A stretch of DNA of 64,000 nucleotides from Scenedesmus sp. ARA3 (taxonomy: Eukaryota > Chlorophyta > Chlorophyceae > Sphaeropleales > Scenedesmaceae), in assembly GCA_004335835.1 (NCBI GenBank), contig RWJK01001757.1, positions 33,514 to 97,513 on the forward strand, in the 5' to 3' direction. Within the stretch, counting starts at the first letter, position 1; each line of letters begins with the position of its first letter. Positions 1 through 64,000 of this stretch are shown here, in pieces. Both the position numbers and the translations under genes were made by a program. The notes below the pieces were generated by a model. It did no database searches. It saw only the letters and a list, made by a program, of their open reading frames with translations, and had not been told where the DNA came from.

Positions 1-7
1 CCCCCAC

Positions 8-153
8 CTGGCAGTCCTTGAGCGTGCAGCGCTCCTGTACCGCGGCGCCGCTGCAGATGATGCTGTTCTGCACGTGGCTGCCGTCTGCGATGCTGACGCC
101 GTCCATGAGCACGCAGCTGATCAGCTTCACGTTGGCGCCCAGCCTGGCGCGGT

Positions 154-210
<57 letters not shown>

Positions 211-2690
211 GCAGAAGCAGCAGCAATGCACTGCAGTCAAGCCACATACAGCATCCAGCAGTCGTAAGCCAAGGCATCTTGTGTGCAGTCCGCCCAGGCT
301 GCAGCCAGCATTGCAGCGGCCCAGTGGCGGCCAGCATGCCCAGGCCTGTGCACTTCTTGATGAGGCGCAGTGACCGGCTGCTGCTGCGACACCCCCATCC
401 CTGCACTCACTTGCAGTTGCGGCCCATCACGGTGCGCTTGACGCTGCTCTTGTCGCCGATCACGCAGTCCTCGCCCACGATGCACCAGGGGCCCACCTGC
501 AGCACACACACCAGCACCAGCGCAGGCAGCACCAGCTCAGCAGGCGCAGCCACATTGGCATCCGCGCAGTCACACAGCCTGCTGCAAGCCATATGCATAC
601 CGTGATGCTGCGCAGAATGCAATGCAGGCTCAGGCAGTGCTTCTTTGAGCAGCAATCTCGCTGCCACAACCCAGGGTGCTGCACCTCACAGCACCCCCCC
701 TGAGCACCCGCACCATGGCGTGGCCTTGGTGCCCAGGCTGACTGCACACACCCAACCACAAAGAGCAGCAGCACCAGCAGCAGCTGACAGCGACCCCCGC
801 TGAGCTGCCGACATGTGCAACAACACAAGCATGACCCCACAGCCAGCCAGCCAGCCAGCCAGCCGCACCGTGGCCTTGGTGCCCAGGCTGACTGATGGCG
901 GCACCACGTTGTCGTACTTGCTCACGCTCATGCCTGTCAGGTGCAGCGCAGTGTCGGCAGCAGCCACCTGCATGCACACGCAGCAGCAGACGGGCAGCAT
1001 GCAGGTGTTGAGGCAGCTGATGCTGCGGGGTGCAAGCGAGCCTTCATGAGCTGCAGTGCTGGCCGACCAAGTGTCTTGCGGGACGCAGCTTGCAGGGTAC
1101 GCAGCACTGCATGGCCTGCATTGGCCTCAGCAGTTGCTGCGTAGCCGCTTGCCGCCCAGGCGCTGCCAGCCAAGCTAGTGCTGCCAGCCAAGTGTTGCTG
1201 CTGCTGCTGCAGCAGCACCTCACCCACCTCCCTGTTGACGTCCCCATAAGCCTGCACCGTGTTGACGCGGGCGCAGTAATGGCCCTCAGGCACCAGGTAC
1301 ACGCCCACGCGCCCAGCGCGGCTGCTGGCAGCAGCGCTCCCGCTGTGGCTCAGCGCCATGAAGCCGTCACCAGGCATGGGCGGCTGCGCTGCTGCACCCC
1401 CGCCCTCGCCATCACCATCATTGCTACCTGCTGCTGCTGCTGCAGCAGCCTTGCTGCCTTGGCCGCCCGCCGCACCGCCGCTACCAGCAGCAGCAGCGCT
1501 ACTGCTGCTGTTGCCGGTACCACTGCCGGCTGCTGCGCCGCTGCTGCCGTCGCCGCCGTCTGCTGCTGCTGCTGGCATGCCTGCTGCTGTGAGTGATCCT
1601 GCTGAGGTGAGGCTGCCGAAGCTGCCCCCGGAGTGCTGCCTGCTCAGCAGCAGGAAGCTGCTGCCTGTGGCGCCGCCTGCTGCTGCGCCGCCCGCGCTAG
1701 CGCGGCCCGCGAAGCCGCCTGCTGCTGCTGCTGCCGGTTGGCTGTGCTTGAGCTGGTGTCGAGTGAGCCATGGGATGAAGTCCAGCTTGAGGCTGCTCAG
1801 GGCAGGCTTGGCCACCAGCAGCTTCAGCACAGACCTGACGCCAGCACGCAGCAGCAGGAAAAGAAGACAAGATTGTGAAACAGAGGCAAAAGCAGCATTC
1901 ATTGTCCACCAGCTTCAGCGCAGACCTGCAGCCTGCAGCAGCAGCATCAGTGGAAGTGATAACAGCCATTATTTCATGGTGGCAGTGGCGCTGGCAAGAG
2001 TGACAACAAGGCGGAGGCTGCCACCTTTTCAGCTGGCAAAGTACGCCCTGAACCAGGCCCCCTGTGCATCAACACCCGGCCGCCCCTCAACACCCCTTGC
2101 ACCCCAGCACTCAGCCGCTGGCTGCCCCCGACTTCCCACCAACACGCACGCCCACCTGCTGAGCACGTAGAGGTGCTGGTCCTGCAGGTCGCTGTGCAGC
2201 GTGACGCTGCCCACCGCCTGCACCGCGGCCAGGGGCAGCTGTATGTCTCGCAGCACCTCGGGGCTGCTGGCGGCAAACAGCAGCAGCTGCCTGCTGGGGT
2301 CCAGCCCCAGGTAGTCCACACCCTGGGGGGGGGGTATATGAAGGTAGGCAGGCAGGCAGGCAGGCAGGCACGAAGGCAGGCAGGCAGGCAGACACGAAGG
2401 CAGGCAAGCAGGCAGGCATTAGTTGCATGAGCTGGCAGAAGGACACTCAGAGTAGGTGTGGTTCGTTGCACTGGTGGCTAGGCAGCAGCACCAGTGGCGG
2501 AATGCAGCCCACGTGTTCAGCACAAGGTTGGCAGGCAGGCGGCACAGGACACACACAGGTGCAGCCCCACCCCTCCTCATCTGTGCTGCGTAGCTGCCCC
2601 CCACCTTGGGCGCCTTGCCCGGCTTGGTCTCAGCCGTGGGTGACGTCTTGCGCTTGCCAACCAGCACCGTGGCCAGCGCACCGCTGATCT

Positions 2691-2739
<49 letters not shown>

Positions 2740-4150
2740 TCGACCGACATCGCAAGGCACTGACTCAGAGGCGCCTGCCCATACACCCAAGCAACAACCT
2801 TCGTGCAGCGCACGCAAACTTCTGCTACCCAGCTGCTGCTGCCACCACCGCTGCTGCTGCTGCTGCTGCTGCTGCTGCGCCTCACACCTGGTGTGTCGCC
2901 ACCAGCGCCCGCAGCGGCAGGTCAGTGAGGATGTCGCCACTGGCCACCACCAGGCTCTCAGCGCTGACCTGGCCAGCCACCAGCCGCAGCGCGTCAGCAG
3001 TGCCGCACTCCTCAGGGACCGTTATAACGTTACATGACACGCCGCCCGCCGCCTCCTGCGCTGCCAGGTATGAGGCCATGCTGCTGGACACTGCCTCGCC
3101 TATGGCCACCTGCAGCACGCAGCACGCAGCAGCAGGGCAGCAACACGGAGCTGAGTCGTGCCACTGGGTGCTCCCTTCAGCAGCTGCTGCTACTGCCACG
3201 TGGCAGTGAAAGGCACCACGAAATGCAGCAACCGGCCTGCCCCAGTACAACAGCAACTGACATGTTGAGTTACAGCTGCTGATATCTCAGGGGCGCACTG
3301 ACTGGGCTTGCATGCATGCCGCCAAGGCCAGCATGTGCGCTGGCCACAGCTGCTGGCCCCTCGCCGCAGACCACCAGCAGCCGCTTAGCACTGCACTGTG
3401 ATTGCTGCCTGCGGTGCGTGCCTGCACTGCTTGCTGGTGATGCGTGGACAGACACAGCTGCCACATGCACGCCTACGTGCGCAGCCTGGCTGCGCTGCTG
3501 CAGCTTGCAGCTCAGCCGCCAGCTTGCAGGAAGCACAGGGACATGCCAAGCACCTCAGAGCAACTGCATGCTGCTGCAGAGCAACTGCAGGCTGCTGCTG
3601 CTGTGACTTCATCAGTCCAGTGCTGCTACACAGTTTGAGGCTGCAGCTGTGCCACGCACTGCACTGCCCTCCCAATGCTGCGTGCTGCACAGTGCCCTCA
3701 GGCGCACCAGTGCTCCTGCTGCTGCTGCAACACACTCCAATGCTTAGCTGCTGCAGAGCTGTACTGAAGCCTTGCGGTAGCATACACAGCTGCACACATG
3801 TTGGTCCTGTCTGCTGCTGCTGCTGCTGCCGCGCACCACGATGCAGCTCTTGATGCCGGCCTCAGCCAGGTTGCGCAGCGGGTAGCTGATCAGCGGCCTG
3901 CCCCCTACAGGCAGCATCGCCTTCACGGTGCCTGCAGGCGGCCGGCAGAGCCACACCGGCCAGGTGCTCTGAGGGGAAAGCATGCAGAGCTGCGCGCATG
4001 CTGCAGCAGGCGACCAAGGCACTACAGTTGCTGTTGCTGCTGCCTGATGCTGTTGTTGCTGCCACCAGCCATACCTGCTGAGGTGAGTGGGTATAAGCGT
4101 TTGCATTCTCCTCCAGCAAGGATAACTACTTGAAAGTCTTGGCCAGGCAT
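8..4150 (-). CDS. EIF2B3: Translation initiation factor eIF2B subunit gamma (3' part beyond window)
   Basis: This is the gamma subunit of eIF2B, the guanine-nucleotide exchange factor that recharges eIF2 with GTP in the cytosol. The start ATG at 4150 opens a nucleotidyltransferase-like fold with FQVVILAGGECKRLYPLT. It is followed by a conserved KAMLPVGGRPLISYPL stretch, then VITVPEECGTADALR and VVASGDILTDLPL. The C-terminal hexapeptide-repeat beta helix is visible (VGPWCIVGEDCVIGDKSSVK, then VKLISCVLMDG and IICSGAAVQ). Proposed exons, in transcript order: 4150-4075, 3931-3837, 3109-2888, 2688-2605, 2322-2156, 1834-1224, 933-869, 496-411, 143-8, ending at a GT donor at the window edge. The 1834-1224 exon carries a long Ala/Gly/Ser insert between the two domains, unusual for the family. 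The donor of exon 2 is the least certain. The gene is divergent from the HtrA gene. Confidence 0.85.
143..225. repeat. (CAG)n tract upstream of eIF2B gamma last visible exon
   Basis: An uninterrupted run of about 16 GCA/CAG triplets, then interrupted CAG/AAG units. On the coding (minus) strand this is (CTG)n and sits directly upstream of the acceptor used by the exon starting at 143. It is intronic, so the polyGln reading on the plus strand is not a protein. Confidence 0.8.
718..749 (-). repeat. Copy of the 3' end of the eIF2B gamma exon 933-869
   Basis: A nearly identical 25-30 bp segment occurs at 868-898, where it encodes the VSLGTKAT exon end, and again at 718-749 inside the following intron, about 150 bp away. 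The copy lacks the rest of the exon. It is read as an exon-end duplication. Confidence 0.75.
2339..2422. repeat. Tetranucleotide (GGCA/AGGC)n microsatellite
   Basis: About 80 bp of aggc/ggca units, interrupted by acgaagg and agacacg variants, within an eIF2B gamma intron just upstream (coding sense) of the exon starting at 2322. No function is inferred. Confidence 0.85.
2690..2737. repeat. (CAG)n tract at splice acceptor in eIF2B gamma
   Basis: About 15 CAG triplets, reading (CTG)n on the coding minus strand and ending exactly in the CTGCAG acceptor of the exon beginning at 2688. A second CTG-rich block lies slightly further upstream (about 2850-2880). Confidence 0.8.
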
Positions 4151-4636
4151 TGCTGCATGCCCTGCTGTCGTGCTGTAGTTGCTGCTACACTGCAGGATCG
4201 CACTGTGTAACCTTGACGTGGCTCCAGCTCTCATGAAAGCATTGAGTGTATGCCTTAAACGCTGTCAGAAGCGTCGAGTCGTGTAATCTAGCGGAGTTCA
4301 AGGTGGTGGGCCAGTGCATTGTAACACACACTGACATGGCGAACCCTTGCCTGTTGCAACAGAAGGCAACGCATTGGGTTGTGTTTGCTTCATGGTTGCT
4401 AATGACTTGCTTCAAACTTTGCTGTCTGCTTCCCTCTGGTTTGTCAGCAGGGACGCTCCATCTGTCCGCAGCAAGTCCCGGTCCCTGGCACCATCTATCT
4501 ACACCACCTTGATCTATTGTGTTGCCTTGTGCTGCTGGTAACCTCCTGCTGTTCACCGAGTTGTGCCAGAGCATCAGGAGCACGTGCTCACTGCACCTCT
4601 GTGGCTCGCCCATTATGCCTTCCTGTTTTTCTAGCC
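4151..4636. promoter_or_regulatory. Shared upstream region of divergent eIF2B gamma and HtrA genes
   Basis: The two start codons (4150 minus and 4637 plus) point away from each other across 486 bp. No coding frame is recognisable and the stretch is less repeat-rich than its surroundings. It is inferred to hold both 5' UTRs and a bidirectional promoter; no individual element is identified. Confidence 0.5.
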
Positions 4637-7600
4637 ATGCATAAAAGCTTAATCTTTGGGCTGCTGGGGCTCGGGCGTCACAGGCTGCGAGCTGGCAACT
4701 GCAGCAGGACCCTGTGCCAGTCCAGCTCAGCATCATCTGGCCAGGCAGCCTGCCAGGAAGCAGCAACAGCAGCACCACCAGCAGCATCCGCATCAGCACC
4801 AAGGCAGCTGCTCAGCCCTCCTCATGGCAGGCGCTACCTGCCTGCAGCTGTGCTATCGCAGCTGGCCCCCCAGGCACTGCCTGCTGCAGCAGCGTCGGTG
4901 GTGGCCCTGCAGCGGCAGGGCTGTGTGAGCATCACAGTGCAGTGCAGCCCAACTGCGGCCGGCACTCAAATATTGGTGAGTATGATTACGTGTGTAAGGA
5001 AACTTACAGCTGCCTGTGCCAGCAGTGCCCCTGCACAGTCACCAAGGCAGCTGGCAGCAGCACAGGAAGCGGGTGCATGACGTGGTCCTGGCACGCGTGT
5101 GCATAATCATATCACTGCAGCCTGCAGACCCTTGCTGTCTGGCTGCGGTGGAACCCTGCTACATTTGAGCATTACAGGGCAGAGAGCAGCTCTTGTCATG
5201 GCTCAGTCCCAGTCACTTATCACAGCGACAGTAGAGGCGCTCAACTGCCACCGTTGCTGAACACGTCTGAATTCATACACCCTGATGCACTCCTCAATCC
5301 AGGTCATCAATGGCGCTGCCAGCGGCGGCAGCAGCAGCAGCGGCAGTGCAGGCAGCAAGGCTGCAGCAGCTCTCAGCAGCACAGCGACTGCAGCAGCGGC
5401 GGGCGCCTGGCCCACGCTGCCCACCTGGCTGTTTGGCTTTGCCTGCGGCAGCGCAGCAGCAAGTGCCATGGCTTACAACTATCTCAAGCCACAGCCTGCT
5501 GCTGCAGCAGATGGCGGCAGCTGGCACAGCTTGGCCCGCTACTCTGCCCTGGCACATGGTGCCAGCAGCAGCAGCGGCAGCAGTCAGTTGTTGAGCAGCA
5601 GACTCACAGACATCAGCTTTCCCGGTAGTGACAGCAGCAGCCACACAACACAGGACAGTAGCAGCAGCAGCAGCAGCTGGAGCAACAGTTTGCTGGGCAG
5701 CATGTCTGCAGGGCTGGGCTACCTGCAGCAGCTGAGCAGGCTAGGCGCGGCATCAGCACACGGTGAGCGCAGCGCGCCGGGTGGCCAGCTTGCAGTGCTG
5801 CACTTCAGCTTTTTCTTGTGCAAACACCGTCAACATAACATCATTGGCACTCGTAGTTTGGTGGGCCCAGTTCATGCTGTGGCAGAAGTGGCTTGTTGAG
5901 AACATCCCACCTGCACAGCAGCATTGCTAGACCATGCGGATCATGCCTTGCGCATTTCGCTTGCTTATGGCATACATCAGCCACCTGTGCTGCTGCCTGC
6001 CTGCCGCACGTCTCCCACAGCTTCCACGGTGCCCTACCCTGACAGCAGGCTGCTGCCCACCCCCTGGGAGCAGCAGGGCCAGCCAGGCAGCAGCAGCATT
6101 GCAGGGCCAGCAGCAGCAGCAGCAGGCAGCAATGACGGCGATGCAGTGCTGATGCGCAGCAGCATCAGCGCTGCCGCTGCTGCTGCGGGGCCTGCCGTGG
6201 TGCACCTGGTGGCAGCAGGCGCGGCGCGTGGGCCAGCAGCAGCAGCAGCAGCGGGGCTGGGCCCTGGCTGGGCCGACGGCAGGTGGGCTGATGATGCTGA
6301 CATGTGTCAAAAACATGATACGGCCCAAGCCGCAGCACCGTGCATTCGTGCATCGCTGCGTTGTGTGCATTGTGCTAGCTGTTAAGTGGTGTGCTCAGGG
6401 CATGCATGTTGCTGCCAGCAGGCTGCGCTGGTGCACTCGGCAGCAGCGCGGCGTCTTGCAGGTCACCCATGTGCTGATGTCTTTTACAATGCAACACGGC
6501 CTATTTGTATGTCTCTTAATTAGTGATTGCTTCCTGCCCCTGCAGGGCCCAGGGCAGCGGCTTCATCTACGACCCGCGCGGCTTCATCCTCACCAACGCC
6601 CACGTTGTGCTGGGCACGCCCCCAGCAGCAGCATTGGCGGCAGCCACAGCCGCCACGCGCTGGCCACAGCAGCAGCAGCAGCAGCAGCGACACACCAGCA
6701 CCAGCCTGCGGCCACAGCCAGCCAGCAGCAGCAGCAGCAGCAGCAACCCCTCAGCAGCAGCAGCAGCAGGGGGTGTGTCGGCTGGCGGGCTGCGTGTGCA
6801 CCTTGCTGACGGGCGCGTGCTGCCGGGGCGGCTGGTGGCGCTGGACGCAGCCTCTGACCTGGCAGTGGTGGCGGTGGATGCGCCACAGCCGCTGCCCTGC
6901 GCACGCCTGGGCGACTCACACAGGTGCATGGTAGTGCAGCAGCGCAGGTGGTGGCAGCTGTGGCACTCCATGTGGGACCAGTGCAGAACGGCTGCCAGGT
7001 TGGGCCGAAAGTGAGCACAGGAGTTGTGCAAACTACTTGCACATCATGTACTGATTCGGTGAAGTGCGGCACCTCATGTTTCTCCCTGGCTTGTGGCTCG
7101 CCCTGCTCCCTGCTGCTGCTGCGTCTGCGGCCCAGGCTGCGTGTGGGCGAGTGGGTGGTGGCGCTGGGCAGCCCGCTGCTGCTGCGGCAGAGCGTGACCG
7201 CGGGCATCGTGAGCGCTGTGGCGCGCCAGGGCAGCGAGCTGGGCCTGGCCAGCCCCCGCACCGAGTTCATACAAACCGACGCAGCCATTAACGTGGGCAA
7301 CAGGTGGGCGAGGTGCCAGGGCATAAGCTGCAGTGCAAGCTTGCTTATGTTTTCCTTCATTCACTTTAAGAAGTGCCTTCCACATGCCTGGTTGCCATCC
7401 AGCTTCATTGTCGGAGAGATGTGATTGTCGCCGATGTGTTCATGTTCTGCCGTCGGCACCCTACCTGTCCCCTGCCTGCAAATGTCCTGCCTGGCTGCGT
7501 GCATGCCCTGCTTCTGCTTGCACTCTACTAGCCTGCAGCCTGTGGCAACACCTGCTGCTGTGCTGCTGCTGCTGCCATCGCTGCGACTGCCCGCTCCCCC

Positions 7601-7739
7601 TCATCGCGCAGCGGCGGCCCGCTTGTGAACCTGGATGGCGAGGTGGTGGGCATGAACAACATTTATTGTGCAACTTTACCTGCCGCATGCGGGAGCTGTA
7701 CCTGCCCGTAGTGAGCTTGATCCTATTCTGCTCAATATG

Positions 7740-7777
<38 letters not shown>

Positions 7778-9008
7778 ACCCTCTGCTGTCTCCCCTCATC
7801 AATGCAGCGGCGGCCCGTTGGTGAACCTGGATGGCGAGGTGGTGGGCATGAACAACATGAAGGCGGCGGCTGCGGATGGCGTCAGCTTTGCAATCCCCAT
7901 GCACACCATCCAGGAGCTGCTCTCCGAGATCGCACGGTGAGCCGCAGCGCAATAGAAGGGGCCCCGGGGGGCGGGGACCGGGGGAGAGGGGCGGGCTGCG
8001 CATGGTGCTGAGGTTGTAGGGGGTGGGGAAACGGGGCAGCACATGGCTGGCTGCAAGACAGGCAGGCATGCAGGCAGCTGCTGCAGCAGCCAGTCGCTGC
8101 AACCTGCACAGGGCACATGTGTGCAGCGAGCAATGTGCGGTTTGCTTATGCGGCTGTGCGCGCCGCGGCTTGGATCCGCAAGCGTCGTGTATAATGTGGC
8201 GACTGACGTCGTGCTGCTGCTGCTGCTGGGTGCAGGCATGGTCGTGTGCTGCGGCCCTACGTGGGCATCACCATGGCTGAGGTGGCGGCCAGCCGCATGG
8301 CACAGCTGCGGGAGGCGTGCCCAGGTGAGTTTCAGGCAGGTGCCTAGGTGGGCCCACAAGGCCCGGTGCAGCACGCACGTGATGCCTTGCAGCGGGCAAG
8401 CAGTGCAGTATGCGAGGTAGAGGATATGTAACTACCTTTTTTCAAGATAGAGGTTGTTGCACATGGTATGAAGAGGTGCAGACTCGTGTGCCACTGTGAC
8501 TGGCGTTGACAGCCTACTTCCCAACGCTTCCCGACACACACGCACAAGCTGGCATGCAACGATGCCTGCCGCGCCCGCTCCTGCCTTTTCTCTGCGACCT
8601 CTCCTCATCTCTGCTCCTGCACCTCCCTACCCCCCCCNCCCCGCCCACACACACACCCCAGACTTCCCGCCTGGCGTGGCAGCAGGCATCGTGGTGACGC
8701 GCGTGGCCCCCGGCAGCCCCGCAGCAGCAGCAGGCCTGCGCGAGGATGACGTCATCGTGGCGGCAGCAGCACCAGGCAGCGCCCCGGGGCAGCTGGGGGG
8801 GCCCGCAGGCCTCAGCGTGGCTGACCTGGCTGACGCGCTGCGAGATGCAATCGGCGGCAGCCTGGATCTGGTAGTGGTGAGGGAGCAGCGGCAGCAGCAG
8901 CAACAGGTGGCAGGGGCAGCAGCGGCAGCGCAGAGTGGGGCAGGCAGCAGCAGCAGGTATGTGTACGTGACTCTGACGGTGAGGCCTGTGGAAGCGCCTT
9001 CAAGTTAG
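4637..9008 (+). CDS. HtrA/Deg-type serine protease with PDZ domain, probably mitochondrial
   Basis: An ATP-independent trypsin-like protease of the DegP/HtrA family. Proposed exons: 4637-4975, 5303-5762, 6021-6282, 6546-6923, 7136-7303, 7808-7936, 8236-8324, 8662-9008; all phases agree and give 723 aa. The catalytic triad is visible: His in ILTNAHVV, Asp in AASDLAVV and Ser in [12 protein letters not shown]. The serine codon is split by an intron (AG|C). A C-terminal PDZ domain follows ([28 protein letters not shown]). The Arg/Ser-rich, acid-poor N-terminus ([20 protein letters not shown]) suggests an organelle-targeting peptide, and a hydrophobic stretch [17 protein letters not shown] could be a membrane anchor as in Deg14/HtrA2. 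The Ala/Ser/Gln-rich linkers make it longer than usual. A truncated copy of the catalytic-Ser exon precedes the real one. Confidence 0.88.
7612..7662 (+). repeat. Decoy copy of the HtrA catalytic-serine exon start
   Basis: Fifty-one bases matching 7808-7858 with two mismatches, preceded by a similar pyrimidine-rich acceptor ending in CAG. Spliced in, it would encode [17 protein letters not shown] and then run into a stop near 7711, losing the PDZ region. It is read as an internal tandem duplication inside the intron. Confidence 0.85.
7740..7779 (+). repeat. (CTG)n tract upstream of HtrA exon 6
   Basis: About 12 CTG triplets on the coding strand, roughly 30 bp upstream of the acceptor at 7807. 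It belongs to the same CTG-before-acceptor pattern seen elsewhere in the window. Confidence 0.8.
8638..8638. other. Ambiguous base (n)
   Basis: A single undetermined base within a C-rich run in the last HtrA intron. It does not affect the coding model. Confidence 0.99.
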
Positions 9009-10957
9009 GCTGGGCGCGGCCAGAGGCTGGCAGTGTAGGACAGAGCAGCGCAGCGCAGGGCGGATGGGTGGCTGCAGTCCTTGCAGCAGAGTAGCGTATG
9101 TTCAGCAGGAGTGGCGTGCACCAGCAGTGTGACCAGCACCGTAGCAGTAGCCGATGGAGCAGCAGCCGTAACGACCAGCCGGGCTGCACTGGTCAGCATC
9201 TGAAGGACTGTCTGTTGATAAAAGAAGCACTGTCTGTTGTCTTGGCGTTGCCATTGCTTTTAGCTAGTTGCGCTCAGCCAGGGAGACGAGTTTCTGTTAA
9301 TCAGGGAGGTGCACCGGCACTTGCTTGGGCTGGCAGGTGGTAAGCAAGCTGCTGCAGCACTGTGTGCTGTACTTGTTGCTCGATTGCAGCCGAGTGCGTG
9401 CGGCGTAGTGCATGGATATCTGTGAGTATGTGCTCAATGGGCTGTGTGCCGGCTAGTGTAGCTGCACCACCTGGGCTCGTGCATGCGACTCATGGATGCT
9501 CACTACTCCTCAGTGCTGCAATAGCGCAGCTGTATTGGCGGCTGGTGCAGCGACCGTAGGCAGGCGTGCTGTGTATGCTGTGTTGCAATCAGGGCTCTAC
9601 CAAGGCCTTGCTGTTGGCACTGCCTGCCTCTTGTACTCGAGTTTAGTGTACTGGAGTTTATGCATGAGGCAGATGGTCAGGGCACATGCGTATAGTTCCT
9701 TTTGTAGGCATGCCGCCTACCCATCACGGCTGCACCTTCTAAGTGTTGCCTTCAGGAAGCCACATGTGCTTTCGGAATAGTCATTTTGACCAAAGCAGTT
9801 CCACCAGGGTGTTGGTTTTTGGCAAAGGGATGCCTGCTTGCTGCAGCAACCAGTTTAAGCATTTGCCTATTTAGTATTGCCCAGCTGGTGCTGGCAGCTC
9901 ATCCTGACGTGTGGTGTTGGCGGCTGCCGCTCGTTCTATCACTGTGTGTGTTATTGTGCGCTGGCATGGTTGCTTTGGTGCGTAGTGTGCCAGCCACAGG
10001 TGTTGACAGAGCGATTGGTGTGTTGGGACTGTTGAAGGGCCTTGAAAGCGTATGCTGCAGGTATTGCCTAGCGCGCGTTGTGCTGCTAAACCTTCAGCAT
10101 AAAAGTTACAGGTGCTTCTTTGTTATCTGCAGTTTGTTTGTGCATCGGACAACGAAACATTCAGCGCTGAGCGTGAACACCTTGGTCGCTATGTTTTACA
10201 CATTGCATTTCCATGTTTGGGTGCCGCGCAACCCTGTGTGCACAGGGCGCGTGCCATGCGCGTAGCGCGCCGGCCTGGCGGGGCGTGTACTACAGTAGTA
10301 GCCGCTGTGCCTATTGTTATTGGCAGGCTGCAAGTTTGTCTACACAGCTGGTGATGCCGTCATGTCAAGTGCTTACTACTTGCACGCGGATCTGTAACGT
10401 GTTCACATTCGTTCACATCATAATGTGCACGCCTGCCGCACATGCAAGTCCTGCTGCTTGAAGCAGCCTGAGGGTGATCACCTCATGAGCCTGTCTGCGG
10501 CACCAGTTGCATGATCTTGTAGCGTACCGACTGGACGAGGCAGCGCTGAAAGATTGTAGTCACATGTACGACGACGCTTTTAATTGAGTGGATAGCGCTT
10601 GCTACGTTCCCGTCGGCACGCACCCCTAAAGTGCGAGGTAGTAGGGTTTGACCCTAAGAGAACACAGCACTTATCAAGCACAGCCCAGTTAACTGGCTAA
10701 CTATTCCAATAAAATAGGCTAAGTGTATAAATGAACAAGTCTGAGCGGTTTTTCAATGCTGTAAGCACAGAAGGGCACTGCTGCTGCTACATTTCGTTCC
10801 TTTACTCGACTAAATGGCTAGCTTGACACTTTCTAGAGTGGTAGAGCAAGCCAAAAAGGCGGCAAGGCACGAGCAGGTGGCTTGATGGAGCCTGCAACCA
10901 CCCTAGGTCCCCAGGCAGAGTCGCTGCTACACTGGGGTCTGATGCACTTGCCAAATC
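9009..10957. other. Non-coding stretch between HtrA and EF-hand genes
   Basis: No recognisable coding exon. From about 9200 to 10500 the plus strand is G/T-rich and almost free of CAG repeats, which fits a long 3' UTR or 3' flank of the HtrA gene. Around 10680-10740 it becomes A/T-rich (including aataaaat), which may mark the boundary with the next gene's upstream region. Confidence 0.5.
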
Positions 10958-12588
10958 ATGATTGTGCAGGACAGCAGCAGCAGAACTCTGTCCAGCCAAG
11001 ACATAGAGGCAGCATGGAGCATCCTCTGCCCCAATGGTGCGGCGTTTATTGCATCCACTGAACACCCTGCAAAGGGCCTTGCCTGCCTGCATCATCCAGC
11101 TGTTGCACACACAGCAGCTCTCCACACACATGCTGTGCACGACTCCTGCAAGCATGCAGTGCTGCAAGTGCACGCGTATGAAGCTGCACGCCATACACAT
11201 GCTTGCAGGGCGCAGCCTGTGCCGTGCCGAGGCTGAGGCGCTGCTGCAGAGCTTCTACCCGGGCAAGCTGGGCCCCAAGCAGCTGCGCAGCCTGGTGCCC
11301 CCTGGCGGCATCAGCTGCGAGTGGCTGGCGCAGCTGCTGGTGGAGATGCCGCTGGCACAGGTGCACTGACATTGATGAAACAGCATGCCAGCAGCTGGTG
11401 CTTGCATGCAGCATGCCAGTTATCTGTGTCCTGGCAACAGCAGCAGCAAGAGCAACAACAGCAGTACAAAGCATCCAACGTGGGCATGGGGATCATGCGT
11501 GTCCATATGAACGCTTAACGCCACACCGTTGTCACGATGGCGTGCGCTCATGTCCACTGTCGTGCTCAGCTGCAGCTCCGGGCGTCCGCTGCTGCCTGCA
11601 GGGTGTCGACGTGTGCAGCCAGGCCTTTAGCGTGCTGGACCCAGCTAAAAATGGCGCAGCAGACATGGCCACACTGAAGCGATTCATGAAGCAGCTGCAC
11701 AACATTGAGGTGGGTCAGCTTTCAGCATTATACTTGGTTCTTTGGAATGCAGGGGCCGTGAAATTGTCTGATTTGGACTGCGTGTACGCTGGCTTGACGC
11801 AGCACCTGCTGTCTGTCACATCTGTGCATGCCTGGCCAGTGAACCATACCTCCTGGTCTGTAGGGCAGCGTGCAGTGCTGCACAACAAGCACAGCAACTG
11901 CGCACACTATGGTGCAGCAGTTGTTGTAAGTGTGAGGCAGTCACAACCGCCTGCCAAATGAAATTCCAAGCCAACAGTAGTTTTGCTGGTGTGTGCCTTT
12001 GTGAGCTGCTGCTGCTGCTGCTGCTGCTCCCGCTGCTTGTGTCGCGCAGCTTAGCGAGGGCGAGCTGTTGATGCTGCAGCAAGTGGCCGACACTGACATG
12101 GACGGCGCCATCTCACTTGACGTGCGTGGACGGGGCGGGAAGGGTGCCGCAGCGCTGTGCGCCAGCAGCAGCTCTGCAGGTGCTAGGCCCTGGGCAGCAA
12201 TGCCCGCTTTCTGAGGCTTGGCAGTTGCTAGTGCGACTCCACGGCAGGCATGCTGGATGACGCTGTCGTGCTGCTGCGCAGCGGCATTCCAGCGGGGAGG
12301 AAGCTGCTCGTTGCACAGCTGCAACTGATCCGCTGGCGTGCTATCCGATGTCGTTCATCATGGCTGCATTTATGCAGCTGCCACTGCTGTGTGCTGGCAA
12401 CATTGCACTCCAGGTTGTTGTTTGTATCAAACTTTTCAGTCTCACGTGGGCAAGTCCCCTGCCTGCGCATGTCTCTGCTGCTGCAGGACTTCCGGGTGCT
12501 GTTCAGCAGGCAGCAGGCGGCGCCACTGGCAGCCCCTGCCCCAGCATGCAGCCTACAGCCTTCAGCACCAGCTGCTGACTCCAGTTGA
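10958..12588 (+). CDS. EF-hand (calmodulin-like) calcium-binding protein
   Basis: Proposed exons 10958-11036, 11209-11360, 11602-11709, 12050-12121 and 12487-12588 join in phase to a 170-aa protein. The only canonical calcium-binding loop is the last one, DTDMDGAISLDDF, split by an intron between the two final Asp codons. An earlier loop, DPAKNGAADMATLKRF, keeps the spacing but has lost several ligands, and the first region (LCPNGRSLCRAEAEALLQSF) is more degenerate. The size and paired helix-loop-helix layout resemble calmodulin-like or centrin-like proteins. The tail after the last EF hand is Ala/Pro/Ser-rich. The partner is unknown. The start was chosen as the first ATG in the open frame; an upstream exon cannot be excluded. 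Confidence 0.72.
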
Positions 12589-13593
12589 GCCTGCTTGCTT
12601 CGCTGCTGGGCCAACACCAGACATCGCCTCACATCTGGTGTACATATGTTGAGCCAGGTGCTGAAATGGCAGCAGCAGCAGCGTACAGACAGGAGACGCC
12701 CTGGTTGCCGCGCATGACTCATGCGCATGATGGGCATGATGGGCAGCTTGCTGCGCACGCACAGCGGCGAGGTGTGGGTCATTCAATCACTTCCAGTGGT
12801 GGCTGGGCATCATGCCAGTGCACGGCCCGTGCATCTTGTGGGACAAGCCCCACAGTCAGCACATGCAGTGGCTGCAATTTGCAGCTAGCTTGCAAGCTTA
12901 TCTTTGCAGGGCAAAAAGTCGTGCAGACAGGGTGAATCACAGGCAGCGGCATTGTATGCACAGCTTGCAAGTATGACTTGCCTGCCAGTTTTGTTGATGT
13001 ATATATGCGCATGTTGTACTCTAGGTTGGAACTTTGTCCGGCTAGTACCCCTGCCCCGGTCCGACTCTGCAGTCCAGGGCTTGGTGTGACTGTGGTGTTG
13101 CGGCACTGAGTGATCAGCAGTATCTGGCGGTTGCAGCAGATACATTCTGTAGATGAGTGAATGTAACGAAGTCAAATTTAGAGCGGCGTATATGTGATGA
13201 CTGCATGTCAGTACTTGCTGAAGCAGTTAACGGATGTGGCTTTGATTTGAAATTTTCGTTTCACATTGAACATCTTGGTGCGACACCACTGCACGTCCGG
13301 CACCAATTGCTCCACCAGTACACAGAAAGATATTACTTTCACAAACCAACAGCATCAACGACAGTGTGCTACAGCGACCACAAACGTGTCAGCTGCACAC
13401 AGGGCGGAGAAGTACAGACAATGTAACAGGCGACAAAGCGCCGATGTGGCATACTTGCAACGCAGGCCAGAGACTTGAGTGATTGTGTTGCCGATTGCAC
13501 TAGAGTGGAAGCTGTAAACGCCGTATGCTGAGCTGCGAACGATAGTTTCGCAAACGCCTGAAAAGCTGGGCTTTTGCTGTTTAACCGTGCCTT
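12589..13593. other. Non-coding stretch upstream of histidine-phosphatase gene
   Basis: No convincing coding signal. The first half is probably 3' flank of the EF-hand gene. The second half (about 13150-13590) has lower GC and would contain the promoter and 5' UTR of the next gene. TGTAA motifs, the usual polyadenylation signal in chlorophycean algae, occur near 13163 and 13422, but neither can be assigned with confidence. Confidence 0.4.
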
Positions 13594-15556
13594 ATGAAGC
13601 GTGTACTGCTCGTCCGACATGCAGAATGCGAGATGAACCTGCAAACAAAAGGCTTTGTGAGTGGCTGAAGTAGCACATACAGCATTGGGCTGCAGCACTT
13701 GCAGTTCTGCTGCTGTTGCTGCTGCTGCCCCCGCCGCTACAGATACACTGATAGGGGTGCACACACATACTGAGCCTTGCAGCTGTTAACCTGCGTACTG
13801 TGCAGGTCGGCGGGCAAAGTAACTTGTCACCCCTCACTGAACGAGGAAAACAGCAAGTGAGATCCATGGGCATTGCAAGCCAGCACACTGAGGGCCTGCA
13901 CAGCAGCAGCAAGCACGCTGTACATGTTAAGCCTGCAGTCATTCATTGCACCCAATGTGACAGACTGAGGACACCCATCAACGCATATCATGTTGTCTGA
14001 TGTGTGGATGGAAGGCCACTTGCCAGCATTTGGGTGTGCGCACGTCGCATATGCATGCTGCTGTAATAACGCAGTTAGTTGCAGAGATTGCACATGCACA
14101 ACGCGCGAACTTACAATGAGGGCATTGCATGTGTGCAGGCAGCAGCGCTTGGCAGACACATGTCACAGCAGCACCCAGCGCTGCACAGCCCAGTGTACTG
14201 CTCAACGGCAGTCAGGGCAGAGGACACGGCACGCATCATGCTGCAGCAGGCGCAGGTGATTCGACTTAGAATCATGCAGTACTAGTTGCAGCAGAAGCCC
14301 ATCCAACACAGACAATGCTGTTGTTATGCATTTCACAAGGCAGCGCATGAGTCTCTGCAAGCTGCAGCTGCAAAGAAGCCTGGCTAGTTGTGTGGCCTGT
14401 CAAGTGGTCTCGGCACAGAGCTCCTGCACTCACGTAGCTGCCGTTGCTGCTGCTGCTGCCGTGCCCTCAGGGCTGGCCAGGCCCCATGCAGCTGCAGGCC
14501 AGTGAGGTGCTGCTGGAGCTGAGCCAGGGCCAGTGGGTGAGGCGGGCAGCTGCATGGCACTGCGTGGCACTGCACCACGTCACATGCTGTGTCAGCCAGT
14601 GGCAGCAAGCAATAGATGGTTGCGCGCAAAGGCTCTGCACAATGCTGCGGCGCTTGCACTGTGTGCAGAGTAGTGTGGGATGGGCAGCCGCCCAGCGTGC
14701 CATCCCAGTGAGCCTCAGCCAAGCTGTTGCACATTGTGTCACCTGCTATATTCCAGTGCAAGTGCCCATTGCATGATTGTGACATGCTTGGCTGGCCGTG
14801 TGCACTGCAGGAGGGTCAGCCCAGGTCACAGTGCTACACGGTAAGGCAGCGCTGCAGTTGTATGCTCACCCATGCAAGGTACCAGTCAGGCTCACCAGCA
14901 GCTTCATACGCATCATGCCAGGCACCATCAGTCACAAAATCAGCACGTGCCTTGTCCTGCACAGCTCGCAGTGAGACAAGCAAGTGGCGCAGGTTAGCCA
15001 GCCTGGTCACCACAAGGCAATCACCTTAGGCAGCGCTGCGTACCCTGCTGTACCTCTGCAGTCGCGGTGTGTTGCATGCTGGAATGTTTGAGCATATTCC
15101 CGCCATGCTGATGCTGCTGCTGTGCTGGCCTGCATCCTCCTGTACACCCCAACAGGCTGAGGCATTGGAGCGCATCGCAGCCGACCCATTCACCTTTGCA
15201 GCGCCTGGTGGGGAGAGCCAGCAGGAGCTGGAGGCCAGAATGTGTGCCTTCGTGCACCGGCAGCTGCTGCCGTCACTGCAGTATGGCGGGCCGCCAGCAG
15301 TGGTGGTCACACACGGCCTGGCCATCAAGTGGTGCGTGGGCGGCTGCTGCGCTATGGTGTGCTTGGCTGTTGCGGCTGTGGCGGGTGCATCACTCCTGCC
15401 CGGTTGGGGTCTGTGTTCGGCATGCTACTCTGGTGCAGATGTCAGCAGCATGTGCGTGCGATGAAGGGGTTGGCTTGAGGTGCTGGCAGATGACTGCAAC
15501 ATTTACGTTTGTTGCTGCAGCTAATGCCTGCACGTATTGCTGCTGCTGCCGCTCCC

Positions 15557-15589
<33 letters not shown>

Positions 15590-15883
15590 GGCCATGCCCT
15601 GCCCCGCAGCTTCCTGCGCAGTGTGCTGGGCAGCAGCCCTGCCATGACCTGGAAGATCGCCACAGACAACACCAGCGTCACCGAGCTGGCTTGGGTGCAG
15701 TCTGGACCAGCAGCAGGCTGGCACCTGCACAGGCTGAATGACACAGCCCACCTGCTGCTGGCAGGCCTGACAGGGCAGCTGCAGGAGGGGCAACATGGCG
15801 GCAGCCAACCCACAGAAGCAGCTACGGCAGCTGCAGCAGCAGCAGCAGCAGCTGCAGCAAAACAGAAGGTTTCGGAAGACTGA
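13594..15883 (+). CDS. Histidine phosphatase / phosphoglycerate mutase-like protein
   Basis: A member of the branch-1 histidine phosphatase superfamily, which hydrolyses or transfers phosphate through a phosphohistidine. Exons 13594-13656, 13806-13856, 14139-14255, 14471-14536, 14811-14840, 15156-15331 and 15610-15883 join in phase to 258 aa. The first exon encodes MKRVLLVRHAECEMN, containing the catalytic RHAE. GGQSNLSPLTERGKQQ and the mid-region (GQWEGQPRSQ) fit the family. VVVTHGLAIK carries the second catalytic His, and RLNDTAHL is the usual C-terminal motif. A conserved arginine is expected in the AVRAEDTA stretch. The substrate cannot be told from the sequence. The exon at 14811-14840 is only 30 nt. 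The C-terminus adds an Ala run encoded by GCA repeats. Convergent with the SWIM gene. Confidence 0.85.
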
Positions 15884-16046
15884 CAGAAGGACTGGCTACA
15901 GAGGTTCTGTTTCAAGCTGCGTTGAGGCTCTGGCTGCATAGTGGTGTGCAGCAAGGCACACTGCACACAGCTTGGCAGCAGCAGTGCTGTTTGACGGCAC
16001 CTGGCACCCTGTGTTGTCAAGCCCACCGCAGAGCACAAACCCTATT

Positions 16047-16051
16047 TGTAA
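16047..16051 (+). terminator. Candidate TGTAA polyadenylation signal for the histidine-phosphatase gene
   Basis: TGTAA lies 164 nt after the stop codon at 15883. TGTAA is the predominant poly(A) signal in chlorophycean algae. It is assigned by position only. Confidence 0.35.
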
Positions 16052-16122
16052 TCACAGCTGATGACAGGCGGAGGGCTGTGATGAGTGCTCATGTAGCCTA
16101 GTGTCGGACGTAGAGATACATG

Positions 16123-16127
16123 TTACA
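16123..16127 (-). terminator. Candidate TGTAA polyadenylation signal for the SWIM gene
   Basis: TGTAA on the minus strand, about 370 nt past the SWIM stop at 16497. Together with the plus-strand TGTAA at 16047 it would let the two convergent transcripts overlap only slightly or abut. Position-based inference. Confidence 0.3.
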
Positions 16128-16496
16128 GCTGGCCCACACCCAAAGTTGAATATCCAAATTGGCACATGCAACTTGCGTGTTGCAACTGGCCGCCACAGAT
16201 CAGTGAAACACAAGGGCCCAACCTGCTGCATGTAAAGTCAGCTTTGTACTGTACAGTACTGTTCATGCACAAACCAAAAGGTAGACCCCTGAACACCCAA
16301 AGTAATTGCAAGTACTTGCACTGCACTGTTGAGCTTGGGCTGTTCTGTTAGACGTGTGCACGACCGGATCACAGCCGCTTGCACCCAAATACACCAAATT
16401 AGTGCAGCATGCGGTGCCCTATGACGAAGCATGTATCCCAGCATAGCTGTGAGCTGTCAAGCTTAATGTGATGCGTGTTGTGCCGTGCTCAGCGGG

Positions 16497-16825
16497 TCAG
16501 TCCAGGAACCTGCTGGCCAGTGAGGCCAGGTGGGAGCGGCCCTCCTTCCTGGGCGTGACGCCGCCAGCGCCACCAGATGCTGGCCGTTGCCGGCTCACAC
16601 CAGACGCGCCTGTAGCTGCACCATCTACTGCAGCTGCACCGTCTGCGCTGACTAGCTGCTGCTCCTGGTGCTGCTGCTGCTGCTGCTGCTGCTGTGTTGG
16701 CGGTGGCTGCTGCAGCTGTTGTCCAGCAGAGGCGCCAGCTGTTGTGGCTGCGTGGTAGTCATCGTCCAGCAGCCTGCTCACCACACTTGGCCGCGGCCGC
16801 CGTGCTGCTGACGGCGGGGTGGTCG

Positions 16826-16859
<34 letters not shown>

Positions 16860-17073
16860 ATGTGTTGAAAGTTGCTGCTGCATTACCTGCTGCTCTTGCA
16901 GGACAAGCTCGTCCCCCTGCAACGTGACACTCTCGGGTACACCCAGCTCGGCAGCAGCAGCAACTGGCATCACAGGCTCGGCTGCTGGCAGCGTGCCTGC
17001 TGCCATGACGCCTGCAGCTGCAGTGCCCTTGCTTAGCGTGCTCGCATGGCCTGCAGTGTGGGCTGGAGTAGCA

Positions 17074-17120
<47 letters not shown>

Positions 17121-17757
17121 AAGTGTAGGAGCTGCTGCAACAGCTGCTGCAGTTGAGTGCGCTGCCAGCTGCTGCCGCCGGCCCACCATGTCAAGGCAGC
17201 GCTGCGCTTGCTGCAGCAGCTGGTCGTCACTCAAAGCCAGCATCTGATCCGGTGACAGCATCCAGGGGAAGTTCTGCACAGCAGCAGGGGCTTCTGCTGT
17301 TGCTGCTGCTGCTGTTGCCGCTGCAGGGAGTGGCGGAGTTTGTGCTGCTTGCTGTGCAGCACTTGCGGAGGGTGCTGCCACACGGCCCCGCCGCTTGCTC
17401 AGGCCTGCAGCCCTGGCTGTGCGATTGATGGCTAGCTGCTGCATCTCATGGTCCGCCTCGGGCTGCTGCTGCTGCTGACTGGGAAGTGCTTGGGTGCCGT
17501 CACCAGCTGCACTCGTGCGGCGCTTTCCTGCTGCTGTGCGGCGCTGCACGGGGCTGCTTGCAGTGCCAGGTGGGCTGCCAGCTGCTGCTGCTGGGGTTGC
17601 TGCTGCAGTGGCATGCCTGAGGGAGCCTGGCAGCAGCCGCTTGCGCTTGCCTGCCGGGCTGGGTGTGGCCTGCGTACCTGGTGCTGCTGCTGGCTGGAAC
17701 GGCAGCACCTCCCCTGCAGCAGCAGCTGCGGTATGTTGGGGCAATGGGGGAGAGGCC

Positions 17758-17789
<32 letters not shown>

Positions 17790-18559
17790 CACCACTGCAT
17801 AGTCTTGCTCCTGCTCTTGCTGCTGCTCCCGCTGCTGCTCCTGCCTCTGTAGTCGCAGGCCTGCGCCTACTGGCACAAGGTCTGGCTGCTGCTGCTGCTG
17901 CCGGCCCTGCTGCAGGTCAGCTGGTGCTGGGTTGTCCACCGCCCACAGCAGAGCAGCCAGGGCATGCTTGCAGACTCCATCCTTGTCATGGCTGAGGGCG
18001 GTGTGACACATCATGGTGAAGGCCGGGGACATCAGGCAAGCCCACAGCATGGGTTGGCACTCGTAATTACACACCGCTTGCACAGCTGTCCTGTGCTGCA
18101 ACTGAGCAACAGGGATGCCTTGCTTGGATGCTAGCAAGCACCTGCTGGCACCACACACGTGAGGCTGAACATGGCAACTGCACAGCTGGTACACTACATG
18201 CTGTCATGCTAGCGACAAACATCCTGCTGCATGAGCCCAAGCCGGTAGGCAGCTCTGCTGCTTATCATCAGTTGGTGCAGCTGCTGTGCATACAGCCTGC
18301 AGGCGCACCTGGGGCAGTTGCAGGATGTTGTGTATGGCCCGGGCTCAGCAGGCAGCAGCGTCACACTGTATGCGTCAGCTGCGCTGCTGCCTGCAGCCGC
18401 TGCCTGTAGCCCTCCGCCATCCTGCCAGGTGCACTGCTGCAGCTTGCCTGCCGCCAGCAGCTCCCTTGCACGCGCCAGGTAGCGGTCAACTTTGGACAGG
18501 CTGTGCAGCTTTTCAAGGGCATAGGCATCCACCCAAGCCAGAGTCAGAGGGACTGGCAT
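16497..18559 (-). CDS. SWIM zinc-finger protein with long low-complexity tail
   Basis: Two exons, 18559-18309 and 18090-16497, give 614 aa. The N-terminus (VDRYLARARELLAAGKLQQC, then YSVTLLPAEPGPYTTSCNC) and the downstream SHDKDGVCKHALAALLW together form a CxC...CxH SWIM domain, a DNA- or protein-binding zinc fold. The intron falls between CNC and CKH, so the exact junction, and hence the spacing of the zinc ligands, is the weak point of the model. The remaining 450 or so residues are Gln/Ala/Ser/Pro-rich and disordered, with basic KRKR and SKRRGR patches that could act as nuclear-localisation signals, and a short ordered-looking C-terminus (SHLASLASRFLD). A nuclear role is inferred. The similarity is generic to SWIM domains; assignment to the Sws1/ZSWIM7 recombination family is possible but not shown. 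Confidence 0.68.
17060..17121 (-). repeat. Coding triplet tract (polyAla) in the SWIM gene
   Basis: A run of about 16 CTG/GCT triplets on the plus strand, read here as a poly-Ala stretch in the tail of the SWIM protein. Similar shorter runs at 16666-16693, 16829-16859 and 17757-17788 encode Gln or Ala, so triplet repeats in this gene are partly exonic. Confidence 0.7.
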
Positions 18560-19085
18560 GCTGCCGTGCTGCCAATGAGGGCGATGCAGCTCGCGTTGCT
18601 TCAGCTACTGGGCTGGAAGAGCATCATAGCTGCTGCACGCACTCCCTAGCTGTGGTTGCACTACAGCAGGTGCTTGCCGACCCATTGCAATGGCAGCTGC
18701 AGGCATATGATTTTTCAGGCAAAACTGTTCAAGGTGACGAACATTCAGCTGGAAAGGTTCCAGCAAACGTGTTGTGTGACGACTTGCCAGGTCATCTACT
18801 GCTGACCCAGCCAGGCACACCCGGGTGTAAGGGTATGCCTGCCGATGTTGATCTCGACGGAGAGTTATAACGCGCTTCCTAAGGCAGTTGCATGCAGAAG
18901 GTAAGCGCCACATGTTGCCACAGGATTGCAAGGACAACTTGTGACATTGTTTCACTGCAATTAAACGCCCCGGAGGGCACTTGTACAGCCATTGATTTCG
19001 GTGCAACTGATTACGAAACCATGCAATAGCAATCAGAGTCCAGCTCCTGCCCGTTGGTGTGGCGAGTTCATATCGTTGCAAGGAC
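18560..19085. promoter_or_regulatory. Shared upstream region of divergent SWIM and CBS genes
   Basis: The start codons at 18559 (minus) and 19086 (plus) diverge across 526 bp with no recognisable coding frame. It is inferred to contain both 5' UTRs and a bidirectional promoter. Confidence 0.45.
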
Positions 19086-22000
19086 ATGGACCAGAGCGCT
19101 AAAGGCCTGAAGGAGTTGTTGGGACAGACACAACTAAAGGACCTGCTCCACTCCAAGCGGGAAAAGCCGCTTGTGGGGGTCAGTCACACGGCAGATGTTG
19201 GAACAGTGCTGGACACACTCAGCAAGCACGGGGTGCTCAGTGCCCCGATCTTTGTCAGCGAGCAGGGAGGCACAGAGTTCACTCCCTCGGTCAGCACGCT
19301 TGTTGGCTTCGTGGATGTGTGGGCTGTGCTGTCAGCCTTCCTGCAGTCGCTGCCAGCTGCAGCAGGTGCGCGCCAGCAATGCAGCAGATCACCTTGCATA
19401 ACCGCCTTGCGGGATTAGCAGCTTGCATAGCAAACACAGTTGTTGATCTGCAGCATTCTTGCCAGCAATACCCACGCCGTAATGCCACTGCTGATGGCAC
19501 AGACAAGTAATGCTTGTTCAAGTTTGGGCTAGAGCACCCCGAGCGCATGCTTGCAGTACTAGCAAGCTGGCACTATATGTCGCTGCGGAGCTGAGAGCAT
19601 CTCCTGCAAACCCCTTGCATAACTGGTTCACAGCGCGTCTCCATGCGCGCTGTGCTGACAATCTCCAAGAGCGCTGCACACGCTGACCCCTAACCCTGCC
19701 TGCCTGATCTCCCTTTTCCCGGCGTTCAAAACACCCTCCTGCAAGGCGGCAATGGCGACCTAAGTGCAGAGCAGTTGGAGCAGCTGGGCGCTGCGCTGTG
19801 TGCGCGGCCCGTGCTGTCGCTGTTTGACAGCAACGCTGCCGTGCGCGCAGCCATCGATGCTGGCGATGCCAGGGCGGCATGCGCCGACTGGGAGCTGCAC
19901 GGTGAGCATCTGGTTAGGCCTTGAACCAAAAGTGACAACAAGCCAACACATGTAACCTATATTATAAAAGTATTGTCAAACAAGCACTCAGCAATTGAAG
20001 CTTGTGGTTTGAGTGCTGGTAACCGTTCGTCTGCTGTTCCTCGTGCTGGTGGATCTGCTGTAGTACGCTTACTGCTGCATGGATGCCCGACGTAGCTGCA
20101 CATGGGCTGCAGTGTTGGTGCCTGGCCTAGGCCGCTCGTGCATTCGCTAGACAGCGTCGCCAGGCGGCGTAGCTTGTGGGTGTTGCTTGCATGCAAGCTG
20201 CTCACGCATGTGCCTCACCTGGCTGCTGCTGTGCTGCCCTGCTGCAGATGACCCTGACAGCAGCCTGCTGGAGGTCATCAGGTGAGGCCCAGACCCACGC
20301 CTGCACTCAACAGGAGCTGATGCAATAGCAGCAGCAGGGATCAGGCCCTCAGACCACGGCTGCATGCAGCGGCACGCATCCATCACGTGGCAGGCTCAGC
20401 CCTGTGCACATCGCGTGTGTTGAGCGCATGCTGCCCACCCCATCGCGTGCCTTGCACCATCGCCTCCCTCGCTGTGCTGAGGCGAGCAAGCCATGCTGTA
20501 CAGCAAAACAACGATCACAGTGCATTTACATGAGGCCTGAACACATGAAACACACAAAACAACCTGCTGCTCGCCCTGCAGGAGCTGCTTCCTGCCGCGC
20601 GCCCCCAACACCAGCCTCAGCAGCTGGCAGTCAGGCGCCGGCTTTGCGCTGTCATCCTCACCACGTGTGCCCGCCAGCCCCATCGCAGCAGCAGCGGCTG
20701 GCGGCAGCGGCGGCAGCGCCAATGGAGCCGGCGCCACAGGCCACAGCCGCCACCCTGCTGCCAGCCACCGCATCGTGGTGGCGAATTCTGGCAACACAGA
20801 ACACCCGCTGTCGGTGCTGTCGCAGTCGGATGTGCTGAGGTGCGGCGCATGGCATGCGCTTGCTACCACAGCACGCGTAGCACCCTGCACACATGCAACG
20901 GCAACCACACCACACTAAGAGATGTGTAGCAACGCAGCCGACACAATTGAGGCACTCTCATGCTGCTGCGCGGCTGCATGCCGGTTGGCTGTGCTGCCTG
21001 CTGTGCTGACGACGTGGCGCCTGCTGCCCTATCCTGCCCTGGCCTGAAATCTGGCCAATCATTGCAGGTTCCTGGCCGCGCACCACGAGTGCCTGCGCCC
21101 GCTGGGCAAGGCCAGCCTGGCTGAGCTGGGGCTGGCCACTGGCAGCCTGCACCTGGCTGCGGGGCCGGCAGGCGCGGGTGGGTGCTGCACTGTGCTGGCG
21201 GCAGCTTCTGGCCACCCTTCTGAAGTTGCAGCAGACTGTGGCACTTCCTGTGGCATGCAGCTCGCTCATGTGCACGTCAGGCAGTTCAGCAGCACTGCAC
21301 AGGAGCCTGGCACGCTTGCTGCACAGACAACACGCAGCACATGCTCTGCTGATGCCCCAATGTGCATGCCTTGAGCTGTGAATCACAATCACTACTCCTA
21401 TGACATGCCTCCCCTTGCTCTGCCTTGCCGCTGCTGCCAGGCATCAGTGGTGCCACCTGCCGCCCGCCAGCGCTGTCCACAGGCAACTCAGGGCCAGGCC
21501 ACGGCCACGGCGGCCCGCTGCCCCACATACCATCCAGCCCCAAGCCGCCCCTGGCAGGCGGCAGCTACGCCAGCAGCAGCAGCGGCGGCGGCGGCCTGCT
21601 GGGCAGCCTGGCTGGCGGCATCGCTGCCTCACCAGGCAGCGAGGGCCACTTTCCGCCGGGCTCCTCGCTGCTTCAGCGCGCCAGCAGCGGCGGGCCCGCT
21701 GCCATGCAGATGAGCCCGCCCGCGAGCCCTAGGGTGTCTGCAGGGGCGCACCACCTGCTGAGCAGCGGCAGCCTGGGCGCGGGGCACCGGCCCGCGCCGC
21801 GGCGGCAACTGGTGGCGGTGCATGAGAGCGTGACGGCGCTGGAGGTGCGGCTGGGGTGGGGTGCGGGTGCGGGGGGTGGGGTGGGGTGGGCGGCAGGCAG
21901 CGAGGTTGCAAACAGCTGGTTAGGATGTTGGATGCGCCAGATGGAGGAAGGACCGGACTGCGTATGTGCAAGTGGTGGCCGGCATTCAAGTGTGCATATG

Positions 22001-22510
22001 TGCTGCATATGATGAAACTGCAGTTTGCAGCAGAATATGCCGCACATATGGAGCTGTAATGCAGGTCTCTGCTGCTGATGCCACTGTTGCTGCTGTTGGT
22101 GCTGCTGCCGCTGCAGGCGTTCCGCGTGCTGCTGCAGCAGCGCGTGTCCGCCTGTGCTGTGCTGGCGGGCGTGGGCAGCAGCGTGAACATGCGCCTGGTG
22201 GGCAACCTGTCGGCCAGCGACCTGCGCCACCTGCGGCGTGGCGGCTTTGGCGTGCTGGCGCTCAGCGTGAAGCAGTTCCTGGCCAGCAAGCCGCTGGCCC
22301 CCGACACGGTGGGTGGGAGGTGACACAGGGGCCCCTGCCTGCAGCAGCATGTTGTGTGGCGTGCATGCAGAGTACCCAATAGATAAGGCTTGGGGGACAG
22401 CCAGGTAGCTGGTGGCGTGCTGCGCCCTCTGGCTGCTTGCAACTCGGTTGCTGTGCACACACGTACAACCATGGAGTGGTCACATTTCAGAGGGCTGACG
22501 CTGACATTCA

Positions 22511-22546
<36 letters not shown>

Positions 22547-22845
22547 CCCGCCAGGCCATCCCGCTCAGCCTGCCCTCGCCGCCAGCCTCCTTAGCAGCCT
22601 CTCCTACAGACGCGCCGCCCAGCCCCGGGCCGCACCCGCGCCCGCCTGGCGTGCTGATGGCGCATGCGCCCGGCGTGTACACCTGCCAGGCCACTGCCAG
22701 CCTGGAGGAGCTGGTGCGCATGCTGGGCGCGCCGCAGCATGGCATCCACCGCGTGTACGTGGTGGACCCCGACCAGCGGCCTGCGGGCGTGGTGACGGGC
22801 ACTGACGTGCTGCAGCTGCTGTCCACGGCCTGCAGCCGCGAGTGA
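19086..22845 (+). CDS. Four-CBS-domain protein, AMPK-gamma/SNF4-like
   Basis: Exons 19086-19365, 19746-19901, 20248-20281, 20582-20839, 21068-21177, 21441-21844, 22117-22308 and 22555-22845 join in phase to 574 aa. Four CBS motifs can be followed: GVSHTADVGTVLDTLSKHGV...GFVDVWAVLSAF; NTEHPLSVLSQSDVLRFLA; RVSACAVLAGVG...LVGNLSASDL; and PGVYTCQATASLEELVRMLG...GVVTGTDVLQLLS. Two CBS pairs make Bateman modules that bind adenine nucleotides in AMPK/SnRK1 gamma subunits, so an energy-sensing regulatory role is plausible. A Gly/Ser/Pro-rich linker of more than 100 residues separates motifs two and three, which is longer than usual. The start is the first ATG of the frame, immediately before the conserved region. 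The final exon is preceded by a (CTG)n tract ending in CCCCCGCCAG. Confidence 0.8.
22512..22546 (+). repeat. (CTG)n tract at the last acceptor of the CBS gene
   Basis: Eleven CTG triplets on the coding strand, then CCCCCGCCAG and the exon at 22555. Part of the CTG-before-acceptor pattern. Confidence 0.8.
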
Positions 22846-24083
22846 TATGTATGGCGGCGTGTGGGTGACCGGAAGCTGGACAGGCATGGGAGTGTTGCTG
22901 CGGGGTGTCAGGGGGCAGGGCGAGGCAGGGAGCAGCGATGGAGAGGCAGGGGTTGAGGGGGAGGGGGGTTGTGGCGGAAGCAGGGGCGGGCTGGCATCAG
23001 GGATGCCTTGCGAGGCTCAAACACGAGGAGGGGACGCATGCTGGGTACTGCCTAGTAGGTGTGCCTTGCGGCTGGGGGTGTTTGCAGCACAACACACAGA
23101 TGCGTTGGGCGGAACCCAAAATGCTGCAGCAGTGTGCATAAACTGTGTGACTTTAAATCGTTGTGGGTGTTGATGGCCTGGCGCTCTACACGTCTTTGTG
23201 GGTGCGATGCATGCATGCTCTGCCGTGCAAGCAACTTGCTTGCAACTTGAAGTTGCGATTGAATTAATGCTGGCGTTGCTGTAGCGGCTGCATAGCACTC
23301 GTGGTGGAGCCCCACTCATCCACTGCACATCCCATCATCTGTTGTCTCATAAGGCCATCACTACTGCACAACTGGTGGCATGATTACAAGCGCAGAAGGT
23401 TCCCCAGATCTGGTTGTGTCGCAGCATCTTGCAGGTTGCTGCCGTGTCAGTGCATGCCATCTTATGCACAACGTTGGTTGTCTAAATGTTGGTGTTGCCT
23501 GCGGGCCTTTTGAGGACATATATCTAGGACGGTTTTCAGATATCTCATGCTTGTAAGCTGCCATTCCGAGCTCGAGAGAGTGTTTCCAGCAACCGCTGCA
23601 GTGTGTGCGCTGCTTTCAATATCAGTGTCTCCGGCAACCGCGATGGCTTCCATAACAACGCATGTGGGGGAATCCCTGTGTGCGGTAGAGCACCAACAGC
23701 TTGCTGGCACTGAGCATGTCTGTGGTGCCTGCTGCAGTAGCAGGCTGCTGCAGACAGGGGCAGTGTACTGCACTTGCTGGCAGCTGTTGCCGTGGTCAAG
23801 GCGCTGGCGATCAGATGCTGACAGCCACCCTAAGCTACAGCCATCCAACAATCACTCATCCTAGTACAGCACCTGGCTTTTGCCAGCCGGCCCTAGTTAC
23901 ACAACTCCAATCCCACTGCCTGACAGGGTTCTTGAATGGTGGTCGATATGTGGCATCGTTCTGAAGCCGGCACACAAGCTACATGCTGCGCATCAAGGAT
24001 TCCCTATCCTTAGAACCACAACGCGATCACGTTGACTTGGCTGGAGGATGGGTCGTCTGCAACCAATTTGAACTCGCGTTCGC
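22846..24083. other. Non-coding stretch between CBS and DONSON genes
   Basis: No convincing coding frame. The first 350 bp after the CBS stop are strikingly G-rich on the plus strand, and the rest is mixed. It probably holds the CBS 3' UTR and the DONSON promoter. Confidence 0.45.
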
Positions 24084-25427
24084 ATGTTTTCTTGCAGTAC
24101 TTGTCGCACAGTTTTTACACAATACAGGAAATGGCCTATTGTTTATTTAACTGCATTGAGAAGCCTCCCTGCTGCAGCACTCCGACAGCAAAACAGTGAG
24201 ACGTTGGGAGTTTTTCTGTCTGGCTTTGGGCAGGCCGAGGCGCTTTGTCGCGACTTAAAGGCTTTAAAGTCATTTAGTAAGCCAGTTGGTCTCACCGAGA
24301 TCCCGCCGAGGTCCAAGCGGCTCAGCAAAGGGAGCAAGCAGAACAGCAGGCAGTGCTGCAGCACAGAACACACCAAGCAGCACATGGCAGCAAGCTGGCA
24401 GCAACCCCGGATATCTGATATCTATCCAAACAGGAAGCCGTTTATGGACGACAATGGCAAGCGCAAGGACCTCAGGGTGAGGCAGCTGTACTGGACACAG
24501 TACAACAGCAGCTGCTCTGGGGCAGCAGTGAGACATGGCCACTTTGCAGGCAGACTGCTTATTATGCACGCAGTGTGCCGACCCCTGCCCTCTGCATGCA
24601 CAGGCTCAAGTGCTGGAGGAAGAAGCCAAGAGGCACTGCCAAGGCGTGCATGGTGGTGCTGGCCTGCTTGCAGGACAGCAGCAGGATAGCAGGTGGGCAG
24701 ACGTGCCCATCCCAGGACAAATGCTACACACCACAAAGCGTTGCGCGTAGCGGGTCATGTGCTGGATTATTTGCAGTGCCTCTTGCCACTTAGGCATAGG
24801 ATGATCAGCAGCTGTTTAGCAAGGCTGAGCTGTGAGCAATTGCTGTAAAAGTGACTTCTCCATTGCTGGTGCTGCCCTACCTGCAGGCATGCTACTGACT
24901 TCACTGGGTTCTACCAGGAGCTCAACATGCAAAATCCTGGCGAGCAGCAGCAGCAGCACCAAGAACAGCATCATTCAGCAGGCACCAACAGGTACGCTGC
25001 AAGTTGTGCCACAGTCAAGCTAGGCACCTGACAGCTTGTTCAAAGTTGTGCTTGTGTTGTTGTGCGTCGCAGACCCTTGCTTCGCACACTGGTTTGAACA
25101 TCAGCATTCATCCAGTGTTGCACGCAGCGCTGGAGAGCTACGCATACGTCGGGTGCTCTGATTCCTTCTGCTTACTGCGTTTCTGCTTCATGTCTGTCGG
25201 CAGATATCAGTGCCAACAGCAGCAGCAGCAGCAGCAGCAGCACGGCCCAGGCCACGGTGTGGACCAGCTGTTGAGTCAGCACAGTTTACAAACAGCAACA
25301 GCAGGCGCGCAACTGCATGCGGTGAGTGCTCAACAGCAGGTAGCGCCATCTGTTAGAGATCACTAGAGTAGGGTAGCGTGATTGCTGGTATGCATCAGCT
25401 GCAGCCAACACAACAACGCGAGCCTCA

Positions 25428-25465
<38 letters not shown>

Positions 25466-26874
25466 GCAGCCATCGTATGCTAGCGTGCTTGCTTGCATTG
25501 GCAGGGCTGGCACTTAATAACCATGTCCACCTCTTGGGTGGTGGCTATTGACTTGAAATATGCTGCCCCTGCATCGCTGATAAAATGCTGACTGCTGCCA
25601 CTGGCGCTATAATAAATTGTGGATGCAGATTGTGAACATAGACCGCCAGTTTGCACCGGACGCATCACGCGACGGCTGCATGCGTGTGCCGCCAGCAGCA
25701 GGCAGCAGCGGTGCACATGCAGCGGCTGCTGCGCAGGAGCGCTGGCACCTGCAGGGGCTGCAGCAGCTGCCGTGGGACTGGAGTGTCAAGCAGCGGGTGC
25801 GGCTGTCCTCTGCGGCAGCCTTTGCTGTGCTTGAGGAGCAGCGCACGTCTGGCCTGGGCCCAGGTGAGCCGCGGTGCAGCTGCAGCCAGCAGCTAACAGG
25901 GTCAGCAGTAGGCTGTGCTGCACATGCATGCCATCAAGGAACCACGCACTCGGCACAGTGAAATGTGCCACCCGGCTTGCAGACCTCAATGGCTGGCACC
26001 TCTGGAGTTTGCGTCTGCAAGCGCTGCTGCTTACTATAGTCTGCATGCTGCCGCTGCTGCCGCTGTAGTGTGTGATGCCATCGCCGCTGGTGGGCAGTGC
26101 AAGGACGCATCTGGCTTGAGCAGCCAGGTGAGGGACGTAAAGGCACGCACGTGCCCTCAGCGCACTGCATGCTCGGTCGGTCAGCAGATGTAACCAGGTG
26201 TCTTCGTCTGCAGTGTTATCAGCCTGCCTTCTGTGTGCTAGCACCTGCTTGAAGCGCAGCTGTAATGGATGTGCTTCAGCTGCTGCGCCGACTGCTTGCG
26301 GGTGGCTGCTGCTGTGTGCATTGTGCTCAAACGTACAGGAGCGCCTGTGCCGGGCCTTGCTGCAGCATCAGCATCCTGCAGCGCAGCTCAGCGCTGCCAG
26401 CCTGGCGGCGCTGCGGAGCGGCGAGGACAGCATCCTGGTGGCACGCGTCAGCGCCTGGCGGGAGGCGCTGCGAGGCGCATACAGCAGCCTGCGGCATGGC
26501 CACTGCCCGGTGCTGTATGTCAGTGGGCAGGTAAGGAGTGGGCTAGAGGGCCTGCACGCACCAGCATGGTGTGCGGCAGCACAGCAGCTGCACTTCACTC
26601 TGAGTGCATGCAGCCAGCCTACGATAGGAGGAACTTTGCTGCAGTCAGAACTGCAGGAAGCAGTCTGCATCAATCAATCCTCTTTGCTGATATGACACCT
26701 TCCATGCGCGCCGCCGCCCCCGCGTGCAGGCGTTCCGCCAGCAGTTCACGGCGGTGCTGTGCGCGCCTGGCGTGCTGGGCTGCCAGCAGCTGCACGCGCT
26801 GGTGGGCCGCAGCAACAAGCTCATGCGGCAGCACCTGGCTGCACACGGCTGCACGGGGCAGCTGGCAGGGCTGC

Positions 26875-26906
<32 letters not shown>

Positions 26907-28086
26907 GCACAAGGCAGACAGCTGGTGAGGGCGCAGGAAGAAGGGATGCACAGCAGGCCTGGCATGCCTGCAGGTATCAGCCATGCTGGCTTGCCAGGCA
27001 TGGCAGCCTGCAGCTGGTCCCAGCAATACCTGCTGCATGGTATTTCCTGCAAGCATGGGTGGCAGACCTGAGAGGCTGAAGGATGTGCATTTGATGTTGC
27101 TGTCAACCTGCTGATGCCTGCCGCTGCCACCTGCTGCTGCAGGGCGCCACCGCTTTTGACGGCCAGCCTGGCTCGCAGCTGCTGGTGGTGGGAGCGCAGC
27201 AGGTGCACGGGCTGTACGCTGCGCTGCTTGCGCTGCCTTGGTGTGGCGCTGAGCAGCCTGATGTGCCGCTGCTGCTGGCACCCACGCAATTCCTGCACTC
27301 AGCGGTGTGCCCGCTGCGGCTGGAGGTGAGGGTAGTTGGACGCTTGACTTGATGCTGATCTATGCCTGATCGGTGGATGCAAGCGTCAGTTCTGTGGCTG
27401 CTGCAGCGTCACAACAAGTGCAATGTTCCTATCTGGTTCTCTGTGCAAATCACACAGTGAGCAGGTCGGCCCAGCTGTTTCTTTCTTCATGGATTGGTAC
27501 CCAACTGGCAGTACTCCTGAAGCTGCCTGCGGTCTCACAAACTTTGTGCAAATGACTGATGTGCACACACCCGCAGGTGCTGCCAGATGCAGTGCTAGAT
27601 CAGCAACAGCAGCGGCAGCAGCAGCAGGAAGCTGCTGCTGCTGTGCCAGGCGTGCAGCCGCTGCACCATGCTGAGCTGTCGGCGCCTGGCAAGGGCCTCG
27701 TGGCGCCCTGGGCGCTGCACCGCCTGCTGCAGCTGCTGCAGGAGACGCAGGGCCCGGCTGGCTTTGACGCGTACATGGACACCGAGCCCAGCAGCAGCAG
27801 CCTGAACCTGCTGCAGCCGACGTGGCAGCAGGCGCGCCAGGCAGCAGTGGCTGCAGCGGCTGGGGTGGAGCCCGCTGCGCTTGCAGCCGCTGCTGCTGAC
27901 GGCAGCGCAGCGACTGGCAGGGCTGCGTCGGAGCAGCATCCGCAGCAGCCGTGGCAAGCGCACAGCCTGGGCCTGTCAGCGGAGGAGCAGCAATCGTGGG
28001 AGCCCAGCAAGGCGGTGCTGCAGGGCCGGGTGCTGCGGCAGCTGCGCATGACTGCGGGAGGGGAGCTCGCTGCTCGACTAGGATGA
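24084..28086 (+). CDS. DONSON: DONSON-like replication-fork protein
   Basis: DONSON supports CMG helicase assembly and replication-fork stability in nuclei of animals and plants. Exons 24084-24476, 24604-24692, 24887-24991, 25204-25321, 25629-25863, 26069-26127, 26339-26530, 26730-26924, 27143-27325 and 27577-28086 join in phase to 692 aa. Matches to the family run in order: the N-terminal PRISDIYPNRKP segment; LQQLPWDWSVKQRVRL; the core SAWREALRGAYSSLRHGHCP followed by VLYVSGQAFRQQFTAVL; the GSQLLVVGAQQVHGLYAALL block; and the C-terminal LSAPGKGLVAPWALHRLLQL. The last exon also holds Ala/Gln-rich inserts. Start: the ATG at 24084 keeps the frame open, but the N-terminal 60 residues look less conserved, and a later ATG (for example 24384) is possible. 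Exon 26069-26127 has a weak GTAG acceptor and was chosen because it restores phase. Confidence 0.78.
25433..25466. repeat. (GCTT)n microsatellite
   Basis: About eight uninterrupted CTTG/GCTT units in a DONSON intron. Confidence 0.9.
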
Positions 28087-28137
28087 CAGCGTGTCACACC
28101 AGCTCAAGGCAGCACTGTCCCATTAGGCATTGTACAT

Positions 28138-28214
28138 CTACCTCATAGTTCAAGCACTGCTTAACTGCTTCACTGCCGCAGTGCGGCGGCCGCAGCAGTT
28201 GAACTATGAGGTAG
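28138..28214. other. Perfect 16-bp hairpin downstream of DONSON
   Basis: The arm ctacctcatagttcaa at 28138-28153 is exactly reverse-complementary to 28199-28214, with a 45-nt loop that itself contains smaller palindromes (cactgccgcagtg). It begins 52 nt after the DONSON stop, so it probably lies in the 3' UTR. It could be a small-RNA precursor, an RNA-processing structure or the ends of a tiny inverted-repeat element. Confidence 0.7.
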
Positions 28215-31200
28215 GTGCTACCTGGCAGATAGCACAGCATTTTCACACAACGGTGTGCATAGTGGAGGGCGGACGTTGATGTCCTGTGTCTAGTCTAGGG
28301 CATACACTGGCAGCCTGCGTGCAGGTGGCCTGCATTGTGCTGTGCTTGTATTGCTACCATGAGGACTTCGTTGTGCAGCGCCTTGTGTTCTCAGGCGGGC
28401 ACATGTTCCCAGGCGGGCGCATTGCGCAACGAGTTGTTGTGTGGGGTGCACTGAGCAAGCTGATCGCAATTGCAGTGGCTTTACGTAAAGCAATGTTCAC
28501 TCCGAACAGTCGACGGACGGGAGCACTGACGAGGCTGCCAAGCATGGCAACCAAGCAAAGGCCTTGCCTTGTACATCTGGTCATTGCGTATGATGGTTAC
28601 AATGATTTGCACTGCAATGTAGGTTCCATGCTGGTTTCAATGCCGACTGTACATCATCATGGCACACAAAAGCGATCTCAACATTCCTTCGTCTGCAACC
28701 GTCCCTGCTCAACCAAGTGTGTCTCAACAGCAGCTGAGGATGCCCCGCCCACCAGCTTGGCGGCCGTAGGTCACCAGCGGTGGCAGTCAGCGATCCCATG
28801 CAAATGCAGTGTAAAGATGCAACAGCAACCCAATTGATTTTCTGACCTGTTCAAAGTACCGTACAATGTTGTGAAGGTGCACCCAGGTGTATCAATTGGT
28901 GTAGAGACAAGCAGCGGCCACGCTGGCGTGCTACATCAGCAAATGCAAACCGCGCCGCTCCTGCAATCAAAGTGTCGCCAAGCCGGACACTTATACAATC
29001 ATGGTCGCCGACCATGCATGATGGGCTTGCCTGACCAGCACGCCTAAGCTGCGTGTCAGGTGCAAGCGCACACAATTCCTACACACAATGCAGAGCAGCC
29101 ACACCTCTGCCGCAACGAACACACAGCCACACCGCGCATGATGCTGGCAGTAGTGGCCTGCCGATCACGCCGGGGACAGTTCTCAATAACAAACCCAGTT
29201 CCAAAACCGCTCGCCCGGCCCTGCCAGCGAGGCACTTGGGCCACCCAATCCTGTCGCAGCAACTCGCCACCACACGCTCGCATAGTTTCAATGGATACCA
29301 TGGGGTGCCGCTGTGCGCTCAGTGCACAGCAGGCAAAGATAGCCCCATCCTTTCTTTGCCCAGCGCTAACGTCCTCACGTACAGACTCGCATCACTGTGC
29401 TGCGCCAGCACTGGGCCACCCTTGAACAACTGTCGCCAACGCGCCAGGCCCGCCCTGCACAGCAAGCGGCACAGAGCTAGCAGCTGCACAGCACAACGGC
29501 ATGGCTTTGCGCGCACATGCCGCCGCCAAGTTTTGTGTATCAGTGCCAATGCCCACACACACAGTAGTGACTACTATGACACACGTGCGCAATGTGATGC
29601 GTTACGAGATGTGTTGTGTGGCATTCCTGCCTCAACAGGCGCTCCCTCACTCTACAAGACACAAACAGAACACAGCTGCAGACTCGGGCATACACGGCTG
29701 CCCGCATCACGCACCAGCCTTACAGCAACCGAAATGCACACAATCCCGCCACCCATGCAGACACGCCAGAGAGCACGAGCACCCTGGGGGCGGCAACAGC
29801 CCTTGCTACGAGCCTTGCTGCCGCGTTGCACCTAGCCACACCCGGCAATGCCAACCACGCCCCTAGCCAACGCCGCCTTGCACGCGTACCAAACTAAAAT
29901 CCTGGTCCCATTACTTGACCGATACCTCACAAACAGTACACAATGTCCATGAATACAGCCGGCAGCCAGCAGCCGACTGCAGCAGCCCTGCTCCTTGAGC
30001 CGCAACCAGCCGATGCTGCGTAAGTTGTACAGCGAACTGCAAATGCTGCCATGCCAATCAGTGCTCTCTGTCATAAGCCACACACGCGCACACAGGCAGC
30101 TGCCAAAGCAGCTACCGCTACAAAACTCGAATGCACAAGCACAGCCACACTGCAGCTGAGCCAGCAGCAGAGCAGGTCAAAACTCAGCTGCAGCGCAGCG
30201 CCTGCGCTTGCACCGTGTGCAGTCTCGGCTGACTGATGCAATCCCGACCTCATCACGCAGCACACAGCAGAGTCCAGCAGAGTCGTCCCCAAGTCCGCCA
30301 CTCAGCGAAACACACAACCTCACACCCCCAGCAGCCACATTGCGTTTGGCTGCCTGACCTGGTCCATGTCCAGTCCTACTGCAGAAGCGCTGCTGCCCGC
30401 CTCCAGCACTACTGTGCTGTGGTCCTAAAGCCAACCATGTGCATGGGGCACAGCCCGCTGCCGCTGTGCCAGGCCCCGCGCGACCAAAAATGATGCCAGA
30501 TCCTGGTACAATCGCCTCGCCCAACTGCACAGGGGCAAGTAACCTCCTCAATACTGCCATGCCCTCCACACGCTGCTGCCAACCTTTTCTGTGGCCAGAG
30601 CCGCATGCCCATCCTCCTGGCATACACCACAGCCTCATGTGAACTACTCTCATACCCAACAGCGCGATAACTAATCCTGGCAAGCCGCCGGCCACCAGCA
30701 TCTGTTCCTTGAGATGATTGACATACCTCCTTATGCTTATGGCGTAGGCCTGGGGCCAAAACCCAACTACTGCCGGGGAGCGCCCCAATGCTAGTAGGCC
30801 GTGCAAAAGAATGGGCAGCCACACCAGCTGATGCTGCAAGCAGTGCACGCATACATACTAGACCTTACAAGTCACGCACAACTTTAAAAGCTGAACTGCT
30901 AGGGGTAGCAATAATGTGTGATTCAGCAGTCTGCCAGGATCGCCGTCGCCTGCAGCACTCCAGCCTGCTGCGACGTGCCAGACGCATGCTGCACACTAAC
31001 CATCAACATTCACTAGCCACCAAAGCACATGGCTGCTGCTGGCAGGCTGCTGCACTGCTGGTTCACAGCAGCGCAGCAAGGCCCGCCAAGCACATCCATG
31101 CACACAAGATATAGCAGTACGACTCGGCCCCGCGCGTCACAGGCACTGCGCAGCAGGCGAGCCAGCTTCGCCACTTTGTTTTCGCATGTACACTATCGCA

Positions 31201-32265
31201 AAACAACTTTGCACCCAGCCACCAACGCAGCTGCTGATGCACCACCACGCAAGCAGGAGAGGCGCATTAGGCTCCTGCAGGTGCAGCCTGCAGCATCGCC
31301 TGCAGTATGTAACAAACTTTCAAGCACTTTCGAGCACTTTCCCAGCACCTGCCACAACCAGCAGCAGGCTCAAGTGATGCGCGCGTACCAGTGTGGTGGG
31401 CTGTTGGTACATTGTGGCTAGTCCCTGAACAAATGAGAGGCACACACGCCATGGTGTGGTGCACCTGAAAGCACACGGCTGGATTGCAGGCCGCCACAAC
31501 CCGGGCTGTGCACGTGCAGCAGCCCTGCAGCATCTGTTGCTGCTTGCGCAGAGCAGCACAGGGACCAACAGCAGCTCAGGTGGTGAACACCGCAGAAGCC
31601 GTACTGAACTCTGCTGCAAACCAGAGCAGATATGCATTGCAGCAGACACACAGGCACAGCTGCAGGCACGCGCACAGGATAGAGCCGCGCACAGCTGCCA
31701 GCATGTTTAGATTTGGTGTTGGTCAGCACTAGGCATCCTGCACAGCCTTCAGGCATCTGGCAGTGCTGCACAACACAGCACATGACGATGCTCTTCAGAC
31801 ATGCCATAGAATGCGACGAACAATTGCCCGCCAAAACAACAAGTGTGGTATAAGTAGCTGTGTATTTATTTTTTGCCCGGGTTCGGCAACATGCTGGAGG
31901 TAACATTAAACATGCAACCACCTCTGTCACAAAGGCAGCTCTCCGTATGGCTGCATGTTCAGAGGGGCAGCAGCATCACCTGCAAAGCCACAACAAGCCC
32001 ATATGTAAAAATCCATCTGATCCAAGAATGTCGATAACGCACGCCACACACCCTGCTGCACCCGCATCAAGCATCAGACTTCGTGACAGTCAACGTGCAC
32101 GCGGCACATCTTCAAGCTTCACAACCCACCCAACAACTCAATCAACGATGCTTCTGCAACGGTAAACTGCAACCTCTCCGCCCTGAGCTTAGACACAAGC
32201 TCCTGATTCGCTGCTAGCTGCTCTACCACTGCTGGCAGCTGCCAATCAACCTTTCGGCTGCCGGG
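28215..32265. other. Long convergent intergenic region, C/A-rich on plus strand
   Basis: About 4 kb between the convergent DONSON and glutamine-synthetase-like genes with no recognisable exon. From about 28.9 to 31.8 kb the plus strand is C/A-rich (G/T-rich on the minus strand), the composition also seen downstream of other genes here in their own sense. This suggests a long 3' UTR or 3' flank of the minus-strand gene. Long open frames here come only from the scarcity of stops in this composition. Confidence 0.5.
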
Positions 32266-34508
32266 TTACTCATAGAACATAGCCTCATCAGCCTCCGCTG
32301 CGCCTGCCAGGCTGCTGCTGCTGGCCATGACAGGGCTGCTGGCATCACTGCGCACATCCTCATCATCGCTGCCGTACATGCAGCAGCTGCCGGCGCCGCC
32401 ACACCCGACAGGCATGCTGGCGCTGCTCACAAAGCCGTCCAGGCGGTCCAGTGCACTCAGCAGCACCGCCTCGCTGTCTGCGCTGCCTGCAAGGCTGTCG
32501 TCGTCGTCCTCACTGCAGCCGAGGCTGCCGAGGCTGCCAGACAGGCCGCTGAGGCTGCAGGAGGGAGCGGCAGACGCGCCGCAGCTGGGAGAGTTATCAA
32601 AGCTGGCACGGCTGTGGCTGTGGCGCTGAGATGAAGGGATGCGCATCGGCGCTGCTGCTGCTGCCGCTGCTGCGCCGTTGGCTGCTGCCAGCGCTGCTGC
32701 AAACTGCAGGGCCTTACGGGTGGACTGCGGCAGGGGTAGGCCGCATGCGTTGGCCACCAGCAGCATGGTGGTGAGGTAGGGGTCGCTGCCTGCAGGCGGC
32801 CTCCTGTCAAGGATGGGCCCGCACTTGTTGAGCAGGGTGCTGGTGGGCACCATGATCGCTGCGTGGCGGCTGCCCAGTGCAACGGTGAAGCGGGCGTTGC
32901 CCGTGGGTGCGATGGGTTCGCTGAAGCCGCTGCTGGAGTGCCATGAGCCTGAGCTGTGGCTGTCTGCTGTTGCGAGGCCGCAGCCGCTGAGGGTTACAAG
33001 TTGGCTGCAAGCCAGGCGTTCCATCATGTCCTGTATGGCTGACAGGCCGCTGATGGGGTCTCTGCTGCAGGCGGTGCTGAACTGCACGGTGCATTTGTTG
33101 CCGCTGGCGCCGCCGAGGGCGCCCAGGCTGTCGTAGTGTATGCCTGCCGCGCTGTGCTGAGCAATGCGGTGCAGCAGGAAGCGGGACAGCGCCAGCTGGT
33201 CGCCCATGTCCAGGCCCAGGCAGGGGCCTATCTTGTAGCCGTACTGGTGCGTGCTGCTGGCGTGGCTGCCGCTGTAGCTGAGCCCTGCTGACAGGCAGGC
33301 GTGCATGTGCAGCTCACTGACCTCACGCCCCAGCCGCGCCGCTGCTTTGTCCGACAGGCCTGCAGCAAGCAGCAGCAGCAGCAGCAGGACATGCAGCGAT
33401 GCAAGATATGGTCAGGTACTGAGGTGAGTTGTAGCAACGCATAAAGATCACTTTAAATCATGCGTATTAGTCACAGCAGTGCAACTTGATGATGATGGTT
33501 CCCCGCAACAGCACGCAGCTGGGCCACTGCGCTTGCTGGTCTTCACCCCACAACTGCCGCACCCACGGCATGGCATGAGCAAGACCCGCTGCGTCAGCCA
33601 AACCGTGCAACAACACTGCAAAACACATGTGATTAACTACAAGCACTGCAATCTAACTGGAGCACACATCCTGCTTGGCCACTCCCCAGCTTCAGCTGCA
33701 CATTTGCCTGATCTACTAGGCTGCAGCGTGCCACGCCTGGCTGCTGCTGTTGTGTGACACGGTCAGAATGCACCGTCGCAGTTAGACGCTGCTGCCTGCG
33801 CACCTGGGGAGTTTTTTATCGGCACGCCCGGTGTCTCGCCCATGAGGAAGCCACCACTCGGCGGGCACCCGTCACTGATCAGGGTGTAATCCTGCTGCAT
33901 CGTGAACACTGGCTGCTGCTGCGTGGCCTGCTTCATGACCTCCTCGCAGGCAGCCCGGTGATTGCTGATGTGCGGAGCCATGTTCTCCCAGGGATCAGCC
34001 ACAGCGTGGCAAGCCTGCAGAGACGAGTGTAGATAAACTGTAAGACAATGCAAGGCAGCTGTCTGCGGGCATTCCGAGCGCGAGAACTCACCAGTGGGGG
34101 CACATATGTGTCGCAGAGCACCAGAATATGATTGCCGCCACGGAAAGGGTCCGCGAAGATCTTCTTTGGCTGCAGATAAATCTCACAGCTCTCCTCAGCG
34201 GCCTGACCATAGCTGCTGCCGTCTATTTCAGCGATGGGCAGGTCCTCTGGGCTGGCAGGCTGCTCGTCCAACACCACGGTGCGGCTCTTAAGATCAGCGC
34301 CTGATGAGCCCAGCCAGATGTACTCGGCCATCACCTGCACCAGGCGAGCAAGGCGTCAGCCTCCGAGCGAGCATTCCAGCCTGCACTGCGCCCACCCCTT
34401 CTGCAGCCAGCGCACCTTGCCGCTACCCTGCAGGCTGACCACCTCATGAGAGGTGACTGGCGTCACTGTATTCATAGGCATTGGGACGCCGCTGGCTCCC
34501 AGCATCAT
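32266..34508 (-). CDS. Glutamine-synthetase-like protein, predicted inactive
   Basis: Exons 34508-34416, 34334-34092, 34014-33804 and 33359-32266 join in phase to 546 aa. The fold is clearly eukaryotic GS II: AEYIWLGSSGADLKSRT, EIDGSSYGQA, QPKKIFADPFRGGNHILVLC, YKIGPCLGLDMGDQLALSRF and LDRRPPAGSDPYLTTMLL. However, residues that bind metal, ammonia and ATP are replaced. The EQEYTL glutamates are QQDYTL, the GEVMPGQWEFQVGP region is SGSHASSTHQYGYKIGP, the GCHTNYST His is Lys (NKCTVQFST), the CSIRV Arg is Met (AAIMV), and the Glu before DRRP is Leu. The only catalytic-loop residue clearly kept is Asp in DGSS. After the GS domain comes a 150-residue Ala/Ser/Asp/Glu-rich tail ending EADEAMFYE. A regulatory or scaffold role is inferred. 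The frame is intact, so it is not a simple pseudogene. Confidence 0.82.
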
Positions 34509-36019
<1,511 letters not shown>

Positions 36020-37873
36020 TCAGCTGCTGCAGCAACTGCGGCGCTGCCCTGCGCCGCACCTCTTTGCGAAGACCTCGAAGTAGTAGCTGGCGCCGTGCCA
36101 CATGCTGACTGCGCCCATGGCCGCCAGCAGGCCCGTGTGCAGCGCAAAGCTGCGCCAGGCCAGCCAGGAGAAGGCGGCAGTGGTGGCGCAGAAGCACATG
36201 TGCAGGAACAGGTACACCTGCAGGCACACGCAAGTACAAGCTGCCTCGACAGCTGCCAGACCACTGGCTGGCCTCCAACAGAGGTTCAGGTTCTGAAGCG
36301 CCTGACCCAACAGCTGCAGTGACATCAACTTCAATCGTCCAGGCAGCATGAACATCCTCACTTAGTGTAAGACACACGCTCTCTTTCCTCTCCTGCTGGA
36401 GGTGTCCAGCGGCAGGCTGTGCTGCTGCAGGGAGATGTTCACTCTAGATTGACTCACTCTAGAGTCGGATGCGCAAGCAGCAGCACATCAGGCCCGGGCC
36501 TCAGCTGCCCGCAAGCTGGCTGGCATCAGGACAACGTGCTGCGCACCTGTGGCCGGTACTGGCGAGGCACGCGCTTGGCGATGGCCGCGTACACGCCCTT
36601 AGTGGTGGTGGTCACATAGGTGAACAGCGTCACGTAGCCGCGCTGCCTGCGCGCATGCCACAGCAAAGCACAGGGCAGGTGGTGCTTGATGTGCGCTGGC
36701 AGGGAGGCGTACTGGCAGCCTGCCTCAGCAGGGCTGCGCGGCGCCACAGCGCCAGCTGACACCTTCCAACACGTGTGCTGAGAAGACATATGACTCTAGG
36801 TACGACAGCCCACAAGGCTGTACTGCTGGCAGATGGCGAGGCTGGGACTGCAGCAACAACTTGCTCTGCGTAGCCTTGCGGCAAGTGACTGTGAAGCACC
36901 GCGCATCCGCATACATTCGTCCTTTTACATCCTCAGACTCTTGCTTGGTGCAGCCAGGTCAGCAATGCTGCAGCAGCCAGCGCTGGCCCCTGCCTCGCGC
37001 CGCTGCCCCCGCCCCGCATGCCGCTCCCGCAGCTTCACCTGATGCGCTCAGCAGACACCACAAAGATCTTCAGGTAGTAGGCCACAGCCCACGCTGCGTA
37101 GAACAGCAGCGGCACTCCCACCAGCTGCATCAGCGTTGCACTGTCCCAGGCTTGTCTGCGCACGGCCAGACAGTAGTATCAGGCATGAAGCAAGACAGCA
37201 AGTACATCAAAGCGGGCTGCGGCGGTTTTGCTGTGCACATGCAGCATGCCAGCATTGCGAGCAGCTCATTCGGGCGACCATCTCTAATTGCCCATCAATG
37301 CAGCAGCAGCTGCTGTTGCTGCTGCTGGTGTATCTTGCTGGTAACCCACTGTGTTCGCCCTTCGTGCTGATGGGGCATGACTGCTGCCACTGCTGCCCTA
37401 GCAGTGTTTGCCAGACAAGCGGCTTGCAAAACTGTCAGCTGCAGCCCACTGCCAGCGCAGCTGCACTGCAGCAGCTGCTGGCGGTGGCACCCACAGCGCC
37501 CTACCTCTCTGCTGCTGGCGCGTCTGGTGGCAGCCCGAACCTGCTGCTGTCGGGGTGCCAGAGCAGCGTCCAGCTCACACAGGCGGGGCCCAGGTGCAGG
37601 AACACGCTGGTGACCTGCAGGTGGCAGCAGCAGACATGAATGCGGCATGGGGGCAGCATGCGGCAACAAGCATGACATGGACACACAGCAGCACAGACGG
37701 CGTGGTATTGTTCACATTGACTCAAACCGCAAGGCCAGCAACCGCTGCCCGTCTCACCTTGTCCAGGTCGTGGTAGACCATGCTGTTGCGAAAGGCCACA
37801 GTGGACCAGGCCAGCGGGCCCGTGTTGAACGCATGCGTCACCTGCGGCAGCGGTGCGGGTGGTGGCGTGGGAG

Positions 37874-37907
<34 letters not shown>

Positions 37908-40133
37908 CAGGAGCATGCAGCACTCAGCAGCAGGTGGTAAGCACAACAAGCAGCGGCCAGCGCCTGCAGTGTCCCCTGCAGCTGATACTCCCTGCTGTTG
38001 AACAGCAGCGCTTGCACCTTTGCACGCTGTGCGTCCTCATCAACCCTTGCCACATGGCTGCACCAGCAAACACACACAGCAACTGACGCACACAGCTGCA
38101 CCAGCTGCAGCTGCTGCTGGCGCCGCAGCCTGGCCCAGGCTGCTCACGGTGAGCAGCGCGCTGCGCGCCCACAGGTGCCCCACACCCATGTCACTTGGCC
38201 GCATGCAGCCCTCACTCAGCAGCTGATGCAGCATAAGAACCACATGATCTGCTCTGCTACCTGCTGCCGCTCCACTGTGGCACACACCTTGCTGAGCAGT
38301 GCGCTGCGTGGCGCCACCCACAGGTGGCCCAGCAGCAGCAGGTTGGCGAAGTAGCAGAAGTCCAGCAGGTAGTAGTGCCAGCGTTTAGCGCGGTACAGCG
38401 CCCAGCGCGCCGCCAGCAGCACCAGCACCTGTGCCGTGTACTGCGGGCGGTGCAGCAGGCGGCAGGCAGCAGCAAAATGTGCTGTTGAATTTTGAGACTT
38501 TATCAATAAAAACAATTAAACTTGCAGGTGCATGAAGTGGCTGCAGCACGAGGTGCCTGCGACTGCGCAAGTCGCACCCCGCACTGCTGTACACAGGACT
38601 GGCACTGCCGCACTGCTTGTGCTGCCGACATCAGCTGCACAGAGCCCAGCACTCCATGTCGCAGGCCATCTTGCACCCAGGCCTGTACTCAGCTGCTGGC
38701 TACTGATTATCTCAGATTGTTGCAACAGCTGCCGTGCTATGAATGCGAGAATGCCGTGGATACAAACCTCAGCCTCATGCAGACCCAGTACAGCCAGCCA
38801 CTTGCTCGCATGCGTCTAGCACGGCACACAAACAGCTGCTGCTAGTAGTACTGCTAGCAGCACCTGCAGCTCACCATTTTGTAGAAGGTGCTGGGGCTCC
38901 ATCCTAGCCAATATGCGACAGACCTGCACCACGAGCAAAAAGCAACGGCAGACAGCCTGTCTGTGTGGCACACAGCTGAACCGTGAGGTGTGCTCAACAG
39001 GCCCCAGGCTCTCTCGCATCATTGCAGCAGGTGACCACTGCACAAGCAACGAGCCGGCCTGTGCAAACAACCTCAGGATCAACTGCACATGCACCACCCT
39101 GCTAGATGCCAGCGGCCACCTGCAATCTGTGACCGCCTTTTGACTGCAGTATTCAGCCTGATGCTGCCACAACAGTACAGCACTACAGCTGCATAGCTCA
39201 TCGCTAGGTTGCAGGCACTCGACAGTAGCAGCAGCAGCAGCGCCGCCACCCACCACAGCTGGCAGCTGCCCAGCAGGAAGGCCAGCTTGTCCCTCAGCAG
39301 GATGCGGCGCGGGCTCATACGGCCACGCAGCCGCGCCGCCAGCGCCGCCTGCAGCCGCTGCTTGGCGCCTGGGCTGCCGCCCTTGCCGGCGCTGTCACCC
39401 AGCTCGCCCACATCAAACTGCGGCAGCAGCGCAGCAACCATGGTGTACACATGGGCATTTATCTGTTGTGCAGAATAGACTGCACCTATTCGTGCATTAC
39501 GTGTGACGCATGGGTGAGAGGCCCAGCTGCTCTGGCCACATCCTGGCTGCTGCAGGTGGAGATGCAGTTTGGGTGAGCACTCTCAGGCCCAGCCTGACAC
39601 ACACACGCAGCCTGGTGTATAAGAACGAATTCACACATCCTCCGAGTCCTCACGGACCGCAGTGGATGCGAAACTGCGCATTCAAGCAAAGCTGCGCCAG
39701 AAGACCTCTCGTTCTAAGTCTCCTGACCATCTGCGTGGGCTGCAGTTGGCGCATGCAGGCATAGCATTTGTCATATGGTGTACTGCACCTGTGCATGAAC
39801 AGATCAGCACCTTAACAGGGCTCAAGCAACGCAATCAAGCAGAGTGAAACACTACTTGATTATCCAGTATGTTCAGTGTGTGCTGCACGTCCTGTCAGCT
39901 GCATTGCCCACCAATTCCCAGTCGAACTCATCACTGCTGCCTTCACTGAACAGCGTGGCATGCTCCCCTGCTGGAGCTGCCTCTGCAAAGGTCTCCGGCA
40001 AGTTGCAGAGCTCGGAGACGGCGTGACCGACGTCATCTACTGCATGAACCAGCATGCTGGCATAGCTAGTGGGCTTGCTGCTGCTGGCAACAGGTCCGTT
40101 GTTTGAAGCGTCAGCAACAGACGAATGATCCAT
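36020..40133 (-). CDS. GPCAT1: Glycerophosphocholine acyltransferase (GPC1/DUF2838 family)
   Basis: An integral-membrane enzyme of the ER that acylates glycerophosphocholine to lysophosphatidylcholine. Exons 40133-39912, 39462-39224, 38923-38875, 38440-38288, 37841-37758, 37614-37505, 37155-37039, 36646-36547 and 36217-36020 join in phase to 423 aa. Family signatures run in order: SPRRILLRDKLAFLLG, LGWSPSTFYKM, RAKRWHYYLLDFCYFANLLL, GPLAWSTVAFRNSMVYHDLD, VTSVFLHLGPACVSW, PLLFYAAWAVAYYLKIF, and finally MWHGASYYFEVFAKR. Multiple hydrophobic segments match the polytopic topology. The first exon (MDHSSVADASN...SDEFDWEL) is soluble and acidic; its link to the second exon rests on matching phase-0 splice sites and is the least certain part. 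The GTCGAG donor of the second exon is also weak. Confidence 0.82.
38148..38180 (-). repeat. Copy of the 3' end of the acyltransferase exon 38440-38288
   Basis: About 30 bp resembling 38293-38329 (the GHLWVAPRSALLSK exon end) reappear about 150 bp downstream in the intron, where they would read GHLWARSALL followed by a GTGAGC donor. It is interpreted as an exon-end duplication. Confidence 0.65.
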
Positions 40134-40968
40134 GTGGGCGTTCTTCAACTAGTAGGCTGACAAAAGCACGTTGTGGGATCGGCATATTCCGTTGCTGGTA
40201 GCGTGGGCCAGCTTGAAACGGAAATTCGACAACACATGCACATGATAAAGTGAGGTCACTGGGGTTACTGATCACCACCAGCAAATGGGCCACTCCAAAT
40301 GCGGGTAAGAAATGGTATGTCAAACGCTATAATCTCTTCTTGGTGCGCGGCCGCACAGCCAAGTCATCGCTACGTGCAGGACCCAGGTTGCAGGGTAGCC
40401 ACAGGCAGAACTCTGGTTAACGTGCACAGCATTCTGCAATGCAACGTACCGGTATAGCACGCTGTTGACATTCGATCCAGTTTCATTTGCCTTTTGTCTG
40501 CTTTGTCAACCAACCCCGCCAGCGCTTTGTGAATCGGCCTTCGCGCAGTATACTTGCATAGCAAAACACATACAAAATGAGCGTGTTGAGGCAGATCATC
40601 AGGCGTCTTAGTTCGCAACTGCTGCAGCTGGAAAGGGCAGCAGCGAGTGCAGCCCTCCTCCAACCCCACTCCTGCCATGCAGCACAGCAAACAGCAGGTG
40701 TGCAGCGTTTGTGGCGTAGCCCGCTGTAGCCCTTGAATTCAGTCGTGTAACAAATTTTCGCGCTGCAAACAACTCAAACAAGCTACCATGTCTGTGAAAA
40801 GTCTGCGTTCGTGATGCACAGCTGTCCTGCAAGCGTTGTAGCAGTTTGCCTGCGCTCCCTGTGGCGCATGGGAGCCACATGCCGTCGCACATCTTTACCG
40901 CTGCTGAAGGTCAATCGATGTATCACAGTCAAGCCATCATGTCTGTGCCACCTGCAGGCCTATCAATC
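40134..40968. promoter_or_regulatory. Region between divergent acyltransferase and Rdx genes
   Basis: About 830 bp between the start at 40133 (minus) and the preferred start at 40969 (plus). It is comparatively A/T-rich and free of CAG tracts, with no recognisable exon. It is inferred to hold both promoters and 5' UTRs. Confidence 0.4.
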
Positions 40969-41773
40969 ATGGTGCAGCGTCTGCTGCCATCAGCGCAGCA
41001 TGCATCAGCATCAGCAGCACACGCAGGTGCTGCCAACTGGCGCGCGCTGCCCACCAGCAGCAGCGGCAGCAGCAGCTGGGCAGCGCACTCTCTGCAGCCT
41101 GTGCGGCGCTACAGCCAGTGCGACTGCCCCATGCTGGGCGGCCCCACCCCCGACACAGTGGTGGTGGAGTATGACGAGGAGGAGGTGGACAGGTGCGCAG
41201 CAGCAGCATAAAGAGTTACAGCGTGCATGCAGCAGCAGCTGATGAATTAATGTGACAGTTTTAGGCATGGTAAATGCACAACTGTTCACCTGCAAGCAAT
41301 GCTGGTCCAGCAGCCCCCCTGCCCAAAGGCTGCTGGCGCGCTGCTATGGGCTGATGAGCCAGCCAGGCATAGCATACTGGCTACTGTAGAGCGCTACCCA
41401 CACAGCACACCACAGTCTCCTGCTGTGCCCTGAGCCGTGCGCTGTGCATCACTCGCCCCAGTACCCAGCACCATTGTGCTGCTGTCTCTCATACCCACCC
41501 AGCCATGCTCCCTCTTCCGCATCATCTTCACTGCCCCGCAGGTTCATTGCGCTGGCTGATGCCATCGAGGCGGCCTTCCCCAACGTGGTGGTGGAGGGCA
41601 ACCCTGAAGGGCCGGGCAGGCCGGGCTCCTTTGAGGTGAAGGGCGCAGCCAACCAGCTGCTGTTCAGCAGGCTGGACAGCGGCGCATGGCCGCAGCACGC
41701 AGCCCTGGTGGAGGCGCTTGCGGCAGCAGCAGCATGCAGCACCAGCGGCGAGGCGGCGCAGCAGCAGGCGTGA
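40969..41773 (+). CDS. Selenoprotein W/H-like Rdx protein lacking the CxxC motif
   Basis: Exons 40969-41192 and 41542-41773 give 151 aa. The second exon (RFIALADAIEAAFPNVVVEG, then GSFEVKG...LFSRLDSGAWP...LVEAL) matches the thioredoxin-like Rdx/SelW-SelH fold. In that family the first strand is followed by CxxC or CxxU. Here the strand VVVEY is followed by DEEEVD, so no redox pair is present. No in-frame TGA suggests selenocysteine. The N-terminus, MVQRLLPSAQHASASAAH...QPVRRYSQ, looks like a cleavable mitochondrial presequence. Upstream in-frame ATGs at 40879, 40915 and 40939 are alternatives, and a CTGCAG acceptor at about 40951-40956 could hide an earlier exon. The family call is moderate. 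Confidence 0.62.
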
Positions 41774-43986
41774 GCGGCTGGCTGACACACAGCTCTGAGC
41801 ATGCAGGCTTGCTGCGGGTCCAGCCTGCGTGCTGAGTCAGCGTGATCATGTACGGCATGGTGGGCTGCTGGGGCGCAGCCAGGCACGCATGTTGGCAGGC
41901 TACCCAGCGTAGCGGTCCAGCCGGGTGCGGCCACGCATTGGCACAGCTGCTCTGCAGACTGCGCAGTGGAGGTTAGCGACAGCTTGAGAAACGTGCGCAA
42001 TGCCAAACAACACCAGCAGGAGCTGCAGCAGCAGCTGCTGCTGCAGCACCCCTACCTCTCTGGTGGCAAGTTTATCTAGCCGTCAGGCAGCAGCAGTACG
42101 CTTGGCGCCAGGCGACAGCAGCTGCGGACAGAAAACAATAGCACAAGGCCTGTTGTAGCTTGCTGCCGCATGCATTTGCTGAGTTGTTGAGGTGACAGCG
42201 TTGGTGTGGTTGATGCTGATGCAGTGTCATATCACAGTATGCCAGCATGGGGCCGATGTGTCTAGGCCAGGCTGGTCAACTCACGCTTTGCGACATGTGA
42301 TGGCCTGCACACAGACCTGTGAGTGCGCTTTGCACCATCTGTGCTACATCATGAACTTGAGGGTGCCTGTTCTACAAGTGCAGTGCCAACATACATGGAC
42401 CACAATTCGTGCTTGGTCTGCTGACGAAGAACTGCCGCGTATCTATGGGTGCGTGCAAAGAGAACACGTCATAATACTTGCCGCAGCGGCAGCAATGCTG
42501 TGGTCACAGTCTTGCTGCGAACAAAAGTGTGCTTCAGGCAGTGATGCACAGCAGGAGCAGCATCTTCATCTGGTTGTCAGCTGGCCCATCACAAGGCCGC
42601 TGCACCGACCCTCATGATGCGCCCGCTGCTTGGGCGGCGCAGCAGCACAGAAAACTCCATGTTAACAGCAACGGGTGATAGCCAGCGGCAGTGGTGCTGG
42701 GGTTGAGAAGAGTGGTTCAAGGCTTGGCAGTTGCTGGCTTTACTGGCTTTGGCGGCGTCGAGCACAAAACACTGGCATCATTTGGTGGCACGTTTGAGGT
42801 GGCAGCTGCTGCCAGGAGTGTGTTGGTTTCTGTTGAATAGGTGTGATGTGGCGGCACCAAGGAGTTGACCCTGGCTGCCGGCGGATATGAAAGAAATTGG
42901 TCTACTGCCACGTGGTCCTGTTGCATCGATGTTCCAATCGACGGCATCACGCAGCAGCAGCTTTGACTGCTGCTGGACACTGTGTACTTGCTTTAAAGTT
43001 GCAAAGTCACTGGAGCCTGTCGTATGGCTTTGCATGGATTGATGTGCCGATGGGAGTGGCTGGCCACAAGCTTGCTGTACAGCTCCTTCAGACAGCATGA
43101 GCCTTGCCTATTCCTTGCTAAGAGGCTTCAGCAAGGCCCACATTGGCGTATCATGGTAGACATGTGGTCAATATTGATGCACAGTTATCTGAGCGTGCAT
43201 GATTGTGCTGCACCTGGCCGCGAAATCCCGCGCAAGGCCGGGCCCAGGATAGTTGTTGTGGCTGCCCCCAATTCAGCCTCACCTGCTGAGTTGGCCACCG
43301 CTGAAGCTTAACAGTGGACTGAATGTAATGATATGAACACTCTTCATGAGATAGGAAGCGACCCGGGCATCCGATTTTTGTGACACTCTTGATACGCAAT
43401 CCGCTCCTGTCACAACCTGTGCTTAGCCCTCCACATCCCGTGCTAACGAAGGCATTCTATTAGCTCTTACGGTTTCTTGGGTCCTTTCAAGAGACGCGTT
43501 TAAACTGCAGCGACTCACCACCACAGTTGGAGTAGGCGCGAGCACCCTAGGCGCAGCTGTATAGCAACCTAGCAGCGCTAGTAACAGTAGAACTGTCACT
43601 TAGGAGCAGGGTGGCATCAGACAGGCGGTGGAGCAGGTGTGGCAGCAGCCCTCCAGGTGCTCGCCACAGCCTGGAAGGCTCGCCAGGCCCTTAGCAGGGC
43701 AGTGTAGATCAGTCTTGTCTCCTAATAGCCTATGAACAGGTGAGAGAGGCCTGCTGAGGGCATATGCAGCTTGACAAGGCACCAAACCCGCAGGCATATA
43801 GCAGCGGGCCACCCCCGTATCCACACGCACGTCACAGAAACGCCAGTTTGATCAATGCCGGGGTATTGATGAGGCAGCTGCAGCTGGTTGACCGGGGCAA
43901 CAGGGGTTGCTTCGTCGTCGTCGCTTCACTTGCCTCAGCCCTGCTACTATCGGGCCTGACGCCTGGCACGCTGTGTAACCTGTAGG
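41774..43986. other. Non-coding stretch upstream of the kinase gene
   Basis: About 2.2 kb without a recognisable exon. Parts, especially 42.1-43.3 kb, are G/T-rich on the plus strand, as after other plus-strand genes. The last few hundred bases would hold the kinase promoter. Confidence 0.45.
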
Positions 43987-46900
43987 ATGGGCTTTTTCCA
44001 ACGTCTCTTGGGGCGGCAGCAAGAGGGACCTGCGTTAAGCAGCAGGGTCCACCCAGCCAAGCGCCCGCAGCCCAGCTCGCCAGCCAGTGGCTCGTTTGCA
44101 CCAGAGTGCTTCTCCCCTAGTAGGCCGGCTCCTGCAGCAGTCAAGCTGCAGGACCTGCAGCCAGCAGCAGACCCAGCAGAGGACTCAGATGAGGAAGGGG
44201 ACATGTGAGTGTCTTGCAGCAGCACCTGCTGTGTGCATTGGGCGCATGCTGGGTGCATTACCATGTTGAATGGTTTGGGAGCTCTGGTCAAACAGCAGTA
44301 TGGCTGCATGGAAGTGCAGGCCGTATGGCAAGCGTTGACCGCGCTTCGCATGGACTGTGTGGATATGGCATGCCAGCAGACAGGCAGAGCAGCATGGCTG
44401 GTGCATCATCATCATGTTACCCATCAACTGTGGCTGGTGTATGTCGGTTCTGCACGGATACAGCACCATTTCGAACCACTCTGCGTTGGCACTGGCGGTG
44501 GCGCAGCCAGCTGCGTTGAGCACTGCAATGCGGCCGCGCGCTGCGCATGCGCAGCAAACGCGTGCTCGCTGCCTCCTCTGCTGCTGCCTATCCTGACATT
44601 ATGCCTGCACATGCTGCTGCTGCTTCTGTCTCCCCTGCAGCATCCGCGTGCCCTCCAGCGTCACGGAGCACAGCCGCAGCAGCAGCCTGGGCCGGCGGCG
44701 CACCGCCATCGACATCAGCCCCGCAGCCGTGCAGCGCCTGGCAGACAAGGTGGCCATCCTGCAGCACAGCCAGATGCGCGCCAGCTTGGATGGGGATGAT
44801 GGCGGCGTGACCCGTGCAGACATCGAGGAGCTGTACGCAGACATGCAGCTCATACACAGGGGCAGGTGCGTTGCAACGCTGGCAGAAGTGCAGCAGATGA
44901 GAGGTGGCAGAGTGTGTTGCAGGAGTGATTCAGCAGCTGCGGCATGGCAGCAACAGGGACCGCAGCAGCAGACCAGCAGCAGCTGGTGACGCATGGGCGC
45001 GCTATTGCGCCTCACAGCCAGCAGTTGCAGACGAGTTGCTGTACTACTCGTCCTGTTCCTGCTGTATGCTGCCTGCTGCACTCTTGCCAGCGTTGCAACG
45101 CACCTGCTCATGTTGTGTCTCGTATCATGTTTCCTGCAAGCAGGTCGTCGCTGGTGTACCGCGCGCGCGAGGTGCGCAGCGGGCACCGTGTGGTGCTGAA
45201 GGCCTACGAGTCGTCCCGCCTCACGCCCACCAAGCGCACCAACCTGGAGCGCCACGTGCGCTGCCTGCGCGCAGCCATGTGCGTGCTGGGCCCGCAGGGC
45301 GGCGCGGTGCTGCTGGAGCGCACAGTGGAGAACCCTGCGGGCACCTACCTGGTGCTGCAGGCCTGCAACGGTGAGGCAGCAGCAGCAGCATTGGTGGAAG
45401 CAGCAGCAGTGCGGGGCAGCAGCTGGCGCAGCGCTGAGCTCACAACGCATCAGCGAGGCCCAAGCTGCAGCAGGCATGTGCTCCTATTCTGTTCGACCAG
45501 CAGCAGCTCATCATGTGGCACTTCCTCTGCTGGCTTCCTCACTTCCTCACTACCTACTCTTGCTGTCGCAGGCGGCACGCTGATTGAGGCGATCGCCAAT
45601 GCGGGCGGCAAGCTGCCTGAGCGCCAGGTGGCCATCAAGGTGGCACTGCCAGCACTGACAGCACTGGCGCAGCTGCACGGCACAGGCCTGGTGCACCGCG
45701 ACATCAAGCCTGAGCACCTGCTGATCGACAACGGCCAGCTCAAGATCGGCGACTTTGGCAACGCAGGCTGCACCACAGCAGAGGCCGCCGCACTCGGCGC
45801 CAGCAGCTACAGGCAGCAGCAGCAGCAGCAGCAGTCCTCGCTGGCATTCCTGCCGTGCGATGGCAAGCCCAGCGAGCAGCAGCACCACACTTTTGCGGTG
45901 ACAGTAGCGGCCTGCAGCGGCAGCGGCAGCGACAGCAGCGACTGCACCGCAGCTGCGCCAGCTGTGCAGCCTGCAGCCGCGTCCTTCAGTGGCGCCTCGC
46001 CAGCGCAGCGTGACGCCATGAACTTCCGCACCGGCAGCATAGAGTACATGGCGCCTGAGATGCTGGACAAGCCCACCTCGGCAGAGGTGTTCCACCTGGT
46101 GAGTGCGGCAGCAGCAGCAGCACTGCATGTGCAGTGTCAGCAACCTGCTGCTGGCATGTCGGCACTGTGACTGGATCTCTAGCACTGATAATGCCGTGCA
46201 GCCTCCTAGCTCTGCTTGTACTGTCCCCGCTGACCCTGCTGTTGGCTGCCTGTTGTTTGCGTTTCTCCCGCAGGTCATCGCGCAGGGCATCGATGAGGAT
46301 GACCTGCCCAGCTATGATGAGAAGGTGGATGTGTGGTCGCTGGGCGTGGTGCTGTACGAGGCGCTGACCGGGCTGCAGCCCTTCCTGGCTGACAGCGCGG
46401 CAGACATGGCAGCAGTCATCCGCACCAAGCTCAGCAGCACAGTCGGCGCGCAGCAGCCGCAGCTGCCGGCGTTCATCGAGCGCCTGCCGCTGAGCAGTGA
46501 AGGCAAGTGCTTCATCGCCGCCTGCCTCACCTGGGACGCCCGCAAGCGGCCGTCTGCAGCAGAGCTGCTGCAGCACCCGTGGCTGGTCAGCATGCAGCAG
46601 CAGGCCGCCACGGCTGCTGCCACGCGCATGAGCAGCCGCCGCCGCTCTCTGGCCAACCACAGCGGCTCCCTGACAGCTGCAGCGGCAGCCGTCGCAGCCG
46701 CAGACCATGCAGCGCACGCGCGCGCGCCGTTTGCTGCCGTCGCCAGCAGGGACTGGCCGGCCGAGCAGCCCAGCAAGCCGCCGGCAGCGGCAGCAGCAGC
46801 AGCAGCAGCCATCCCACTGCGCAGCAGCGCTCGCTCCAACAGCAGCGCCTGCAGCGGCGGCTCGAGTGACCTGCTGGTTGATGAGCTGCTGGCTGCCACG

Positions 46901-47095
46901 CTGCGGGCTCTGCCTGAGGCCAGCATGTCAGGCATGGGTGAGGACAGCCTGGGGAGCTTGGGTGATAGGCTAGAGCCGCACCTCGGCCGCGCAGCTACTA
47001 CTGCTCACCTGGAGGTTGGTGTGCACAGCATGCGGCGCAGCAGCACGCAGCGGCTGCAGCCGTCCCATGCGGTGCCGCGCGTGCACGCACCCTAA
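43987..47095 (+). CDS. Serine/threonine protein kinase
   Basis: Exons 43987-44204, 44641-44865, 45144-45370, 45572-46098 and 46274-47095 join in phase to 672 aa. The kinase domain shows the VAIK-type lysine in VVLKAYE, the catalytic loop VHRDIKPEHLL, the metal-binding IGDFGNA, EYMAPEML, the helix-F VDVWSLGVVLYEALTG, and a subdomain XI arginine in RKRPSAAELLQHPWL. The usual Asn of HRDxKxxN is His here. Between DFG and APE lies about 85 residues of Gln/Ser/Ala-rich sequence, an unusually long activation segment. A short basic/acidic N-terminus (MGFFQRLLGRQQEG) and a long Ala/Ser-rich C-terminus flank the domain. No specific kinase family was recognised and the substrate is unknown. Confidence 0.85.
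44863..45106. repeat. Perfect 22-bp inverted repeat spanning kinase intron 2
   Basis: The 22 bases at 44863-44884, which start in the last exon bases and include the GT donor, are exactly reverse-complementary to 45085-45106 near the other end of the intron. The match continues imperfectly for about 12 more bases. In the pre-mRNA the 5' splice site would lie inside a long stem. Confidence 0.8.
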
Positions 47096-50000
47096 TGTGG
47101 AAGCGTGCAGCTGCAGTTGTAGGTCGGCAGCGCGTTGTGAGGTGTAGCCCTGCGCATGCTGCTGTGCATGCATGGCTGCTGGGCTTGTCAGTTTTTTGTG
47201 TAGGAGCGCTCTTGTGCTTTGTACTGGTGTCGCACACGTCTGGGCTGAGCATCTGAGGCTTTTTTGGTCTTGGTGAGTCTATTAGAACTTGGGATGCCTG
47301 GTGTGGTTTGCATTCGGCGTCTGTCGTGCGTGGAGGCTGCTAGCGAGGGACCGAAGAGTGCTCACTCTCTGTGGCTTTCCTGCGCGTCATCACTTTTTTG
47401 CTGTTACCGCATCCGGCAGCTCCCGGCATGCGGGAACCCAACTGGTTGCATCGCAGCGACTGCAGCGGCCTTGGCGCTACTTGCCAGTATTGCCGCGCGC
47501 AGGCTGCTTGGCGCACACACTGTATCAGTTGCTGCGGTCTGTGGGTTTATGCTTGCAGCCTGCCAGCCTGGGCAATGTTCTGCATGCGAGGAGGATGCAG
47601 CGAAGAGTGAGGTGGCATGGGCGAGCGAGTGCAGGCAGGCAGGCAGATTGTCACTGGATACCTCAGCAAGGCCTGGCAGGCGGTGTGCTGTGCGCCTGTC
47701 TTGTCGCGCTGCCAGTCACTGCTTAGTACACCCTAGTAGGGCCTGTAGGGCCTGGTAGGTGCGCTGTTGAGTAAGCAACGTGGCAGCCCTCTCAGTTTTC
47801 CCCTGTTGCGGCAAGAAGGGCAGTGCCAGGCGTGTGCGTGCTTGGCCTGGCTCGGTGGGTACTGAAATCGTTTAATCTTTTGCGCGAGGCGGGCGCGCCC
47901 TTCAGCCCAAGGGCGCGGCCGCAGCGCTGCATCGCTAGAGGGCCACTGAACAAGCAGCAGCATTGGCGCCTGGCATGTCATAGGCAGCTCTGGGTGCTTG
48001 TGAATGCTGCTGTCTTGCTGTTGTGAGCTTATTACAAGCACTCGTGCCGCCGAAACAAGAAGGCAGGCTTTGCCTGCGTCTGTGCATTTGTTGTTGCTGG
48101 ATGGGAGTAAAGTGCGGTGCTGCTGTGGTGGTGTGGTGCGAGGTGGGCAGCAGGCACAGGGCGGCTGCTGCTGAGTGAGGTCATCACTTGCAGGACATGC
48201 CGAGTTCATCTAGTGCTGTCTCTATCTTGCTTTCGTCTCGTCTTTCCGTCGATTGTCGTGCCTGTGTGTGCGAGCGTCTGTTGGCCACGCAGCTCGCCGG
48301 CTCCGACGCTGGCGTTGCGTGGTCCCTGGCATGCACAGCTGTTGAGCTGTGCGGCAATATTGTTATCTTGCCTGAGGACTGCTAGAGTGCCGCCCGTGGA
48401 TCTTGGTCTTTTCGCAGCGCTGCTCGCTGCGCTGCGCACCTGCACAGAATGAAGCGCGCTGCGCACGCTGGTGTGACACACGCTTTATGGGTTGGGGGGT
48501 CAATGAAAGTGGCGCTGCCTGCTGCAGCAGCCGTGGGCGCTCCGCGTGCGCGCAGCCTGCAAGCCGCTGGCGGCTTTGCTGGCTGTGCGTGCCTGGTGCG
48601 CCTTCAGTGGTGCTTCCTTGCATCCATTATATGCAACACTTGTTCGGTAGGTCATGCGCCGATTACAGCATATGGGTGGTTGGTGTTGCAGCTGTCGTGC
48701 CGTGAGTGCGTGCCTGCCCGCCCCCGCTGCTGCGCTGAGCCTGTCAGGCGCACTGGGTGGCATGTGGCAGGCGCGCAGCACACGTGCACTGCCGTTTTGT
48801 GAGTGGTGTTTGTTTGGTGAGCGTGCGTTGGGCGCCTCTGCATGGCCTGCCTCAGGCCGTGTGCGCTGCCGTGCAGGGTGTCGCGCTGTCAGCCGCCATA
48901 ACACTGTACTATGATCGCTGTCGGTGTGCTGCTGGTGTTGCTTGCTGTATGCAGGGTTGCTCTTGGTGCGTTGTGCGGCCCGATGTTTGATTTTGTCATC
49001 CACTTGCGTATCTGCAGCATCAGCCGTGCTGGGTGTGCTGCTTGCAGGGCAGCCTGGCTGGCTGAGCTAGGTGGGGGCAGGTGCTGCTGGAGCGGTGGGT
49101 GTGTGTGCTGGTGTGTTATGCTGGTGGAGTGAGCAGAGCGAGTTTTGAAGTGAGCGTATTGGTCCCTGGTGTGTGTCCGTGAGGAGTGGCGTGTGAGCTG
49201 CGGGCGCCGGCGCTGATCACGGCGCCTCGAGTTTATCCTGCCAGGTCGAGTGCCCCTCGACAGTGCTGCTGTTGCAGCCTGTGCACAGGCACCAGCCAGC
49301 GTCGGCTTCAAGCCTGGTGGCATGCTAGGGCAGGCCGCGAGCATGCAAATAAGCTTCCGCCTGCCTGATGTTCCGTGCCCCTGTGCAGTCTCGTTCCTAG
49401 TCAAGCCTGCTTTGTGTCTAGGCCTGCCTTCCACTGTGCGGCCTGCACCCGCATGCGCTTGTTGTGGGTGTCTAGATTGGAATCGATTTTGCGTGTAGCG
49501 AGTTGGAGTAGCGGTCTGGGCTGTTGGCTCTTTTGTGGCGCCGTTGTCCGTGTTTGCTGCCTCGCGTGCATGGTTGTGCTGTGGTTGTGCATGGTTGTGC
49601 TGTGGTTGTCACTCTGGCGTCGTTTGTCAAGGCATCACCTGGGCAGCAGTGGCACTGGGGCAGGCTTGCAGGGCTGGTGTGGTGCCCGCAAGCTTGCCAG
49701 CCTGCGAGGGATCTGTCACAGTGTCGGTCATTGTTCATGTGCCTGCACCTGCACTGTACTGTTCTTGTTTGTCTGGCATGGTGGAGCTGCTGCATGGTGG
49801 CTTGCTGGTGCTTGGCGGTTCTTTGCCGTGCACGGGCTGGTGGTGTGCAGCTCTGCCGTCCCACTAAGCAGCTTTGCGTGCACAGCGGCACATGCACACA
49901 CCACAGGGTTGGCATGCAGCTATGTTGGAGTGTAGAGGGCACGCGGGATGGCACTGGTTCCAGCTGTTCCTAGCATTGGTGTCGCCAAGTGTGCAGGTGC

Positions 50001-51819
50001 TGCGGCAGTTTTGTGGGTGGCGGGTGCTGCGCGCCAGCGCCTGGCCTGCCCTGGTGCTGCAGCGCCTGCAGCTTGGTGGCTCCAGCAACAACTGTACTTG
50101 ACTGTTTCGGGCTGTGTGTCGTGTCGTTCTTTTGTTCGGACTGATCCGGCGTGGCTTGTTGGGTGATGCGGTGCTGTGTTGTCTGCAGTGCAGGACTACT
50201 CTGGTCATAGCGGTTGCTCAAGGCTGCTCAAAGGCCTTTCCAGGTACACATACACATACACAGATGTGCGCTGCCACAAGCAGCCGCATCTCAATTTTCC
50301 CTGGACTCATATCTTGTGGCCAGTGACTAGGCGGCCTGCTGAGTGGGCTCGGGGCACCCACGCAATCAATGGCGCACATTCGGCGCATGCTTCTTATTAC
50401 GGCTGCTGTCCAGCAGGCTACAGCTGGATGTGCAAGCTCTTGTCGAGGTTGACTGCTGTGCATACTGCAATGATGCTTGTCGAGGTTGACTGCTGTGCAT
50501 ACTGCAATGATGTTTTTGCACCGTGCTTGCAGCTCTGCTGCAAGGGAGCAGGGAGAGGGTCACAGACTTGTGCTGCTGAGTCGTGGTTCAACAAGCGCAG
50601 GTGCAGGGTTACAGACCTGCAGTGGCTCGTGCACAGAAACATGCACGCACGGCCTTCCATGTGGGCGCCATCGCTTGCCCTAAGGGCTGTTGGGGTGGGC
50701 AGTGGCAGCGCTGCATGAAGTGTGCGGTGTGCACCGTGCGCCTGTGTGGCTGTTGTTGGGTGGTGGCAAGCAGGCTACTAGGCCACGCTCGTGTGTAGGA
50801 GCAGCACTGTCATTGTGTCAATATACGTGTTGTGCAGGCTGCTGCTGCTGTCGGCTGATGTGCCAGGCAGGGGTGATGCACCAACCCCTGGCGTGGCTGG
50901 CAGCTGACAGGCAGGGGATGTGCCGAGTGTCTAAGCAGAGCTGGCTTGAGAACAGCCTCATCAGTCGCACACATACTATGCTAGTAGCACAGTCTGGGCT
51001 GGCAGATGGCTTGTGGTTCAACTGATGGTCAATGCATCTGTGTGTTGATGGCTGCAGTGGCGTCCAGCGCTGGTGTTTCTGCATTGGTGGCTGGTTGTCG
51101 AAACCAACGGTTGGTGATGTATGCACTGAAGCATCTGCTGTGCACATGGCGTGAGGCCAGCACAGCACACACAGCATGCTGGGGCAGGCTGCAGGGCTGC
51201 TGCCTCCGCATGGCTCAGCGTCATTGTCTCCTGGGGTGACAGTGCTGGAACGGCTTTCAGTTCCACGTGATGCGTTACAGAAGAGATGGAAATTGGCACG
51301 CAATACTGTTCGCGTGGCAGGTGTGATACTCACCACACAGATCATACCTGCCCGTAATTGTACACGTATGGGAGTTTGTGGGCAGGCGATGGGTTGAGCA
51401 GGCACGAGTGATTCTATGCAGGCTGGCTGCATGGCGTTGGTGATTGGCCTTGCATGGTAACAATGCACAGACGAGGGTAAACTTGCTGGTCCACATTGCT
51501 CCAAGTTGTGGCTACCAAAATTTATCATTTCAAAGTATTTCAACATGCTAAACACATCCAATGCTGGGCACAGCACGCACTGCTAGTGTGCTATAATGCA
51601 GCACTGCCGCAGCCGCTGGCGGTGCTGCCCACCCCAACTTCTTGAGAGAGGAGGAAATTGTCCAGGTTACATCTTTGGCAGAGTGCTAATGGCACCAGCT
51701 CCCACACACTACAAAGAAGACGAAACGCATGCATTGGAGTAAAGAGTCACAGTTGGCAGCGTTACCCGAGGCTGCCTTACTGCACAACCACAACAGCATT
51801 GCTTGAAGGTGCGCAGCTG
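47096..51819. other. Long convergent intergenic region, G/T-rich on plus strand
   Basis: Nearly 5 kb between the convergent kinase and TBCC genes without a recognisable exon. To about 51 kb the plus strand is G/T-rich, low in CAG tracts, with occasional T runs. It is probably an extended 3' UTR or 3' flank of the kinase gene. Short tandem duplications occur at about 49568-49609 (21-bp unit, twice) and 50439-50512. Confidence 0.5.
50439..50512. repeat. 37-bp perfect tandem duplication
   Basis: The unit beginning cttgtcgaggttgactgctg occurs twice head to tail (50439-50475 and 50476-50512) without mismatch. It is in non-coding DNA and so looks recent. Confidence 0.9.
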
Positions 51820-51874
51820 TGCATGACCAGCGTACTTCGGTATCCTGGCTTTGTATAGAATTCGTCATTTTACA
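51820..51874. repeat. Dispersed 55-bp repeat, copy 1
   Basis: It matches 54447-54501 with three mismatches. The second copy ends a terminal-inverted-repeat element, so this is probably the end of another, decayed or rearranged copy. No partner end was found nearby. Confidence 0.8.
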
Positions 51875-51980
51875 ACAGGGACGCCGCAACAGCACTTGTC
51901 AGCAGCTGCGACCCTGCAGCATGCCTGCATCTTGGTGCAGGCATGATGCCCGTCTGATGCTGGCAACACGCCACATGTGC

Positions 51981-53675
51981 TCACTGCCCTGTCAGCGGCA
52001 GCGGAGGCGGCTGCTGCCGCTGCTGCTCCGGCAGCAGCGCCCAGTGCGGCGACTGGCTGGCCTTCACCCAGCCAAAGTCCTGCACCGCCTGCCACATGCC
52101 ACCGCACTCTGACAGCTGCGTGCCAGCCAGCAACTCGGCAAGCTGCTGCGCCAGGCTTCCCTCTTCTTGTTGGCTCTGCTGCTGCGGCGGTCGCGGCGGC
52201 AGGCTGTTGCCTTGCTGCTCCTGCTGCTGCTGCTGCTGCTCATGGTCCTGCGCCTGCTGGCTGCTGCAGTGCTCGCTGCCGGGCGCCTGCAGCTGCCCGG
52301 CCAGCTGCTCAATGGCGAAAGGCGCGAAGCGCAGGCCGCTGCTGTGCTCGATGATGGGGTGGCTGCGCGTGCGCAGGTACAGGTCGCAGCTGCAGGCATC
52401 GTGTATGCGCACCTGCAGGCAGCAGCAGCACATGCAGGAGGAGCAGTCACACGCAGGCGAGCAGGTGCTGGCAGGTGTGCTGCAGGACTGTGCACAGCCG
52501 CAAGCTGCATCGGGCCTAGATGCTTCACCACAAGCAGAAAGTCGCGTGGTAAGGGATGGCTGCTGACAAGTACAGTATAGCACAGCGCTAGCAAGCAGTC
52601 CCAGTATGGCTGCCTACAGGGTGCCATGCATGAGCAAGCAGTTCTGCTGCAGTACACCTGGCTTGCTGCACCTGCACACCGTTACACCATGCGCAACTGC
52701 AGCTGTACTGCGCCTCCACCCCCTGCACTACTGCCCCGCCTGTCCACCCACCTGGTGTGATGCCACCATGAGGGTGCAGTCCCTCACGCCGCTGACAAAG
52801 GTTGCGCCAGCCACAGGCCCCGCATACACGCGGCAGCGCCGCAGCTGCTGCAGCCGCAGCGCTGACAGCCGGCCCACAAGGAACACGCTGCAGTCCTGCA
52901 AGTCGTGCAGCACAAATGCCTGCCCTGGCGCAAGCTGCTGCTGCTGGCACGGGCCGTATACTAGCGTTGCACCCCGCAGGCCCATGGCGCCCTGGCCTGA
53001 GGCGATGAGCGCCAGGTCGTGGCTGCTGGGCGGCGGCACTGCTGCTGGTGCTGCTGCTGCTGCTGTGTCAGCTGCTTGTGTGCTGCTGGCATCGTGTGTT
53101 GCTGCTCCTGTGGTTGCTGCTGCCTGGTCCACCAGCTGCACATCCTGCAGCTGCTGCTGCATGACGGAGGCAGTGCTGCAGGCTGCTGCTGGCAGCGGGT
53201 GTGCAGCAGCCTTGCGGGTGACGCCCTTGCTGCTGAATGCAAACTTGCGCTTGGGCTGCAGCTGCTGCTTGGCCGCTGCTGCGTGGTTTCGCAGCTCCTG
53301 CAGCTGTGCTGTGCAGCTGCGCAGGTCGTAAGGTGGCAGAAAATACGCTGCTCCTGCTATGTCCTGCACAAGCTTAGCTATGCCACCACTCAGTTCCTCA
53401 ACCTGCAGCAGAAGCGCTTGCTTTGCTGTTTCGTCAGTGTCTGAAGATGCTGCCTGCTCCTGCAAGGCACTGCACTGCTGCTGGAGCTGCTTGTAACCCA
53501 TTGAGAAGCTGTTCAGAAACGCGTCAAGATTTTCACGGGGATCAGACTCGATTTCAAGTTGCTGTTGCTGACGTTCCCGCTCTGCAGCTGCTGCTGCTTG
53601 CCGTGCAGCAAGCTTCTGCATGACAGAAGCGGCCCTGCTGCCCGAAGCGACGTCCTGTGCTGCATCATCCGTCAT
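51981..53675 (-). CDS. TBCC: Tubulin-binding cofactor C (TBCC)
   Basis: TBCC acts at the last step of alpha/beta-tubulin heterodimer assembly, stimulating GTP hydrolysis on beta-tubulin in the supercomplex with cofactors D and E. Exons 53675-52752 and 52412-51981 give 451 aa. The N-terminal helical domain (DPRENLDAFLNSFSMGYKQL...LVQDIAGAAYFLPPYDLR) is followed by an Ala/Gln linker and the C-CAP/TBCC beta-helix: DLQDCSVFLVGRLSALRLQQ, CRVYAGPVAGATFVSGVRDC, VRIHDACSCDLYLRTRSHP and IIEHSSGLRFAPF. A closing WQAVQDFGWVKASQSPHW block follows, as in known TBCC proteins. A Gln-rich insert interrupts the C-terminal part. The start was chosen at MTDDAAQDV; the frame is also open upstream. A minus-strand TGTAA inside the dispersed repeat (51874-51870) could serve as its poly(A) signal. 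Confidence 0.9.
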
Positions 53676-54030
53676 TTCGGCACTGCCTACGCTCAGGCAC
53701 GGGCTACACCTGGCTACACAGCAGACGTGTCTTGCTTGCTGCCTCTCGGTGACAGATGCTGTACAGGTACGATCTGCAATACAGACTATGAATAAATTAG
53801 CCTGCACATCAGACAAATTTTAAGCCTCTCGTGTGCAGCCCGACTGCTTTCAATAAGGCGGCAAGAGCCATAGGTCATACTGTACCTCAAGTTCAAATCT
53901 TCCACCTTCACTGCTGCCTGAACAGTGTGCTGACTGACGGTGTCGTGTGAGCTGTCTACGTTAACCATGGCAGGACTATAACATGTGCCGTGGTGGTCTA
54001 AAGGTGGACAACACGCCACAAGCCATGGGC

Positions 54031-54068
54031 AACGTTACCATGGTAACGTTCATCAGTGGCCACTGATG
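54031..54068. other. Two adjacent perfect palindromes
   Basis: aacgttaccatggtaacgtt (54031-54050, 20 bp) is followed at once by catcagtggccactgatg (54051-54068, 18 bp). Both are perfect. They lie about 360 bp upstream of the TBCC start and 3 bp before the inverted-repeat element. They could be dimeric protein-binding sites or mobile-element target/flank structures. Confidence 0.85.
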
Positions 54069-54071
54069 AAT

Positions 54072-54494
54072 TGACGAATTCTAGACAAAGCCAGGATACC
54101 GAAATGATGATGATCATGGCAATAGTTGCTGCACAGCCCATGTGATGCAGGCGAGTGACACTTGCGGCAGCTTACCCTGGCTGCCTGCCCAACCTGACAA
54201 TGCCTGCCTGTCTGCCATGCCATCAACACGGTAATGGCTGCGCTCAACGTAGAGGTGTACCCCCTCCTGCAGGCCGCCGGCGTCGCTTGGCGCCGCGCTC
54301 TGTTGGGCCACGCCCTTCATGCTGGCTGGCGGCTGCAAGGCAACCGTTGCCAGAAGTGTGACACTTCTGTTCGGGGAGGCAACATGTCTGCGGCATGGTC
54401 AGGCCTGTGCCGCACGAGACTCTTCCTCATGCTCGCACTTATGACATGCATGACCAGCGTCCTTCGGGATCCTGGCTTTGTCTAGAATTCGTCA
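54072..54494. mobile_element. Short terminal-inverted-repeat (MITE-like) element
   Basis: A 423-bp segment is bounded by 32-bp inverted ends (54072-54103 and 54463-54494) differing at one position. It holds no convincing gene. A near-identical copy of the right end occurs 2.6 kb away (51820-51874), so it is dispersed. No clear target-site duplication was seen, so mobility is inferred. The adjoining palindromes may belong to it. Confidence 0.6.
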
Positions 54495-55557
54495 TTTTAC
54501 ATGCACCGTCAAATGCTGCACAGCCTGGCTGCCAGTGTCACACTCCACGGTGGCAGCCGCAGCTGGGCAGCCACGGCTTCAAGGCTGCTGCAGCGTGCCT
54601 GCGGCAGCCACTCAGTGTACCAGTACTGCGCTGGAGTCCGTTGCTCTGCCAGCCTGGTGTGACAAGGTGTGACAGCTGTTGTACTACACCGTTTAGTAAC
54701 GGCTGGGGACAGCCAAGGCTGAGCCTGCCTGCACACCCGCAGCACGCAATATGCGTTAGGCAACACAACATCAAGCTGATCTTGTATAGTCCCCGTTTCG
54801 CAACTCTTGCGTGATCCATGGCTCAGAGTCACGGGCAGGAGGCACCAACTGCAGGACAAATGTCAGCAGTTTGAAGGGTGGTAATTGTACGATCCTAACA
54901 AGGTTCACCGAAATGACCAGCCGGCGGTTTGACCTCCATATTTGAAATGATTTGCTGACAGGTACTTGCTATGTAGCTGGGCTTTTGACGATCAATCTGG
55001 CGCACGTGGGTCGGACCTTGTGATGAGGACCCTGCTCTGAGCGATTGTGGCGCGCACCAATGAAATGAGGAGCTTATCGACTCGTAGCGACCCCCTCAAT
55101 CTGTCTTGGTTCACGTAAGGCGGACCCTGAGCTGCGGCACTAGGAGCAGCAGTGAACACTCGTGGTGCAGACAAGGCAGGGCAGACATTGTGGTGAACAT
55201 GCTGTGGCGTGCTGTGCAGGCACCTGGTGCTCTCGTATGCATCATGCACCCTCCTGTTGCACCAGCTGGTGGGAGGGCCTGGACTGGCAGAAGCATTCCG
55301 CTCACAGGTATGCTGTGGCAGCAGCAGCAGAACCGCAGCAAGGCATCAGCTGCAGTTGCAGAATAGGCCAACTGGCAGTGTGTGCCCCTTGCCTGTCTAG
55401 TACCCACTTTATCCGCACTCCTATGCTGCACGTTACGCTGCCTGCTGCTCTCTGCATCACTGCTGGTGCATGCACAACGGTGGCTTGCCCGGCAGCTGCA
55501 AGCTCAGCAGCTGCACATGCGGCTGCAGCCATGCTTTATAACACTATTCACTTGCAG

Positions 55558-57131
55558 ATGCCCTGCTGGCGTACACGGGCACATTGCCCGTAGAACCAGG
55601 CTGCCAAACCACACCGCGCAGCAGCGTTGCCATCGACATACCGCAACAAGACGACCCTGCACACAGGCTGTTCCACTTCCACAGATACCTCACTTACACT
55701 CCCGCTGCTGCTGCCGCCGCTGCTGCTGCTGCGTCTGCGTCAGGTGCCGCTGGGCTACCACCTGCTGTCCTGTGCTGCCTTTGGCACCGCGTTTGCGCTG
55801 GACCTGCTGGCTGTGCTGTTCTACGCGCGCAGCAGCAGGCTGGAGCTGACGCTGCTGCCTGCCTGGATCAAGGGCCTGCCCTTCCTGAGCAGCGTGCTCA
55901 TGGCCAGCGGCAAGGCGGTGGTGGCGCAGGCGGCGAACGGGCGGCTGTGAGTGCATGCGACTCGCATGACGCATAGCATATGACTCATTGTTATGAGGCA
56001 GTTTAGCAGCATGGCAGTGTGGCATATGTTGGTGCAGCTTGGCATGGGCAGTTGCAGCATCGAGCAGATGCCAGCGTGACCTGCAGTAGCAGGTTGCAGA
56101 GGACGCAGTGCAGCACGGCAGCAGTGCGGCAGCTGCGGTGTAGCGGCTGTGTTTCAACTGGCATTCAAGGCTGGCTGGATGGCTGGCTGGCAAGCGCTTT
56201 GCCGTCGTTACTGCTGCAGCTTGTGGTGCGGCAGCAAGGCGGCAAGATTGCACACACATGTGTTTCTGCTTTGTGCGTTGCTTCTGCCAGTGCTGCAGCT
56301 GGCTGAGAAAGCCGCTGCCATGACCAAGCTTGACCCCCACGGTTCAACTTCAATGTTAGTTCTAGATTCTTGTAACAAGGCTTGGCATTCAGCATTGCTC
56401 AACGCTGCTGCACTGCTGCTGCTGGCTGCTGCTGCCGGCTGCAGCGTGAACCTGCAGCGCTACGTGTGCTGGATGCACACCACCCCTGCAGTGATGTACC
56501 TGATCAAGAGCGTGTCCAACAGCATCACCACGCAGCAGGTGGGGGGCCAGGCATGCTGTACAACGCAGCACAGCAGCAGCAGCAGCAGCAGTCTGTGGGT
56601 GTTTCACCTGCCCTGGCATTGTGAAGCTGTGATGGCATGATGCATTGTGCGCCATGCTGTTGATGCCTCTTTGCCACACGCACGCCTCACGCACGCCGCA
56701 CGCCTCACGCACTGCATGCCGCGCTGATGTCCTGCTGCCGACCGTGCAGATGTACAGCATCATCCTGCTGCATGAGGTGCAGCTGGGCCTGGGCGCAGTG
56801 GCCAAGCTGTCTGGCGGCGTCACGCAAGGTGGGCTTGGCGGGCTGTAAGGGCTATGGCGGCAGGCACAGCCCAGGCTGGCTGGCAGCCAGCTGGTGCGCA
56901 AGCAGGCAGCAGCAAGTGCAGCAGCAGCAGCAGCAGCAGCAGGTGCAGGGGGAGTCATGAGCTGCGGCATGCAGTTGATATGTTTCAGTGGCAAGCGCCT
57001 AAAGCTGGCACAGCAACAGCCAGCATGTCGGTTGCAATTGGCTGAGCTGTCCCGGCATGTTCAAGCAAACTCCTGCAAGCATGCGCTGGCAGCTGTGAAG
57101 TGTGATCTGCTGCTCAGTGCTGCTGTGTTAA

Positions 57132-57165
<34 letters not shown>

Positions 57166-57571
57166 TCTGCTGCCTGTTGCTGCTGCTGCAGTGCTGCTGG
57201 GCGGGTGTGTGCACTGCGCGCTCATCCCCGTGCTGATGTTCCTGCACACGGGGTTGAAAGAGTGAGTGGCAGCACACAATGCAGCGCAGCTCGCCTGGCA
57301 GCCACGTGACAGCCTGGCACAGTGCAGCGGATGTGTGGTTGCATGGGGACATAGAGTCTGCAGTCATGCACTATGCAGCTGACTCTGTTGCAGCTGGGTG
57401 GTAAGTGATTTGCTGCAGTTGTGAGGTGACAGCGTTGCGGCACACGTGCGCCTGCCTTCTGACCCACTGCAATCGCTGCTGCTGCTGCTGCTTGCTTGTG
57501 TCACTGCAGTCTGTCTGTGCAGTACAGCAAGAACATCGCTGCCTTCGTCTACTTGTCCACGCTGGTGAGGC

Positions 57572-57605
<34 letters not shown>

Positions 57606-57797
57606 CATGGCTGCAGCACATGGCTCACCCCTGGATAGTTCACAGCAGTACGTGCGCAGCGCTGGCGCGGCAGCTGCGCCTGACTAAGTGTGTGAGCCCC
57701 ACCTCTGCAACACACAACTGCTGTGTGTGCTGGCTGTTCTGATGGCTGGAGTGCTGATGCCGGTGTGACTGCTGTTGCATGCTGCTGCTGCTGCCGC

Positions 57798-57831
<34 letters not shown>

Positions 57832-60792
57832 GCGCCAGGTGACGTACGGGTCGTTTGGCGTGGTGTGGGACCTGGGCTCCTTTGGGCTGCTCAGCCCTGC
57901 ACAGGAGGAGGCAGCATACCTGTGGGCGGAGCTGGCCTCCAAGGTGGGGTCATGCTTGTGACAATGCTGAAACTAGTCATACCAGCACTAGTCGCCTCGA
58001 TGCAGCGAGGGTTGTTTGTTATGACTGAACATGATTGTTTGGGGAGCTGGCCTGCAAGGTGAGCAGAGCTGCGCTGGCATGTGCAGATAAGATTGTAATA
58101 GATTGTTCGTGCCCAGGGAGCAGGGGAGCATGATGTGACTCGACATGTGCTGTGTGTCGTAGCAGCTGCGCTCGGCACAGGCTGTGGCACTTCTAAATCC
58201 GCCTGAGCTGGCTGCGGCTGCTGTTGTGGTGTGCGCACAGCTGGAGGGGCGGATGTCACCTGGTCAGAGGCATGGTGCTGCGCTGGTGCCCCTTGAGCGG
58301 CCAATACAGTGTCCAGCAACAGCTTGCTACTTGTTAACCTGCCAGTGACGCAGCCAGCTGACCTTACTGCTGTCTGCCGCCGCTGCTGCTGCCCCCGCTG
58401 CCGCGCCAGATCCTCATCTCCACGGTGCTGCTCTTCTCCAACTTTGTCACGCGCGACATGCGCCGCCTGGCGCTCATGCGCAGCATCGAGGCGCAGTCGC
58501 GGCAGCAGCTCATCGCTGAGCTGCGGGCGCTGGTGGCGCAGAAGGATGCCTTCATGAGCAGCGTGAGCCATGAGCTGCGCACGCCTCTCAACGGCATCAT
58601 AGGTGCGCGCAGTGTTTTAGGGGAGGTCAGGGACGCGGGGGGTCTTTCTTGTTTTTTTTGCCCTCCTGCAGTCTAGACCTAGGCCATGCTGGCCATCAGC
58701 GCAGTGCACGTCACACAAAGCGCTGTTTCTGCGTTTGCGGCAGCACCTGTGCTTGTGCAGCTGCAGCTGCAGCATCAATAAAGCATGTTCCATGTGCTTT
58801 GCGGCCAGCTGTTCCCACACGCACAGAAAGCGGCGTCCAGTGCACGCCGTCATGTGCAGCCACATTCGAACATGCGGAGCCCGACCAGTCCTTACTGCTC
58901 GCTGCTGCCGTTGCCGCTGTGCATGTTGCTGCAGGCCTGTCTGAGGCGGCGCTGCACAACAGCGACCTGGCGCAGCAGGCGGGGCCGGCGGGCGCGCCGC
59001 ACGTGCTGCCGCCAGCCACGCGGCAGCAGCTGGCACTCATCCGCACCTCAGGTGGGGTCGGCGCTGAGTTGCTGCCCACACACGCTGTCAATGCTGCTGC
59101 TTGAACACTGAGCTTGACACTGCAGAAGCCAATGCAGGGCAGCTGCCAGATTCACGCAGTGCTCAAGGGCGCCGCCCTGCCACCTGCCCGGCGCTGCCTT
59201 GAGCGAGTGAGTGAGTGGCTATTCAGGCAGCTCTGCAGTTCCTGGGTAAGTTAAGGCTGGAGAAGGCGTGTGTGGCCAGGGGCGGCGCCTTGCTACTGCC
59301 TGGTTGCGCCACTTTGCGGCTGGCTGGTCATTGAACAGCTACACACTGCTCCGCCTGCTGCTGGCTCTGCTGCTGCTGCTCGTGCTGCTGCTGTGCCTGC
59401 TGCCTGCCCAGGGCTGCGCCTGCTGAGCCTGGCTGTGCCACTTTGCGTCTGGTTGTGCTGTGCACCTCACTGTTGCCTCTGCTGCTGCTGCTGCTGCAGG
59501 GCTGCGTCTGCTGAGCCTGGTGAACGACATCCTGGACGCCGCCGCGCTCCAGCACAGCCGGCTGGTGCTGGCACGGGGCAGGGTGGTGCTGCGGCCCCTG
59601 GTGGAGGAGGTGGCGGACATATCCAGGCCGCTGGTAAGCAATTTCTGCAACTTTGGCAGCTACGTGGCAGCAAGCATGCCGTTTAATGTGCTGTGCATGC
59701 ATCAGCAGGCCACTGGTGCGCAGTTTTGCAATTTTCGTAGCTGCATGGCCCCTGGTGGAGGAGGTGGCAGACATCAGCAGGCCGCTGGTGCGTGATGTGG
59801 CTTTTCCTTATTCCTTTTTGGATGCCCGTTTTCCTGTTCCCCGTGCGGTCAGCTACGCGGCTGTACCACTACGCAAGGGCAGTGCCAGGGGAGCAGAGCA
59901 AGGTGCGTTCAGCCTGTGCTGTTGCCTGGCCAACACTGCTGCACTGCTGCTGCCCCCTGCTGCTGCCCCCTGCCGCCCCTGCTGTGGCTCTATGCATGTG
60001 CAGCCACCGCTGCAGCTGCACGAACCGCAGAGTGCACAGGCTCATTCAACTGTAGTGGCTGCTGGCAGCGCTGTCCATAGTGTGCGCATGCCTTGCAGCG
60101 TGCTCTGAACTGAAGCTCTTCTGTGCTGTCTCTGCCCCTGCCTTGGTGTTGCTGCTGCAGCTGCGCGACCGTGCGCTGCGGCTGGTGACGCGTGTGCCGC
60201 ACGACCTGGAGGTGCTGGGCGACGCCGACCGCATCGTGCAGGTGCGCTGCTATAATGCTCTCATCACAGCAGCAGCCAATTGCTCATCATTATGCAAACC
60301 CTAAACCCTTGGGCTTGGCATGCATGACCTGGAGGTGCTGGGCGATGCTGACAGGGTCGTGCATGTAAGGATGCTGGCAGGGAGCCGCAACATCGGCTTA
60401 ATGTTTGAATATCATGCAGTATGCCTAGCATTATGCAGCGACCTGGAGGTGCTGGGGGGTGCTGACAGGATCGTGCAGGTGCGCACTATGGGCTGCAGCA
60501 GCAGCAGTAGTATCATTGCGCATCATCATGGAGTGTGCTTGGCATGCGGGGCCTGGAGGTGCTGGGGGATGCTGACAGGGCCGTGCAGGTGCGCTGCTGC
60601 TCGCAGCAGCACGCAATACCGAGCGCTACACTGAATCCTGATTGCATGGTGTGTGTTGTGCGCCGCCTGCCGCTACCCAGCACTGCATCGCCAAGCGGTT
60701 TCAACTTCTGCATGCTGGACAATACGTGTAGGCTTGTTGGTGTCCTGCTGCCAAAGCTGAGTGCGCTTGCATGCGCCTGCGTCACGCGTGTC

Positions 60793-60890
<98 letters not shown>

Positions 60891-61324
60891 GCCAGGTGCT
60901 GAACAACCTGGTGAGCAACGCAGCCAAGTTCACCGAGGCAGGCACTATCACCATATCAGCACGGGTAGGGCGCCAGCCCCCACACAACAGCAGCAGCAGC
61001 CGCGCCAGCAGCAGGGCAGGCAGCAGGCCAGGCAGCAGCAGCGGCGCGCGCCTCAAGCCCAGCGGCAGCGGCGCTGCTGCTGCTGCTGCTGCTGCTGCTG
61101 CCGGCCCGCAGGAGGTGGTGCTGGTGTCAGTGGAGGACACCGGGCTGGGCATTCCTGAGGAGAAGCTGCAGGCGGTGTTTGAGGCCTTCGAGCAGGTGTG
61201 GTTGCAGCAGCAACAGCAGCAGCAGGGCCATGGATGTCGCATGGTTTGGGCACCTTGCATGTGGTCGGGCAGTATATGTGAATGAGGCCTTTGAGCATGT
61301 GCGGCGGCTTGCACTGACACCATG

Positions 61325-61355
<31 letters not shown>

Positions 61356-61521
61356 TTGGATGTTGCATGGTTCAGCACCTTGCGTATGGGCTAGCTATAT
61401 GTGTGTTTGAGGCCTTCAAGCAGGTGTTGGGGCTTGCATTAATGCCACGAATCACCTTCTGTGGAAGACGGCAGTAGCAGCAGAGCTCCGGCAGGTTTCT
61501 GTTGCATGAACTTCAAACCGC

Positions 61522-61565
<44 letters not shown>

Positions 61566-63646
61566 AGGTGCACACTGACATCAGCCGCAGCCAGCGCGGG
61601 CTGGGCCTGGGGCTGAGCATTGTGCGGCAGCTTGTTGACGCCATGGGGGGCAGCATCTCCGCCAGCAGCGTGGTGGGCAGCGGCACCACCTTCACCTTCT
61701 CACTGCCACGCTACACGCCAGAGGCAGCAGCAGCAGCAGCAGCAGAAGCAGCGCAGGCATCAGCACAGGTGCCAGCGCCAGAGGAAGACACACTCGCTGC
61801 TGCTGCTGCTGCTGTTAGCGCCAAAGCTATGGGCAGCAGCAGCCCCAGCCCCAGCGCAGCAGCGTCGCGCAGCGCTGCGGGCGGCGGCGCGGGCCAGCGG
61901 CGGCTGCTGACTGACCGGCAGGCGGTGCTGGCCATGGGCAGCGCTGCTGTCGCCGCGAGCTACTCCGCTGCTGTTGCGACGGCTGGCGGCGGCAGGCGCG
62001 GTAGCGCGCCTGCTGTGGGCGGCACAGGGGCCATGGGGGCTATGGGGAGTCTGGCTGCTGAGCTGGCCGGGCTGGCGGCATCAGAAGGCTTTGGTGGCGG
62101 CGGCGGCGGCAGGATGCGCTCGGCTGGCGGCAGCTTGCGGGATGCTGCTGCTGGCGGCGGCAGCCCTGCTGCTGCTGCTGCTGCTGGGTGGGATAACATG
62201 CACGACGGCGGCGGCAACATTGGAGGCAATGATGGTGATAATGCGGATGGAGTGCATGATGGCAATGGCAGTGACGATGATGATAGTTGGGCGCTGCAGC
62301 AGCCGCTGGTGCCTAGCCCGCTGGCTGGCAGGCGGAGTGATGTTGCCGCAGTGCTGGCTGACGAGCAGGCAGCAGCAGCGCTGCCGCACATGCAGCGCTG
62401 GCCGCAGGGCGGCAGCCAGCAGCAGCAGCAGCAGCTGAGTCGTGAGCGCAGCAGCATTCCTGCGATGCAGTTCCACAGCCAGGTGAAGGGTGGGCGTGTG
62501 CAGCTGCTGGTGGTGGACGACGACCCGCTGAACCACCAGGTGGGGTGGGGTGGGTTGGTTCAGGGTTTGTATTTGTCTTCAGACCTGCTCATGTATGCTG
62601 GCAAGTTTTGTTGAAGCTGCTGCTGGTGGTGGAGGACGACCCACTAAACCACCAGGTAGGGCGGGGCTTTGGTTTTTCAGGCAGGCGTTTCAGGCTTTGA
62701 GCCTCGAACATACTCATGTGTCTGAGGAGGAAACAGCACATGTATGCCACAGGGATGTGTGCATAACTTTCGTGCTTGGGCACTGTAAGTACTTTTCACG
62801 CGCAGGTATGCTGATCAGTCCTGCGTAAGTCACGATTATAGGGAGTCCTGTTAGCAGTGTAGCAGTGCCGCCTATGCAGCACCTGGGCAGCAGCTGAGTT
62901 GCGAACTGCGCCTGCTGCTGCTGGTTGCTGCTGCTGCTGTCAGGTGCTGTCGCTGCTGCTGGAGGCTGCTGGCTTCAGCCTGGTGCACGTGATGAGTGGC
63001 GCCGCCACGCTGGCCTTCCTGGCGGCCTGTGAGCTGCTGCCTGACCTGGTGCTGCTGGATGTGAGTGGGGTGTGAACAGTGGTGCATCCAGTCACTTTGG
63101 CCCACAGGTAGAGGGCGTGGAGCCCAGGGGCGCCGCGCCTGGCCACACACGCCTTCTCCAGCCTTGACTTACCCAGGAGCGAGAGCTGCCTGGGTAGTCA
63201 CTCACTCACCCACTCACTTTGGGTCACTGTTGCTTGGTTGCACTATACTGTGCGTCTGTATGTGTAGTTGTGGGGCCACAAGTGTTCTGCGTGGCAGTAC
63301 CGCCAGGCTTTTAGTTGCAGCTGCACAACAAGCAACATACAATAGGGCATGTCTCATTGCAGCTGCTCTAGCCGACGCTATCAGCTAGACTGATGGCCGC
63401 CGCCGCTGCTTCACTGCTGTTGCTGCTGCTGCTGCTGCTTCCTATGCAGGTGGCGATGCCAGGCATGGATGGTCGGGAGGTGAGGCGAGACTGGCAGCAG
63501 CAGCAGCAGCAGACCAACTGGGCAGCTGCTTCTGCTGTGCTGCCATGGAGTTTGTAGCAAGGGGTGCAACTAGCATGGCTGTGCAGGTGGTACATGGCAT
63601 GTGTCATTGTGCCGTGTGTCCCGGCTGGTGCTCCACGCTTTATTGA

Positions 63647-63692
<46 letters not shown>

Positions 63693-63766
63693 AGACGTGC
63701 CGCCGCATCCGTGCCGCCATGGCAGGCAGTGGGCTGCACCTGCCCATCGTCGTGCTCACAGCACAG
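55558..63766 (+). CDS. Histidine-kinase rhodopsin: 7TM rhodopsin, HisKA, HATPase, receiver (3' part beyond window)
   Basis: A putative photoreceptor joining a microbial-type rhodopsin to a hybrid histidine kinase. Exons: 55558 to about 55590 (uncertain), 55744-55946, 56445-56538, 56750-56828, 57192-57261, 57510-57564, 57839-57943, 58410-58602, 58935-59051, 59500-59633, 60161-60241, 60896-61195, 61568-62539, 62944-63060, 63450-63479, 63695-63766; from 55744 on all phases agree (874 codons). Helix C reads LQRYVCWMHTTPAVMYLI (R-Y-x-x-W...T-P). Helix G reads YLWAELASK with the expected retinal lysine, followed by ILISTVLLFSNF. Then come VSHELRTPLNG (phospho-His), NNLVSNAAKFTEAG, VEDTGLGIP, GLGLGLSIV and a receiver domain (VQLLVVDDDPLNHQ; phospho-Asp in LVLLD; VAMPGMDGRE; VVLTA). 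Poly-Ala and Gly/Ser inserts interrupt the kinase-receiver linker. The first exon(s) and the C-terminus are unresolved. Confidence 0.78.
57777..57831 (+). repeat. (CTG)n tract before the helix F-G exon
   Basis: An interrupted, then pure CTG run on the coding strand ending in CCGCGCCAG, the acceptor of the exon at 57839. Confidence 0.8.
58038..58065 (+). repeat. Echo of the retinal-lysine exon end
   Basis: GAGCTGGCCTGCAAG followed by GTGAGC ends at 58058. It repeats the GAGCTGGCCTCCAAG|GTGGGG exon end at 57943, 115 bp upstream. It lies in the next intron and would form an alternative donor. Confidence 0.75.
59409..59435 (+). repeat. Echo of the acceptor and start of exon 59500
   Basis: cagggctgcgcctgctgagc at 59409 repeats the acceptor plus first 17 exon bases at 59497 with a single change, about 88 bp upstream of the real exon. 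Confidence 0.7.
59699..59798 (+). repeat. Two echoes of the 3' end of exon 59500-59633
   Basis: The exon end encoding VEEVADISRPL plus donor and downstream intron bases is repeated at 59699-59747 (only ISRPL plus the gcaattt... intron part) and 59749-59798 (the full VEEVADISRPL part plus a GTGCGT donor). Both lie in the intron. Confidence 0.8.
60320..60592 (+). repeat. Three tandem echoes of the DLEVLGDADRIVQ exon end
   Basis: The exon end at 60205-60241 recurs three times in the following intron, with donor-equivalent junctions at 60364, 60478 and 60588. Spacings are 123, 114 and 110 bp. Each copy carries several substitutions but keeps most of the amino-acid sense. Downstream intron sequence is only partly shared. 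Confidence 0.88.
60796..60891 (+). repeat. (CTG)32 tract at splice acceptor
   Basis: About 32 uninterrupted CTG triplets on the coding strand, followed by GGCCAG and the exon at 60896 encoding the N-box of the kinase. It is the longest repeat tied directly to an acceptor. Confidence 0.88.
61284..61430 (+). repeat. Two tandem echoes of the FEAFEQ exon end
   Basis: GAGGCCTTCGAGCAG (ending 61195) recurs as gaggcctttgagcat (ending 61298) and gaggccttcaagcag (ending 61423). The intervening intron parts, including ggatgtcgcatggtttgggc-like and caccttgc motifs, are also shared, so this is a degenerate tandem array with a unit of about 103-125 bp. Confidence 0.85.
61523..61567 (+). repeat. (CTG)n tract at splice acceptor of the G2-box exon
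   Basis: About 14 CTG triplets running straight into the CTGCAG acceptor of the exon at 61568. Confidence 0.85.
62613..62660 (+). repeat. Echo of the receiver-domain exon end
   Basis: Copy of 62501-62544 (the LLVVDDDPLNHQ exon end plus donor) at exactly 116 bp spacing. It would encode LLLVVEDDPLNHQ with a GTAGGG donor. It is a possible alternative exon end or a relic. Confidence 0.85.
63450..63479 (+). other. 30-nt microexon of the receiver domain
   Basis: Encodes VAMPGMDGRE, the conserved loop after the phospho-Asp, between a CTG-rich acceptor and a GTGAGG donor. It is in phase with both neighbours. Confidence 0.75.
63648..63694 (+). repeat. (CTG)n tract at the last visible acceptor
   Basis: About 14 CTG triplets ending in CTGCAG, the acceptor of the exon starting at 63695. 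Confidence 0.85.
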
Positions 63767-64000
63767 GTGGGGGGTGGCCTTGTCGCTGCTGGGTTACAAT
63801 GACGGCTGACAGCTTTGTGCTCGCCTCTATTTGCAGGCATCCATGCGCTGTTGGTGTTGGGACGGCTCGTGCTTGCATAAAGTTTATGCGGCTAACGCCG
63901 CTCAGCAGCAAGCTCTGGGTGCCATCACAACATCACAAGCAGCTGCTGCAGCTGCCAGTGCTGCGTTGTGGTGCTCTGCTTCCTCCCCTTTCTCCTGCTG
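63767..64000 (+). other. Intronic end of window
   Basis: After the GTGGGG donor at 63767 no further exon of the receiver domain could be recognised. The next exon, expected to carry the conserved Lys-Pro of the receiver fold, is beyond the window. Confidence 0.5.

What the first reader, a model, noticed from the sequence alone, without database searches (positions are those of the whole stretch)
57839..62660. Exon-end 'echoes': a repeated pattern of exon boundaries copied into the next intron
In one gene at least five different exon ends, with their donor or acceptor, recur in the adjacent intron as diverged copies. Donor-to-donor spacings are mostly near 116 bp (115, 123, 114, 110, 103, 125, 116). 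The same happens in the HtrA, eIF2B gamma and GPC-acyltransferase genes (spacings near 150-196). Internal tandem duplication containing AG|GT is a proposed route of intron gain or lengthening. A recurrent near-constant unit length across unrelated exons suggests one mechanism (replication slippage, nucleosome-sized repair unit or an introner-like process). I know of no description of such a systematic pattern.
Basis: partly seen in the sequence, partly recalled or inferred. Interest (0 to 1): 0.88.

Follow-up and report, generated by a model that had tools for sequence, protein, structure and literature searches.

The report
Exon ends echoed in algal introns
In a green alga very close to Tetradesmus obliquus, short tandem duplications of about 100-160 bases keep copying the ends of exons, with their splice sites, into the neighbouring introns, and the exon-derived part of these apparently unused copies stays oddly well preserved, which offers a testable route by which introns grow.

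Summary
In 314 kb of the same genome, predicted exon ends have nearby copies (58/361 probes) more often than intron middles (18/475), with 0 at distant offsets for both. Spacing is not flat: 47/93 families lie at 100-159 bp, 19/93 at 220-279. The origin looks like ordinary tandem duplication, not exon-end targeting: the junction-to-intron ratio matches random placement (0.74 vs 0.70) and purely intronic duplicates share the spacing. Odd is what follows: exon-derived cores and functional donor positions stay alike while intron parts decay, contrary to a neutral simulation. Copies lack an excess of acceptors and would nearly always break the protein; two annotated T. obliquus kinases skip them. 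I favour tandem duplication followed by exchange between copies and the working exon end; the exchange step is inferred and only weakly supported. New variant of a known kind.

The parts
57839..57943 (+). histidine kinase exon (...ELASK|), donor 57944
   Evidence: echo-free protein 98% identical to two Tetradesmus obliquus kinases over 100% of the query
58043..58060 (+). echo of that exon end with donor GT at 58059
   Evidence: (P<=0.008)
59500..59633 (+). exon (...VADISRPL|), donor 59634
59412..59432 (+). echo of the exon start of 59500 in the preceding intron, after an AG
   Evidence: offset -88, P<=0.008
59747..59789 (+). echo of exon end, donor 59788
   Evidence: 43 nt, 91%, offset 154
60161..60241 (+). 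exon (...DLEVLGDADRIVQ|), donor 60242
60322..60366 (+). echo 1, donor 60365 (GTAAGG)
   Evidence: offset 123
60439..60484 (+). echo 2, donor 60479 (GTGCGC)
   Evidence: offset 237
60552..60598 (+). echo 3, donor 60589 (GTGCGC)
   Evidence: offset 347
60896..61195 (+). exon (...VFEAFEQ|), donor 61196
61284..61300 (+). echo 1 of that exon end, donor 61299
   Evidence: pair 61250-61313 with 61375, offset 125; period 125 at 61204-61438
61403..61427 (+). echo 2, donor 61424
   Evidence: 25 nt, 96%, offset 228
61568..62539 (+). exon (...VVDDDPLNHQ|), donor 62540
62616..62658 (+). echo of that exon end, donor 62656
   Evidence: offset 116
7608..7662 (+). exon-start copy 196 bp upstream of the predicted exon starting at 7808
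   Evidence: 55 nt, 96%; exon from home-made gene finder

Best explanation
Short head-to-tail duplications (mostly 100-160 bp, a second class near 250 bp) arise in gene bodies of this alga without aiming at exon ends. When a unit spans a donor, the upstream donor goes on being used and the copied exon end plus donor is left inside the intron; at an acceptor the mirror image happens. Repetition builds arrays and lengthens introns. Afterwards the exon-derived cores (about 30-60 nt plus the splice site) keep exchanging sequence with the working exon end, by gene conversion or unequal crossing-over between the repeats, so they stay alike and are indirectly held to exon and splice-site constraint, while the intron parts drift apart. 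SHOWN: copies, spacing, placement, exon/intron asymmetry, retained splice-site positions, absence of the kinase echoes from two annotated proteins. INFERRED: which enzyme makes the duplications, that introns have grown by it, and the exchange step.
For: Young arrays include intron sequence (donor 7949 of L021, 111-bp unit, intron parts 0.93 identical); 15 of 50 donor pairs have homologous intron sides (z>3), 23 of 50 have z<=1.5. Pairs found only by exon -60..-21 keep 0.85 identity at -6..-1, 0.53 at +7..+12, about 0.3-0.4 beyond (34 pairs from 470 probes); exon-side probes find 34 and 49 pairs (470, 480 probes), intron-side probes 8 (506). Donor differences in 41 credible pairs (of 49): +1 3, +2 2, +5 4, but +3 11, +4 17, +6 20, +7..+12 16-26. 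AG kept in 27 of 31 credible acceptor pairs (of 37). Differences by codon position 65:44:133 (51 donor pairs) and 44:46:109 (acceptor pairs); changes private to one echo 16:14:39 (12 hand-picked families). Exon-echo and echo-echo core identity nearly equal (0.871 and 0.861; 37 and 32 pairs from 19 hand-picked seeds). Conflicting site pairs in seven core alignments 34 of 55 against a tree-like null of 8.5 of 30.4 (count reached in 1/500, fraction in 6/500).
Against: With codon-position rates, transition bias and then rate variation the conflict fraction is reached in 8, 27 and 40 of 400 simulations; the intron parts of the same six donor arrays show 71 of 140 conflicting pairs, so conflict is not special to the cores (those alignments are near noise, identity 0.46-0.61). 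The exchange signal is therefore weak. Echo-private changes can include exon changes made before a later copy. Echoes were chosen by similarity to the exon, which biases that comparison. The simulation rests on rates I chose. The GARP-type domain scored no better without its echo than with it (36.8 vs 37.6 bits). Predicted introns with duplicates were not clearly longer than others (median 170.5 vs 203, mean 244 vs 238), though the gene finder often calls echoes exons and so splits introns. No allele, second strain or RNA read was available.
Confidence: 0.45

Rival explanations
1. Plain tandem duplication with neutral decay: the echoes are dead copies and the exon side looks better only because the exon itself changes slowly.
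For: Explains origin, spacing shared with intron-only duplicates and random placement; some echoes carry frameshifts or stops.
Against: In the simulation no detected pair has intron z<1.5 up to K=0.15 per lineage (mean core identity 0.75), 3% at 0.2 and 10% at 0.25, whereas 23 of 50 real pairs have z<=1.5; donor positions +1, +2, +5 are far better kept than +4, +6 and beyond.
Confidence: 0.22
2. Copies start out different: the duplications form by unequal recombination between diverged alleles, so exon-echo differences are ordinary allelic differences (silent-biased, introns diverged) rather than later change.
For: Would account for third-position bias, intact but non-identical donors and diverged introns at once.
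Against: Arrays of 4-6 copies with similar mutual divergence need repeated events; intron divergence looks larger than third-position divergence would allow; no second copy of three loci in the assembly to test it.
Confidence: 0.18
3. Echoes are directly functional: spare or alternative exons, decoy donors, or steps in stepwise splicing.
For: Retained donors and third-position bias.
Against: No excess of acceptors at echo 5' ends (0.32 of 47 echoes vs 0.37 of random intron windows); use of the echo donor would be readable in frame in 2 of 41 credible pairs; two annotated T. obliquus kinases run across seven junctions checked; in six printed RAD16-like proteins WWNP runs straight into the next exon's motif, 18 of 120 by a strict pattern.
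Confidence: 0.1
4. Introner-like or transposon insertion with long target-site duplication.
For: Exon side repeated, intron side unrelated in many pairs.
Against: Own-genome searches with three arrays return, beside the self match, triplet-rich or short coding matches (candidates capped, list cut, simple repeats skipped by the tool); young copies repeat the intron part too.
Confidence: 0.03
5. Chance or assembly artefact.
For: Only one assembly seen; low-complexity sequence is common.
Against: Near/far contrast 303 against 9 segments over 26 stretches, 24 of them with near hits; copies are diverged, not identical, and differ in flanks.
Confidence: 0.02

Closest known systems
[quoted passage not shown] potato RdRp case PMC4974935, review PMC3443670; passages seen)
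   Same: Short tandem duplication inside a gene, splice signals inherited from the parental junction. The potato paper also mentions an 83-bp tandem duplication inside an intron that left the gene structure unchanged.
   Different: Here an existing intron holds the copies rather than a new one being made; many genes, repeated copies, preferred unit size, cores preserved.
Internal gene duplication surveys (Gao and Lynch 2009, known from citation in PMC4974935 and recall)
   Same: Tandem duplicated gene segments, in part holding splice sites (recalled).
   Different: As recalled, those stress duplicated exons and new introns; these copies are apparently unused exon ends.
Small tandem duplications from fill-in at staggered breaks (PMC8355091, passages seen)
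   Same: A documented way to make short tandem duplications, in mouse cells.
   Different: Overhangs named in the passages are 43 and 49 bp; unit sizes here 100-160 and about 250 bp; no link tested.
Introner elements (PMC3443670 passages; recall)
   Same: Repeated sequence with splice sites in algal introns.
   Different: Introners are dispersed kin in unrelated genes; the arrays searched resemble their own exon.
Concerted evolution of tandem repeats (recall)
   Same: Copies stay alike through exchange.
   Different: Only the exon-derived core stays alike, next to a splice site; one copy is functional; exchange not shown.

Membership tests
Tandem genomic duplication within genes | head-to-tail copies at short distance | tested here: met
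Intron gain by tandem duplication (AGGT model) | a new intron arises from duplicated exon sequence | tested here: not met
   in the kinase the echoes lie inside introns of the annotated gene; proteins P0001 and P0002 run across the seven junctions checked; not tested for other genes
Introner elements | related copies dispersed in unrelated genes | tested here: not met
   three arrays searched: beside the self match only triplet-rich or short coding matches; candidates capped, list truncated
Duplicated alternative exons | copy bounded by acceptor and donor | tested here: not met
   0.32 of 47 echo 5' ends reach the acceptor threshold, 0.37 of random intron windows
Duplicated alternative exons | copy can be read in frame | tested here: not met
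   2 of 41 credible pairs readable when the echo donor is used
Concerted evolution by exchange | mosaic sharing of variants among copies | tested here: inconclusive
   cores 34 of 55 conflicting pairs, null fraction reached in 6/500 and 8-40/400 under other nulls; intron parts 71 of 140
Concerted evolution by exchange | copy-number change between individuals | not testable with these tools
   no second strain held and no second allele found for three loci
Ordinary minisatellite | found as a contiguous tandem array of similar units | tested here: inconclusive
   of the kinase echo arrays Tandem Repeats Finder reports only 61204-61438 (period 125)

The most novel reading that the evidence does not exclude
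Introns of this alga carry recombination-maintained reservoirs of interchangeable exon ends: each spare exon end with its splice site is brought into service from time to time by repeat-mediated deletion or conversion, so unused intronic copies are under indirect purifying selection for both coding and splicing, and the arrays drive intron growth.
Probability: 0.3. Interest if true: 0.82.

Novelty: new variant of a known kind. Interest (0 to 1): 0.62.

Why it matters
A published table gives Tetradesmus obliquus a mean intron of 462 bp against 230, 302 and 284 bp in three other Sphaeropleales and 270 bp in Chlamydomonas (PMC5966456, passage with Table 1). Detectable near-duplicate spans cover 12.3% of predicted intron bases in my sample, so repeated duplication across junctions is a plausible, countable cause of intron growth, though it is not shown here that it made the introns longer. 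If the exchange model holds, intronic sequence that is never translated is nevertheless held to coding constraint, which would mislead gene finders (mine called several echoes exons) and tests of selection. Two annotation sets of T. obliquus appear among public proteins, so strain comparison and splicing use should be testable.

Tried and rejected
Rfam and tRNA scans of the window found nothing. Introner and target-site models: disfavoured on three arrays. Alternative-exon model: disfavoured on acceptors and reading frame. Domain scores as a test of echo exclusion: the GARP-type piece (label recalled) scored 36.8 bits without and 37.6 with its echo, so this did not discriminate; a haem-oxygenase-like piece (label recalled) matched no family. 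Telomere-like filler in spacers: CCCTAAA occurs 13 times in the sample, one of them in a kinase echo spacer (60299); not pursued. The 250-bp class as two 125-bp units: 1 of 18 families reached p<0.05 for an intermediate copy, but the null sometimes drew the true second copy; six had mid matches scoring 15 or more, so both kinds seem to exist. Junction enrichment: block-level 59 of 93 against 40.7 (sd 4.5) expected, but the fairer junction-to-intron ratio shows none overall (79 families; L020 and L026 left out as protein-repeat loci); for blocks >=50 nt and >=85% identity it was 0.93 vs 0.75 (11/300), for >=60 nt and >=88% 57/300, for >=60 nt and >=92% 107/300. Cross-locus spacer hits: 91 at E<0.01 for 39 spacers; of the 20 printed one was long (L011 with L004, 126 nt, 92%), the rest 17-45 nt. 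Structure prediction, the padloc, phrogs and ncbifam libraries and collection scans were not used. One search failed on a script error and was repeated. Literature searches: (open-licence papers only; titles and abstract openings, some lists capped; passages of PMC4974935, PMC3443670, PMC5966456 and PMC8355091): none of what I saw described this pattern.
Full report
WHAT WAS EXAMINED. The window is G000:C1351:33514-97513 of an 87.3-Mb, 1567-contig assembly. Beside it I read 25 stretches of 10 kb: four beside the window and 21 from the starts of other contigs, 314 kb in all, with N runs in some (L002 has 7747). A home-made hidden Markov gene finder, trained on the sample itself, gave 544 donors and 541 acceptors; its exons are predictions, and it calls several echoes exons, so some probes below are echoes themselves.

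THE GENE. Ten exons between 57839 and 63766 join to an open 707-residue stretch with HisKA, HATPase_c and receiver domains. It is 98% identical over its whole length to two annotated Tetradesmus obliquus kinases, so the organism is that species or very close. At seven junctions checked both annotated proteins run straight across, without any echo. The gene continues beyond the part I joined.

THE OBSERVATION. Five of nine donors have a copy in their own intron that beats all 120 null introns; four do not; of nine exon starts one does so clearly and one is borderline.

GENOME-WIDE. Near offsets give 303 segments and far offsets 9 over 26 stretches. Of usable 40-nt probes, those with a near copy (score >=18) were: exon ends 58 of 361, exon starts 35 of 357, exon middles 10 of 208, intron 5' ends 15 of 473, intron middles 18 of 475, intron 3' ends 26 of 425, intergenic 5 of 276; at distant offsets 0 in every class but intergenic (1). 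Exon-end copies lie mostly downstream (41 of 58), exon-start copies mostly upstream (24 of 35); some of the opposite ones are the same pair seen from an echo called an exon. The density is very uneven: L023 51 near segments, L026 37, L018 36, L024 36, L020 24, L007 23, but none or one in L006, L008-L010, L012, L015, L017, L019 and L022; those of L020 and many of L026 are in-frame protein repeats. L023 encodes a cohesin SA protein (SCD domain; relatives, of which P0121 looks transcript-derived by its name) and L024 a RAD16-like helicase (63% to a Volvox protein over the whole echo-free query).

SPACING. Of 93 families with spacing 80-599, 47 lie at 100-159 and 19 at 220-279. Families wholly inside introns (14 with spacing over 80, some perhaps parts of one duplication) show the same: six at 103-129, four at 247-250. 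The unit size therefore seems to belong to the duplication process, not to exons.

NOT AIMED AT EXON ENDS. Against random placement the ratio of junction to intron-only families is 0.74 against 0.70 (78 of 300 simulations reach it); exon-only families are fewer than random (6 vs 13) and so are intergenic ones (3 vs 13) (79 families after leaving out L020 and L026). In the subset of blocks >=50 nt and >=85% identity the ratio is higher than random (0.93 vs 0.75, 11 of 300), in two stricter subsets not clearly. Fewer exon-only families is expected from selection. The shortage between genes suggests that gene bodies are favoured, or that intergenic copies decay faster.

WHAT IS ODD. Duplications that look young include the intron part. 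Yet in 23 of 50 donor pairs the intron sides are no longer recognisably alike while the exon sides are mostly 0.8-1.0 identical. In pairs found only by exon sequence -60..-21, identity is 0.85 just before the donor and 0.53 from +7; the acceptor side mirrors this. A neutral simulation, with rates that I chose, gives no such pairs up to K=0.15 per lineage, 3% of detected pairs at 0.2, 10% at 0.25 and 48% at 0.3, where only 6% of copies are detected at all. Donor positions that matter for splicing (+1, +2, +5) differ in 2-4 of 41 pairs, more indifferent ones (+4, +6) in 17 and 20. Differences fall mostly at third codon positions (133 of 242 and 109 of 199). By my own estimate, not a call, a dead echo beside a constrained exon should give about 44%. 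Changes private to one echo are also biased (39 of 69), with the caveat that some may be earlier exon changes.

WHY NOT DIRECT FUNCTION. Echoes have no excess of acceptors upstream. Using an echo donor would be readable in only 2 of 41 cases. Annotated or homologous proteins run across the junctions where I looked. No RNA data were available.

EXCHANGE. Exon-echo and echo-echo core identity are almost equal (0.871, 0.861), which a star of dead copies would not give, though copies made from copies, or the way echoes were chosen, could. Variant conflicts in seven core alignments exceed a tree-like null (34 of 55 against 8.5 of 30.4), less convincingly when site rates vary, and the intron parts show 71 of 140, so this test does not single out the cores. 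Exchange between copies and the working exon would explain the preserved cores, the kept donors and the silent-site bias together: any repeat-mediated deletion or conversion puts a spare exon end into service, so spare cores are tested by selection now and then, and intron parts never are. This step is inferred.

KNOWN OR NEW. Tandem duplication as a source of introns is well described (PMC4974935, PMC3443670, passages). In the listings and abstract openings of eight searches of the open-licence library (some lists capped) I saw no description of recurrent exon-end copies with a preferred unit and preserved cores; subscription papers were not searched. I rate it a new variant of a known kind.

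Noticed in passing
L005:9371-9980 and L002:17-850 (contig C1351, upstream of the window): A run of roughly 290-320-bp tandem units at 80-87% identity, some ending in GGTAAGG, that looks like repeated exons of one gene.
   Followed up: no
L006:65-92: CCCTAAA repeats close to the start of contig C1, possibly a telomere-near end.
   Followed up: no
whole 314-kb sample: Near duplicates are scarce between genes (3 families against 13 expected by random placement), hinting that duplication goes with gene bodies.
   Followed up: partly
window 60794-60889: A perfect run of 32 CTG triplets inside the intron; the learned acceptor profile favours TGCTGCTG..TGCAG.
   Followed up: no
L011 spacer (minus strand, oriented position 7448 on), and L004:8325-8449: 126 nt shared at 92% between two unrelated stretches, perhaps a dispersed element.
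   Followed up: no
L020 and L026: Loci rich in in-frame repeats of coding sequence (spacings multiples of three), unlike the echoes.
   Followed up: no
window 50439-50512: A perfect 37-bp duplication in a predicted intron.
   Followed up: no
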